Positions 1-64,000 of a stretch of DNA of 64,000 bases are shown here, piece after piece. Positions within the stretch are counted from its first letter, which is position 1. Each line of letters begins with the position of its first letter. The notes under the pieces were generated by a model. That model was not told where the DNA came from. It was given only the letters and a program-made list of their open reading frames with translations, and searched no databases. The stretch is from Sideroxydans lithotrophicus (GTDB lineage: Bacteria > Pseudomonadota > Gammaproteobacteria > Burkholderiales > Gallionellaceae), in NCBI GenBank assembly GCA_020723185.1, contig DYJI01000004.1, positions 124,001 through 188,000 on the forward strand. The letters are read 5' to 3'. The translations under genes were made by a program, and so were the position numbers.

Positions 1-31
1 GGTCTAGAGCACAAATCCCAATCTATTGATG
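1..31 (-). ncRNA. tracrRNA, 5' part with anti-repeat (runs off the left edge)
   Basis: Plus-strand bases 6-24 match 19 consecutive bases of the CRISPR repeat, and bases 1-4 match the next four repeat bases after a one-base insertion at 5. The match stops abruptly at 25, so this is not an array repeat. Read on the minus strand, the RNA would pair with the 5' half of the crRNA repeat, as a tracrRNA anti-repeat does in type II systems. The promoter at 38-67 predicts a start near 31, a few bases before the anti-repeat. The 3' hairpin tail and terminator lie outside the window. A degenerate repeat of another array is the main alternative. Confidence 0.72.
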
Positions 32-37
32 GAATGC

Positions 38-67
38 ATCGTAGATTGGTTGACCTGAATCAGTCAA
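38..67 (-). promoter_or_regulatory. Sigma-70 promoter for the tracrRNA
   Basis: On the minus strand, TTGACT (62-67) lies 18 bases from TACGAT (38-43), and the predicted start is just upstream of the anti-repeat. The -35 box forms one arm of the inverted repeat GTTGAC (49-54)/GTCAAC (63-68). The other arm supplies a TTGACC facing cas9, so the two transcripts may share or compete for this site. No convincing -10 box for cas9 was found. Confidence 0.55.
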
Positions 68-92
68 CTAAAAAAGCAATCAGGAGAAATCC

Positions 93-3000
93 ATGTTCGG
101 AAAAATGCGTTACCGCCTGTCACTTGATCTGGGATCGACTTCACTGGGCTGGGCTATGGTCAGACTCGACAAGGAAAATAGACCATGCGCAATCATCAAG
201 GCTGGAGTGCGCATTTTCTCAGATGGACGCAATCCAAAGGATGGCACCTCTCTCGCCGTAACCCGACGCGCCGCCCGCGCCATGCGTCGACGCCGTGACC
301 GTCTACTCAAGCGCAAGCAGCGCATGATGGGCGCACTGATCAAGCATGGCTTCTTCCCCTCGGATCAGGTTGAACGCAAGACACTGGAAACGTTAAATCC
401 CTATGCACTAAGAGCCAAGGGGCTGGACAAAGCACTAACTCCTGCAGAATTTGCCCGCGCCCTATTCCACATCAATCAGCGGCGCGGATTTAAAAGCAAT
501 CGCAAGACAGACAAGAAAGAAAACGATAGCGGAGCATTGAAATCCGCAATCAGGAAGCTACACGAGGCCCTACAAACAGAGAATTGCCGCACCGCAGGCG
601 AGTGGCTGAACAAACGACATGAAGCCAAGCAAACCGTTCGCGCCCGTTACCGCCAAGAAAAGTCATTGAAAGAGGATGGCAAAACCAAGATCGACAAGTA
701 TTACGACCTCTACATTGACCGCGCCATGATCGAGCACGAGTTCGATGCACTTTGGACAAAGCAGGCCGAACTAAATCCAGCCATCTTCACCGAACCGTCA
801 CGAGCCGAACTCAAAGATATATTGCTGCACCAGCGCCCACTTAAACCCGTCAAACCTGGGCGCTGCACCTTTCTGCCGGAAGAAGAACGCGCACCGCTGG
901 CTCTACCCAGCACCCAACGATTCCGCATGTATCAGGAGGTAAACAACCTGCGCATCCTGCGCGAGGGGTTAAAGGAAGAGCCTCTGACGCTGGAACAGCG
1001 CGATACGCTCACTGCCGCTCTGGAAGAAAATAGCAAATGCTCGTTCACCAAGATCAAGAAATTGCTTGGTGTAGGCGGCACGGTTCAATTCAACTTTGAA
1101 GACCCAAAACGTCAGGAACTCAAAGGCAACACCACCAGTGCCATCCTCGGCAAAAAGGATTTATTCGGCCCGGCCTGGTTCAAGTTCGACGAGGCCAAGC
1201 AAGACGACATCGTGATGAAACTGCTCACGGAGGAAAGCGAAGAAACCTTGGTTCGCTGGCTGCAACGAGAAACGGGACTTGATGAAAAAACCGCCGAGAC
1301 CATTGCCAACGTTGGCCTGCCGGAGGGCTATGGCAACCTGAGCGCCAAAGCGCTTGCACTCATCTTGCCGGAGCTACGCCGAGATGTTTTGACTTATGAC
1401 AAAGCCGTGCAGGCTGCTGGATTCGAGCATCACAGCAAACTAGGCTCCGATACCGAAATTCCCGGTGTCACGTTCAAGGCAGAGCGCATAGATTTGGACA
1501 CGGGAGAAATTAAAACATTCCATGTCCACCACAAACTGCCCTACTACGGTGAATACCTGCAACGGCATGTTGGCTTCGGCAGCGGCAAGCCAGAGGATAC
1601 TGCCGAAAAACGCTACGGCAAGATTGCAAACCCAACCGTTCACATCGGCCTGAATCAAGTTCGCTTGGTCGTGAATGCGCTCATCCAGCGCTATGGACAT
1701 CCCAGCGAAGTCATCGTGGAAGTTGCCCGTGAACTGAAACAAAACCAGGAACAGCGCAAGGAAGAAAACCAGCGCCAAGCCAAAAATCAAGATCGCAACA
1801 AGCGGCTACGCAGCGATATTGCCGGCATCCAGAAGATCGGCATTGAGCAGGTCAGCCGCGACGACATCGAAAAAATGATTTTGTGGGAAGAACTGAGCAA
1901 CGATGTAGCCGACCGCAAATGCCCCTATTCAGGCATACCGATCAGCGCCGCCATGCTGCTCAGCAATGAAGTCGAGATCGAACACATCCTCCCCTTCTCG
2001 CAGACCTTGGACGACAGCCTGAACAACAAGACCGTTTCCATGCGCCAGGCCAACCGCATCAAGGGCAACCGCACGCCTTGGGAAGCACGACAGGATTTCG
2101 AGGCTCAAGGCTGGAAGTTTGAGGACATTCTCGCCAGAGCGGGAAACATGAAGAAGGAAAAGCGCTACCGCTTCGCCGAGGATGGCTATCAGCGCTGGCT
2201 CAAGGAGGACAAAGGCTTCCTCGCTCGTGCACTGAACGACACCCGACATCTGAGCAAAGTAGCCCGCGAATACCTCACACTAATCTGCCCGCAAGCTACC
2301 CGCGTCATCCCCGGACGCATGACTGCCATGCTGCGTGGCAAGTTCGGGCTGAATGACGTGCTGGGGCTGAATGGCGAAAAAAACCGCAACGACCACCGCC
2401 ACCACGCCGTGGATGCCTGCGTAATCGCCGTTACCGACCAGGGCTTACTGCAACGCTTCGCAAAGGCCAGTGCCAGCGCACGCGAGAAACAATTGAACCG
2501 ACTGGTGGAAAGCATGCCGCTACCGTGGGACAGCTATCGAGAGCATGTGCAACGAGCGATTGAGAATATCTGGGTCAGTCACAAACCCGATCACAGCCAT
2601 GAGGGGGCAATGCACAACGACACGGCCTATGGGTTGCGCGGGGAGGGTCAGGTCAGTTTCCACAAAATGGTGGATGGCAAACGTGAACAAGTTCTGGAAA
2701 AACTAAAAGTCATTGAGATCAGTGACGCCCAGTCAACGGACCGTCACGGCATTCTGCCTACAGGCGAGCCTCGTCCCTATAAAGGATACAAGGGCGACAG
2801 CAATTACTGCATCGAGATTGTTCGCAATGAAAAGGGTAAATGGGAGGGCGAAGTTATTTCAACCTTCGATGCCTACCAACTGGTACGGCAGCATGGCATA
2901 GATCGGCTGCGGCATCCGTCATTAAGCGTAAGTGAAAAGCCCCTGTTGATGCGGTTAATCATCGATGATCTTGTAATAATTGAAGATGAATCCGGCAAGC

Positions 3001-3200
3001 ACACTTTAAGAGTTGCGAAGCTACAAGGCGATGGTCGAACATGGATGGTTGGCAATAACGAGGCGAACGTCCGAAAACGCGTTGATGCTGGTGAAATTAA
3101 ATATCTAGGCGCTCCCGCAAGCACCTTGCGAAAACTGCGTGCCCGCCGCGTAACAATCTCCCCCATCGGAGAGCTACACGATCCAGGGTTCAAGGAATAA
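93..3200 (+). CDS. cas9: CRISPR-associated endonuclease Cas9, type II-C
   Basis: RNA-guided DNA endonuclease of 1035 aa, the compact size usual for subtype II-C. Visible parts in order are RuvC-I (LSLDLGSTSLGWA, catalytic D12), an arginine-rich bridge helix at about 57-78, the recognition lobe, RuvC-II (EVIVEVAREL, E543), the HNH domain (EIEHILPFS with H631, then NNK and a KGNRTPWEA segment), RuvC-III (HHAVDACVIAV, H771 and D774), and a C-terminal PAM-interacting region. All catalytic residues are present, so the enzyme should be active. The start at 93 has AGGAG six bases upstream; Met5 is a weaker alternative. cas1 starts three bases after the stop. Confidence 0.97.
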   Translation: MFGKMRYRLSLDLGSTSLGWAMVRLDKENRPCAIIKAGVRIFSDGRNPKDGTSLAVTRRAARAMRRRRDRLLKRKQRMMGALIKHGFFPSDQVERKTLETLNPYALRAKGLDKALTPAEFARALFHINQRRGFKSNRKTDKKENDSGALKSAIRKLHEALQTENCRTAGEWLNKRHEAKQTVRARYRQEKSLKEDGKTKIDKYYDLYIDRAMIEHEFDALWTKQAELNPAIFTEPSRAELKDILLHQRPLKPVKPGRCTFLPEEERAPLALPSTQRFRMYQEVNNLRILREGLKEEPLTLEQRDTLTAALEENSKCSFTKIKKLLGVGGTVQFNFEDPKRQELKGNTTSAILGKKDLFGPAWFKFDEAKQDDIVMKLLTEESEETLVRWLQRETGLDEKTAETIANVGLPEGYGNLSAKALALILPELRRDVLTYDKAVQAAGFEHHSKLGSDTEIPGVTFKAERIDLDTGEIKTFHVHHKLPYYGEYLQRHVGFGSGKPEDTAEKRYGKIANPTVHIGLNQVRLVVNALIQRYGHPSEVIVEVARELKQNQEQRKEENQRQAKNQDRNKRLRSDIAGIQKIGIEQVSRDDIEKMILWEELSNDVADRKCPYSGIPISAAMLLSNEVEIEHILPFSQTLDDSLNNKTVSMRQANRIKGNRTPWEARQDFEAQGWKFEDILARAGNMKKEKRYRFAEDGYQRWLKEDKGFLARALNDTRHLSKVAREYLTLICPQATRVIPGRMTAMLRGKFGLNDVLGLNGEKNRNDHRHHAVDACVIAVTDQGLLQRFAKASASAREKQLNRLVESMPLPWDSYREHVQRAIENIWVSHKPDHSHEGAMHNDTAYGLRGEGQVSFHKMVDGKREQVLEKLKVIEISDAQSTDRHGILPTGEPRPYKGYKGDSNYCIEIVRNEKGKWEGEVISTFDAYQLVRQHGIDRLRHPSLSVSEKPLLMRLIIDDLVIIEDESGKHTLRVAKLQGDGRTWMVGNNEANVRKRVDAGEIKYLGAPASTLRKLRARRVTISPIGELHDPGFKE

Positions 3201-3203
3201 GCA

Positions 3204-4133
3204 ATGATAGGCCGCATCATCGAAGTAGCAGACGACAGGAGACATCTCTTCCTGTCACGCGGCTTCCTCGTGGTGCAGGATACGGAAGGCGAGCGGAAAG
3301 AACTGGGACAGATTCCGCTAGACGATATCGCTGCTGTCATCGCCAATGCACACGGCCTGAGCTACACCAACAACCTGCTGGTGGCGCTGGCCGAACGATG
3401 CGCCCCGTTCGTACTCTGCGCAGCCAACCATAATGCAGTAGGCATGGTGATGACCATAGACGGTAACTACCAGCAGGCCAAGCGCTTCGATGCCCAGCTT
3501 GCGGCCACACAACCCCTGATAAAACGTATGTGGGCGGATATCGTCAAATCCAAGCTCCAGCAACAGGCGGCTGCACTCGAAGCGGCGGGATCTCCGCACA
3601 TACCATTGCAAGCTTTAGTAAGGAAAGTACGCTCTGGCGACCCGGAGAATTTTGAAGCACAGGGCGCAAAGCGGTATTGGGGGCTTCTGTTCGGCGATGA
3701 CTTCCGCCGCGATCAGCAAGGGGGTGGCATCAACGCCATGCTTAACTATGGCTACACCGTATTGCGCGCCGCCACTGCACGGGCCGTCATAGCGGCGGGC
3801 CTGCATCCCACTCTCGGCCTGCATCACAGCAACGAAAGCAACGCCATGCGGCTGGTGGACGACCTAATGGAGCCCTTCCGCCCCATGATCGACCTTAAGG
3901 TGTGGCAACTCAACCAGCAAGGGGAATCAATGGTCACTCCCGAAAGCAAGCGCGCATTGGTGAGAACGCTATACGACGACATGCAAACCAGTGCTGGGGC
4001 AACGCCCGTCATTGTCTGCGCGCAAAAACTAGCCGTTTCACTGGCGCAGGTTTTCATGGGAGAAAAAGACAAGCTCGATCTGCCCTTGCCGGGGCTTCCG
4101 CTCAATTTGGCGGCATCATTTGAAGACGACTAA
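3204..4133 (+). CDS. cas1: CRISPR integrase Cas1
   Basis: Metal-dependent integrase subunit that, with Cas2, inserts new spacers. It has 309 aa, typical of type II Cas1. The metal-binding residues appear as E151 in ENFEAQGAKRYW, a histidine in GLHHSNESN (207/208), and an aspartate in RLVDDLMEPFRP (219/220). The gene follows cas9 by three bases and precedes cas2 by five, so the three are one operon. No csn2 or cas4 is present, which together with Cas9 size supports subtype II-C. Confidence 0.96.
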   Translation: MIGRIIEVADDRRHLFLSRGFLVVQDTEGERKELGQIPLDDIAAVIANAHGLSYTNNLLVALAERCAPFVLCAANHNAVGMVMTIDGNYQQAKRFDAQLAATQPLIKRMWADIVKSKLQQQAAALEAAGSPHIPLQALVRKVRSGDPENFEAQGAKRYWGLLFGDDFRRDQQGGGINAMLNYGYTVLRAATARAVIAAGLHPTLGLHHSNESNAMRLVDDLMEPFRPMIDLKVWQLNQQGESMVTPESKRALVRTLYDDMQTSAGATPVIVCAQKLAVSLAQVFMGEKDKLDLPLPGLPLNLAASFEDD

Positions 4134-4138
4134 CCGGA

Positions 4139-4465
4139 ATGCTTTCTGGATACCGCCTGATGTGGATCGTAGTGATGTTCGATTTACCCGTTGTCGAAAA
4201 AGCCGAACGCAAGGCGGCGACCGATTTCAGGAATGCCCTGCTGGACATGGGATTTGAGATGTCGCAGTTTTCAGTCTACATGCGCTTCTGCACCAGCCAG
4301 AGCCAGATCGACACCTATTGCAAACAGGTTGAAAAATCCTTGCCCGCCGGAGGGAAAGTGAACATACTGCAGTTCACCGACAAGCAATACGAGCGCATCA
4401 TCACTTTTCAAGGAAAAGCTAAACAGCCCGCCCTAAAATCGCCCGACCAGTTCTCGTTATTCTGA
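4139..4465 (+). CDS. cas2: CRISPR adaptation protein Cas2
   Basis: Small ferredoxin-fold protein (108 aa) that bridges two Cas1 dimers in the spacer-acquisition complex. The N-terminal strand with MWIVVMFDLPV and the following helix are typical of Cas2. It is the last gene of the cas operon; the terminator at 4499-4528 follows before the array. Confidence 0.95.
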   Translation: MLSGYRLMWIVVMFDLPVVEKAERKAATDFRNALLDMGFEMSQFSVYMRFCTSQSQIDTYCKQVEKSLPAGGKVNILQFTDKQYERIITFQGKAKQPALKSPDQFSLF

Positions 4466-4498
4466 ATGAAACACATATTTTTCAGCACGCAAAAACAC

Positions 4499-4528
4499 AA
4501 AAACCACCTGACGAATCAGGTGGTTTTT
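4499..4528. terminator. Bidirectional terminator between cas2 and the array
   Basis: The 13-bp stem AAAAACCACCTGA/TCAGGTGGTTTTT has a CGAA loop. The A-run on one side and T-run on the other let it end cas2 transcription on the plus strand and array transcription arriving on the minus strand. Confidence 0.85.
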
Positions 4529-4536
4529 GCATTGCT

Positions 4537-6355
4537 AGTCTAGCAGATTGGGATTTGTGCTCTGACCGGAACTGCACGGCAGGGCGGATGCGCGATAACG
4601 GGAGTCTAGCAGATTGGGATTTGTGCTCTGACCGGAACAGTAGCTGCTGTGGATGACGGTGTCTCCGCAGTCTAGCAGATTGGGATTTGTGCTCTGACCG
4701 GAACTGTACCGAACCATCCGGGAGAAAGCCCATGAAGTCTAGCAGATTGGGATTTGTGCTCTGACCGGAACTGCTACCGGAGTATGCAATCCGTTTGCGT
4801 AAGTCTAGCAGATTGGGATTTGTGCTCTGACCGGAACGGAGTTGGCGGAGCCTTCAGCGTTGAGTATAGTCTAGCAGATTGGGATTTGTGCTCTGACCGG
4901 AACTTGGTCGCGGATCTCGGAGAAGAAGTCGACAGTCTAGCAGATTGGGATTTGTGCTCTGACCGGAACGGTCGGTAAACATCAGCACTTCCGCCGCTTA
5001 GTCTAGCAGATTGGGATTTGTGCTCTGACCGGAACCACATTGGACAGGTCACCCCACACATCGGAAGTCTAGCAGATTGGGATTTGTGCTCTGACCGGAA
5101 CCATATTTAGTGACAAGCGGCGCGGGCAGCTAGTCTAGCAGATTGGGATTTGTGCTCTGACCGGAACTGTCGCTGCGGGTACTGCCGTTGGCGGTGCAGT
5201 CTAGCAGATTGGGATTTGTGCTCTGACCGGAACGTCGGGTGGTAGCTATCGCGCATTACTGACAGTCTAGCAGATTGGGATTTGTGCTCTGACCGGAACG
5301 CACTACGTACCGCTGATGCGCGAGGACAAAGTCTAGCAGATTGGGATTTGTGCTCTGACCGGAACTCAGCGAGTCGCGCACTCGCTATCAAGTCAGTCTA
5401 GCAGATTGGGATTTGTGCTCTGACCGGAACCAGAAGGCTGAACAGGCAATTGCGGGAGCTAGTCTAGCAGATTGGGATTTGTGCTCTGACCGGAACAGTG
5501 CACCTCCTACTGTTGAACCTATCAGTAGTCTAGCAGATTGGGATTTGTGCTCTGACCGGAACTAACTTGTAATACGGACACTTACCAAATACAGTCTAGC
5601 AGATTGGGATTTGTGCTCTGACCGGAACACCAATATCACCACCCCACTGAAAGAATAAAGTCTAGCAGATTGGGATTTGTGCTCTGACCGGAACTCTTGT
5701 GTGTATTCCATGGTTTCTCCTTTAAGTCTAGCAGATTGGGATTTGTGCTCTGACCGGAACAGCAGTTTGTGCAGCACGCCGTCGTCGTAGAGTCTAGCAG
5801 ATTGGGATTTGTGCTCTGACCGGAACTGCATTCCCGAAGCATGCTGGCTATTCCGTAGTCTAGCAGATTGGGATTTGTGCTCTGACCGGAACCCATTTGC
5901 TCGCATCCAGTAATTCGTTAAGAGTCTAGCAGATTGGGATTTGTGCTCTGACCGGAACGTTCCTTCTTCGCCTACGCTCAACCTTCCTAGTCTAGCAGAT
6001 TGGGATTTGTGCTCTGACCGGAACCCGGCATAGTCTGCGGTGATGACGGTCTGCAAGTCTAGCAGATTGGGATTTGTGCTCTGACCGGAACTCAAACTTG
6101 CGGATCGTCGCTTCGGCTTGTAGTCTAGCAGATTGGGATTTGTGCTCTGACCGGAACGGATTCTGAGGAATGACGCTGCGCTGCACTAGTCTAGCAGATT
6201 GGGATTTGTGCTCTGACCGGAACGTCGATGAGTTGTTCGTTGTTCATGTGGCAAGTCTAGCAGATTGGGATTTGTGCTCTGACCGGAACTAAATTCAAAA
6301 GCTGAAAAAGCATGGTTAAAGTCTAGCAGATTGGGATTTGTGCTCTGACCGGAAC
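4537..6355 (-). CRISPR. Type II-C CRISPR array, 28 repeats and 27 spacers
   Basis: Twenty-eight copies of a 36-bp repeat (plus strand begins AGTCTAGCAGATTGGG and ends TCTGACCGGAAC) appear identical throughout. Spacers are 30 bp, except one of 29 (5366-5394) and two of 31 (4705-4735, 6025-6055). The minus strand is proposed as the crRNA strand: repeats then start with GTT, as usual for type II, and end in TGCTAGACT, an extended -10 element like that in Neisseria II-C repeats. The anti-repeat at 1-24 fits this orientation. All spacers differ and no end repeat is degenerate, so the array looks active, but the leader end cannot be told from repeat decay. Confidence 0.98.
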
Positions 6356-6426
6356 AAGGCGAGATTTCGCCATCCCTAGCGGGATGACCAAACCTCGCCG
6401 CGCTCCGCGCAGTTCATCAGAAGAGG
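6356..6426. other. Hairpin-rich junction between array and mobilization genes
   Basis: Two small hairpins abut the last repeat: GGCGA/TCGCC at 6358-6371 and CATCCC/GGGATG at 6371-6386. No AT-rich leader is evident. Under minus-strand transcription this is the upstream flank of the array; it could also hold the end of the relaxase transcript. Confidence 0.4.
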
Positions 6427-7803
6427 TCAGGCTAGACGCGGCTGCGCCGCTTGATCTTGATGCGTAGATTCGGACGAACCCGCACTCAATCGCCTGCCGT
6501 TGGCAGGCTCGCGGGCGTCGGCGGGTGGCGCCGACGGTCCGGCAACATCGTGCTTGATTCCGAGGTGTTCACACAGGCTCGCGCAGCGCCGCTTGAATTC
6601 ATCTGTGCCCGTCACTTCTACCGCCATCCCCTTCCCCGCTACCGCCAACAGTAATGCTGCAAGATGATCATCACTAATATCCTGCGGCCTGGGAATAGAT
6701 ACACCTCCGTCTGTTCTTCCGAACGCTATCGGCTGCCTGACGCCATCGACGAAGTAGGCCGGGTTTTCAAACTCGGGTCGGTGTATTTTGACAACAGGGC
6801 GTATCCCGCTAGCAAGACTATCAAAGTAGCTACGCAACTGATGCCCAGAATCCAGATTCTGAGCCGAGAGAACAGTCTTTTTTCCATGGCGCGTATCTCG
6901 CGTTCCATCTTCTTCGACAGATCGGTTTGTTGTTTTTCCAACTTCGTAGTCAGGCTCTTTTGGCTCGCCCGGTACTGTTCGACCAGCAAGCTCCGGTGCA
7001 TTCTCTGCTGCTTCTCTTTGAGTTCTTCTGCGAGAGACATGGACTCTCCTCCTTTCTTCAATCATTTCGACTTCCAATAAGCGATCGGGGATGACCCCTC
7101 GCTTCATCAAGCCAAGCGCCTTGCGCCCAATATGGACACCAGGAGCCTCGTCGATTCCTCGCGCTTCGTTACTGAGGTGCGACACAAGCGTGATCCCCTT
7201 GGGTGCCAGCTGAGCATTTAGCGCCGTAGCCCAACTGGCGCGGATTTCCTGCATGACTGCTTTTCGCTTTGTTCTTTGCCTGCGCTTGTAATCATTCAGT
7301 CCCTCACCAGCCAACTTGGGCAAGTCGTTGCATGTGAACCGCTCTGACTTCTTACACCCGCCCCGCTCTGGCATCTTGCTGTTGTGTCGCTTGAAGTAAC
7401 GCTCGCCTTCTCGTTCCAGTCCATCATCCAACCGTTCGCAAACCTGAATATGGACATGAGGGTTACCCAGCTTCCAGTGGAATCCAACCTCGACCATTTG
7501 ATGAGGGAACTCCTGCAATATCCACTCACGGGCGAGATCCATACTTTCCTCACGAGTGAATTCATTTGGCAGGGCGATTTCGAACTCTCGATACATGCTG
7601 CCGTTCTTGCGTTCATGCTTGTCAGCCATCGCCCAGAAATGGTCCCCATCCACTGCCCAACAAGGCAGATTAAATACGAGCGCATCCACAGGATGGTTCT
7701 CATCGAACTTCTCACGCGGATCGCGGCGGACATATCGGCCACGCTTCTGCGCGCCGCCCTCCTGCCGGGAGCCTAGCTTCACTGATAGGTGATATATCGC
7801 CAT
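6427..7803 (-). CDS. mobA: MOBQ-type conjugative relaxase (MobA/MobL family)
   Basis: DNA-nicking relaxase of 458 aa that would cut oriT and lead plasmid transfer. The N-terminus MAIYHLSVKLGSR is the family hallmark; the frame opens 20 codons earlier, but this ATG matches homologues such as RSF1010 MobA. Y24 in GRYVRRD is the likely nucleophile, and the metal-binding histidines are H116 and H118 in GNPHVHI. A stretch ERLDDGLEREGERYFKRHN also resembles RSF1010 MobA. The C-terminal part (EVTGTDEFKRR) resembles the LPD7 domain of other mobilization proteins; the RSF1010 primase fusion is absent. The ATG lacks a clear ribosome-binding site. A second gene is nested in another frame at 6726-7040. 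Confidence 0.9.
   Translation of the reverse strand: MAIYHLSVKLGSRQEGGAQKRGRYVRRDPREKFDENHPVDALVFNLPCWAVDGDHFWAMADKHERKNGSMYREFEIALPNEFTREESMDLAREWILQEFPHQMVEVGFHWKLGNPHVHIQVCERLDDGLEREGERYFKRHNSKMPERGGCKKSERFTCNDLPKLAGEGLNDYKRRQRTKRKAVMQEIRASWATALNAQLAPKGITLVSHLSNEARGIDEAPGVHIGRKALGLMKRGVIPDRLLEVEMIEERRRVHVSRRRTQREAAENAPELAGRTVPGEPKEPDYEVGKTTNRSVEEDGTRDTRHGKKTVLSAQNLDSGHQLRSYFDSLASGIRPVVKIHRPEFENPAYFVDGVRQPIAFGRTDGGVSIPRPQDISDDHLAALLLAVAGKGMAVEVTGTDEFKRRCASLCEHLGIKHDVAGPSAPPADAREPANGRRLSAGSSESTHQDQAAQPRLA
6726..7040 (-). CDS. mobB: MobB/MbeB-like membrane mobilization protein, nested in mobA
   Basis: A 104-aa protein read on the same strand but in a different frame from the relaxase, wholly inside its gene. 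It has a charged, predicted coiled-coil N-terminal half (LAEELKEKQQRM...KKMEREIRAMEKRL) followed by one membrane segment (IWILGISCVATLIVLLAGYALL). An AGGAGG at 7048-7053 sits seven bases before the chosen ATG, far better than the upstream Met. RSF1010 mobB and ColE1 mbeB are likewise nested in their relaxase genes and have similar layouts. The relaxase segment encoded here is a low-complexity linker, which could tolerate dual coding. Confidence 0.75.
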   Translation of the reverse strand: MSLAEELKEKQQRMHRSLLVEQYRASQKSLTTKLEKQQTDLSKKMEREIRAMEKRLFSRLRIWILGISCVATLIVLLAGYALLSKYTDPSLKTRPTSSMASGSR

Positions 7804-7842
7804 CAGGATGCCAAGGGGTCGAGGGGCACAGCCCCCGCGCAC

Positions 7843-7877
7843 GTTTCTCGGAACGAGAAACAACTAAGTGCGCTCCT
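7843..7877 (+). other. oriT: Origin of transfer (oriT), RSF1010/IncQ type
   Basis: An 8-bp inverted repeat, GTTTCTCG (7843-7850) and CGAGAAAC (7854-7861) around GAA, is followed after three bases by TAAGTGCGCTCCT (7865-7877). RSF1010 oriT has GTTTCTC-GAA-GAGAAAC, three bases, then TAAGTGCG/CCCT, with the nick after the G. By analogy the nick here lies between 7872 and 7873. It sits 40 bp upstream of a relaxase of the matching family. Confidence 0.88.
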
Positions 7878-7953
7878 CGCCGGAGGGGCGGCCTGCCGCC
7901 GGCCTGTAGCGAGGAGACATACACCAACCGGCAGAAATATTCCCAACCGCATT

Positions 7954-8145
7954 TCAGTGACTCCGAACCCAATCCTGGACCGCCGACCAGCGCCACAACC
8001 GCGCACGGCCTATCGAAAATCCTGGGGGGAATGAGCCTTCCTGAATGAGTGCGTAAAGCTTCGTTTTGCCAAGCCCAACAATCTTCAATACGTCATCGAG
8101 TCGAAGCAGGCGGTCAGTTTTTTCGCAGATATTCTGAGTTGTCAT
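7954..8145 (-). CDS. AlpA-family DNA-binding regulator
   Basis: Small helix-turn-helix protein (63 aa) of the AlpA/excisionase-like type. RLDDVLKIVGLGKTKLYALIQEGSFPPGFSIGRARLWRWSAVQDWV matches the winged-helix pattern, with the recognition region GKTKLYALI followed by the GRARLWRW wing. Relatives control integrase or excision genes of prophages and integrative elements. AAAGGA lies upstream of the ATG. It lies 150 bp from the relaxase start on the same strand, with oriT between them. Confidence 0.85.
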   Translation of the reverse strand: MTTQNICEKTDRLLRLDDVLKIVGLGKTKLYALIQEGSFPPGFSIGRARLWRWSAVQDWVRSH

Positions 8146-8166
8146 GTATAGATCCTTTCAAGTAAC

Positions 8167-8180
8167 GCGATTTGAATCGC
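8167..8180. promoter_or_regulatory. Palindrome upstream of the AlpA-like gene
   Basis: GCGATT-TG-AATCGC, a 6-bp dyad 22 bases upstream of the regulator start. It is a plausible operator, with autoregulation inferred from position only. Confidence 0.4.
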
Positions 8181-8239
8181 ATGAAATCGACCATACACGA
8201 ATTCTGAATTTTTTGTTTCTATCGTATTGATTTATTTAT

Positions 8240-8270
8240 CATTTGTGTTTTTCATACACAAACACAAATG
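8240..8270. promoter_or_regulatory. 11-bp inverted repeat in the AT-rich region
   Basis: CATTTGTGTTT (8240-8250) and AAACACAAATG (8260-8270) are a perfect 11-bp pair around nine bases. It could be an operator for the AlpA-like protein or a terminator for transcription crossing the junction; nothing in the sequence decides. Confidence 0.45.
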
Positions 8271-8524
8271 CACATCACGAAGACGAACTGCCATGAACCT
8301 CGACGAACATTGGCGGAAGTGTTTATAAAATTGAAAATCCTTGAGAGTCTCTGTCGACCACACAACCCATGTCGCGATCAAGCAAACTACCGGCAAAGGA
8401 AGCTGTATAATTGGTGCAGTTGCGGGGGTATGTATGGGGGTTCTCCATAAGTACCCCTGATGAAATGCTAGTTACTAAATAGGGTTGTTTGCCATTGTGT
8501 GTCCCGCCCCCGCACCAACACCAC

Positions 8525-8551
8525 AAGGCAGACTTGGTCTGCCTTGTTCTT
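8525..8551 (+). terminator. Intrinsic terminator before nudJ
   Basis: The 9-bp stem AAGGCAGAC/GTCTGCCTT with a TTG loop is followed by GTTCTTTTT. It would stop plus-strand transcription just ahead of nudJ. No intact upstream gene remains for it to serve, so it may be the surviving end of a gene disrupted by integration. Confidence 0.75.
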
Positions 8552-8568
8552 TTTCTGAGGTCACGATC

Positions 8569-9007
8569 ATGATCTGGAAACCCAACGCCACTGTCGCCGC
8601 TGTCCTGGAACAGGATGGAAAATTCCTGCTGGTCGAAGAAGAGACCGCGCAGGGTGTGCGCTTCAACCAGCCCGCAGGCCACTGGGAACCGGACGAGACG
8701 CTGGCCGCCGGTGCGGCGCGCGAGGTACTGGAGGAGTCGGCCTACGATTTCGAACCGGAGTACCTGATCGGCATTTATCGCTGGCACTCGACTGCCTCTG
8801 ACGTCACCTACCTGCGTTTCGCTTTTGGCGGCAAGATCCTCGGCCACCATCCGGAACGCAAACTGGACGAAGGCATCCTGCGTGCGGTGTGGATGACACC
8901 GGACGAGATCCGCGCCACGCAGGAACGCCACCGCAGCCCGTTGATATTGCGCTGCGTGGAAGACTATCTCGCGGGCAAACGTTACCCGCTCGATCTCATC
9001 ACGCACT

Positions 9008-9015
<8 letters not shown>
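8569..9015 (+). CDS. nudJ: Nudix hydrolase NudJ (thiamine/nucleotide pyrophosphatase)
   Basis: Nudix pyrophosphohydrolase of 148 aa. In E. coli NudJ acts on nucleoside di- and triphosphates and on a thiamine pyrimidine pyrophosphate. The Nudix box is [21 protein letters not shown], but the glycine usual after EEx is replaced by alanine, which NudJ-type boxes may tolerate. The ATG at 8569 has GAGG eight bases upstream; the frame is open farther upstream but into the terminator. It overlaps mnmA by eight bases, and nudJ-mnmA linkage with purB nearby is the same as in E. coli. Confidence 0.88.
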
Positions 9016-11516
<2,501 letters not shown>

Positions 11517-11540
11517 GCCGGTCTTCCTCTGCTGCACAAA

Positions 11541-11573
11541 CTACAAGCCCCGCAGAAGCGGGGCTTGTAGTTT
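11541..11573. terminator. Terminator between convergent purB and panD
   Basis: A 13-bp GC-rich stem, CTACAAGCCCCGC/GCGGGGCTTGTAG with an AGAA loop, followed by TTT. It lies between convergent genes and can serve both, though the T-run is short on each side. Confidence 0.8.
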
Positions 11574-11587
11574 CAGGCTGATGAAGT

Positions 11588-11971
11588 TCAGGCAGCTGCC
11601 TGGATCGGAATGTTCTCGCGCTGACCGATGATATTGTTGTGCTCGTCGAAATAGACCAGCGCCGGATGGTATTTCTGCAGCTCCAGTTCCGAATAGCTGG
11701 CGAAGGTCGCGATGATGACGATATCGCCGACATCGGCCTTATGCGCTGCCGCGCCGTTCACGGAAATGGTGCGCGAGCCGCGCTCGGCACGGATGGCATA
11801 GGTGGTGAAACGTTCGCCATTAGTGACGTTCCAGATTTCGATCTGCTGATACTCACGGATACCGCTGGCATCCAGGAAGTTCTCGTCGATGGCGCACGAA
11901 CCCTCGTAATGCAGTTCGGCCTGCGTCACGCGCGCACGATGCAATTTGGCTTGAAGCATGGTTCGTTGCAT
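11588..11971 (-). CDS. panD: Aspartate 1-decarboxylase (proenzyme)
   Basis: Makes beta-alanine from aspartate for pantothenate. It has 127 aa. The self-cleavage site G24-S25 in HYEGSC gives the pyruvoyl group; the numbering matches E. coli PanD, which supports the chosen start. A strong GGAGGT precedes the ATG and its own promoter lies at 12012-12039. It is adjacent to panC but separately transcribed. Confidence 0.97.
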
Positions 11972-12011
11972 GGTTACCTCCTATCCGCCCCTGTCTAGCG
12001 CAGGGTTGCGC

Positions 12012-12039
12012 ATTATAAACGCCTGAGCCTCAAAGACAA
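12012..12039 (-). promoter_or_regulatory. Promoter for panD
   Basis: TTGTCT (12034-12039), 16 bases, then a consensus TATAAT (12012-12017) on the minus strand. The start would fall near 12005, about 35 bases before the panD ATG. The -35 lies inside the end of panC. Confidence 0.6.
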
Positions 12040-12857
12040 ACCTCAAGGTTATCGATCAGGCGGGTGACTCCCAACCGAGCGGCAGCCAACACGACCAGTT
12101 TGCGCTCGCTCACTTGCGGCTTTCCCAGCCCGTGCTGACTGCGGATGGAGACATACTCCACCCTCCAGCCGCGCTTGGCAAGCGCCGCCTCGGCCACCTT
12201 CTCCAAGACATCGAAATCCCGAGAGCCATTCGCGAGCGACTCTGACACCTTACCCAATATTAGATGCAGTTGCGCGGCTTCGGTTCGCTCCGCTGGCGTC
12301 AGATACTGATTGCGCGAACTTAATGCCAAGCCATCCTCGGCGCGTACCGTTTCGCCTCCGACGATGGCGACCGGCAGATTGAACTGCATCACCATCTGGC
12401 GGATGATTGCCAGTTGCTGGTAATCCTTCTTGCCGAACAGGGCGACCTGCGGTTGCACCAGGTTGAGCAGCTTGAGCACCACGGTCGCCATGCCACGGAA
12501 ATGCCCCGGACGGTGCGCGCCGCACAACTCGCTGGCGATGGGCGGCAATTCAACGTAGAAACTCTGTGGCTCCGGATACATCTCGTCCACGGCTGGTGCA
12601 AACACGACATCGGCCAGCCCCAGCAACTTGGCACAGTCCGCTTCCAGCGTGCGCGGATACTTGTCGAAATCCTCGTTCGGACCGAATTGCAATGGGTTGA
12701 CGAAGATGCTCACCACGACGCATGTGCCCTGCTGTCGCGCCTGTTCTACCAGCGCGACATGGCCTGCATGCAGATTGCCCATGGTGGGCACGAAAGCGAT
12801 GTTGCTTTCGCGCGCCAATCTTGCGCGCAGTTCCACAACGGAATGGATGACTTGCAT
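12030..12857 (-). CDS. panC: Pantothenate synthetase
   Basis: Joins pantoate and beta-alanine using ATP, the last step to pantothenate. It has 275 aa, slightly under the usual 280. The nucleotide-binding motif PTMGNLHAGHVALV, the GPNEDFDKYPR segment and LFGKKDYQQL are all present. Its ATG overlaps the panB stop by one base (TGATG), so the two are translationally coupled. Confidence 0.97.
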   Translation of the reverse strand: MQVIHSVVELRARLARESNIAFVPTMGNLHAGHVALVEQARQQGTCVVVSIFVNPLQFGPNEDFDKYPRTLEADCAKLLGLADVVFAPAVDEMYPEPQSFYVELPPIASELCGAHRPGHFRGMATVVLKLLNLVQPQVALFGKKDYQQLAIIRQMVMQFNLPVAIVGGETVRAEDGLALSSRNQYLTPAERTEAAQLHLILGKVSESLANGSRDFDVLEKVAEAALAKRGWRVEYVSIRSQHGLGKPQVSERKLVVLAAARLGVTRLIDNLEVCL

Positions 12858-13651
12858 CAGAAGCAGTGTTCCTTGGCTGGGAAGGTGCCAGCCTTCACTT
12901 CGGCGACATAGCGCGCAACGGCATCGGCGATGGAAGCCGCGCCGGGCATGAAGTCCTTCACAAAACGCGCCTTACGACCGGGATACACGCCCAGCATGTC
13001 GTGCAGCACCAGCACTTGGCCGGAACAATCCGCACCCGCGCCGATGCCGATAGTCGGAATGGAAAGTTGTTTGGTGACAGCTGCACCCAGCACTGCTGGG
13101 ACCGCTTCCAGCACCAGCATGGCGGCACCCGCCTTCTGCAGCACCAGTGCATCCTTCTTCAGTTTCAGAGCCGTAGCATCTTCCCTGCCCTGCACCTTGT
13201 AGCCGCCGAGCTGGTGCACCGACTGCGGCGTCAGGCCGATATGTCCGCACACCGGGATGCCGCGCGAGGTGAGGAAAGCGACCGTGTCGGCCATCTCGGC
13301 ACCGCCTTCCAGCTTGACCATCTCGGCACCGGCCTGCATCAGTTGCACGGCATAACCGAAGGTCTCACGTGCGGAGAACTGCGAGGTGCCGAACGGCATG
13401 TCGGCGATGACGAAGGCCTGCTGCGCGCCGCTGACCACGCATGCCGTGTGGTAAGCCATCTGTTCGATGGTGACCGGCAGCGTGCTCTCGCGCCCCTGTA
13501 TCACCATGCCGAGCGAATCACCGACCAGCAGCACGTCGACGCCGTTGCTTTCCAGCAGGGTCGCAAAGCTGGCGTCGTAACAGGTCAGCACGGCGATCTT
13601 CTCGCCGCGCCCATGCATCGCCTGCAATTTCGTCAAAGTCGTTCGCATCAT
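12857..13651 (-). CDS. panB: 3-methyl-2-oxobutanoate hydroxymethyltransferase
   Basis: Adds a hydroxymethyl group from methylene-THF to ketoisovalerate, giving ketopantoate. It has 264 aa, with the Mg-binding region [14 protein letters not shown] and conserved blocks MVKLEGG and [15 protein letters not shown]. Its start overlaps the upstream kinase gene by four bases. Met1 or Met2 may start the protein. Confidence 0.97.
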
Positions 13652-14289
13652 TCCGCCACGTTGAAATACTCGCGTTGTCCGCGCATCCTGTCGATGCGGT
13701 CCAGCAGCAATCTGAAGTCGGCATCATTATCCGCGAAATTGAGTTTTTCGCTATTCACCACCAGCACTGGTGCTTCCTCGTAGTGATGGAAGAATTCGCC
13801 GTAGCTGTCGGCCAGCCTGGTCAGATATTCATCCTGGATGGTGCGCTCATGGCGATGGCCGCGCCTGCGCACGCGCGAGATCAGCGTATCGGTCGAAGCC
13901 TGCAGATAGATCACCAGGTCCGGCGTCGGCGCTTGCGGCGCGAGGCGCTGATAGATGGCCTGGTAAAGCTGGAACTCGTCCTCGCTCAGGTTGAGTCGCG
14001 CGAACAACGCGTCCTTCTCGAACAGGTAATCGGATACCGTGCGGCTCTGGAACATATCCATCTGGTTCAGGTCACGCACTTCGTTGATGCGCTGGAACAG
14101 GAAGAACAGCTGCGTCTGTAGCGCGTAGCGTTCGGCGTCTTCATAGAAGCGCGCGAGGAACGGGTTGTCCTGCGGTTTTTCCAGCAGTGTGCGCGCGTCG
14201 TTATGTTCGGCCAGCCGCTTGGCCAGGCTGGTCTTGCCCACGCCGATGGGGCCCTCGACCACGATGTAGCGGTATTTACTCAGCGACAT
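13648..14289 (-). CDS. Deoxynucleoside kinase family protein
   Basis: Predicted to phosphorylate deoxynucleosides (dNK/dCK/dGK family). It has 213 aa with the P-loop GPIGVGKTS near the N-terminus, [17 protein letters not shown] as acceptor-site region, and an arginine-rich lid ([14 protein letters not shown]). Genes of this type regularly sit between folK and panB in betaproteobacteria. Overlaps of 14 bases with folK and four with panB put it in one operon. Substrate specificity cannot be read from the sequence. Confidence 0.85.
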
Positions 14290-14773
14290 GTTCCAGTCGT
14301 TCCAGTTGTTGTCCCGCGCAGCCTGCCATCGCCACCGCCGCAGCCCCCACGCCGGGGATGATGCAATCCGGCGCGATCTCCAGCAAGGGCAGCAGCACGA
14401 ACGCCCTCAGGTGCATCTGCGGATGCGGCACGGTCAGGCCGTGTTCGTGGTGCACCAGATCGTCATACATCAGCACGTCCAGATCCAGTGTGCGCGGCGC
14501 ATCCTTGAATTCGCGCGTGCGCCCGCATTCCAGTTCCAGCGCCAGCAGCGCATCCAGCAGGGCGCGCGGGGCCAGTCCGGTTTCCACCTGTGCCACGGCA
14601 TTGATGAAATCGGGCTGGTCGAGATAACCGACCGGCGCGCTGCGATAGAGCGACGACACCTTCAACAGTCGCGTCTGCGGCAGCTCACCGAGCGCCCGGA
14701 GTGCGTGATTCACCTGTGCGGCGGGTTCTGCAAGATTGCTGCCCAATCCTATGAATGCGGTATGGCTCATCAA
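14276..14773 (-). CDS. folK: HPPK, folate pyrophosphokinase
   Basis: Transfers pyrophosphate from ATP to 6-hydroxymethyl-dihydropterin in folate synthesis. It has 165 aa, with the family blocks GLGSNL, FINAVAQVETGL, and the signature RTLDLDVLMYDD followed by VPHPQMHLRAFVL. It overlaps pcnB by four bases (ATGA) upstream. Met2 is an equally possible start. Confidence 0.96.
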   Translation of the reverse strand: MMSHTAFIGLGSNLAEPAAQVNHALRALGELPQTRLLKVSSLYRSAPVGYLDQPDFINAVAQVETGLAPRALLDALLALELECGRTREFKDAPRTLDLDVLMYDDLVHHEHGLTVPHPQMHLRAFVLLPLLEIAPDCIIPGVGAAAVAMAGCAGQQLERLEHVAE

Positions 14774-16116
14774 TCGATCGGCAGTTCGCCCTGCCCGGAA
14801 GACCTGGGCTTTCTGCTGCGCCGCCGTCGCTTCTTCGGTCCATCGCTCTCCGGCTGCAGCATCTCGGCGCGACGATCTTCATTGGTATGCTGGAACTCCT
14901 CCCACCACGCACCGAGTGCCTTGTCGGCTTCGCCGCTCTCGCAGCGCAGCAACAGGAAATCGTATGCCGCGCGAAAACGTGGCAAGGCCAGCAGGCGGAA
15001 GGGGCGCTGTCCCGCGCGCTGCTCGAAGCGCGGTTGTAACAGCCATATCTCCTTCATCACGGTGTCATAGCGGCGCGGGATCGCGAGCTTGGCGCGCTGC
15101 CGCTCCAGCACTTCGTCCATCGCCGCATGCAGCGCACCGACGGGTTTTTCGCCCGCTGCCTGCTTGGCGTTCCAGACTGTCAGCACCTCGTGCCACAGCA
15201 GAGCAGCGAACAGGAAGGCGGGAGACGTGGGCTTCTCCTCGGCGATGCGCTGGTCGGTATTTTGCAGGGCGGCCATCACGAACTTTTCGCCCATGGGTTG
15301 CTCAAGGATCACGTCCAGCATCGGTAGCATGCCGTGGTGCAGATGCATGCTCCGCAACTTCTTGATGCAGGCCAGCGCGTGGCCGGACAACAGCAACTTG
15401 AGCATCTCGTCGAACAGGCGCGCCTCCGGCACGTTGCCCAACAGATCCTTCATCTTCGCGATGGGCGCGGCGGTGGCCGGATCCAGCTTCATGCCCAGCT
15501 TGGCCGACAGGCGCACCGCACGCAGCATGCGCACCGGATCTTCGCGGTAACGCACTTCCGGATCGCCGATCATGCGCAGCGTGTTGGCGCGGATGTCGGC
15601 ATAGCCGTTGTGGTAATCGAAGATCTCTTGCGAACTCGGATCGTAGAACAACCCGTTTGCGGTGAAGTCGCGCCGAGCAGCATCCTGTTCCTGGTCGCCG
15701 AATTCGTTGTCGCGCAGGATGCGCCCGTGCGCGTCGGTCTCGGCATCTTCCGCCTCGATGGCGCGGCGGAAGGTGGACACTTCCACCGTCTCTTCACCGA
15801 ACATCACATGCACCAGCCGGAAGCGGCGGCCGATGATGCGCGCGCGACGGAACACGCGCTTCACCTCTTCGGGCGTGGCATCGGTGGCGACGTCGAAATC
15901 CTTTGGATGGCGGTCCAGCAACAGGTCGCGCACCGCGCCGCCCACCACATAGGCCTGGAAACCGGCCGCCTGCAAGCCGTCGGTGACACGCCGCGCAGCG
16001 TAGCTGATGCCCTCGCGCGTGACCTTGTGTTGCTCGAACGGGATCACATGCGCCCTGCTCTCTTTCGCGGCCGGGCGGGATCTGCCGAAAACCTTCTTGA
16101 ATAGTCTTTTGATCAT
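14770..16116 (-). CDS. pcnB: Poly(A) polymerase I
   Basis: Adds 3' poly(A) tails that speed RNA decay. It has 448 aa, close to E. coli PcnB. The nucleotidyltransferase motif GGAVRDLLLDRHPKDFDVAT, the RRARIIGRRFRLVHV block, and RREDPVRMLRAVR-like segments separate it from CCA-adding enzymes, as does the basic C-terminus (KKRRRRSRKPR). It heads the pcnB-folK-kinase-panB-panC operon, which is held together by overlaps. Confidence 0.93.
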   Translation of the reverse strand: MIKRLFKKVFGRSRPAAKESRAHVIPFEQHKVTREGISYAARRVTDGLQAAGFQAYVVGGAVRDLLLDRHPKDFDVATDATPEEVKRVFRRARIIGRRFRLVHVMFGEETVEVSTFRRAIEAEDAETDAHGRILRDNEFGDQEQDAARRDFTANGLFYDPSSQEIFDYHNGYADIRANTLRMIGDPEVRYREDPVRMLRAVRLSAKLGMKLDPATAAPIAKMKDLLGNVPEARLFDEMLKLLLSGHALACIKKLRSMHLHHGMLPMLDVILEQPMGEKFVMAALQNTDQRIAEEKPTSPAFLFAALLWHEVLTVWNAKQAAGEKPVGALHAAMDEVLERQRAKLAIPRRYDTVMKEIWLLQPRFEQRAGQRPFRLLALPRFRAAYDFLLLRCESGEADKALGAWWEEFQHTNEDRRAEMLQPESDGPKKRRRRSRKPRSSGQGELPID

Positions 16117-16191
16117 GGAGTCGTCTGATTACGCTGTCGCTACCAGCGGCGCGACATGGGCGCGGATTATAGCACCCGCACCTGTGCCCTC

Positions 16192-16854
16192 TCAGCGCAG
16201 GGAGATGACCGGCCAGCCCTGACGCTCGGCATGCGCACGCAAGGTCGCATCGGGATCGACCGCGACCGGACGCTTCACTTTGGACAGCAGGGGCAGGTCG
16301 TTCAGCGAATCGCTGTAGAAACAACTCTGCCCGAAACTGCCCCAATCCCAGCCCCGCTCGCCCAACCACTGTTCCATACGCGTGACCTTGCCCTCGCGAA
16401 AACTGGGCACACCCGCTACAGCGCCGGTGAACTCGCCATCCTTCTGCTCGGGATCGGTGGCGATCAGATGTTCGATGCCGAACTCACGCACGATGGGTGC
16501 GGTGACGAAACTGTTGGTGGCGGTGATCACCACGCACACATCGCCAGCATCCAGATGCTTGCGCACCAGCGCACGTGCCTTGTCGCCCATCATGGGGCGC
16601 ACCTTGATGCGCATGAATTCCTCATGCCATGCATCCAGCATCTTGCGCGCATGACGCGACAAGGGCTTCAACTGGAAATCCAGGAACTCGTGGATGTCCA
16701 GCGTGCCCGCCTTGTACTGCTCGTAGAACGCCAGGTTCTTCGCCTCGAACAATTCGCGGTCGAGTACGCCCTGCTCGATCAAAAACTGCGACCACTCGAA
16801 ATCGCTGTCACCGCTCAGCAGGGTATTGTCCAGATCGAATAAAGCCAGATTCAC
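16192..16854 (-). CDS. HAD-superfamily (IB) phosphatase
   Basis: Predicted phosphomonoesterase of the SerB-like HAD group, about 220 aa. Motif I is FDLDNTLL, motif II TATNS, and motif III/IV YSDSLNDLPLL. The start is probably the GTG at 16854, placed five to six bases after AAGGAG; the GTG at 16860 overlaps that site and is too close. It lies 75 bp upstream of pcnB on the same strand and may belong to that operon. The substrate is unknown. Confidence 0.85.
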   Translation of the reverse strand: MNLALFDLDNTLLSGDSDFEWSQFLIEQGVLDRELFEAKNLAFYEQYKAGTLDIHEFLDFQLKPLSRHARKMLDAWHEEFMRIKVRPMMGDKARALVRKHLDAGDVCVVITATNSFVTAPIVREFGIEHLIATDPEQKDGEFTGAVAGVPSFREGKVTRMEQWLGERGWDWGSFGQSCFYSDSLNDLPLLSKVKRPVAVDPDATLRAHAERQGWPVISLR

Positions 16855-16869
16855 ATACACTCCTTGATG

Positions 16870-16894
16870 AAAAAGGCCTGCATCGCTGCAGGCC
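16870..16894 (-). terminator. Terminator of the outer-membrane protein gene
   Basis: The stem GGCCTGCA/TGCAGGCC with a four-base loop is followed on the minus strand by TTTTT. It separates the barrel protein gene from the HAD gene, whose ribosome-binding site begins just after the T-run. Confidence 0.75.
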
Positions 16895-16919
16895 CTGTGC
16901 GTCCAGTTTCAGCGGCGCA

Positions 16920-17600
16920 TTAGAACGTATAACCGATACCGACCGAGACCACCGGATAATATTTGAAACTGCTCAGGTCAGAGTTCAGCTGCTTCTGCGC
17001 ATCTGCATCCAGTGCAGTGGTGGTAGTCGATACCCCACCCGCTGTCCATGTGCCTTGCGAATTCACCGTTGCACTGGGGGAACCCTGGAACAGGATCCCG
17101 ATATCAGTGCTGAACGAGAAGCCTTGCTTCTTGGGCTGACCGCTCCAGCCTATCCCGAGATAGGGCGAGACCTTGTTGAAACCCACCGATGTGTTGACCC
17201 CGCAGCCCCCAGTGGCAGCGCAAGTAAATGTTGTGCCGGATGCATCGTAAGTCGAACCGTTCGCAACCGTACCGGACAATTCAAGTTTGTTGCTGTTGAA
17301 GATCACCCCTGCTGTCAGGTGCGTCACGCCGCTCCATGGGCGCCAATCAACCAAAGTAGTCACGCTGGACAGCTTCAGATCACCCGAGAACGTCACACCA
17401 CCGGAGTTCTCGCTGGCGCTGAATTTGAACTGATTGAACCCCAGACGGGCTGTGTAACGCTCAGTCATGGGCATGGCCAACTCCAACCCTCCGCCCAGCG
17501 TAGAAACATGGGCATCCAGTTTGACCATGCCGTCTGCTGCGTAAGCCTGCATCGGAAGTGCCGCCAGAACCAGTGTTGCCAGTGTCGCTCTCTTCAACAT
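16920..17600 (-). CDS. Predicted outer-membrane beta-barrel protein
   Basis: Not recognised as a named family. The 226-aa product starts with a clear signal peptide (MLKRATLATLVLAALPMQAYA, cleavage after AYA). The rest alternates polar and hydrophobic residues, and the chain ends in GYTF, the terminal phenylalanine signal for outer-membrane insertion. It has one cysteine pair in a loop (FTCAATGGCG). The ATG at 17600 has AAGGGGG seven bases upstream, so the 13 upstream in-frame residues are excluded. It is a single-gene unit with its own terminator. It resembles small OmpW/porin-like barrels, but assignment is not certain. Confidence 0.75.
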   Translation of the reverse strand: MLKRATLATLVLAALPMQAYAADGMVKLDAHVSTLGGGLELAMPMTERYTARLGFNQFKFSASENSGGVTFSGDLKLSSVTTLVDWRPWSGVTHLTAGVIFNSNKLELSGTVANGSTYDASGTTFTCAATGGCGVNTSVGFNKVSPYLGIGWSGQPKKQGFSFSTDIGILFQGSPSATVNSQGTWTAGGVSTTTTALDADAQKQLNSDLSSFKYYPVVSVGIGYTF

Positions 17601-17686
17601 CTTGAAACCCCCTTGTCGTTTGAAAGTAAGAATTGTCACGCATAGAGACCGCCGCCCCGCGCCAGCCGGGACTCATTGTGCCAAAT

Positions 17687-18331
17687 TCAGCCCTTCCCCG
17701 CCATGACTTCCTTCAGAAGTGGCACCGAAGCCGCACGCTTCAAGCGCAGGCAGTGCTCATCCAGCGCATCCAGCACCCGCAACAGCGAGGGCAAGTCGCG
17801 CCTGCCATGGCGCAACAGGTATTGGGAGACTTCCTGCGGTAGCCCGAAACCCCTTGCGCCGGCATGCTGGCGCAAGGCTTCCGCCTTTTCCTCGTCGCTG
17901 AGCGCATGCAGCTGGTACACCAAGCCCCAGCCGAGACGGGTGCGCAGATCGTCGCGCAAGGCAAGGTGAGCGGGTGCCCGCGAGCCGCTCACCAGCAACA
18001 GCCCGCCCTGCTCGCGCATACGGTTGTAGAGCTCGAACAAGGCGACCTGCGCCGTATCGTCCAGCGCCTCGACATCATCCACCGCCACCACGCTTGCCGA
18101 CTCTGGCACCGCACGCTCGGCGTACCGCGCATCTGCCGCCTGCGCCGCCATCGCCTGCATCAGATGGCTCTTGCCACTCCCCTGCTCGCCCCACAGATAC
18201 ACGGCACGCACCGCCGGGTCTCCCGCAGCCGCCTGCCGCAGGGCGGCGAGCAATTCGGCATTGCGCCCGGCGACGAAGTTATCCAGCGTCGGCACCCATT
18301 CCGGGGCGATGCCCAGCAACATCTGGCTCAT
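17687..18331 (-). CDS. hda: DnaA regulatory inactivator Hda
   Basis: AAA+ protein related to DnaA that, with the DNA clamp, promotes hydrolysis of DnaA-ATP after initiation. It has 214 aa, with the Walker A-like LWGEQGSGKSHL, Walker B VVAVDDVEAL, and an arginine-finger region RTRLGWGLVYQL. It lacks the DnaA DNA-binding domain. The frame is open farther upstream inside perM, but MSQMLLG at 18331 starts with a four-base overlap with the perM stop. perM-hda divergent from purM is common in betaproteobacteria. Confidence 0.9.
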   Translation of the reverse strand: MSQMLLGIAPEWVPTLDNFVAGRNAELLAALRQAAAGDPAVRAVYLWGEQGSGKSHLMQAMAAQAADARYAERAVPESASVVAVDDVEALDDTAQVALFELYNRMREQGGLLLVSGSRAPAHLALRDDLRTRLGWGLVYQLHALSDEEKAEALRQHAGARGFGLPQEVSQYLLRHGRRDLPSLLRVLDALDEHCLRLKRAASVPLLKEVMAGKG

Positions 18332-19389
18332 GGTTTCAGGTACATGCTGCTGGAAAGATATTGCTCGCGCAGATGGCGCAGCAACACCAGCGATACGGCC
18401 GCCATCGGCAAGGCCAGCAACAGGCCGAAGAAACCGAATAACTGGCCGAAGGCCAGCAGGGCGAAGATCACCGCCAGCGGATGCAGGCCGATGCGCTCGC
18501 CCACCAGCCACGGGGTGATGACCATGCCTTCCAGCAACTGGCCCGCACCGAACACCACCCACACCAGCAGCAAGTCGCCGGTCAGACCGAACTGCATCAA
18601 AGCCGACAACGTGGCCAGCAGCAAGCCCAGCACCATTCCCAGATAAGGCACGAACACCAGCATGCCGGCCACGATGCCGATAGGCAACGCGAACTCCAGA
18701 CCTACCAGCCACAGCACCACCACGTAGAACACGCTCATCAGCAGCATCACCGCGACCTGCCCGCGCAGGAATTCAGCCAGCACCTGATCCACCTCTACGG
18801 CGAGCTGGCGGATCTGCGTATGCCAATGGCGCGGGAGCAAACCATCGACACGGGCAAGCAACTCATCCCAGTCGCGCAACAGGTAGAACATCACCACCGG
18901 GATCAGCAACAGATTGGCGAACAAAGCGAACAGGGCACTGCCGCTATCGCCCAGCCAGGGCAGTAGCACACGCGATGCCAGCCCGCCCGCCCGTTGCCAG
19001 TGGTCGGCCAGCAACTGCTTCAGCGCGGCATCGTCCCATTCCAGCTCCGCCCCGAACCATTGCTGCAATGCCGGCAGCAGATGCCCCTTTGCCGCGTCCA
19101 GCCATTGCGGCAGCCGTTGCGCCAGCAGGGACAACTCCTGCTGCAACAACGGCAGCATGATCAGCAGCAACAACAGCCCCAGCAGCAGCGCGCCCAGCAT
19201 CACCCCCATCACCCCCAGCGCGCGCGGCAGTTTCCATGCGCACAGCCGGTCCACCAGCGGGTCGAACACATAGGCCAGGATAGCCGCAGCCACGAACGGT
19301 GCAAGGATGGGGGCCAACAGATAGAGCAGCGCCAATGCGACGGCGGTCAGTGCCAGCCACTGCACGGCAACAGAGCGGGAGACGGTCAT
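18328..19389 (-). CDS. perM: AI-2E/PerM-family permease
   Basis: Polytopic inner-membrane protein of 353 aa with about eight hydrophobic segments. The family is AI-2 exporter-like (UPF0118). The central soluble stretch (LPQWLDAAKGHLL...) and the conserved LVFVPYLGMVLGLLLA and ITPWLVGERIGLHPLAVI blocks fit. The transported substrate cannot be predicted. It is translationally coupled to hda and divergent from purM. Confidence 0.88.
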   Translation of the reverse strand: MTVSRSVAVQWLALTAVALALLYLLAPILAPFVAAAILAYVFDPLVDRLCAWKLPRALGVMGVMLGALLLGLLLLLIMLPLLQQELSLLAQRLPQWLDAAKGHLLPALQQWFGAELEWDDAALKQLLADHWQRAGGLASRVLLPWLGDSGSALFALFANLLLIPVVMFYLLRDWDELLARVDGLLPRHWHTQIRQLAVEVDQVLAEFLRGQVAVMLLMSVFYVVVLWLVGLEFALPIGIVAGMLVFVPYLGMVLGLLLATLSALMQFGLTGDLLLVWVVFGAGQLLEGMVITPWLVGERIGLHPLAVIFALLAFGQLFGFFGLLLALPMAAVSLVLLRHLREQYLSSSMYLKP

Positions 19390-19452
19390 TTCGGGTAAAA
19401 TCCGCGGCGAAAAACGTGCTGCACTTTACCTGCCAGAAAGCGAGAACTCAAC

Positions 19453-20493
<1,041 letters not shown>

Positions 20494-21141
20494 ATGCCAG
20501 CACAGAAGAATATCGTCATCCTCATCTCCGGTCGCGGCAGCAACATGGAAGCTTTGTTGCGCGCCAAGCTGCCTTGCCGTATCGCCGCCGTGATCAGCAA
20601 CAAGGCGGATGCGCAGGGGCTGGAGACGGCGCGCGCGCACGGCATCGAGACCGCCGTGGTGTCGCATCGCGACTACGCCGACCGCGAGGCGTTCGATAGC
20701 GCACTGGCAAAAGTTATCGATCACTATCAGCCCGACGTGGTCGTGCTGGCAGGTTTCATGCGCATCCTCACCGACGGCTTCGTGCATCGCTACACCGGGC
20801 GCTTGATCAACATCCATCCTTCGCTGCTGCCTGCCTACACCGGCGTCGACACGCATGCGCGTGCCCTGCAGGACGGTGTGAGGATCCACGGCTGTTCGGT
20901 GCATTTCGTCACACCCGCGCTGGATGGCGGCCCCATCATCATCCAGGCCGCCGTGCCGGTGCTGAGTGACGACACGCCGCAAACACTTGCGGCGCGCGTG
21001 CTACACGAAGAACACCGCATCTTCCCTCAGGCAGTGCGCTGGCTGTGCCTCGATCAGGCCAGGCTCGAAGCAGGCGGTCGCGTCACCATCGACCGCATGG
21101 AGCAGCTCGGCACCACCCTGATCTCGCCCGGACTGGATTGA
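20494..21141 (+). CDS. purN: Phosphoribosylglycinamide formyltransferase
   Basis: Transfers formyl from 10-formyl-THF to GAR in purine synthesis. It has 215 aa. Conserved blocks are LISGRGSNMEALL, NIHPSLLPAYTG with the catalytic Asn/His, and GCSVHFVTPALDGGPII with the aspartate. The ATG directly follows the purM stop. Confidence 0.96.
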   Translation: MPAQKNIVILISGRGSNMEALLRAKLPCRIAAVISNKADAQGLETARAHGIETAVVSHRDYADREAFDSALAKVIDHYQPDVVVLAGFMRILTDGFVHRYTGRLINIHPSLLPAYTGVDTHARALQDGVRIHGCSVHFVTPALDGGPIIIQAAVPVLSDDTPQTLAARVLHEEHRIFPQAVRWLCLDQARLEAGGRVTIDRMEQLGTTLISPGLD

Positions 21142-21142
21142 G

Positions 21143-21844
21143 ATGCGCGCCCTGTTCGCCCTGTTCCTCGCCAGCCTTGCCTTCAGCCTGTCGGCAGAAC
21201 CTTTGCCGCTGCGCATCGAGGCGAGTTATGACATCCTCAAGCAGGACATCAAACTGGCCGAAGTCAGCGAACTGTTCGAACGCAATGAGGATCGTTACCG
21301 CATCGTCAGTGTCACCAAACCGGTCGGTCTGCTGGCGCTGTTCCAGCCCGAGACCATCGTGATCACCAGCGAGGGCGAGATCGGCGAGACGGGCCTGCTG
21401 CCGCAACATTTCACCCATCGGCGCACGCGGAACACAGAGAAGAACAGCAGCGCGGATTTCGACTGGAGTCGCAATGAGCTTGCCCTGGGCAGTCACGACG
21501 GCCTCAAGTTGCTCACGCTGCCGCCGCACACCCAGGACCGCTTAAGCATGATGTACCAGTTCGTCATGCAGCCGCCGCGCAGCCGTCTGGAAATCCAGTT
21601 CAGCATGACCAATGGCCACAAGCTGGAAGAATATCGCTATCAATTGAATCCGGCGCAGACGGCAAGCGTACCGTTCGGCAACCTGCGCAGCTACTACCTC
21701 TACACCCAGCCGCAAAAGACCAAGTGGAAATCGGAGATCTGGCTTGCCGTCGATCACGGTTTCATCCCCTGCAAAGTGGTGGTGACAGAGGACGATGGTG
21801 CCCAGCTGGTGCAAGTCCTGCGCACCCTGAACATGGTGCCGTGA
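21143..21844 (+). CDS. DUF3108 periplasmic protein (first copy)
   Basis: A 233-aa predicted exported protein of unknown function with a signal peptide (MRALFALFLASLAFSLSA). The body fits DUF3108: Y-x-I/V beta-rich repeats and a C-terminal WLAVDHGFIPCKVVVTEDDG block. It begins one base after purN and overlaps the second copy by four bases, so it is likely co-transcribed. Confidence 0.8.
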   Translation: MRALFALFLASLAFSLSAEPLPLRIEASYDILKQDIKLAEVSELFERNEDRYRIVSVTKPVGLLALFQPETIVITSEGEIGETGLLPQHFTHRRTRNTEKNSSADFDWSRNELALGSHDGLKLLTLPPHTQDRLSMMYQFVMQPPRSRLEIQFSMTNGHKLEEYRYQLNPAQTASVPFGNLRSYYLYTQPQKTKWKSEIWLAVDHGFIPCKVVVTEDDGAQLVQVLRTLNMVP

Positions 21845-22953
21845 GCTTCGCTGCCTTGTCGTCCACCAGGCATCGACTCGCTATCGCACTGGCCATCTCC
21901 CTTGCGATCCATGCAATGTTGATGTGGTTGCCGCCCATCCAGCTGCCCGAGGCAGAACCCGACCTGCCGCCCCTGATCGCAAAACTGATCCCCCTGCCGC
22001 AGGTGCGCACCCCCACGGCGCGCGCCGCCACGTCCCGTCCTAAACCCGCAGCACCTCCGGTCGATGAACTAGCCGCTGCCGCCAGCGCCGCCGCCTTCAG
22101 TACCACTGCCTCGACCGAGCAGGCGTTGGCAGCCAGCCAGGTTGCAGTGACCGCCCCCGCTTCCGCCGTGGCGGCAAGCGATATGCCTGATCCAGCCAGT
22201 CAGGTCGCGGTGACCGCTCCCGAGATCGCCGTCTCCGCTGTGGTCGCCGCTTCCGCACCGACCGCTACAACGCCGGTCGCCGACGCCACTCCGCCCCCGC
22301 GCCCCGCTCTGCCCAAACATGCCTTCCTGAAATTCCAGGTGCGCATCGGCAAGAACGGTATGGCAGTAGGTGAAGCACGGCATGAATTGCGCATCACGGA
22401 CGGCCGTTACGAGCTCACCGCGACCACACGCACAGTCGGGCTGGCGCGACTGGTGAAATCCTACAAATTGGTGCAGACCAGTAGCGGAGAGACCGACGGC
22501 ACCGTATTGCATCCGCGGCAGTACAGCGAAGACAAGGAGGACGGCGGCGAACAGCGCAGGGACAGCGCCGAACTCGACTACACGGCGCGGAAGATCTCTT
22601 TCTCCTCCGGCCACAAGATGCCGCTCGGCGAATCCACCCAGGACATCCTGAGCATCCTCTACCAGTTCCCGCCTCTGCCCGCACCTGGCGACGTGCTGCC
22701 CATCGCCATCACCAATGGACGCGACTGGGAACGATACCGGTTCGAGATAGCCACCAATGAAGAATTGGTCACGCCGCTGGGCAAGTTGCACACGGTACAC
22801 TTCCGCAAACTGCATCCGCCCGGCAAGGAAGGACTGGAGATCTGGTTCGCGCAGGAATACCGCCTGTTGCCCGTTAAACTCCGCCACATAGATCGCGACG
22901 GCAGCATCTCCGGCGAAGCCATCATCACCGACATCCGCATCGCGGAGGAATAG
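21841..22953 (+). CDS. DUF3108 protein with TonB-like N-terminus (second copy)
   Basis: About 370 aa. The GTG at 21841 overlaps the previous stop (GTGA), and an N-terminal membrane helix follows (AIALAISLAIHAMLMWL). Then comes an Ala/Pro/Val-rich linker of some 100 residues as in TonB-type proteins, and a DUF3108 domain in the C-terminal half with IWFAQEYRLLPVKLRHIDRDG, matching the first copy. Function is unknown; periplasmic or envelope placement is inferred. Confidence 0.8.
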   Translation: MSFAALSSTRHRLAIALAISLAIHAMLMWLPPIQLPEAEPDLPPLIAKLIPLPQVRTPTARAATSRPKPAAPPVDELAAAASAAAFSTTASTEQALAASQVAVTAPASAVAASDMPDPASQVAVTAPEIAVSAVVAASAPTATTPVADATPPPRPALPKHAFLKFQVRIGKNGMAVGEARHELRITDGRYELTATTRTVGLARLVKSYKLVQTSSGETDGTVLHPRQYSEDKEDGGEQRRDSAELDYTARKISFSSGHKMPLGESTQDILSILYQFPPLPAPGDVLPIAITNGRDWERYRFEIATNEELVTPLGKLHTVHFRKLHPPGKEGLEIWFAQEYRLLPVKLRHIDRDGSISGEAIITDIRIAEE

Positions 22954-22961
22954 GGAACACC

Positions 22962-24275
22962 ATGCTACTCACAGAATACCGTCTCGACCTCACCATCCAG
23001 GCCGTGCGCGCCGCACTGAAAATGGAACATCCGGCGGACGCCGTGCTGCGCAACTTCTTCCAGACTGAGCGCATCGGCTCCAACGAACGCAAGCTGGTGG
23101 CGGAGACGCTGTTCGGCGTGTTGCGCCACCGCCTGCTGCTCGAATATGCCTGCACCATGGAAGAGAAAGGTATCGCTTCCGCGCGCCGCATGGCGCTGGC
23201 CTATTGGGTGCGCTTCGGCGGTTACAACCTGCGCGAGCTGAAACCCTTGCTCAAGGTGAAGGAAGAGGAATGGCTGATCAAGGTCAAAAGCATCGACGCT
23301 TCGACCTTGCCGCTCTCCATCCAGGCCGAACTGCCGGAATGGATCGTGGAGAAACTGCGCGCTTATCGCAGCGACGAAGATATCCTCGCGCTCGGCCTGT
23401 CCATGCAGCAGTCCGCCCCGCTCGACCTGCGCGTCAATTCGCTGTTATCCAACCGCAACGAAGTGCTGCAATCGCTGCAGGCGGAAGGCTATGAAGCCAC
23501 GGCCACGCCGTTCTCGCCCTATGGCATCCGCCTCAGATACAAACCCGCGCTGAACAAACACGCGCTGTTCCTCAGCGGGAAGTTCGAAGTGCAGGACGAA
23601 GGCAGCCAGTTGCTCGGTCTGATGCTGGCGCCGAAGCGCAACGACATGGTGGTGGATTTCTGCGCCGGCGCGGGCGGCAAGACGCTGATGCTGGGTGCAT
23701 TGATGAATTCGCAGGGCCGCTTGTACGCGTGGGACGTTTCGGAGAAACGCCTGACCAACCTCAAGCCACGCTTGAAACGCTCTGGCCTTTCCAACGTGCA
23801 AGCGCAACTGATCGCTCACGAGAACGACCAGAAGATCAAACGCCTCGCCGGCAAGATAGACCGCGTACTGGTAGATGCACCCTGCAGCGGACTGGGTACT
23901 CTGCGCCGCAACCCGGACCTGAAGTTCCGCCAGTCAGCGCAGAGCGTGGAAGAACTGAAAGCGAAGCAGCGCGCCATCCTGGATTCGGCCGCGCGGCTGC
24001 TGAAAAAAGGGGGGCGACTGGTCTATGCGACCTGCAGCGTGTTGCAGGAAGAGAACCAGGATATCGTCCGCGAATTCCTTGCCGCGCACCCCGAGTTCGC
24101 ATTGCTTCCCGCCGGTGCAGTGTTGACGCAACATCACATCGACCTGCCCATGGGCGACTATCTGCAACTCACCCCGCAGCAGCACGACACCGACGGCTTC
24201 TTCGCCGCCGTGCTGGAGCGCACCGGTCGGCCTGCAGGTATCGCCACCGAAGAAAAAGAAGAAGCGGTCTCGTAA
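22962..24275 (+). CDS. RsmB/NOP-family rRNA cytosine-C5 methyltransferase
   Basis: SAM-dependent RNA m5C methyltransferase, 437 aa. An N-terminal NusB-like helical part is followed by the catalytic domain: SAM loop DFCAGAGGKTL, DAPCSGLGTLRRNPDLK with the release cysteine, and YATCSVLQEEN with the nucleophile. The family includes RsmB; which site this one modifies is not clear, as betaproteobacteria often carry more than one member. Confidence 0.88.
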   Translation: MLLTEYRLDLTIQAVRAALKMEHPADAVLRNFFQTERIGSNERKLVAETLFGVLRHRLLLEYACTMEEKGIASARRMALAYWVRFGGYNLRELKPLLKVKEEEWLIKVKSIDASTLPLSIQAELPEWIVEKLRAYRSDEDILALGLSMQQSAPLDLRVNSLLSNRNEVLQSLQAEGYEATATPFSPYGIRLRYKPALNKHALFLSGKFEVQDEGSQLLGLMLAPKRNDMVVDFCAGAGGKTLMLGALMNSQGRLYAWDVSEKRLTNLKPRLKRSGLSNVQAQLIAHENDQKIKRLAGKIDRVLVDAPCSGLGTLRRNPDLKFRQSAQSVEELKAKQRAILDSAARLLKKGGRLVYATCSVLQEENQDIVREFLAAHPEFALLPAGAVLTQHHIDLPMGDYLQLTPQQHDTDGFFAAVLERTGRPAGIATEEKEEAVS

Positions 24276-24279
24276 CGGC

Positions 24280-24310
24280 AAAAGGGGCCGCGACCGCCAT
24301 CACGGCCCCT
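24280..24310. terminator. Terminator between convergent genes
   Basis: The stem AGGGGCCG (24283-24290) / CGGCCCCT (24303-24310) has a T-run on the minus strand, so it mainly ends the antiporter gene. Confidence 0.65.
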
Positions 24311-24324
24311 GGACATACTCTGCT

Positions 24325-25401
24325 TTACATCAATCCCATCGTCACCAGTGCGATGAATGCCGCGAACAGCGCAAAGTGACTGATTCCTTCGATGGCATTG
24401 GTCTCGCCGTCGTGCAGATTGTTCATCACCGTCAGGAAGGTCAGCAACAGCATGCCGCCCTGCACCGGCGTCAGCGCCATCACGATGCGCTCCCCCGTGA
24501 ACAGGGCGATCGCCTCGATCACCGGCAGCGTCAGCAGCACGGTCGCAAGCGATGCGCCCAGCGCGATGTTGACTGTGGTCTGCATGCGGTTGTTCTGCGC
24601 CGCGCGCAGGGCGGTGAGGATCTCCGGACTGGCCGAGATCAGCGCCACCAGCACTGCCGGGATCGCCTTGGGCAGACTGCTGCCGGACAGACCCGCATCA
24701 AGCAACACCGACAACACTTCCGACAGCAGACCGACCAGCACGATGGCCCCCAGCATGATGCCCACATGCAGGGCATTCGGGCTGTGCACCGTGTCGTGCG
24801 CCTCTTCTTCGGTCACCGACGAGTATTCGAAGAAGGTGCGGTGCTCCACCGTCTGCAGGCGCAGGAAAGCCGCATACATCACCGACATGGTGAGCACCGA
24901 GAAGATGGAATAGACCTGCCATTGCGCATCCGGAACGAAATCCGGGATGAACATGCCGATGCCGATGGCGACCAGCAGCATGGCGACGAAGGAATTGGCC
25001 GAGGAGATGTTGTACTTGGTCTGCCCGTGCTTCAGACCGCCGACGATGGCGGCCAGACCGAGGATGCCGTTGATGTCGAACATCACCGCCGCGAACACCG
25101 TGTCGCGCGCCAGCGTGGGATTCGGCGCGCCCTGCAACAGCACGACCAATATCACCACTTCCACCGACACCGCCGCCAGCGTGAGGATGAGTGTGCCGTA
25201 CGGCTCACCAAAGCGCACTGCCAACACCTCGGCATGGTGCGCGATGCGGAAGGCGACACCGATGATGGCTGCCAGTATCACCCCCAGCAGCCCCCACAGC
25301 ATGATCCCACCATGTTCAACCGCGCCATGCTCCAGCGCAAAACCCAAACCCAGCACCAACAATGCGACGAAGACGGGAACTTCATTCATCAGATATTTCA
25401 T
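24325..25401 (-). CDS. chaA: Calcium/proton antiporter, ChaA type
   Basis: Inner-membrane cation/proton exchanger of the CaCA family, 358 aa with about eleven hydrophobic segments. The two inverted alpha-repeats carry acidic motifs: GTLILTLAAVSVEVVIL in the first half and ALISASPEILTALRAAQNNRMQTTVNIALGASLATVLLT in the second. Likely roles are Ca, Na or K efflux at high pH. Confidence 0.87.
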   Translation of the reverse strand: MKYLMNEVPVFVALLVLGLGFALEHGAVEHGGIMLWGLLGVILAAIIGVAFRIAHHAEVLAVRFGEPYGTLILTLAAVSVEVVILVVLLQGAPNPTLARDTVFAAVMFDINGILGLAAIVGGLKHGQTKYNISSANSFVAMLLVAIGIGMFIPDFVPDAQWQVYSIFSVLTMSVMYAAFLRLQTVEHRTFFEYSSVTEEEAHDTVHSPNALHVGIMLGAIVLVGLLSEVLSVLLDAGLSGSSLPKAIPAVLVALISASPEILTALRAAQNNRMQTTVNIALGASLATVLLTLPVIEAIALFTGERIVMALTPVQGGMLLLTFLTVMNNLHDGETNAIEGISHFALFAAFIALVTMGLM

Positions 25402-25410
25402 GTTCTCACC

Positions 25411-25974
25411 TCACTCAAAATCAATCTCACGGTATTCCACTTTCACCACTACCAGCTCTTCCACACCGTCCGGCAAAGGCAGCATCAACACATCATCCTC
25501 GCGCGCCTTCAACAGCACGCGCGCCAGCGGCGAAACCCAGCTGATATGCCCCTTGCTCGCGTTCGCCTCGTCGATGCCGACGATGCTGTAGATGCGCTCG
25601 CTGCCATCTTCGTGGCAGACCGTCACGGAAGCACCGAAGAACACCTGCTCACAACCCTGTCGCTGTGCCGGATCGACGACCTCCGAGTTCTCCATGCGCT
25701 TGGCGAGGAAGCGCAGGCGGCGGTCGATCTCGCGCAAGCGCCGCTTGCCGTAGATGTAGTCGCCGTTCTCTGAGCGGTCGCCGTTGCCCGCCGCCCACGA
25801 CACGGTCTGCACCACGGACGGGCGTTCCACGTCCAGCAGATGCATGTACTCATCCTTGAGGCGGCGGTAACCCGCCGGGGTCATATAGTTCTTGGTTCCT
25901 GCCGGGAGCGCGGGCAACGACACCGAGTCGTCGTCATCTTCGGTGTCGTTCTCGCGGGTGAAAGCTTTGCTCAC
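25411..25974 (-). CDS. greB: Transcription elongation factor GreB
   Basis: Rescues backtracked RNA polymerase by stimulating transcript cleavage. It has 187 aa: an N-terminal acidic extension, then the coiled coil YMTPAGYRRLKDEYMHLL...GDRSENGDYIYGKRRLREIDRR with the acidic tip (DRSENGDY), and a C-terminal FKBP-like domain ending in VEYREI. YGKRRLREID is the GreB-type sequence. Confidence 0.94.
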   Translation of the reverse strand: MSKAFTRENDTEDDDDSVSLPALPAGTKNYMTPAGYRRLKDEYMHLLDVERPSVVQTVSWAAGNGDRSENGDYIYGKRRLREIDRRLRFLAKRMENSEVVDPAQRQGCEQVFFGASVTVCHEDGSERIYSIVGIDEANASKGHISWVSPLARVLLKAREDDVLMLPLPDGVEELVVVKVEYREIDFE

Positions 25975-26004
25975 GGGTACTGCTTGGAAAGGATCGGATA
26001 CGAG

Positions 26005-26469
26005 TTAAAAGGGAATATCGTCGTCGAAGTTGTCGAAGTTGCCCTTCGCCGCGGGGGCTGCGGCCGGACGCGCTGCCGGCGCGCTACGTGCCGGTGCGGG
26101 AGCACCGCCATCGTCCATCACTTCGAAGCTGCCGCCACCGGCCTTGCCGCCCAGCATCTTCATCTCGTTCACCACGATCTCGGTGGTATAGCGGTCCTTG
26201 CCTTCCTTGTCCTGCCATTTGCGGGTCTGGATGCGGCCTTCGACATAGATCTGCGAACCCTTCTTCAGATATTCTCCGGCGATCTCTGCCAGACGGCGAT
26301 AGAACACCAGATTGTGCCACTCGGTGCGCTCCTGCTTCTCGCCGCTCTTGTCCTTATAGTTCTCGGAAGTCGCCAGGGTGACGTTGGTCACCGCCTCGCC
26401 GCTGGTCATGTAACGGGTCTCCGGGTCTTTTCCCAGACGCCCCACCAGAATTGCCTTGTTCACTGACAT
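26005..26469 (-). CDS. ssb: Single-stranded DNA-binding protein
   Basis: Coats single-stranded DNA in replication and repair. It has 154 aa with an N-terminal OB fold ([21 protein letters not shown]), a Pro/Ala-rich linker, and the acidic partner-binding tail DDDIPF. It lies one base from the upstream transporter gene. Confidence 0.96.
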
Positions 26470-26470
26470 C

Positions 26471-27847
26471 TCATACTCCCTTCACTAATTGTTCTACCGC
26501 GTCTTCGTCGAAGCCGCCCATCTCCACCTTGAGGCAAGCGATCTGCTCGTTACCGACCACCAGCACCTCGCGCACGCCGCGCAATTGTGCCAGAGACAGA
26601 CGCAATGTGCTCGCCGCCGCATCATCCATCTCGGGCAGGTGATACATCCGGGTCATCAAGGGTTCGGGCGCTCGCATTCCGGATGCTACCGCCAGCCACA
26701 CCAGCAACATCGCCACCGCGAACATCAGTACCGCATCGCCGCCATACAACTGCATCAGCAGACCGCCCATGGCCGAACCGAAGAACGCCCCCAGGAACTG
26801 CACGCTGCTGAACACGCCCATCGCCGTGCCCTTGGACGCCAGCGGCGCGATCTTGCTGACGATGGAAGGTTGGGTCGCCTCCAGCACGTTGAATGCGGTG
26901 AAGAAGACCAGCAGGGTGAACGCCATGCCCCACAGACTATCCTGCAAAAACAGGATGCCCAGTTGCGCGACCGCCGCCAGTCCGATGGCCAGCATGAACA
27001 CCTGTTTCAGTTTGGCCTTCTTCTCCGCGATGATGATCGGCGGAACCATCAGCACGAAAGCGATCAGCATCACCGGCAAGTACACCTGCCACTGGTGAGC
27101 TGCATCCAGCCCGTTCGAGCGCAGGATGAACGGCACCTGCATGAACACCGACATCAGGATCGCGTGCAGGGTGAACACGCCGAAATCCATGCGCAGCAGG
27201 TCTGCATTGTGCAGCACCTCTTTCAGCTTGCCGGTGTTGGCTTCGGTATCGGAGTGGAAGCGCGTGATGCGCGGCTGCGGGATGTACCACAGCACCATCG
27301 CGATGGACACGAAGGCCAGCACACCGGTCAGCTCGAACATACCCGACATGCCGATGGTCTTGTACAGCAACGGTGACAGCACCATGGACAGCGAGAACGT
27401 CACGCCTATGGTCATACCGATCATCGCCATCGCCTTGGTGCGGTGCTCCTCGCGCGTCAGGTCGGCGGTCAGTGCCATCACCGCCGCGTTGATCGCGCCC
27501 GCGCCCTGGATCACGCGCCCTGCGATGATCCAGTAGATATCGTCCGCCGCCGCCGCGATGAAACTCCCTGCCGCGAACAGCAACAGACCGGCGATGATGA
27601 CCGGCTTGCGTCCGTAACGGTCGGATAACCAACCGGCCGGGATCTGCAGGATCGCTTGCGTCAGCCCGTAGGCACCCAACGCCACCCCGATCAGAAAATG
27701 GCTCTCGCCACCCGGCAGTTGCTCGGCATACAGGGCGAAGATGGGCAGGATGATGAACAGGCCCAGCATGCGCAGGCCATAGATGCTTGCCAGGCCAATG
27801 CTGGCGCGGCGCTCGAACGGGGTCATTGCGGGATCTGAAGCGGACAT
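26471..27847 (-). CDS. yajR: MFS transporter, YajR-like
   Basis: Major facilitator drug/proton antiporter-like protein, about 458 aa. It has twelve hydrophobic segments, with motif A ([13 protein letters not shown]) between helices 2 and 3. The C-terminal 60 residues ([27 protein letters not shown]) form a ferredoxin-like YAM domain, as in E. coli YajR. The start is uncertain: Met at 27847 and 27826 are both possible, and an open frame extends to 27928. It is divergent from uvrA and close-packed with ssb. Confidence 0.88.
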
Positions 27848-27962
27848 GACGCTGGGGGCGGGGTTTCGGAAGGCGCGTATCTTAACAGTTCTGGCTATCC
27901 GTCTGATAGCCACGCCCTTCTCCGCCATAGCGCACCCACAATTTTTCTTGCGGTCGGGGCTG

Positions 27963-27991
27963 TTGGGTAAGCATCCGTTTTCGCGTATATT
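27963..27991 (+). promoter_or_regulatory. Probable uvrA promoter
   Basis: TTGGGT (27963-27968), 17 bases, TATATT (27986-27991). No LexA-type CTG-N10-CAG operator is seen around it, so SOS control of uvrA is not supported by this sequence. Confidence 0.5.
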
Positions 27992-28024
27992 GGCGGGTCG
28001 TTTTCAATGGCCCGTTCGCTTCAC

Positions 28025-30844
<2,820 letters not shown>

Positions 30845-30881
30845 CAGTGCCGCACCACGGCTCCCAAAGTCGCCAAAATGA

Positions 30882-30906
30882 AAAAGGCCGGGTGACCCGG
30901 CCTTTT
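30882..30906. terminator. Terminator between uvrA and rplQ
   Basis: The stem AAAAGGCCGGG/CCCGGCCTTTT with a TGA loop has A- and T-runs on both sides. It ends both uvrA and the alpha operon. Confidence 0.88.
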
Positions 30907-30927
30907 CTTCATGCCCAGCGGCTGTCT

Positions 30928-31317
30928 TTATTCAGCCACTTCCACTGCTTCGGCGTCCATCGGACGATCGACCAGCTCGATCAGCGCCATCGGCGCGTTG
31001 TCACCCTTACGGAATCCGAACTTCAGGATGCGGGAATAACCACCGTTGCGCGCCGCATAACGCGGGCCGAGTTCGTCGAACAGCTTGGTGACCATCTCGC
31101 GGTCACGCAGGCGGGCGAATGCCAGGCGCTTGTTGGCCAGGCTGGGATTCTTGCCCAGGGTCAGGATAGGTTCTGCCACACGGCGCAGTTCCTTTGCCTT
31201 GGGCAAGGTGGTCTTGATCGCTTCGTGGCGCAGCAGCGAAACAGTCATATTGCGCAACATCGCCAGACGGTGGCTGCTGGTGCGGTTGAGTTTTCTAAGT
31301 CCTAAACGGTGACGCAT
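30928..31317 (-). CDS. rplQ: 50S ribosomal protein L17
   Basis: 129 aa, last gene of the alpha operon. The N-terminus [20 protein letters not shown] is diagnostic. L17 sits near the exit tunnel of the large subunit. It follows rpoA by 45 bases and precedes a bidirectional terminator. Confidence 0.97.
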
Positions 31318-31362
31318 GATTTTCCTCTCTTGCTTTCTGACCCGGTGTCTACCGGGCGAGCT

Positions 31363-32334
31363 TTATTTCTCGGACACTGCCGTCCAGTTTTCCAGCTTGA
31401 TACCCAGCGACAAGTCGTGCTCGGCCAGCACCTGCTTGATCTCGTTCAGAGATTTGCGGCCCAGATTCGGGGTGCGCAACAGGTCGGCTTCAGTGTACTG
31501 GATCAGGTCGCCGATGTAATGGATACTCTGGGCCTTCAAGCAGTTCGAAGAGCGCGGAGTCAGTTCCAGATCATCGACCGGGCGCAGCAGCATTGGATCG
31601 ACCTTCGGCGCGGCGGGCTTCTCGACCGGTGCCGGCGTGCCTTCCAGTGCGGCGAACACGGAGAACTGTTCGACCAGGATGCGCGCTGCATAGCGGATGG
31701 CCTCTTCCGGATCGATTGCGCTGTTGGTCTCGATGTCGATGATCAGCTTGTCCAGATCGGTGCGCTGTTCTACACGCGCGCTCTCGACTGCATAGCTCAC
31801 GCGGGAGATCGGGCTGAACGAAGCATCCAGCGCGATATGGCCAACAGCGCGGCTCGAGCCCGGTTGCTGACGCGAGATGGCGGAAACATAACCGCGTCCC
31901 TTCTCGACCTTGATCTCCATGTCCAGTTTGCCGCCTGCTGTCAGATGTGCGATGACATGGTTGGGATTGATCACTTCGGTATCGGCATCGACTTCGATGT
32001 CTGCGGCAGTGACCACGCCAGCGCCGGACTTCTTCAATTGCAGTGTAGCCTCAGGCGCGCCGTGCAGCTTCAGGACCAGCCCCTTCAGGTTCAAGAGGAT
32101 CTCGACCACGTCTTCCTGCACGCCGTCGATCGGGGAGTATTCATGCAGCACCCCGGCGATCTTCACTTCAGTCACGGCATAGCCGGGCATGGAAGACAGC
32201 AGGATGCGACGCAGGGCATTGCCCAGCGTATGGCCGTAGCCGCGCTCGAACGGCTCCATCACAACGCGCGCCTGAGTGGCGGAGATGTTCTGGACGTCGA
32301 TGATGCGTGGCTTCAACAGGTTATTTGTAGGCAT
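31363..32334 (-). CDS. rpoA: RNA polymerase subunit alpha
   Basis: 323 aa. The N-terminal domain for dimerisation and core assembly includes [24 protein letters not shown]. The C-terminal domain for activator and UP-element binding includes [45 protein letters not shown]. The linker near residue 235 is Pro/Ala-rich. It is located between rpsD and rplQ as usual. Confidence 0.98.
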
Positions 32335-32351
32335 ATGCGACTCCGCGTTGA

Positions 32352-32981
32352 TTACTTGGAATACAACTCGACAATGAGGTGCTCATTGATGGTTGCAGGC
32401 AGTTCGGTACGCTGAGGAACCGCCTTGAAGGTGCCTTTGAATGCCTTGGCATCCACATCCAGCCACTCCGGGAAACCGCGCTGCGCTGCGGCATCCAGAG
32501 ATGCTTTGAGTCGCAGTTGCGCGCGAGCTTTCTCATTGACTTCGACCACATCACCGGGCTTGACGATGTAGGAAGGGATGTTCACACGTTTGCCGTTGAC
32601 CAGGATGCTGTTGTGACGCACGGTCTGACGTGCTTCCGCACGCGAGCCGCCGAAGCCCATACGATAGGCGACGTTGTCCAGACGGGATTCCAGCAACTGC
32701 AGCAGGTTCTCACCGGTGATGCCCTTGGCAGTCGTTGCGCGCTTGTATGTCAGGCGGAACTGACCTTCCAGGATGCCATAGATACGACGGACCTTCTGCT
32801 TTTCACGCAGCTGGCCACCGTACTCGGACAAACGCTGGTTGCGGCGCTGACCGTGCTGTCCGGGAGGATATGCACGACGCTCTACCGCGCACTTGTCGGT
32901 AAAGCACTTCTCTGCCTTCAGGAACAGCTTCTCGCCTTCGCGGCGGCACTTACGGCATTTTGCATCAAGATTTCTAGCCAA
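32352..32981 (-). CDS. rpsD: 30S ribosomal protein S4
   Basis: 209 aa primary 16S-binding protein with the four N-terminal cysteines ([18 protein letters not shown]) of a zinc-type S4 and the S4 RNA-binding domain ([23 protein letters not shown]). In E. coli S4 represses the alpha operon; no matching pseudoknot was examined here. Confidence 0.98.
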
Positions 32982-32993
32982 GATCGATACTCC

Positions 32994-33383
32994 TTAAATA
33001 CGACGCTTCTTCGGAGGACGGCAGCCGTTGTGCGGCACCGGCGTGATATCCGAAATGCTGGTGATTTTGAAACCGGCGGCGTTCAACGCGCGCACAGCGG
33101 ATTCGCGACCCGGACCAGGCCCCTTGATGCGCACTTCCAGATTCTTCACACCGCACTCGGCAGCAGACTTGCCAACGACTTCGGCAGCGATCTGTGCAGC
33201 GAAAGGTGTACTCTTGCGAGAACCCTTGAAGCCTTGCGCGCCACTGGTAGACCAAGCCAGAGTGTTGCCCTGACGGTCTGTGATGGTCACGATGGTGTTG
33301 TTGAAGGAAGCGTGAACGTGCGCGATACCCTCGGCAACGTTCTTCTTTACTTTCTTACGCACTTTCGTGCTGGTCTTTGCCAT
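32994..33383 (-). CDS. rpsK: 30S ribosomal protein S11
   Basis: 129 aa platform protein contacting the 3' end of 16S rRNA. Typical blocks are [19 protein letters not shown] and [19 protein letters not shown], ending in [13 protein letters not shown]. Middle of the alpha operon. Confidence 0.98.
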
Positions 33384-33403
33384 GTCTGCAGTCCTCTACT
33401 TGA

Positions 33404-33769
33404 TTACTTTTTCGCGCCGGCGATGGATTTACGCGGGCCTTTGCGGGTGCGCGCATTGGTGCGGGTACGCTGACCACGGCTCGGCAAGCCGCGACGATGA
33501 CGCAAACCACGGTAGCAGCCCATATCCATCAGGCGCTTGATGTTCATCGTGACTTCACGGCGCAGGTCACCTTCAACGGTGAACTTTGCGACTTCGTCAC
33601 GCAGCTTTTCCATTTCGGAATCGCTGATGTCCTTGATCTTGGAAGATGTCGACACGCCGGCTGCAGCACAGATCTGCTGCGCACGTGTGCGCCCGATGCC
33701 ATAGATGGCGGTCAACGCAATCACAGCGTGTTGATGGTTTGGAATGTTTACACCGGCAATACGAGCCAT
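33404..33769 (-). CDS. rpsM: 30S ribosomal protein S13
   Basis: 121 aa head protein that contacts the P-site tRNA and the large subunit. [26 protein letters not shown] opens the protein and the basic tail [14 protein letters not shown] closes it. First gene of the alpha operon, after rpmJ. Confidence 0.98.
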
Positions 33770-33798
33770 GCAGCTACCCTATCGTTCAAAAGTTGCGA

Positions 33799-33828
33799 AT
33801 TCTAACATCCAGCGGCGATTGTACTCAA
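33799..33828 (-). promoter_or_regulatory. Possible alpha-operon promoter
   Basis: TTGAGT (33823-33828), 18 bases, TAGAAT (33799-33804) on the minus strand in the rpmJ-rpsM gap. The -10 matches those of the spc and str promoters; the -35 is weaker and the spacing long. Confidence 0.42.
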
Positions 33829-33945
33829 TCAACCCTGGCGCTGTTTGTGGCGAGGATCACTGCTGCAGATCACACGAACCACACGGTTGCGACGCACGAT
33901 CTTGCAGTTGCGGCACATTTTCTTTACGGATGCTTGGACTTTCAT
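33829..33945 (-). CDS. rpmJ: 50S ribosomal protein L36
   Basis: 38-aa protein read from the minus strand: [20 protein letters not shown] at the start and [12 protein letters not shown] at the end. The three cysteines and one histidine form the zinc-ribbon type of L36. It lies between secY and rpsM; infA, often found here in betaproteobacteria, is absent from the 76-bp gap to secY. Confidence 0.96.
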
Positions 33946-34021
33946 TTGCTTCTCCTTGCTTCTTCAATTCTGGGCCGTGTACTCGGCAAAGTGCCAAAGT
34001 ATTCGGCGACGCCTCTGCCGT

Positions 34022-35317
34022 TTAACCGGCTTTAAAATTAGCCTTCTTCAACAGGCTTTCATATTGGTGGGTCATCAAGTATGACTGCACTTGCGCCATG
34101 AAATCCATAGTCACCACAACCAGGATCAGGAGCGAGGTGCCGCCAAAATAGAACGGCACATTCCACTTGACCACCAAAAACTCGGGCAGCAGGCAGACCA
34201 GCGTGATGTACACGGCACCCACCATGGTCAGCCGCAGCATGATCTTTTCGATGTAGCGCGCAGTCTGGTCTCCAGGACGTATCCCCGGAAGGAATGCGCC
34301 GCTCTTCTTCAGATTGTCTGCGGTCTCCTTCGGACTGAACACCAGCGCGGTGTAAAAGAAGCAGAAGAAGATGATTGCAGCTGCATACAACATCACATAG
34401 ATCGGCTGACCCGGTGCCAGCTTGTCGCTCACATCCTTCAGCCAGGTCATGCTGCTGCCACTACCGAACCAGCCCGCCAGCGTCGCAGGGAACAGGATGA
34501 TGCTGGAGGCGAAGATCGGCGGAATCACGCCCGCCATGTTCAGCTTCAGCGGCAGATGCGAACTTTGCCCACCCATGATCTTGTTGCCCACTTGGCGCTT
34601 GGCGTAATTGACCAACACCTTGCGCTGACCGCGCTCAACGAAAACCACCAGTGCCGTGACGGCGATGGCACCGAAGAACAATGCCAGCACCAGCGGCACG
34701 GAGAATGCTCCGGTACGCGCCATTTCCAGTGTATTGCCGATCGCACTTGGCAGGCCCGCAGCGATACCGGCAAAAATGATCAGCGAGATACCGTTGCCCA
34801 ATCCACGCTCCGTGATCTGCTCGCCCAGCCACATCAGGAACATGGTCCCTGTGACCAAGGTCACCACGGTCGTCATCTGGAACATCAGTCCCGGATTTAG
34901 AACCAGATCCTTCTGCGACTGCAGCATCACCGCGATACCGAAGGACTGGAACAAAGCCAGCACCAACGTACCGTAACGCGTGTACTGCGTGATCTTGCGA
35001 CGGCCGGCCTCGCCTTCCTTCTTCAACTGCTCCAGATGTGGCACCGCGATCGCTGCCAACTGCATGATGATCGATGCAGAGATATACGGCATGATGCCCA
35101 GTGCCAGAATCGTGAAGCGTTCGAGCGCGCCACCCGAGAACATGTTGAACATGCCCAGGATGCCACCTTGCTGCTGCTTGAACAGGTCGGCCAGAACATT
35201 CGGGTCGATGCCCGGCACCGGGATGTGCGCACCGATGCGGTACACCACCAGCGCCCCGAGCAAGAACCAGAGGCGCTTGCTCAGATCACCGTATTTATTC
35301 TTGGCTACAGCACTCAC
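34022..35317 (-). CDS. secY: Protein translocase subunit SecY
   Basis: 431-aa channel subunit of the SecYEG translocon, with ten membrane segments. Conserved parts are the plug region ([26 protein letters not shown]) and the cytoplasmic loop with [24 protein letters not shown]. Last large gene of the spc operon. Confidence 0.98.
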
Positions 35318-35326
35318 AGACAGTCC

Positions 35327-35761
35327 TTATTCTGCGATGCTGCCACCGGCAGCCTCGACAGCGGCGCGCGCGCCCTTCGTCAACAGCAAGCCCTGCAACT
35401 TGACCGCACGTGTCAACTCGCCAGCCAGAATCACTTTTGCGCCCAGCGCCGTTGCAGCAACGACACCAGCTTGTTTCAGCGCCAGCAGATCGATGGTGTC
35501 GACCGGCAACTTTTCCAAATCCGACAAGCGAACCTGTGCAGTATCGTTACGCGTCAAGGAGACGAAACCGCGCTTCGGCAAGCGGCGCTGCAAAGGCATC
35601 TGACCGCCCTCAAACCCGACTTTATGAAAACCACCCGAGCGTGATTTCTGACCTTTGTGACCGCGACCGGCTGTTTTACCCAAGCCCGAGCCGATACCGC
35701 GACCTACACGACGCTTGTAGTGCTTTGCACCATCTGCCGGTTTAATTTGATTGAGTTCCAT
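35327..35761 (-). CDS. rplO: 50S ribosomal protein L15
   Basis: 144 aa. A glycine- and basic-rich extension ([26 protein letters not shown]) runs into the large subunit, followed by the globular domain. Spc operon, one base from rpmD. Confidence 0.98.
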
Positions 35762-35947
35762 TTATGCCTCGCACTTGACCAGGTAGAACACCTTGTTAAT
35801 CATGCCGCGTACTGCCGGAGTATCTTCCAGAACGACCGTATGGTTGATCCGGCGCAGACCTAGACCGCGAATGGTATCGCGATGCGACTGCTTGGTTCCG
35901 ATCAGACCTTTGACCTGCGTAACCTTCAATGTTTTTTCTTTAGCCAT
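35762..35947 (-). CDS. rpmD: 50S ribosomal protein L30
   Basis: 61 aa with [35 protein letters not shown], typical of bacterial L30. Two bases downstream of rpsE. Confidence 0.97.
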
Positions 35948-35949
35948 GA

Positions 35950-36471
35950 TTACCCCGCGATCTCTTCAACGCTCTTGCCGCGCTTTGCAGCAATCTCCGC
36001 AGGGGAGTTCAGTGCTTGCAGACCATTCAATGTTGCTCGAACGACGTTGTACGGATTATTGGATCCGAGACACTTGGCCAGTACATTACGGACACCGACA
36101 GCCTCGAACACCGCACGCATCGCGCCGCCGGCGATAATGCCAGTACCTTCGGAGGCAGGCAGCATAACGACTTTGGCGGCACCATGACGCCCGACAACCG
36201 CGTGATGCAGCGTGCCATCTTTCAGATTGACTTTGACCAGCTTGCGGCGACACTCTTCCATTGCCTTTTGCACGGCCACCGGCACTTCCTTGGATTTGCC
36301 CTTACCCATGCCGACGCGCCCATCGCCGTCACCCACCACGGTGAGTGCTGCGAAACCCATGATACGACCACCCTTCACCACCTTGGTGACGCGGTTCACA
36401 TGGATCATCTTCTCGATGAGGCCGTCACCTTTGTCTTCGGGCTGCTGATTCTTACCTTGTGCTTTAGCCAT
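35950..36471 (-). CDS. rpsE: 30S ribosomal protein S5
   Basis: 173 aa. Double-stranded RNA-binding fold ([23 protein letters not shown]) and C-terminal domain with [23 protein letters not shown]. Affects decoding fidelity with S4. Confidence 0.98.
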
Positions 36472-36485
36472 GATTCACCTCGATC

Positions 36486-36842
36486 TTAGAACTGCAAGCC
36501 ATTTTCGCGCGCAGCTTCTGCCAGCGCCTTGACGCGACCATGGTACTTGTGGCCGGAACGGTCGAACGCAACGGCTGTCACGCCCGCACTCTTGGCCTTC
36601 TCGGCGATACGTTTACCAACCACCGCTGCGGCGGCGGCATTGCCACCATTTGCAACACTCTTGCGCACTTCGGCTTCAAGTGTGGAAGCGCTCGCAAGAA
36701 TCTTGCCGCCATCGGCGGAGATCACTTGCGCATATATGTGCAGGTTGGTGCGATGGATAGCCAAGCGCACTGCTTTTTGCTCAGCAATGCGGGCACGGGT
36801 TTTACGTGCTCTGCGCTGACGCGATTCGTTCTTATTAAACAT
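36486..36842 (-). CDS. rplR: 50S ribosomal protein L18
   Basis: 118 aa 5S rRNA-binding protein with an arginine-rich N-terminus ([14 protein letters not shown]) and [26 protein letters not shown] at the C-terminus. Confidence 0.98.
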
Positions 36843-36853
36843 ATCAACCTCGA

Positions 36854-37387
36854 TTATTTCTTCTTGGTTTCTTTCAGGATCACCACTTCATCCGCGTAAC
36901 GAACGCCCTTGCCCTTGTAAGGCTCAGGAGCACGATAAGCGCGAATCTCGGCGGCAACTTGTCCAACCTGCTGCTTGTCTGCGCCAGTCAGCACGATTTC
37001 GGTCTGACTGGGCGTTGCAACCTTCACGCCTTGCGGCATCTTGTGTGCAACGGGGTGTGAGAAGCCGAGCGTCAAGTTCAGCGTGTCTCCGGCAGCTTGC
37101 GCGCGATAACCCACGCCAACCAGTGTCAGTTTGCGCTCGAAACCCTTGCTCACGCCGCTCACCATGTTCGCCAACAGTGCGCGCATGGTGCCGGACATGG
37201 CATTCGCCTGGGCGGACTCGCCGACAGCCTTACACAGCAACTTGTCGCCTTCGCGAACGACGGTGACATCGCCCTTGAGTGCCTGCGTCAGGGTCCCGAG
37301 TGGACCCTTGACGGAAATCTTCTCTGCCGCAAGCGTAACTTCCACACCCGCCGGCACTACAACTGGATTTTTACCAACTCTAGACAT
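36854..37387 (-). CDS. rplF: 50S ribosomal protein L6
   Basis: 177 aa, two repeated folds. [18 protein letters not shown] and the C-terminal [16 protein letters not shown] are diagnostic. Near the factor-binding site of the large subunit. Confidence 0.98.
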
Positions 37388-37396
37388 GTTCCCCCC

Positions 37397-37792
37397 TTAT
37401 GCCACGATGCAGAGCACTTCGCCGCCGATACCGCTGGCGCGTGCCTTGTGATCTGTCATCAAGCCCTTGGATGTGGAGACGATGGCAATACCCAGACCGT
37501 TCATCACGCGAGGGATGTCTTCGCAGCACTTGTACACACGCAGACCGGGACGGCTCACGCGCTGGATCTTCTCGATCACAGGACGATCCGCATAATATTT
37601 GAGACCGATCTCAAGAGTCGGCTTGCCGTCGTTTTCGATGACTTTGAAGCCCTCGACATAACCCTCGTCCTGCAGGACCTTGGCGATTGCAGCTTTGATC
37701 TTGGAGGATGGCATTGCCACGATTGTTTTTTCCGACATTTGCGCATTACGAATACGCGTCAACATATCGGCGATAGGATCACTCATGCTCAT
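37397..37792 (-). CDS. rpsH: 30S ribosomal protein S8
   Basis: 131 aa primary 16S-binding protein ([28 protein letters not shown]). In E. coli S8 is the spc operon repressor acting at rplE. Confidence 0.98.
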
Positions 37793-37802
37793 AAATTCAC
37801 CC

Positions 37803-38108
37803 TTACCAGCTTGCCTTGACTACACCAGGGATCTCGCCGCGCATCGCGTATTCACGCAACTTGATGCGACCCAGACCGAACTTGCTGAACGTGCCACGTG
37901 GACGACCCGTCAGCGCACAGCGATTACGCAGACGCACCGGGCTGGAGTCACGAGGCAGCGCCTGCAGTTTTTGACGCGCTGCAAAGCGCTCTTCTTCGCT
38001 CAGCGACATGTTTGACACGATTGCCAACAATTCCGCGCGTTTGGCAGCGAACTTCTTCACTGTGTCGCGGCGCTTCTGTTCGCGGTTAATCAAAGCTGTT
38101 TTAGCCAT
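37803..38108 (-). CDS. rpsN: 30S ribosomal protein S14
   Basis: 101 aa, the long zinc-free form ([28 protein letters not shown]). Needed for assembly of the 30S head. Confidence 0.98.
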
Positions 38109-38115
38109 ATCACCC

Positions 38116-38655
<540 letters not shown>

Positions 38656-38666
38656 GCTCATACCCC

Positions 38667-38978
38667 TTATGCAATCACTTCGCCGCTGGACTTGAAGATG
38701 CGCACTTTGCGACCATCTTCCAGCTGCTTGATGCCGACACGATCCGCCTTCTTGGTAGCCGCGTTGTAGATGGCCACATTGGAGATGTGCAACGGCTTCT
38801 CGATCTCGACGATACCGCCCGAAGTGCCCTTCATGGGATTCGGCTTCTGGTGTTTCTTGACCTTGTTGATGCCAGAGACCACCACATAATCATCAGACAC
38901 CGTCATAACGCTGCCGCGATTGCCCTTATCCTTGCCGGCGATCACGATCACATCATCATCTTTTCTAATCTTGCGCAT
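38667..38978 (-). CDS. rplX: 50S ribosomal protein L24
   Basis: 103 aa assembly initiator with a KOW motif ([19 protein letters not shown]) and the [19 protein letters not shown] segment. Confidence 0.98.
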
Positions 38979-38998
38979 GATTTATCCTTATCCTTCCC

Positions 38999-39367
38999 TT
39001 ACAGCACTTCAGGCGCCAGGGAAACGATCTTCATGAACTTCTCGTTACGCAGTTCACGCGTCACCGGCCCGAAAATACGGGTACCGATCGGCTCCAGCTT
39101 GTTGTTCAGCAGAACGGCTGCATTGCCGTCGAACTTGATCAGAGAACCGTCGGAGCGGCGCACACCCTTTGCCGTACGAACGACCACTGCGCTGTACACC
39201 TCGCCTTTTTTCACACGAGAGCGCGGAGCAGCATCCTTGACGCTGACCTTGATCACATCACCCACGCTGGCATAGCGGCGCTTGGAACCACCCAGCACCT
39301 TGATGCACATAACAGAACGTGCGCCGGTGTTGTCAGCCACATTCAAAACAGACTGCATTTGTATCAT
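38999..39367 (-). CDS. rplN: 50S ribosomal protein L14
   Basis: 122 aa intersubunit protein; [27 protein letters not shown] is the family N-terminus. First gene of the spc operon, with its promoter at 39459-39487. Confidence 0.98.
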
Positions 39368-39458
39368 TTTTTATCTCCAACTTTTTCCGCCTGCGGCGGC
39401 TAGTTTTGGAACCCGTTCGGGTTAGGCCGCCGCAAGCGGCGGTGAAACGAAGCCGCGC

Positions 39459-39487
39459 ATTCTATTCAGACTCACACCTTAGTGCAA
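39459..39487 (-). promoter_or_regulatory. spc operon promoter
   Basis: TTGCAC (39482-39487), 17 bases, TAGAAT (39459-39464) on the minus strand, followed by a GCGCGG discriminator of the kind linked to stringent control. The leader to rplN holds a strong hairpin, the complement of CCGCCTGCGGCGG and nearby GCCGCCGC stretches. Confidence 0.8.
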
Positions 39488-39517
39488 GCTTTTTTTCAAA
39501 TACGCGGCCTCGAGCTA

Positions 39518-39763
39518 TCAATCGGCCGTCGTTACACGCCAAGTCTTGGTCTTCGACAGAGGACGTGTCTCCTCGATCGTAACCACATCACCTTCGTTGC
39601 ACGAGTTGTTCTCGTCGTGAGCGTGGTACTTCTTGGAGACGCGAACCACCTTGCCCAGTACTGGGTGCTTGACCTTGCGTTCGACCAGGACCGTAACGGT
39701 CTTGTCCATCTTGTTGCTGACAACAGTGCCAGTCAGCGCGCGTTTCAGATTAGCTGCACTCAT
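39518..39763 (-). CDS. rpsQ: 30S ribosomal protein S17
   Basis: 81 aa OB-fold protein ([29 protein letters not shown]). Last gene of the S10 operon, overlapping rpmC by four bases. Confidence 0.98.
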
Positions 39764-39960
39764 TGCTGCACACCTTTCTCTGTCAATACTGTTTTTACAC
39801 GCGCGATATCACGGCGCACCTTTTTCAGCTGGCTGGTGTTGTTCAGCTGCTGTGTCGCCAGCTGCATGCGCAGACCGAACTGCGCCTTGCTCAACGACAA
39901 CAGCTCTTCATGCAACTCAGCCACGGATTTGCTCTTCAGCTCGTTCGCTTTCATGATCAC
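39760..39960 (-). CDS. rpmC: 50S ribosomal protein L29
   Basis: 66 aa helical protein at the tunnel exit ([32 protein letters not shown]). Overlaps both neighbours by four bases. Confidence 0.97.
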
Positions 39961-40373
39961 GCTCCTACCTGTCTGACAACGAAGGTCGTCTCAAGCGGCA
40001 GCTTCGCAGATGCCAGTTTGAACGCCTCGCGCGCCAATGTTTCAGCCACGCCGTCCATCTCATACAGCATCTTGCCCGGCTGGATCTCGGCGACGTAGTA
40101 CTCCGGATTACCCTTACCGTTACCCATACGCACTTCGGCGGGCTTCTTGGAGATCGGCTTGTCCGGGAACACACGGATCCAGATACGACCACCGCGCTTG
40201 ATGTGACGCGTCATCGCACGGCGAGCCGCTTCGATCTGACGCGCCGTCAGGCGGCCGCGACCAACGGCCTTCAGGCCGAACTCACCGAAACTGACCTTGT
40301 TGCCGCGTGTTGCAACGCCGGTGTTACGGCCCTTCTGCTCCTTGCGGTACTTTCTTCTAGCTGGCTGTAGCAT
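39957..40373 (-). CDS. rplP: 50S ribosomal protein L16
   Basis: 138 aa protein near the A site ([43 protein letters not shown]). Overlaps the end of rpsC by 17 bases. Confidence 0.98.
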
Positions 40374-41070
40374 GTTTCGCTCCCGACTTTCTTACTTTCT
40401 TTTCTGGCTCGGCAACAACGGGAGCAGCGACTTCCTGCTGACCAGTCTGGTCACCCTTGTAAACCCACACCTTCACACCGATGATGCCGTAGGTGGTTTT
40501 CGCTTCGGCAAAACCGTAGTCAATGTCGGCACGCAGAGTGTGCAACGGCACGCGACCTTCGCGATACCATTCGGTACGCGCAATCTCTATACCGTTCAGG
40601 CGGCCGCCGCTCATGATCTTGATGCCCTGGGCACCGAGACGCATGGCGTTCTGCATCGCGCGTTTCATCGCCCGGCGGAACATGATGCGCTTTTCCAGCT
40701 GTTGCGTAATGGACTCGGCGATCAGCTGCGCATCGATTTCAGGCTTGCGCACTTCCTCGATGTTCAGGCCGACATCCGGCAAGCCCATGCGCTCGCGCAA
40801 TTCGGCGCGCAGCTTTTCGATGTCCTCGCCCTTCTTGCCGATCACCACTCCCGGACGCGCCGTGTAGATGGTGATCTTGGCATTCTTCGCGGGGCGCTCG
40901 ATCACGATCTTGGAAACACCGGCGCCAGCCAGCTTGCTCTTCAGGTAATCGCGCACTTCGATGTCCTTGTGCAGCAGATCAGCGAAGTTCTTGCTATTGG
41001 AATACCACTTTGACGACCAGTTCTTGGTGACGCTCAAACGGAAACCAATCGGATGAATTTTCTGGCCCAT
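40357..41070 (-). CDS. rpsC: 30S ribosomal protein S3
   Basis: 237 aa, with a KH domain ([19 protein letters not shown]-type block) and C-terminal half ([32 protein letters not shown]). The start is the ATG of [12 protein letters not shown] at 41070, preceded by GGGAG; 11 upstream residues are not conserved. Forms the mRNA entry with S4 and S5. Confidence 0.98.
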
Positions 41071-41072
41071 GC

Positions 41073-41405
41073 TTAGCTCCCGACTGTGATCGTAATGTGG
41101 CAAGTCTGCTTCTCGATGCTGGTTCCACGGCCCTTGGCGCGGGGAATCATGCGCTTCAGGGAGGCACCCTTGTCCACGTAGATGGTAGAAACCTTCAGTT
41201 CGTCGATGTCAGCGCCGTCATTATGCTCGGCATTGGCGATCGCGGAGTCCAGCGCCTTCTTGATGATGGCACCACCCTTCTTCGGGCTGAAAGTCAAAAT
41301 GTTCAAGGCTTGCGCGACAGGCAGGCCGCGGATCTGGTCAGCGACCAGACGCGCTTTCTGCGCCGACAAACGTACACCCCGGATGACTGCTGTTGTACTC
41401 ATCAT
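41073..41405 (-). CDS. rplV: 50S ribosomal protein L22
   Basis: 110 aa tunnel protein ([22 protein letters not shown]; beta-hairpin with [21 protein letters not shown]). No obvious macrolide-resistance insertion in the hairpin. Met1 or Met2 starts. Confidence 0.98.
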
Positions 41406-41411
41406 CTCTCC

Positions 41412-41687
41412 TTATTTCTTCGCTTTTTTGTCAGCGACGTGGCCCTTGAAGGTACGCGTCAGCGAAAACTCGCCCAGTTTGTGACCCACCATGTTCTCCG
41501 AGATATAGACCGGAACATGAGCCTTGCCGTTGTGAACAGCGATCGTGAGACCGACGAACTCAGGCAGAACCGTAGAGCGACGCGACCAGGTTTTGACTGG
41601 ACGCTTGTCGTTGGTTGCGCGGACCGCTTCGACCTTCTTGAGCAGATGCAGATCGACGAAAGGACCTTTTTTGATTGAACGTGCCAT
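41412..41687 (-). CDS. rpsS: 30S ribosomal protein S19
   Basis: 91 aa head protein ([41 protein letters not shown]). Confidence 0.98.
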
Positions 41688-41700
41688 TCTGATTTACCCC

Positions 41701-42528
41701 TTAAGCCTTGAAGCGACGACGCACGATCATGTTCGAGGTGCGTTTGTTGCTGCGTGTACGGTAGCCCTTGGCCGGCGTACCCCATGGGCTGACCGGATGA
41801 CGACCCGCAGCCGTCTTGCCTTCGCCACCACCGTGCGGGTGGTCGACCGGATTCATCACCACGCCACGCACCGTCGGGCGGATGCCGCGCCAGCGGTTTG
41901 CACCAGCCTTGCCGATGGAACGCAGGCTGTGCTCGGAATTGCCGACTTCGCCAAGCGTCGCCTTGCAGTCGATGTGGACCTTGCGGATCTCACCCGAGCG
42001 CAGGCGCAACTGCGCGTAGCTGCCTTCGCGAGCCAGCAACTGGACCGCCGCGCCAGCGGAGCGCGCCAATTGGGCACCCTTGCCCGGCAGCATCTCGATC
42101 GCATGGATCGTGGAACCCACCGGGATGTTGCGCAACGGCAAAGCATTGCCCGGCTTGATTGGGGCCTCGGATCCGCTGATCAGCTCGGCACCTGCAGCGA
42201 TGCCCTTGGGAGCGATGATGTAACGACGCTCACCGTCCGCGTACAACAACAGGGCCAAGTGGGCCGTGCGGTTCGGATCGTATTCCAGGCGCTCGACTTT
42301 TGCCGGGATGCCATCCTTGTTGCGCTTGAAGTCGACCAGACGATAGTGCTTCTTGTGCCCGCCACCCATATGCCGGGTTGTGATATGGCCATTGTTGTTG
42401 CGGCCGGCAGTACGGGTCTTCTTTTCCAGCAAGGATGCTACGGGTTTACCCTTGTGCAATTCCTTGTTGACTACACGCACCACCGTACGTGTACCTGGCG
42501 ATGTTGGTTTGAGTTTAATCAGTGCCAT
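41701..42528 (-). CDS. rplB: 50S ribosomal protein L2
   Basis: 275 aa core protein near the peptidyl-transferase centre. The conserved [17 protein letters not shown] loop with its key histidine is intact. Confidence 0.98.
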
Positions 42529-42531
42529 GTT

Positions 42532-42846
42532 TTACCCCTGCTCACTAGCGGCAAAGTTGATCTCTTGACCGGCAGCCAGACAGACATAGGCTTTCTTCCA
42601 GTCCTTGCGGCTGCCCATGTAACGGCCAAAGCGCTTCTGCTTGCCCTTCACATTGCTGATCTGCACGCTATCAACGATCACATTGAACAGCTTCTCGACC
42701 GCCGCTTTGACTTCAGGCTTGGTAGCATCCGAAGCAACGTGGAAGATGACCTGCTCGTTCTTCTCAGCAACGAAGGTGGCTTTCTCAGAGATCTGCGGCG
42801 CCAGCAGAATGTGCATCAGGCGCGCTTCGATGTTCTTGGTCGTCAT
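42532..42846 (-). CDS. rplW: 50S ribosomal protein L23
   Basis: 104 aa docking site for trigger factor and SRP ([41 protein letters not shown]). Overlaps rplD by four bases. Confidence 0.98.
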
Positions 42847-43469
42847 GCCAGCATCTCCTCAATTTTGGCGATCGCACCCTTGGTCATCAGCACGTTCGGG
42901 AAGCGAACCAGACTGACAGGATCAGCCTGATGCGCTTCAACCACCAGCACGTTAGGCAGGTTGCGGGAAGCCAGATACATGTTCTCATCGATGCTGTCAG
43001 TGACGATCATGACGCGGGCATCTTTCAAACCCATGTCGTTGATCTTGGCTGCCAGCAACTTGGTCTTGGGCGCATCGATAGACAACGCTTCCAACACGCT
43101 CAGGCGACCATCGCTGACCAGCTTCGACAAGATCGAAGCCAGACCGGCGCGATACATCTTGCGGTTGATCTTGTGCGAATAGTTCTGATCCGGCTGGTTC
43201 GGGAATATCTTGCCGCCCCCGCGCCACAACGGGCTGGATGCACGACCGGCACGCGCACGGCCGGTACCTTTCTGTGCAAACGGTTTGTGCGTGGTCTTGT
43301 TGATCTCACTGCGGCCCTTTTGCTTGCTGTTGGCAGAGCGGGCATTCGCCTGATATGCAACCACCAGCTGGTGAACCAGCGCCTCGTTGTATTCACGACC
43401 GAACAGATCGTCGGAAGCGACCATGCTCTTACCGGCCTTGCCGTTCTCGTTGATAACTTTGAGTTCCAT
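42843..43469 (-). CDS. rplD: 50S ribosomal protein L4
   Basis: 208 aa. The tunnel loop [25 protein letters not shown] is normal. In E. coli L4 represses the S10 operon. Overlaps rplC by one base. Confidence 0.98.
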
Positions 43470-44113
43470 TATGCCCCCGCCTTCACTGCCGGACGGACGA
43501 TCACATCGCCGCCTGGCGCGCCCGGAACCGCACCGCGCACCAGCAACAGCTGACGCTCAGCATCGATACGAACGATCTGGAGATTTTGAACAGTGCGCTG
43601 AACGTCACCGAGATGACCAGTCATGCGCTTACCCGGGAACACTCGACCGGGATCCTGCGCCATGCCGATGGAGCCGGGCACATTGTGCGACTTGGAGTTG
43701 CCGTGTGTCGCACGACCCGATTTGAAGTGGTAGCGCTTGATGGTACCGGCATAGCCCTTACCAATCGTCACACCCGTCACGTCAACTTTCTGGCCGACCT
43801 GGAACAGGTCCACACCCACGTTTGCGCCGACCGTCAGATTGGCCAACTGCTCGGGGGTGGCTGTGAATTCTTTGAGTACGCTACCCGCCTCGACCCCCGC
43901 CTTGGCAAAGTGCCCGGCAGCAGCCTTGGTCACGCGGCTGGCGCGGCGCGTACCGAACGCGACTTGCACAGCACTGTAACCATCAGTGGGAGCGGTTTTG
44001 ATCTGGGTGACACGATTGTTGGACACGTCCAGCACAGTCACCGGCAACGATGCACCATCGTCGGTGAAAATGCGGGTCATGCCAATCTTGCGACCGACAA
44101 GTCCTAAGCTCAT
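43469..44113 (-). CDS. rplC: 50S ribosomal protein L3
   Basis: 214 aa ([37 protein letters not shown]...[16 protein letters not shown]). The conserved glutamine site for methylation would be near [12 protein letters not shown]. Confidence 0.98.
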
Positions 44114-44134
44114 TTCTTTTCCTTTTATTAAGGG

Positions 44135-44156
44135 GCTGACTTCAATTGGTCAGCCG
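44135..44156 (-). promoter_or_regulatory. Hairpin between rpsJ and rplC
   Basis: GGCTGAC/GTCAGCC, 7-bp stem with an 8-base loop, in the 79-bp gap, without a T-run. It may set expression between the two genes or affect mRNA stability. Confidence 0.4.
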
Positions 44157-44192
44157 ATTCAACTACCAATACATCTACTGCAAAACTTCAAA

Positions 44193-44504
44193 TTACTGCA
44201 ACTTGATCTCGACATCGACACCAGCGGGCAGATCCAGCTTCATCAACGCATCCACAGTCTTGTCCGTTGGATCGATGATGTCCATCAGGCGCAGATGAGT
44301 GCGAATCTCGAATTGATCGCGAGAAGTCTTGTTCACATGCGGCGAACGCAATACATCGAAGCGCTCGATCTTGGTCGGCAGCGGGACCGGGCCTTTAACA
44401 ACAGCGCCCGTGCGCTTGGCTGTATCCACGATCTGCAGGGCCGACTGGTCGATCAGTCGATAGTCGAATGCCTTCAGGCGAATGCGGATTTTTTGACTTT
44501 GCAT
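44193..44504 (-). CDS. rpsJ: 30S ribosomal protein S10 / NusE
   Basis: 103 aa, part of the ribosome and of NusB-NusE antitermination. The ATG at 44504 gives the conserved [19 protein letters not shown]; five upstream residues (MQEKI) are not conserved. First gene of the S10 operon, with a promoter at 44584-44612. Confidence 0.98.
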
Positions 44505-44583
44505 AATCTTCTCTTGCATCTATGCGGCAGAGCCGCTGGTTTAAAGAACGAAAAACGCGTGGGCGTACCACGCGAGGGCGCGC

Positions 44584-44612
44584 ATTGTATGCTTACTCGC
44601 CAACCTTTGCAA
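44584..44612 (-). promoter_or_regulatory. S10 operon promoter
   Basis: TTGCAA (44607-44612), 17 bases, TACAAT (44584-44589) on the minus strand with a GCGCGC discriminator. It gives a 5' leader of about 70 bases before rpsJ, so the S10 operon can be expressed apart from the upstream tuf gene. Confidence 0.8.
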
Positions 44613-44661
44613 CAGGGTAATGAGCGCGAGTCGCCGCGCACTACATCACCCCGCTTCCCGA

Positions 44662-45862
<1,201 letters not shown>

Positions 45863-45881
45863 TTCTCCGACTAGTCTTTGA

Positions 45882-47978
45882 TTATTTTTTGCTGTTCATC
45901 ACTGCTTCAGCGACGTTCTTGGGCGCTTCGGCATAATGCTTGAATTCCATCGTGTATGTCGCACGCCCCTGAGTCGCGGAACGCAGCGCAGTGGAATAAC
46001 CGAACATCTCTGCCAGAGGCACTTCCGCCTTGACCGCCTTGCCGCCGCCAGCCATGTCATCCATGCCCTGCACCATGCCGCGACGGGAGGACAGATCACC
46101 CATCACCGTACCGGTATAGTCTTCCGGCGTTTCCACCTCGACCGACATCATCGGCTCCAGCAGCACCGGATTAGCCTTGCGCATACCGTCCTTGAAGGCC
46201 ATGGAAGCCGCCATCTTGAAGGCGTTCTCGTTGGAGTCGACGTCATGGTAGGAACCGTCGAACAAGGTGACTTTCACATCTTCGATCGGATAACCTGCGA
46301 GGACACCGTTCGGCAGCGTCTCGCGCAGCCCCTTCTCCACCGCGGGGATAAACTCACGCGGAACGGTACCGCCCTTGATCGCATCAACGAACTCGAAACC
46401 CTTGCCGATCTCGTTCGGCTCCATCTTGATCCACACGTGACCGTACTGACCACGACCACCGGTCTGCTTGGCGTACTTGCCTTCGACTTCAACCGATTTC
46501 TTGATCGCCTCACGATAAGCCACCTGGGGCGCACCCACGTTCGCCTCGACGCCGAACTCGCGCTTCATGCGGTCGACCAGGATCTCAAGGTGCAACTCAC
46601 CCATACCGGACATGATCGTCTGACCGGACTCTTCATCGGTACGCACGCGGAAGGATGGGTCTTCAGCAGCCAGACGTCCCAGCGCAATACCCATCTTCTC
46701 CTGGTCGGCCTTGGTCTTCGGCTCGACGGCGACGTGAATCACCGGTTCCGGAAACACCATGCGCTCAAGGATGATCGGCTTGTTGACATCGCACAGGGAC
46801 TCACCGGTCGTCACTTCCTTCAGGCCGATACAGGCAGCGATGTCGCCCGCCAGGATCTCATCCACCTCCTCACGGTTGTTCGCGTGCATCTGCACGATAC
46901 GGCCTATACGCTCCTTCTTGCCGCGCACGGAGTTGTAGACAGTGTCACCCTTCTTCAGCACGCCCGAATACACACGCACGAAGGTCAGCTGCCCGACGAA
47001 CGGGTCGGTCATCAACTTGAACGCCAGTGCGGAGAAGCTCTCCGCATCGTCAGCCTTGCGGGACAGCGGCTCACCTGCTTCCGACTCGCCAGTCACATCA
47101 GGGATATCCACCGGAGAAGGGAGCAACTGGATCACCGCATCCAGCATGCGCTGCACACCCTTGTTCTTGAAGGCGGAGCCGCACAGCATAGGCTGGATCT
47201 CGCAGGCAAGGGTGCGCGTACGCAGACCCAGCACGATCTCATCCTCCGTCAGATCGCCATTCTCCAGATAGTTGTTCATCAACTCTTCGGATGCCTCGGC
47301 AGCGGACTCGACCATCTTGCTGCGCCATTCGGCAGCAACATCCACCAGATCGGCGGGAATGTCGCGATAGTCGAACTTCATACCCTGCGATGCCTCATCC
47401 CAGTAGATCGCGCGCATCTTGATGAGGTCCACCACGCCTTCGAATTTCTCTTCGGCACCGATCGGAACCACGATCGGCACAGGGCTCGCCCTCAAACGCG
47501 TACCCATCTGCTCGACCACTTTGAAGAAGTTGGCGCCGGAACGGTCCATCTTGTTGACGAAGGCCAGACGCGGGACTTTGTATTTGTTGGCCTGACGCCA
47601 GACAGTCTCGGACTGCGGCTGCACACCACCCACCGCACAGTAGACCATGCACGCACCATCCAGTACACGCATGGAGCGCTCCACCTCGATGGTGAAGTCA
47701 ACGTGCCCCGGCGTGTCGATGATATTGAAACGATGCTCGGGGAACTGGTTCTCCATACCCTTCCAGAAGCAGGTCGTGGCTGCGGAAGTGATGGTGATAC
47801 CCCGCTCCTGCTCCTGCTCCATCCAGTCCATCGTGGCCGCACCGTCGTGCACCTCACCGATCTTGTGACTCACGCCCGTATAGAACAGGATGCGCTCGGT
47901 GGTTGTAGTTTTGCCCGCATCGATGTGTGCGCTGATGCCGATGTTGCGATAACGGCTAATAGGTGTTTTACGTGCCAC
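45882..47978 (-). CDS. fusA: Elongation factor G
   Basis: 698-aa translocase GTPase. [37 protein letters not shown] and [10 protein letters not shown] form the G domain; domains II-V follow with GMGELHLEI. Located between rpsG and tuf. Confidence 0.98.
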
Positions 47979-48005
47979 GATGATTACCTGACTATATTCG
48001 TTTGA

Positions 48006-48476
48006 TTAGAAACGGAAATGCGAGAATGCCTTGTTGGCATCCGCCATACGATGCACTTCTTCGCGCTTCTTGACTGCGCCTCCACGACCTTCGGAAGCAT
48101 CGATCAACTCACCAGCCAGACGCAGATCCATGGACTTCTCGCCGCGCTTGCGCGCAAAATCCTTCAACCAGCGCATCGCCAGTGCGACACGACGGGAAGG
48201 ACGCACCTCGACCGGAACCTGGTAGTTCGCACCACCCACGCGACGGCTCTTCACTTCCACCTGAGGCTTGGCATTGTTCAGCGCCATATTGAACACCTCG
48301 ATCGGATCCTTGCCGCTCTTCTTGCCGACCTGCTCCAGTGCGCCGTACAGGATGCGCTCAGCCACCGACTTCTTGCCGGCAGTCATCAGCACGTTAACGA
48401 ACTTGGACAGATCCTGATTACCGAACTTTGGGTCCGGCAGGATTTCGCGTTTGGGGACTTCTCTACGTCTTGGCAT
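48006..48476 (-). CDS. rpsG: 30S ribosomal protein S7
   Basis: 156 aa head assembly protein ([35 protein letters not shown]). In E. coli S7 represses the str operon. Confidence 0.98.
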
Positions 48477-48502
48477 TTCGATACCTCAGATAACTTGTTT
48501 AA

Positions 48503-48880
48503 TTAAGCCTTCTTCGGGCGCTTGGCGCCGTACTTGGAACGGGACTGCTTGCGATCCTTCACACCTGCCGTATCCAGGCTGCCGCGCACCATGTGGTAAC
48601 GCACACCCGGCAAGTCCTTCACACGACCGCCGCGCAGCAGGACGACACTGTGCTCTTGCAGGTTGTGACCTTCACCGCCAATGTAGGAGATGACTTCGAA
48701 GCCGTTGACCAGGCGAACCTTTGCCACCTTACGCAAGGCGGAGTTCGGTTTTTTCGGAGTCGTTGTGTATACGCGTGTGCAAACGCCGCGCTTTTGCGGG
48801 CTGCCGGCAAGCGCAGGCACCTTGCTCTTGACGATTTCCGTTGTCCGGGGCTTGCGCACTAACTGGTTGATGGTTGGCAT
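48503..48880 (-). CDS. rpsL: 30S ribosomal protein S12
   Basis: 125 aa decoding-centre protein. [11 protein letters not shown] and [13 protein letters not shown] keep the lysines that, when mutated, give streptomycin resistance, so this is the wild-type sequence. First gene of the str operon. Confidence 0.98.
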
Positions 48881-48979
48881 TGTTTATCTTCGCTTCCTGA
48901 AAACTTTTGGTTATTAAATCGATACTTACCTAATAATACTGAGCCGCAGGACAGGGCACATGCCCCACACAACAGATTC

Positions 48980-49001
48980 GCGCGGACCAAAAAGACCGCG
49001 C
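48980..49001 (-). promoter_or_regulatory. Hairpin at the start of the str mRNA leader
   Basis: GCGCGG/CCGCGC around ten bases including AAAAAGA. It overlaps the predicted transcription start of the rpsL promoter. No T-run follows, so it is not a terminator. Confidence 0.35.
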
Positions 49002-49030
49002 ATTCTATTGATGGAACACCCGCCTGTCAA
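49002..49030 (-). promoter_or_regulatory. str operon promoter
   Basis: Consensus TTGACA (49025-49030), 17 bases, TAGAAT (49002-49007) on the minus strand, with a GCGCGG discriminator. It starts six bases from the rpoC stop and gives a leader of about 115 bases to rpsL. Confidence 0.9.
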
Positions 49031-49035
49031 GGAAA

Positions 49036-53253
<4,218 letters not shown>

Positions 53254-53286
53254 GTGGTAGCTCCTTGTTTTCTTTTCGCAGCGGTC

Positions 53287-56200
53287 TTAGTGACGTTCCA
53301 GATCGATATCGATACCGAGGGAGCGGATCTCCTTGGTCAGCACGTTGAACGACTCGGGCATGCCCGCATCGATCTTGTGATCGCCCTTGACGATGTTCTC
53401 GTAGACCTTGGTACGGCCGTTCACGTCATCCGACTTCACGGTCAGCATCTCTTGCAGGATGTACGAGGCACCGTACGCTTCCAGTGCCCAGACTTCCATC
53501 TCACCGAAGCGCTGGCCACCGAACTGCGCCTTACCGCCCAAGGGCTGCTGCGTAACGAGCGAGTACGGACCAGTGGAACGCGCGTGCATCTTGTCGTCGA
53601 CAAGGTGGTGCAGCTTCAGCACATGCATGTAGCCCACGGTGACCTTGCGGTCGAAGGCGTCGCCGGTGCGTCCGTCGTACAGCTGGATCTGGCCGGACGG
53701 CGGCAAGTCTGCCAGTTCCAGCAGTTCCTTGATCTCCTCTTCGCTGGCACCGTCGAACACCGGCGTCGCGAACGGCACACCGGCACGCAGGTTGCGGCAC
53801 AGTTCGACCACTTCGTCGTCGCTCAATGCCGCGACTTCGTCGGCCTGCTCGCCCTTGTAGATCTTGCCCAGGAACTTGCGCAGCTCGGCGACCTTGGCTT
53901 GCTGTTCCAGCATGCCGGCGATCTTCTTGCCCAGCCCCTTGGCGGCCCAGCCCAGATGCACTTCCAGCACCTGACCGATGTTCATACGCGACGGCACGCC
54001 CAGCGGGTTGAGCACGATGTCGACCGGTGTACCGTCTGCCATGTGCGGCATGTCTTCCACCGGCACGATGCGCGACACCACACCCTTGTTTCCGTGACGA
54101 CCGGCCATCTTGTCGCCAGGCTGCAGGCGGCGCTTCACCGCCACATACACCTTGACCATCTTCTGCACGCCGGCTTGCAACTCGTCGCCCTGCGTCAGCT
54201 TCTTCTTCTTCAACTCGAACGCGGCGTCGAATTCGACGCGCTTCTGCGCCAGACCTTCCTTCATCTGTTCCATCTGCGACGCGACGGCTTCGTCCGCGAC
54301 GCGGATGTCGAACCAGTGATGGTGCTCGACACTGCTCAGGTATTCCTTGTTCAGCTTGCTGCCCTTGGCCAGCTTCTTCGGACCGCCGTTGGCGACCTTG
54401 TTGTGCAGCAGCTTTTCCAGACGGGCGAACACGTCGGCTTCCACGATGCGCATCTGGTCGGCCAAATCCTTCTTGTAGCGTGCCAACTGGTCGTCGATGA
54501 TCTGCTGCGCACGCTTGTCACGCTGCAGGCCTTCACGTGTGAACACCTGCACGTCGATCACGGTGCCGGACATGCCGGCCTTCACGCGCAGGGAAGTGTC
54601 CTTCACGTCGGAAGCCTTCTCGCCGAAGATCGCGCGCAACAGCTTCTCTTCCGGCGTCAGCTGGGTCTCGCCCTTCGGCGTGACCTTTCCCACCAGCACG
54701 TCGCCCACGTTCACTTCTGCGCCGATGTGCACGATACCGGACTCGTCAAGTCGGCCCAGTTGTGCTTCGGACAGATTGGGGATGTCGCGGGTGATCTCTT
54801 CGGTCCCCAGCTTGGTGTCGCGCGCCATCACGGTCAGCTCTTCGATATGCACTGAGGTGAAGCGGTCTTCCGCCACCACGCGCTCGGAGATCATGATCGA
54901 GTCCTCGTAGTTGTAGCCGTTCCACGGCATGAACGCGATCATCATGTTCTGGCCGAGCGCCAGTTCACCCATGTCGGTCGAGGCACCGTCCGCCACCACG
55001 TCGCCGCGTGCGATCACATCGCCCACGCGCACCAGCGGACGCTGGTTGATGTTGGTGTTCTGGTTGGAACGGGTGTACTTGGTCAGGTTGTAGATGTCCA
55101 CACCGACTTCGCCTGCTGTGGTCTCGTCGTCGTTGACGCGTACCACGATACGGCCGGAGTCCACGTAGTCCACACGGCCACCGCGCCATGCCTGTACCGC
55201 CGTGCCGGAGTCGACCGCCACGGTTCTTTCGATGCCGGTACCGACCAGCGCCTTCTCGGCACGCAGTACGGGGACGGCCTGGCGTTGCATGTTGGCACCC
55301 ATCAAGGCGCGGTTCGCGTCGTCGTGTTCAAGGAACGGGATCAGCGAAGCCGCCACGGACACCACCTGCGCAGGTGCCACGTCCATGTACTCGATATTCT
55401 CAGGCTCAGCCAGCACGAACTCGTTGTGTTGACGGGCAGAGACGATGTCGTTGGTGAAGTGGCCCTTCTTGTCCAGCTCGGCATTCGCCTGAGCGATGGT
55501 GAACTTGCCTTCTTCGATCGCGGACAGGTAATCCACATCGTCCAATGCACGGCCCTTGGCCACCTTGCGGTACGGCGTCTCGATGAAGCCGTATTCGTTG
55601 GTGCGTGCATACAGCGCCAGCGAGTTGATCAGGCCGATGTTCGGACCTTCCGGTGTCTCGATCGGACACACGCGACCATAGTGGGTCGGATGCACGTCGC
55701 GCACTTCGAAACCTGCGCGCTCGCGCGTCAGACCACCGGGGCCCAGTGCGGAGATGCGACGCTTGTGCGTCACTTCCGCCAGCGGGTTGGTCTGATCCAT
55801 GAACTGCGACAGTTGCGAGGAACCGAAGAACTCCTTCACCGCCGCCGAGATCGGCTTGGCGTTGATCAGGTCGTGCGGCATCAGGTTGTCGGCTTCCGCC
55901 TGGCCCAGACGCTCCTTCACTGCACGCTCGACACGTGCCAGACCGACACGGAACTGGTTCTCGGCCAGCTCGCCCACGGCTCGCACGCGGCGGTTACCCA
56001 GGTGATCGATGTCGTCGATCTCGCCGCGCCCGTTACGCAGTTCGACCAGGATCTTGACCACGTCCACGATATCCTCGTTGGACAGGGTGGCAGCACCGGT
56101 CAATTCTTCGCGACCGACACGACGGTTGAATTTCATGCGTCCGACGACGGACAGGTCGTAACGCTCTTCGCTGAAGAACAGGCCGTTGAACAGTCCTTCG

Positions 56201-57357
56201 ACCGCGTCTTCGGTGGGCGGCTCGCCGGGACGCATCATGCGATAGATCGCGACACGCGCAGTCCACTGGTCGGTAGTCTCGTCTGTACGCAGTGTCTGCG
56301 AGATGTAGGCCCCCTGATCCAGTTCGTTGGTGTACAGCGTCTGGATCTTGCTCACACCTGCCTGGCTCAATGTCTCCAGCAGGTTCTCGGTGATCTCGTC
56401 GTTGGCATTGGCGATGATCTCGCCGCTGTCGGTATCCACCACGTTATGTGCCAGCACGCGGCCGATCAGGAAATCTGTGCCGACGAACAGCTTGTCGATG
56501 CCCGCTTCCTGCATCTCGCGGATATGGCGCACGGTGATGCGCTTGTCCTGCGCAACGATCAACTTGCCACCCTTGCCTTCGATGTCGAATCGCGCGATCT
56601 CGCCACGCAGACGCTCCGGCACCACTTCGAACTGGATGCCCTTCTTGCCGAAATGGAAGGTGTCGAACTGGAAGAACGTCGCGAGGATCTGCTCAGGCGT
56701 ATAGCCCAGCGACTTCAGCAGGATGGTCACCGGCATCTTGCGGCGACGGTCGATACGGAAGTAGACGAAGTCCTTGGCATCGAACTCGAAGTCCAGCCAG
56801 GAACCGCGATAGGGGATCACGCGCGCGGAGAACAGCAATTTGCCGGAAGAATGGGTCTTGCCGCGGTCATGCTCGAAGAACACGCCGGGCGAACGGTGCA
56901 GCTGCGATACGATCACGCGCTCGGTACCGTTGATCACGAACGAACCCGTGTTGGTCATCAGCGGGATCTCGCCCATGTAGACCTCCTGCTCCTTCACTTC
57001 CTTCACGGTAGGCTTGGAAGCTTCCTTGTCCAGGATGGTCAGACGCACGCGTGCGCGCAAGGGGGAAGCATAGGTCAGACCGCGCTGCTGGCACTCGCGC
57101 ACATCGAACGGCGGCATGCCCAACTGGTAGCTGACAAAGTCCAGACGCGCAAACTTGTTGTGGCTCTCGATCGGGAAGATGGAGTTGAATGCAGCCTGCA
57201 GGCCTTCGTTCTTGCGCGCTTCGGGAGCAGCCCATGCCTGCAGGAAGGCACTATACGACTCCAACTGGGTGGAAAGGAGGAAGGGCACCGGCAAAGCGCC
57301 TTTGCGTTTTGCAAAACTCTTACGTATGCGTTTTTTTTCGGTGAAAGAGTAGCTCAT
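53287..57357 (-). CDS. rpoB: RNA polymerase subunit beta
   Basis: 1356 aa from the ATG at 57357 ([15 protein letters not shown], preceded by GGAGA); eight residues upstream are not conserved. The rifampicin pocket ([27 protein letters not shown]) is wild type. The C-terminal part contains [19 protein letters not shown]. Co-transcribed with rplJL through a partial terminator. Confidence 0.98.
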
Positions 57358-57540
57358 ATAATCTCCACGACAGTTGGACAACTAGGTTTGCGAACTCGCG
57401 CCCGCTGGCGCAAGCCTGATGCAATATTCAAATATCCCCGGCATTCCCTGGGACACTTGAAGACAGGGGGTAAAGAGCGGATACACTCCCTAGCCGCTGG
57501 CTCCAAGCCATACCTTTCTGTTCCGTTTTCAGAAGCGGCA

Positions 57541-57569
57541 AAAGGCTGACGGCAGAACCGTCAGCCTTT
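57541..57569 (-). terminator. Attenuating terminator between rplL and rpoB
   Basis: The stem GGCTGACGG (57544-57552) / CCGTCAGCC (57558-57566) with a five-base loop is followed on the minus strand by TTTT. In the same position E. coli has a partial terminator that sets the L12 to beta ratio. Confidence 0.75.
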
Positions 57570-57584
57570 CACACAACGCAATGC

Positions 57585-57965
57585 TTACTTGACTTCAGCA
57601 GTTGCGCCAGCTTCGATCAGCTGTTTGGCGATCGCATCCGCGTCCGCCTTGCTGATGCCTTCCTTCAGCACCTTCGGAGCGCCGTCGACCAGATCCTTGG
57701 CTTCCTTCAGGCCCAGACCTGTGATGGTGCGCACCACCTTGATCACGTTGACCTTGGACTCGCCAGCGGATGCCAGAGTCACGGTGAACTCGGTCTGCTC
57801 GGCAGCAGCAGCACCGCCGGCAGCAGCACCGCCACCGGCAGCAGGAGCAGCCATCGCAGCTGCGGACACGCCGAACTTCTCTTCAACAGCCTTCACCAGC
57901 TCGTTCAGTTCCAGCACGGACATGCCGTCCAGCGCTGCCAAAAATGCGTCTTTATCAAATGCCAT
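57585..57965 (-). CDS. rplL: 50S ribosomal protein L7/L12
   Basis: 126 aa stalk protein that recruits translation GTPases. N-terminal dimer domain, Ala/Gly-rich hinge ([19 protein letters not shown]) and C-terminal factor-binding domain ([24 protein letters not shown]). Confidence 0.98.
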
Positions 57966-57996
57966 TTTGTTCTTCCTAATTTGAGTGATTGATTAA

Positions 57997-58494
57997 TTAA
58001 GCAGCAGCGCCGGCCTTCTTCTCGGACAGGGCCTTCAGTACGATAGCCATGCTCGTGATCGGCGACTTCATGACGCCCAACAACTGCGCCAACAGCACTT
58101 CCTTGCTCGGTACGCTTGCCAGTGCAGCGACTTCTGCAGCCGTCATGACTTTGCCGTTGTAGGCGCCGCCCTTGATGACCAGCTTGTCGTTCGTCCTGGC
58201 GAATTCGTGCACAACCTTCGCTGCGGCAACGGCATCAGCGCTGATGCTGTAAACCAGAGGACCAACCAGTGTATCGGCCAGACCTTCGAAGGGAGTGCCC
58301 TGTACTGCGCGACGCACCAGTGTGTTCTTCAACACGTGGAAATACACCCCGTTCTTGCGTGCGTTGGCACGCAATGTGGTGATCTCGGAGACTGGAATGC
58401 CGCGGTACTCAGCCACGACGATGGTCTGTGCCTGCGCCACTTGTGCGCTGACTTCTGCGACCACTGCCTGCTTTTCTTGCAGATTAAGAGCCAA
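57997..58494 (-). CDS. rplJ: 50S ribosomal protein L10
   Basis: 165 aa stalk base protein ([51 protein letters not shown]). With L12 it represses its own mRNA through the leader at 58495-58734. Confidence 0.98.
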
Positions 58495-58734
58495 AGTCTT
58501 TCTCCATCTTGTTTCGGGTAAACCCGGGTTAACGACCGCGTCCTCAAGTCAGGAGAATCAAACAAGCACTCCTGCTCGCGGGCACACCATCTACGTGGGT
58601 TGACGAGACTTCCGTCGATTAAGCCTGGGGCTGACTGCGCCTTCGGCACCTACGGTCTTTGATGCTGCCAGCCACGCCAGCAGTCCAAAGAACAAATGAC
58701 ACCGGGGTCGCCCCCGGCATCAAATTCAAAACAC
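58495..58734 (-). promoter_or_regulatory. rplJ leader (L10-type autoregulatory region)
   Basis: The 240-bp gap between rplA and rplJ has no gene. On the minus strand it has blocks resembling the L10 leader, such as CCGTAGGTGC and, some 70 bases on, CACGTAGATGGTG, placed before rplJ. In E. coli the L10(L12)4 complex binds here to stop rplJL translation. The structure is inferred from position and these blocks. Confidence 0.65.
58701..58718 (-). promoter_or_regulatory. GC hairpin after rplA
   Basis: CCGGGG/CCCCGG with a TCGC loop, just past rplA at the start of the rplJ leader. Without a strong T-run it is more likely a stability or attenuation element than a full terminator. Confidence 0.4.
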
Positions 58735-59430
58735 TTAAGCTACCAGGCTAGCCTGTTCGACGCGGATACCGACACCCATGGTGCTGGAGATCGCGACCTT
58801 CTTCAGGTAGACACCCTTGGAAGAAGCGGGCTTGGCCTTGTTCAATGCATCGATCAGGGCCAGCATGTTCTCCTTCAGCGCTTCAGGCGCGAAGGATGCA
58901 CGACCAATGGTGCACTGCACGATACCGTTCTTGTCGGTACGGTATTGCACTTGACCTGCCTTGGCGTTCTTCACTGCGCCAGCGACGTCAGGTGTCACGG
59001 TACCGACCTTGGGGTTCGGCATCAGACCGCGCGGACCGAGGATCTGGCCCAGCTGACCGACGATACGCATCGCGTCCGGAGAAGCGATCACCACGTCGAA
59101 ATCCATCTTGCCGCCCTTGATGCTTTCAGCCAGATCGTCGAAGCCGACGATGTCTGCGCCGGCTGCCTTGGCTTCTTCAGCCTTCGCGCCTTGTGCGAAC
59201 ACAGCCACGCGCATGGTCTTGCCAGTACCCTTGGGCAACACGACGGAACCACGCACCAACTGATCGGATTTCTTGGCGTCGATGCCGAGATTCACCGCGA
59301 CATCGATGGACTCATCGAACTTGGCCTTGGCAGTCTCTTTGACCAGCTTCAGCGCCTCATCGATCGCGTACAGCTTGTTGCGATCGACTTGAGCGGCGAG
59401 CGCCTTGTAACGCTTGGAAACATTAGCCAT
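58735..59430 (-). CDS. rplA: 50S ribosomal protein L1
   Basis: 231 aa, binds 23S rRNA at the E-site stalk. [33 protein letters not shown] and the [31 protein letters not shown] block are complete. Two bases from rplK. Confidence 0.98.
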
Positions 59431-59432
59431 GA

Positions 59433-59867
59433 TTACTTCACCCCTTCCACAGTGATGCCCATGCTGCGCGCGCTACCGGCGATGGTGCGCACGGCCGCGT
59501 CCAGATCAGCCGCCGTCAGGTCAGGCTGCTTGGTCTTGGCGATATCTTCAGCCTGCTTGCGGGTCAGGTTGCCAACCTTGTCGGTATGCGGTGTCTTACT
59601 GCCCTTTTGCACACCGGCTGCCTTCTTGATGAGGATGGTCGCCGGAGGTGTCTTCATCACGAAGGTGAAACTCTTGTCCGCATAAGCGGTGATCACGCAC
59701 GGGATCGGCAGGCCTGGCTCGACACCCTGTGTCTGCGCGTTGAACGCCTTGCAGAATTCCATGATGTTCAGGCCGCGCTGACCCAGCGCAGGGCCGATCG
59801 GGGGACTGGGATTGGCCTTACCGGCCGGGACTTGCAGCTTGATATAGCCGACAATCTTCTTTGCCAT
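59433..59867 (-). CDS. rplK: 50S ribosomal protein L11
   Basis: 144 aa GTPase-centre protein ([35 protein letters not shown]). Required for RelA activation. Preceded by TAGGAG. Confidence 0.98.
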
Positions 59868-59933
59868 TTTGATGCTCCTAAAAGTGGGTTATGCGCATGC
59901 CGCAACCGCTCCGACACGCTCCCCGTTTGCAAT

Positions 59934-59949
59934 GCCGGAACGCTCCGGC
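59934..59949 (-). promoter_or_regulatory. Hairpin in the nusG-rplK gap
   Basis: GCCGGA/TCCGGC with a four-base loop and no T-run. No good promoter for rplK was seen in the 90-bp gap, so rplKA may depend on transcription from secE-nusG. Confidence 0.35.
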
Positions 59950-59957
59950 GCTCAACC

Positions 59958-60491
59958 TCAGGCTTTTTCGACTTGCCCGAAATTCAGTTCGACCGGCGTG
60001 GACCGGCCAAAGATAGTGACTGCGACACGCAGTTTGCTCTTGTCGTAATTGACGTCCTCCACCATGCCATTGAAGTCCGCAAACGGACCTTCCTTGACAC
60101 GCACCGACTCGCCGACCTCGAACAGCACCTTGGGACGCGGCTTTTCCACCCCTGCCTGCATCTGCTCCATGATGGTGTCGACTTCTTTTTGCGAGATCGG
60201 AGAGGGTTTCATGGCACTGCCGCCAAGGAATCCGGTCACCTTGGGCAGACTCTTCACCAGATGCCATGTGTCGTCGGTCATCTCCATCTCGACCAGCAGA
60301 TAGCCCGGGAAGAACTTGCGCTCGCTGATGCTCTTCTGGCCGGACTTCAGTTCAACCACCTCTTCCACCGGGACCAGCACCTGGCCGAACATATCCTGCA
60401 TGCCCGTGCGCTCGATGCGCTCCAGCAATGCACGCTGCACACTCTTCTCGAATTGCGAATAGGTGTGCACTACATACCAACGCTTGGCCAT
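59958..60491 (-). CDS. nusG: Transcription termination/antitermination protein NusG
   Basis: 177 aa. The NGN domain begins [18 protein letters not shown] at the ATG at 60491; the longer frame runs into secE. The C-terminal KOW domain has [23 protein letters not shown]. Couples RNA polymerase to Rho or to S10. Start and secE stop overlap by one base (TGATG). Confidence 0.98.
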
Positions 60492-60838
60492 CAATCCCCC
60501 CGACCCATCAATTTGTTGACGATCATCAGCAGACTCGCATCCACCGCCCACAGGAACAGTGCCATGACGACAGCGAACAAGATCACTACGCCGGTTGTCT
60601 GCATAGTCTCCTTGCGCGTCGGCCACACCACGCGCTTGGCTTCGGCGACCGAGTCACCCGCGAAGCCGAAGAAACGCTTGCCCTGCGATGAGGCCCAGAA
60701 GACACCGGCCGCAGCCAATACGCCGAACAACACCGAGGCGACACGCAGCACTGCCGCAGCGTCACCCAATGCGTAAAAGCCGACCACCCCTGCTGCGATG
60801 AACAGGAAGGCGACCAGCAACTTGATTTTGTCAGCCAT
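60491..60838 (-). CDS. secE: Protein translocase subunit SecE
   Basis: 115 aa with three membrane segments, like the E. coli form. The conserved amphipathic helix and third segment [37 protein letters not shown] are present. Coupled to nusG. Confidence 0.96.
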
Positions 60839-60861
60839 TTACGTCCGTTCTACTTTTTAAC

Positions 60862-60937
60862 TGGCAGGCCAGGAGGGTCTCGAACCCCCAACCCTCGGTT
60901 TTGGAGACCGATACTCTACCAATTGAGCTACTGGCCT
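60862..60937 (-). tRNA. trpT: tRNA-Trp (CCA)
   Basis: 76 bases including encoded CCA. Acceptor AGGCCAG pairs with CTGGCCT; the D arm has AGCTCAATTGGTAGAG; the anticodon loop has CTCCAAA with anticodon CCA; the T arm has GGGTTCGAGACCC. Lies between tuf copy 2 and secE, as in many proteobacteria. Confidence 0.97.
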
Positions 60938-60992
60938 ATTAAACCTACAAACGACAACGGCGGAGCGACTCGTCGCCCCGCCAGCATCGCAG

Positions 60993-62193
<1,201 letters not shown>

Positions 62194-62236
62194 CCCCATC
62201 AACCCAATTAACGAAAAGAACCAAAAATCCAAAATC

Positions 62237-62311
<75 letters not shown>

Positions 62312-62323
62312 CTGCTAATAAAC

Positions 62324-62397
62324 TGGAGCGGGTGAAGGGAATCGAACCCTCGTCATAAGCTTGGAAGGCTTCTGCTCTACCATTGAGCTACACCCGC
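62324..62397 (-). tRNA. glyT: tRNA-Gly (TCC)
   Basis: 74 bases with encoded CCA. Acceptor GCGGGTG/CACCCGC, D arm AGCTCAATGGTAGAGC, anticodon loop CTTCCAA (TCC), T arm GAGGGTTCGATTCCCTT. Confidence 0.97.
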
Positions 62398-62446
62398 AAA
62401 ACCCGACACCAGCCCACTTAATACAACAGCAAACTGCACTTCAATC

Positions 62447-62532
62447 TGGTGGAGGGGGACGGATTCGAACCATCGTACTCATAAGAGGGCAGATTTACAG
62501 TCTGCTGCCTTTAACCACTCGGCCACCCCTCC
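62447..62532 (-). tRNA. tyrU: tRNA-Tyr (GTA)
   Basis: 86 bases with encoded CCA and the long variable arm of a class II tRNA. Acceptor GGAGGGG/CCCCTCC-type pairing, anticodon GTA in ACTGTAAAT, T arm GGTTCGAATCC. First of the cluster after the promoter. Confidence 0.97.
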
Positions 62533-62546
62533 AAAAAGAGCGCGCG

Positions 62547-62575
62547 ATTATCCATATAACATCGCGGCATGTCAA
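62547..62575 (-). promoter_or_regulatory. Promoter of the tRNA-tuf operon
   Basis: Consensus TTGACA (62570-62575), 17 bases, GATAAT (62547-62552) on the minus strand, then a CGCGCGC discriminator as in stable RNA promoters. The start falls near 62540, just before tRNA-Tyr. Confidence 0.88.
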
Positions 62576-62636
62576 AGGGAAAATACGAAATAAGGCAAGA
62601 ATCCGGCTGGGCGCCGGGCGATCGTCCGGCACTTGC

Positions 62637-64000
62637 TCACACCGGGACAGGGCAGGAGTCCATGAGCGCCATCAATGTCTTCGCCGTGTGGCGTCGAGAC
62701 TTGTCTTTCGCCATCATGCCATCCAGCAGCGGCTGCCACTGCCGGTATTCCGGCTGCAATCTCGGCGTTTCTGCCCGCAGGTGTTGCTGCACGATGCTCT
62801 CCAGCGTGTCGCCCGCGTACGGTTTGCATCCGGTCAGCATGTTATAGAACACCGCCCCCATACTATATATGTCGGTACGGTCGTCCTCGGCCACCCCCAG
62901 CGCCTGTTCCGGGCTCATGAAGTAAGGCGTCGCAACGATCGCGTCCAGACGCCCCTCCATTCGCGCCTCGTGCATACGCCTCGCCACGCCGAAATCACCC
63001 AGCACCGCCGAGCCGTCCTCTCGCAGCAGGATGTTCTCGGGTTTGATGTCGCGGTGGATGATGCCCCGCTCATGGACCTCGACCAGGGCTTGCACGATCT
63101 CGCGCAACACGCGCCACGCCTCCGCCCCGCCGATACTCCCCTGTTTGCCGATGCGCTGCTTGAGCGTCCCGCCCGGCAGGTACTCCATCACGATGAACAG
63201 CGCGTCGTCCGTCACCCCCTGATCGTATATCTGCAGCACATTCGGATGGCGCACCTGTTCCAGCAGACCATATTCCTCGACGAAGCGATACAGCACCTCG
63301 CTATCCTCCGAGACACTGCCGTCGGCGAACTTGAGCGCCATCTGCTTCTTGTCGCTCAACCGTTCCGCCAGGAACACGCTGGACATACCGCCTCGCCCCA
63401 CCGGCTTCAGGCAGCGATAGCCCGGCACCTTCGGGTAATCGCCAGGCTCATCGTTCACATTGCCCAACAATGCCGGATCGAACGCCCTGTACATGCCGGA
63501 GCGCCCCCCGCGATCCAGCTTCAGCGTTGCGTCCAGGTTTTCGCCCGTCTCCCCCTCGCGCACCACCACCACCTCGGCCACCTGTACCGGTTCAGCCAAC
63601 CAGTCCGCCCCCAACGTCGCCCGCCGCCGCGTCAATATCCCGGCACCGACCTCGGCCAGCGTCTGTTCACTGCAGACCACATTCCAGTCCAGCTCTTTGG
63701 ATTTCACGGACAACAGAGAGGCGATGGACACCGCATGCCCGCAAACGATGCGCTGGCCGACGGCCTGATGGCTGAATTCGGCGAAAACCAGCTCGCCGGT
63801 ATGTATGCCAACCCCGACCCCGAATCGGTCCAGCCCCTGCTCGGGGAACGATTGGCGGATCAGGAAGCGGGTCTGATACGCAATCAGCGCGACTGCCAGC
63901 GCACAACGTAATGCACGGCGGGCATGATTATCCGCACCGGCCGCATAGAAGAACGTCACCAGCATGCCGTGATTGCTGATCGATGTCAGCACACCCTGCT
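62637..64000 (-). CDS. Cyclase-like domain fused to Ser/Thr protein kinase (partial, 5' end beyond the edge)
   Basis: The frame is open to the right edge, so the N-terminus is missing; the visible part is about 454 codons. The first 130 residues resemble the second half of a class III nucleotidyl cyclase (GVGVGIHTGELVFAEF...VCGHAVSIASLL). A Hanks-type kinase follows: glycine loop GRGGMSSVFLAE, lysine in MALKFA, catalytic HRDIKPENI, GDFGVARR, and SPEQALG. Nothing long lies after the kinase. The catalytic metal-binding start of the cyclase is off the window, so cyclase activity cannot be judged; the kinase looks intact. Confidence 0.85.
   Translation of the reverse strand, partial: QGVLTSISNHGMLVTFFYAAGADNHARRALRCALAVALIAYQTRFLIRQSFPEQGLDRFGVGVGIHTGELVFAEFSHQAVGQRIVCGHAVSIASLLSVKSKELDWNVVCSEQTLAEVGAGILTRRRATLGADWLAEPVQVAEVVVVREGETGENLDATLKLDRGGRSGMYRAFDPALLGNVNDEPGDYPKVPGYRCLKPVGRGGMSSVFLAERLSDKKQMALKFADGSVSEDSEVLYRFVEEYGLLEQVRHPNVLQIYDQGVTDDALFIVMEYLPGGTLKQRIGKQGSIGGAEAWRVLREIVQALVEVHERGIIHRDIKPENILLREDGSAVLGDFGVARRMHEARMEGRLDAIVATPYFMSPEQALGVAEDDRTDIYSMGAVFYNMLTGCKPYAGDTLESIVQQHLRAETPRLQPEYRQWQPLLDGMMAKDKSRRHTAKTLMALMDSCPVPV

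Follow-up and report, generated by a model that had tools for sequence, protein, structure and literature searches.

A Type II-C CRISPR-Cas System as the Probable Cargo of a 10.5-kb Integrative Mobilizable Element at tRNA-Leu(CAA) in Sideroxydans lithotrophicus

CRISPR-Cas loci are often gained and lost, and to our knowledge vehicles that move whole Cas9 systems have seldom been seen. Several described elements resemble the locus reported here in part. CampyICE1, a Campylobacter ICE of 70-129 kb, is described in the available text of PMC8743540 as carrying a type II-C Cas9 only, without cas1-cas2, together with a tracrRNA and three short arrays that are directed mostly against plasmids. In Vibrio natriegens and Salinivibrio, CRISPR systems of type II-B lie in integrase-bearing islands at tRNA genes (PMC6360697, available text). 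In the ESKAPE pathogens, CRISPR-Cas systems are carried on ICEs and IMEs, and their spacers are preferentially against prophages (PMC9841420, available text). ICEs and islands with CRISPR have thus been described before, and the cases compared, as described in the accessible parts of these reports, are larger or are without cas1-cas2. In the open-licence literature that was searched, no IME of ≈10.5 kb was found to carry a complete type II-C system; further papers may describe one.

The locus from Sideroxydans lithotrophicus shares features with each of these systems. Like CampyICE1, it is a chromosomal, conjugation-related element with a type II-C Cas9, an array, and a tracrRNA; unlike CampyICE1, as far as the available text of PMC8743540 describes it, it measures only 10.5 kb, its system is complete, and its spacer matches are viral. 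It has a complete Cas9 system, an integrase, and a tRNA site in common with the Vibrio and Salinivibrio islands, but these are of subtype II-B, the V. natriegens region spans 30 kb with a restriction-modification system, and the word "relaxase" is absent from the accessible text of PMC6360697. ICEs and IMEs of ESKAPE pathogens likewise carry CRISPR-Cas, but with a bias to elements >100 kb and preferentially of subtype I-C (PMC9841420); the main text of that report, in its accessible form, uses neither "cas9" nor "type II", and it names subtype II-A for three excluded E. faecium strains and in connection with anti-CRISPRs. On its mobilization side, the locus resembles the RSF1010-type (MOBQ) modules found on small plasmids; in one of these, Polaromonas pH1NP1 (MOBQ in PLSDB), MobA/MobL also lies directly beside the same oriT. 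Unlike pH1NP1-type plasmids, it has AlpA in the place of the divergent TraD, and it integrates.

The window, meaning the whole stretch of 64,000 nucleotides that was analysed, corresponds to positions 124001-188000 on a 280,721-base contig, one of the 12 contigs of a 2.6-Mb genome. Unprefixed positions below refer to the window, and positions to its left are given in L002 coordinates, in which L002:18001 is window base 1.

L002:15970-16054, left of the window: tRNA-Leu(CAA)
L002:16037-16055, left of the window: attL
L002:16063-16073: inverted-repeat partner GCAAACAACCC, 7 nt inside attL
L002:16338-17603: full-length tyrosine integrase, 421 aa, with domains Arm-DNA-bind_3, Phage_int_M, and Phage_integrase
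1-34, minus strand: 5' part (anti-repeat) of the tracrRNA, which runs left to about L002:17944 and has a GC-rich terminator hairpin
93-3200, plus strand: cas9, type II-C, 1035 aa (TIGR01865, 652 bits; 70-87% identical to 9 aligned relatives)
3204-4133, plus strand: cas1 (TIGR03639, type II Cas1, 1.3e-69)
4139-4465, plus strand: cas2 (TIGR01573, 2.2e-17)
4537-6355, no strand assigned: CRISPR array of 28 identical 36-nt repeats and 27 spacers of 29-31 nt
6427-7803, minus strand: mobA, MOBQ-type relaxase, 458 aa (MobA/MobL family PF03389, E 1.3e-24; alignment with two plasmid MobA proteins)
6726-7040, minus strand: candidate mobB nested in mobA, 104 aa, with an ATG after a strong ribosome-binding site AAAGGAGGAGAGTCC and one hydrophobic stretch (judged by eye)
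7837-7873, plus strand: oriT, consisting of the inverted repeat GTTTCTCG-GAA-CGAGAAAC followed by TAAGTGCGC
7954-8145, minus strand: AlpA-like regulator (PF05930, E 3e-9)
8482-8492, no strand assigned: 11-bp inverted repeat GGGTTGTTTGC, 8 nt inside attR
8501-8518, no strand assigned: attR, a copy of the tRNA-Leu(CAA) 3' end with one G missing, and the right end of the element (supported by alignment of both junctions with the empty sites in four relatives)

From the tRNA-Leu(CAA) end to attR, the element measures 10,463 bp and contains the integrase, the tracrRNA, cas9-cas1-cas2, the array, MobA with the nested mobB frame, the MOBQ oriT, and AlpA. Its GC content is 52.7%, compared to 59.5-60.8% in the flanks. 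An initial annotation of the window had seen no integrase and had proposed that the block up to nudJ could be an integrated mobilizable element carrying the CRISPR system, with a decayed element next to the array as the alternative; it pointed leftward for an integrase and direct repeats and to related genomes for the exact ends. The statement about the integrase has to be corrected, because the full-length tyrosine integrase starts ≈280 bp past tRNA-Leu(CAA) and ends ≈400 bp left of the window edge. The proposal itself was borne out by this integrase, by the tRNA-Leu(CAA) site with attL, and by the repeat of the tRNA 3' end (18/19 nt) just ahead of nudJ. The tRNA-end match is by score alone within chance (31 versus a best score of 34 in 200 shuffles over 12 kb), and the assignment of the ends therefore rests on the junction alignment and on the 11-bp inverted repeats; when the two 40-nt ends were shuffled 20,000 times, an equal or longer pair appeared once.

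The junction alignment was made with four relatives (G057, G024, G084, and G060) that have the order queA-tRNA-Leu(CAA)-nudJ and a tRNA-nudJ gap of ≈48-53 bp; the gene names queA, rsgA, and aspS used in this report are our presumptive readings of the sequence. In all four, the empty site joins the left flank of the element to its right flank at the repeat, most clearly in G057 and G084. In the wider genus sample, nudJ was present in 32 of 34 genomes, and 30 of these were fetched as loci, 29 besides the element's own. The arrangement queA-tRNA-Leu(CAA)-nudJ without insert was found in 24 of these 29 loci, with a tRNA-nudJ gap of ≈48-54 bp in 7 of the 24 and never more than ≈730 bp; the other five loci end at contig ends (L055 and L075) or have no tRNA call there (L064, L067, and L071). 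None of the 24 sites held CRISPR alone or mob genes alone, an arrangement that the initial annotation had named as evidence of independent insertions. No second copy of the element was found in the genome, plasmid, and contig collections searched.

The CRISPR module has the type II-C gene set cas9-cas1-cas2 without csn2 or cas4. The tracrRNA anti-repeat forms a predicted duplex of -40.4 kcal/mol with the repeat, and the tracrRNA, on the minus strand upstream of cas9, is followed by a terminator-like hairpin. The array begins 71 bp past cas2 and stops 71 bp short of mobA, as noted at the outset, and its crRNA strand was taken as minus. Seven of the 27 spacers were scanned in viral contigs; the scan required identity over 21-26 specified bases of each spacer and would miss diverged targets. 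Spacers 19, 12, and 2 had been picked because of earlier matches in family genomes, where they match stretches with phage-type genes, and spacers 3, 9, 26, and 18 had no prior match. Four of the seven matched viral contigs, including one (spacer 3) of the four without a prior match. For spacer 19, two viral contigs matched at 30/30 and another two at 29/30; for spacer 3, six matched at 31/31 and one at 29/31; for spacer 12, two at 28/30 and one at 27/30; and for spacer 2, one at 25/30. Spacers 9, 26, and 18 had no match in the viral contigs, and the array had none in the phage collection; in plasmids, the array matched one Limnohabitans plasmid, which has a different array.

The sequence NNNNRC is on the 3' side of every match of at least 25/30 of spacers 19, 3, 12, and 2 (window 4537-6355; L289-L303). 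This motif, which was derived post hoc from no more than four spacers and with weaker matches excluded, is a candidate for the PAM of this Cas9. Type II-C enzymes with N4C and N4CC PAMs are described in the available text of PMC9433092, as is a preference of some for a purine at position 5. The matches of spacer 7 (22/30 in three loci and 25/30 in one) were set aside, as the ORFs beside two of these loci looked chromosomal by eye, and the 25/30 match is without the NNNNRC flank. Further spacer 19 matches, at 23-24/30, were likewise excluded.

Relatives of this Cas9 occur elsewhere in the family. Ten other family genomes among the 150 searched encode Cas9 at 66-87% identity (any Cas9 match occurred in 38 of 150, own genome included). 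In the loci of these ten and of two more distant relatives, several of which stop at contig ends, that of Sideroxydans sp. STC_76 just past cas2, there was no match to this integrase, MobA, mobB, or AlpA, and a whole-genome search found mobA absent from the ten closest Cas9 family genomes. In the species collection, among the best 80 of 155 cas9 loci, no DNA match fell wholly within the integrase or mob side of the element, and no MobA_MobL-type relaxase was detected by an HMM of 9 sequences, which covers this type only and recovers two plasmid controls. The sequence around cas9 extends ≥4 kb upstream and ≥6 kb downstream in only 36 of the 80 loci, and the integrase and relaxase counts are therefore lower bounds. 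In most of the other cas9 loci that match there, DNA similarity starts at about L002:17937-17955.

In STC_76, which belongs to the same genus as the host, the CRISPR module lies beside rsgA and the tRNA-Leu site is empty; contig C72 of G084 and JAQUAD010000044.1 give the same match. Identity between the element and STC_76 is 87% for Cas9, 94% for Cas1, and 98% for Cas2, compared to 84-93% for three core proteins, and in a Cas9 tree the element's Cas9 grouped with STC_76 and a Gallionella with support 100. Because the Cas identities are near those of the core proteins, and because of this grouping, the source of the CRISPR module was likely within the family. The module looks like a passenger, and not like part of the core, since this integrase or relaxase side was found in none of the 80 cas9 loci, as far as these were fetched, and the STC_76 copy is at rsgA.

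A stretch of ≈160-190 nt left of the tracrRNA terminator (L002:17753-17911) corresponds to L033:4677-4830 (minus strand) in the rsgA-linked locus of STC_76, at 78% identity. Among 158 family genomes, it was found only in the element's host and STC_76, besides a 25-nt match in G146, and a search of the left end of the element against Rfam gave no RNA family at threshold for it, only the tRNA scoring above its gathering score. We rejected the reading that this stretch flanks rsgA in the chromosome. The genus gave 29 other rsgA matches (the element's own genome among them), of which 28 do not extend past query base 532 and that of G093 runs 29 nt further; only the element matches beyond, at 571-724, which implies that the stretch is part of the CRISPR unit.

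These comparisons bear on a reading in which a chromosomal CRISPR locus simply neighbours what is left of a decayed mob module and the two do not belong to one element. It would account for the lack of matches to the integrase, mob genes, and AlpA in the stretches fetched around the 10 closest family cas9 relatives, for the negative search for mobA in their genomes, and for the position of the nearest cas9 relative at rsgA. But both parts lie within one pair of ends, the site is empty in relatives, and CRISPR alone was not seen at the site, and we consider this reading very improbable. Since no such int or mob genes were seen beside the Cas9 relatives elsewhere, some of whose loci are truncated at contig ends, the CRISPR and mob parts appear to have had separate histories and now form one att-bounded unit.

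Integrases of this kind, which we take to be P4-like, are common, with a match in 279 of 399 genomes of the order. Among the 29 best relatives with fetched loci, a tRNA gene was present in the stretch in 27, tRNA-Leu in 13, and tRNA-Leu(CAA) in 8. The AlpA-like regulator, as originally called, is likely an excisionase; its weak PADLOC matches to defence-associated models were read as shared domains. Such integrases and AlpA also occur in phage satellites, and the element might accordingly be taken for a satellite-like island that is transferred in phage particles, with the relaxase as a side piece. The Cas9 islands of Hylemonella and Jezberella described below fit that picture, in that they encode VapE-like or D5-type proteins and the search for MobA_MobL-type relaxases gave none there. 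Here, however, the element has both a relaxase and a matching oriT, and the identified genes, which include no primase, capsid, or packaging gene, take up nearly all the space between the ends; a satellite origin is highly unlikely.

The assignment of a MOBQ-type relaxase at 6427-7803 held up. MobA can be aligned to MobA from two plasmids, and the alignment takes in the putative catalytic stretches NPHVHI...ER and YFKR..PERGGCKK; it also matches the NF041496 MobQ model at 1.7e-13, under the model cut-off. It is a remote member, with best genome matches of 42-44% over the N-terminal third or half; coverage of at least 80% in one place was found in none of 3,046 matching plasmid records, and single-protein scans of the genome contig and viral contig collections gave no relatives. 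MobA residues 1-231 also match the PADLOC DpdH model (1.6e-31), which we read as a shared domain, and defence-gene scans may thus mislabel such relaxases. For the nested mobB, the frame, its ATG, and its ribosome-binding site stand, and relatives were found neither in plasmids nor above threshold in Pfam; the assignment is plausible, not proven.

The oriT that had been proposed beside mobA has 35 nt in common with the Deefgea plasmid unnamed2 and Polaromonas pH1NP1, and in both plasmids it lies directly upstream of the MobA/MobL gene, beside divergent TraD. Its nic side is identical to both, and two inserted nucleotides give it one stem pair more than in either plasmid. The plasmid search returned six matches, of which these two were clear (7e-5) and the other four had values of 0.04-0.4. 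The 9-mer TAAGTGCGC alone is at chance level (1 in the window versus 0.61 expected), and the oriT call therefore rests on the long match in place beside mobA; its type was judged against MOBQ-like plasmids, with no RSF1010 sequence in the comparison. A MobC or TraD gene divergent from mobA was not found, as the two plus-strand ORFs of at least 60 aa between mobA and attR had no Pfam match; in a control, the two plasmid TraD proteins matched PF06412. Likewise, no conjugation pore gene was among the genes identified between the ends by scanning the larger ORFs. The VirB4 family (PF03135) had no match in the host's own genome, so that any helper would probably need to be supplied by another cell or plasmid from outside this genome.

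Taken together, the integrase at the insertion site, the attL and attR sites with empty sites in relatives, and the element's own relaxase and oriT argue that this is very probably an IME at tRNA-Leu(CAA), with a complete type II-C CRISPR-Cas system as cargo. At the level of sequence, this interpretation is supported also by the cas gene set, the tracrRNA pairing, the identical repeats, and the virus-matching spacers. In the proposed mechanism, the element probably acquired its CRISPR module from within the family. AlpA would help the integrase to excise the element, and the excised circle would be nicked at oriT by MobA, would move via a type IV secretion system that a helper plasmid provides, and would enter a tRNA-Leu gene of a recipient. 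The recipient would gain Cas9 plus the spacer memory of the donor, to which Cas1-Cas2 could add spacers.

Present mobility of the element is slightly favoured. Several points count against our interpretation: attR is without one G, MobC and TraD were not found, although both plasmid relatives have TraD, VirB4 had no match in the genome, a single copy was found in the searches made, these searches gave no close relative of mobA, the array was without a match among phages and three of the seven scanned spacers without one among viral contigs, and the assembly is in 12 contigs. The first four would suit a fossil that entered as an IME and is now fixed, immobile, and retained only for the benefit of CRISPR to the host. 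This alternative, which denies only the inferred, mobile half of our interpretation, is a real though lesser possibility; against it, the integrase, MobA, AlpA, and cas frames are all open and full length, the nic side of oriT matches both plasmids exactly, and all 28 repeats are identical. Under the mobile interpretation, Cas9 immunity may travel ready-made between bacteria. This vehicle has been drawn base by base, is small enough for laboratory study, and carries spacers with known viral matches, so that transfer of acquired immunity between cells is directly testable.

A few related Cas9 systems are also in small islands. Among the best 80 cas9 loci, another integrase was nearby in 3 (Hylemonella, Jezberella, and Methylopumilus), which is a lower bound. 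We rejected a single origin of the four integrase-linked Cas9s: a quick tree of 81 needs four changes, forced by starred branches. Shuffled labels gave the same result (mean 3.9 changes), and the four are thus simply scattered, a hint that Cas9 systems have taken this route more than once. We tentatively propose that the element is a minimal 10.5-kb conjugatively mobilizable vehicle that would give a recipient Cas9, Cas1-Cas2, and virus memory in one step via MOBQ mobilization, and that betaproteobacterial type II-C systems have repeatedly and independently come aboard such small tRNA-borne islands; this is quite possible, if somewhat short of an even chance, and such repeated boarding would help explain the patchy spread of type II-C systems.

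The island in the Hylemonella gracilis MAG (L151:6826-21498) has a type II-C Cas9. Its tRNA-Ser(TGA) 3' end is repeated, as a 26-nt near-repeat, at 6826-6851 beyond cas9, by the end of a putative aspS, with a score of 37 versus a best of 27 in 30 shuffles; a tyrosine integrase and a protein resembling VapE are encoded between the tRNA and this repeat. The Jezberella montanilacus locus (L178:3592-19418) contains an integrase, AlpA, a D5-type protein, Cas9, cas1/cas2-like frames, and an array. It is a probable island at tRNA-Ser(CGA), as a 14-nt repeat of this tRNA lies just outside the integrase and encloses AlpA, the D5-type protein, and the cas genes; the repeat score (28 versus 27 in shuffles) is marginal alone. 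The Methylopumilus MAG contig (L220:482-7380) has, in order, a tyrosine integrase, an NrS-1-polymerase/AAA-type gene, cas9, and an array-like frame, and no cas1 or cas2 ORF of at least 80 aa lies between cas9 and the array-like frame. Finally, a 149-kb Limnohabitans plasmid (NZ_AP027057.1:47137-50178) carries a related Cas9 (68%) together with an array-like match, and is another vehicle for this Cas9 group.
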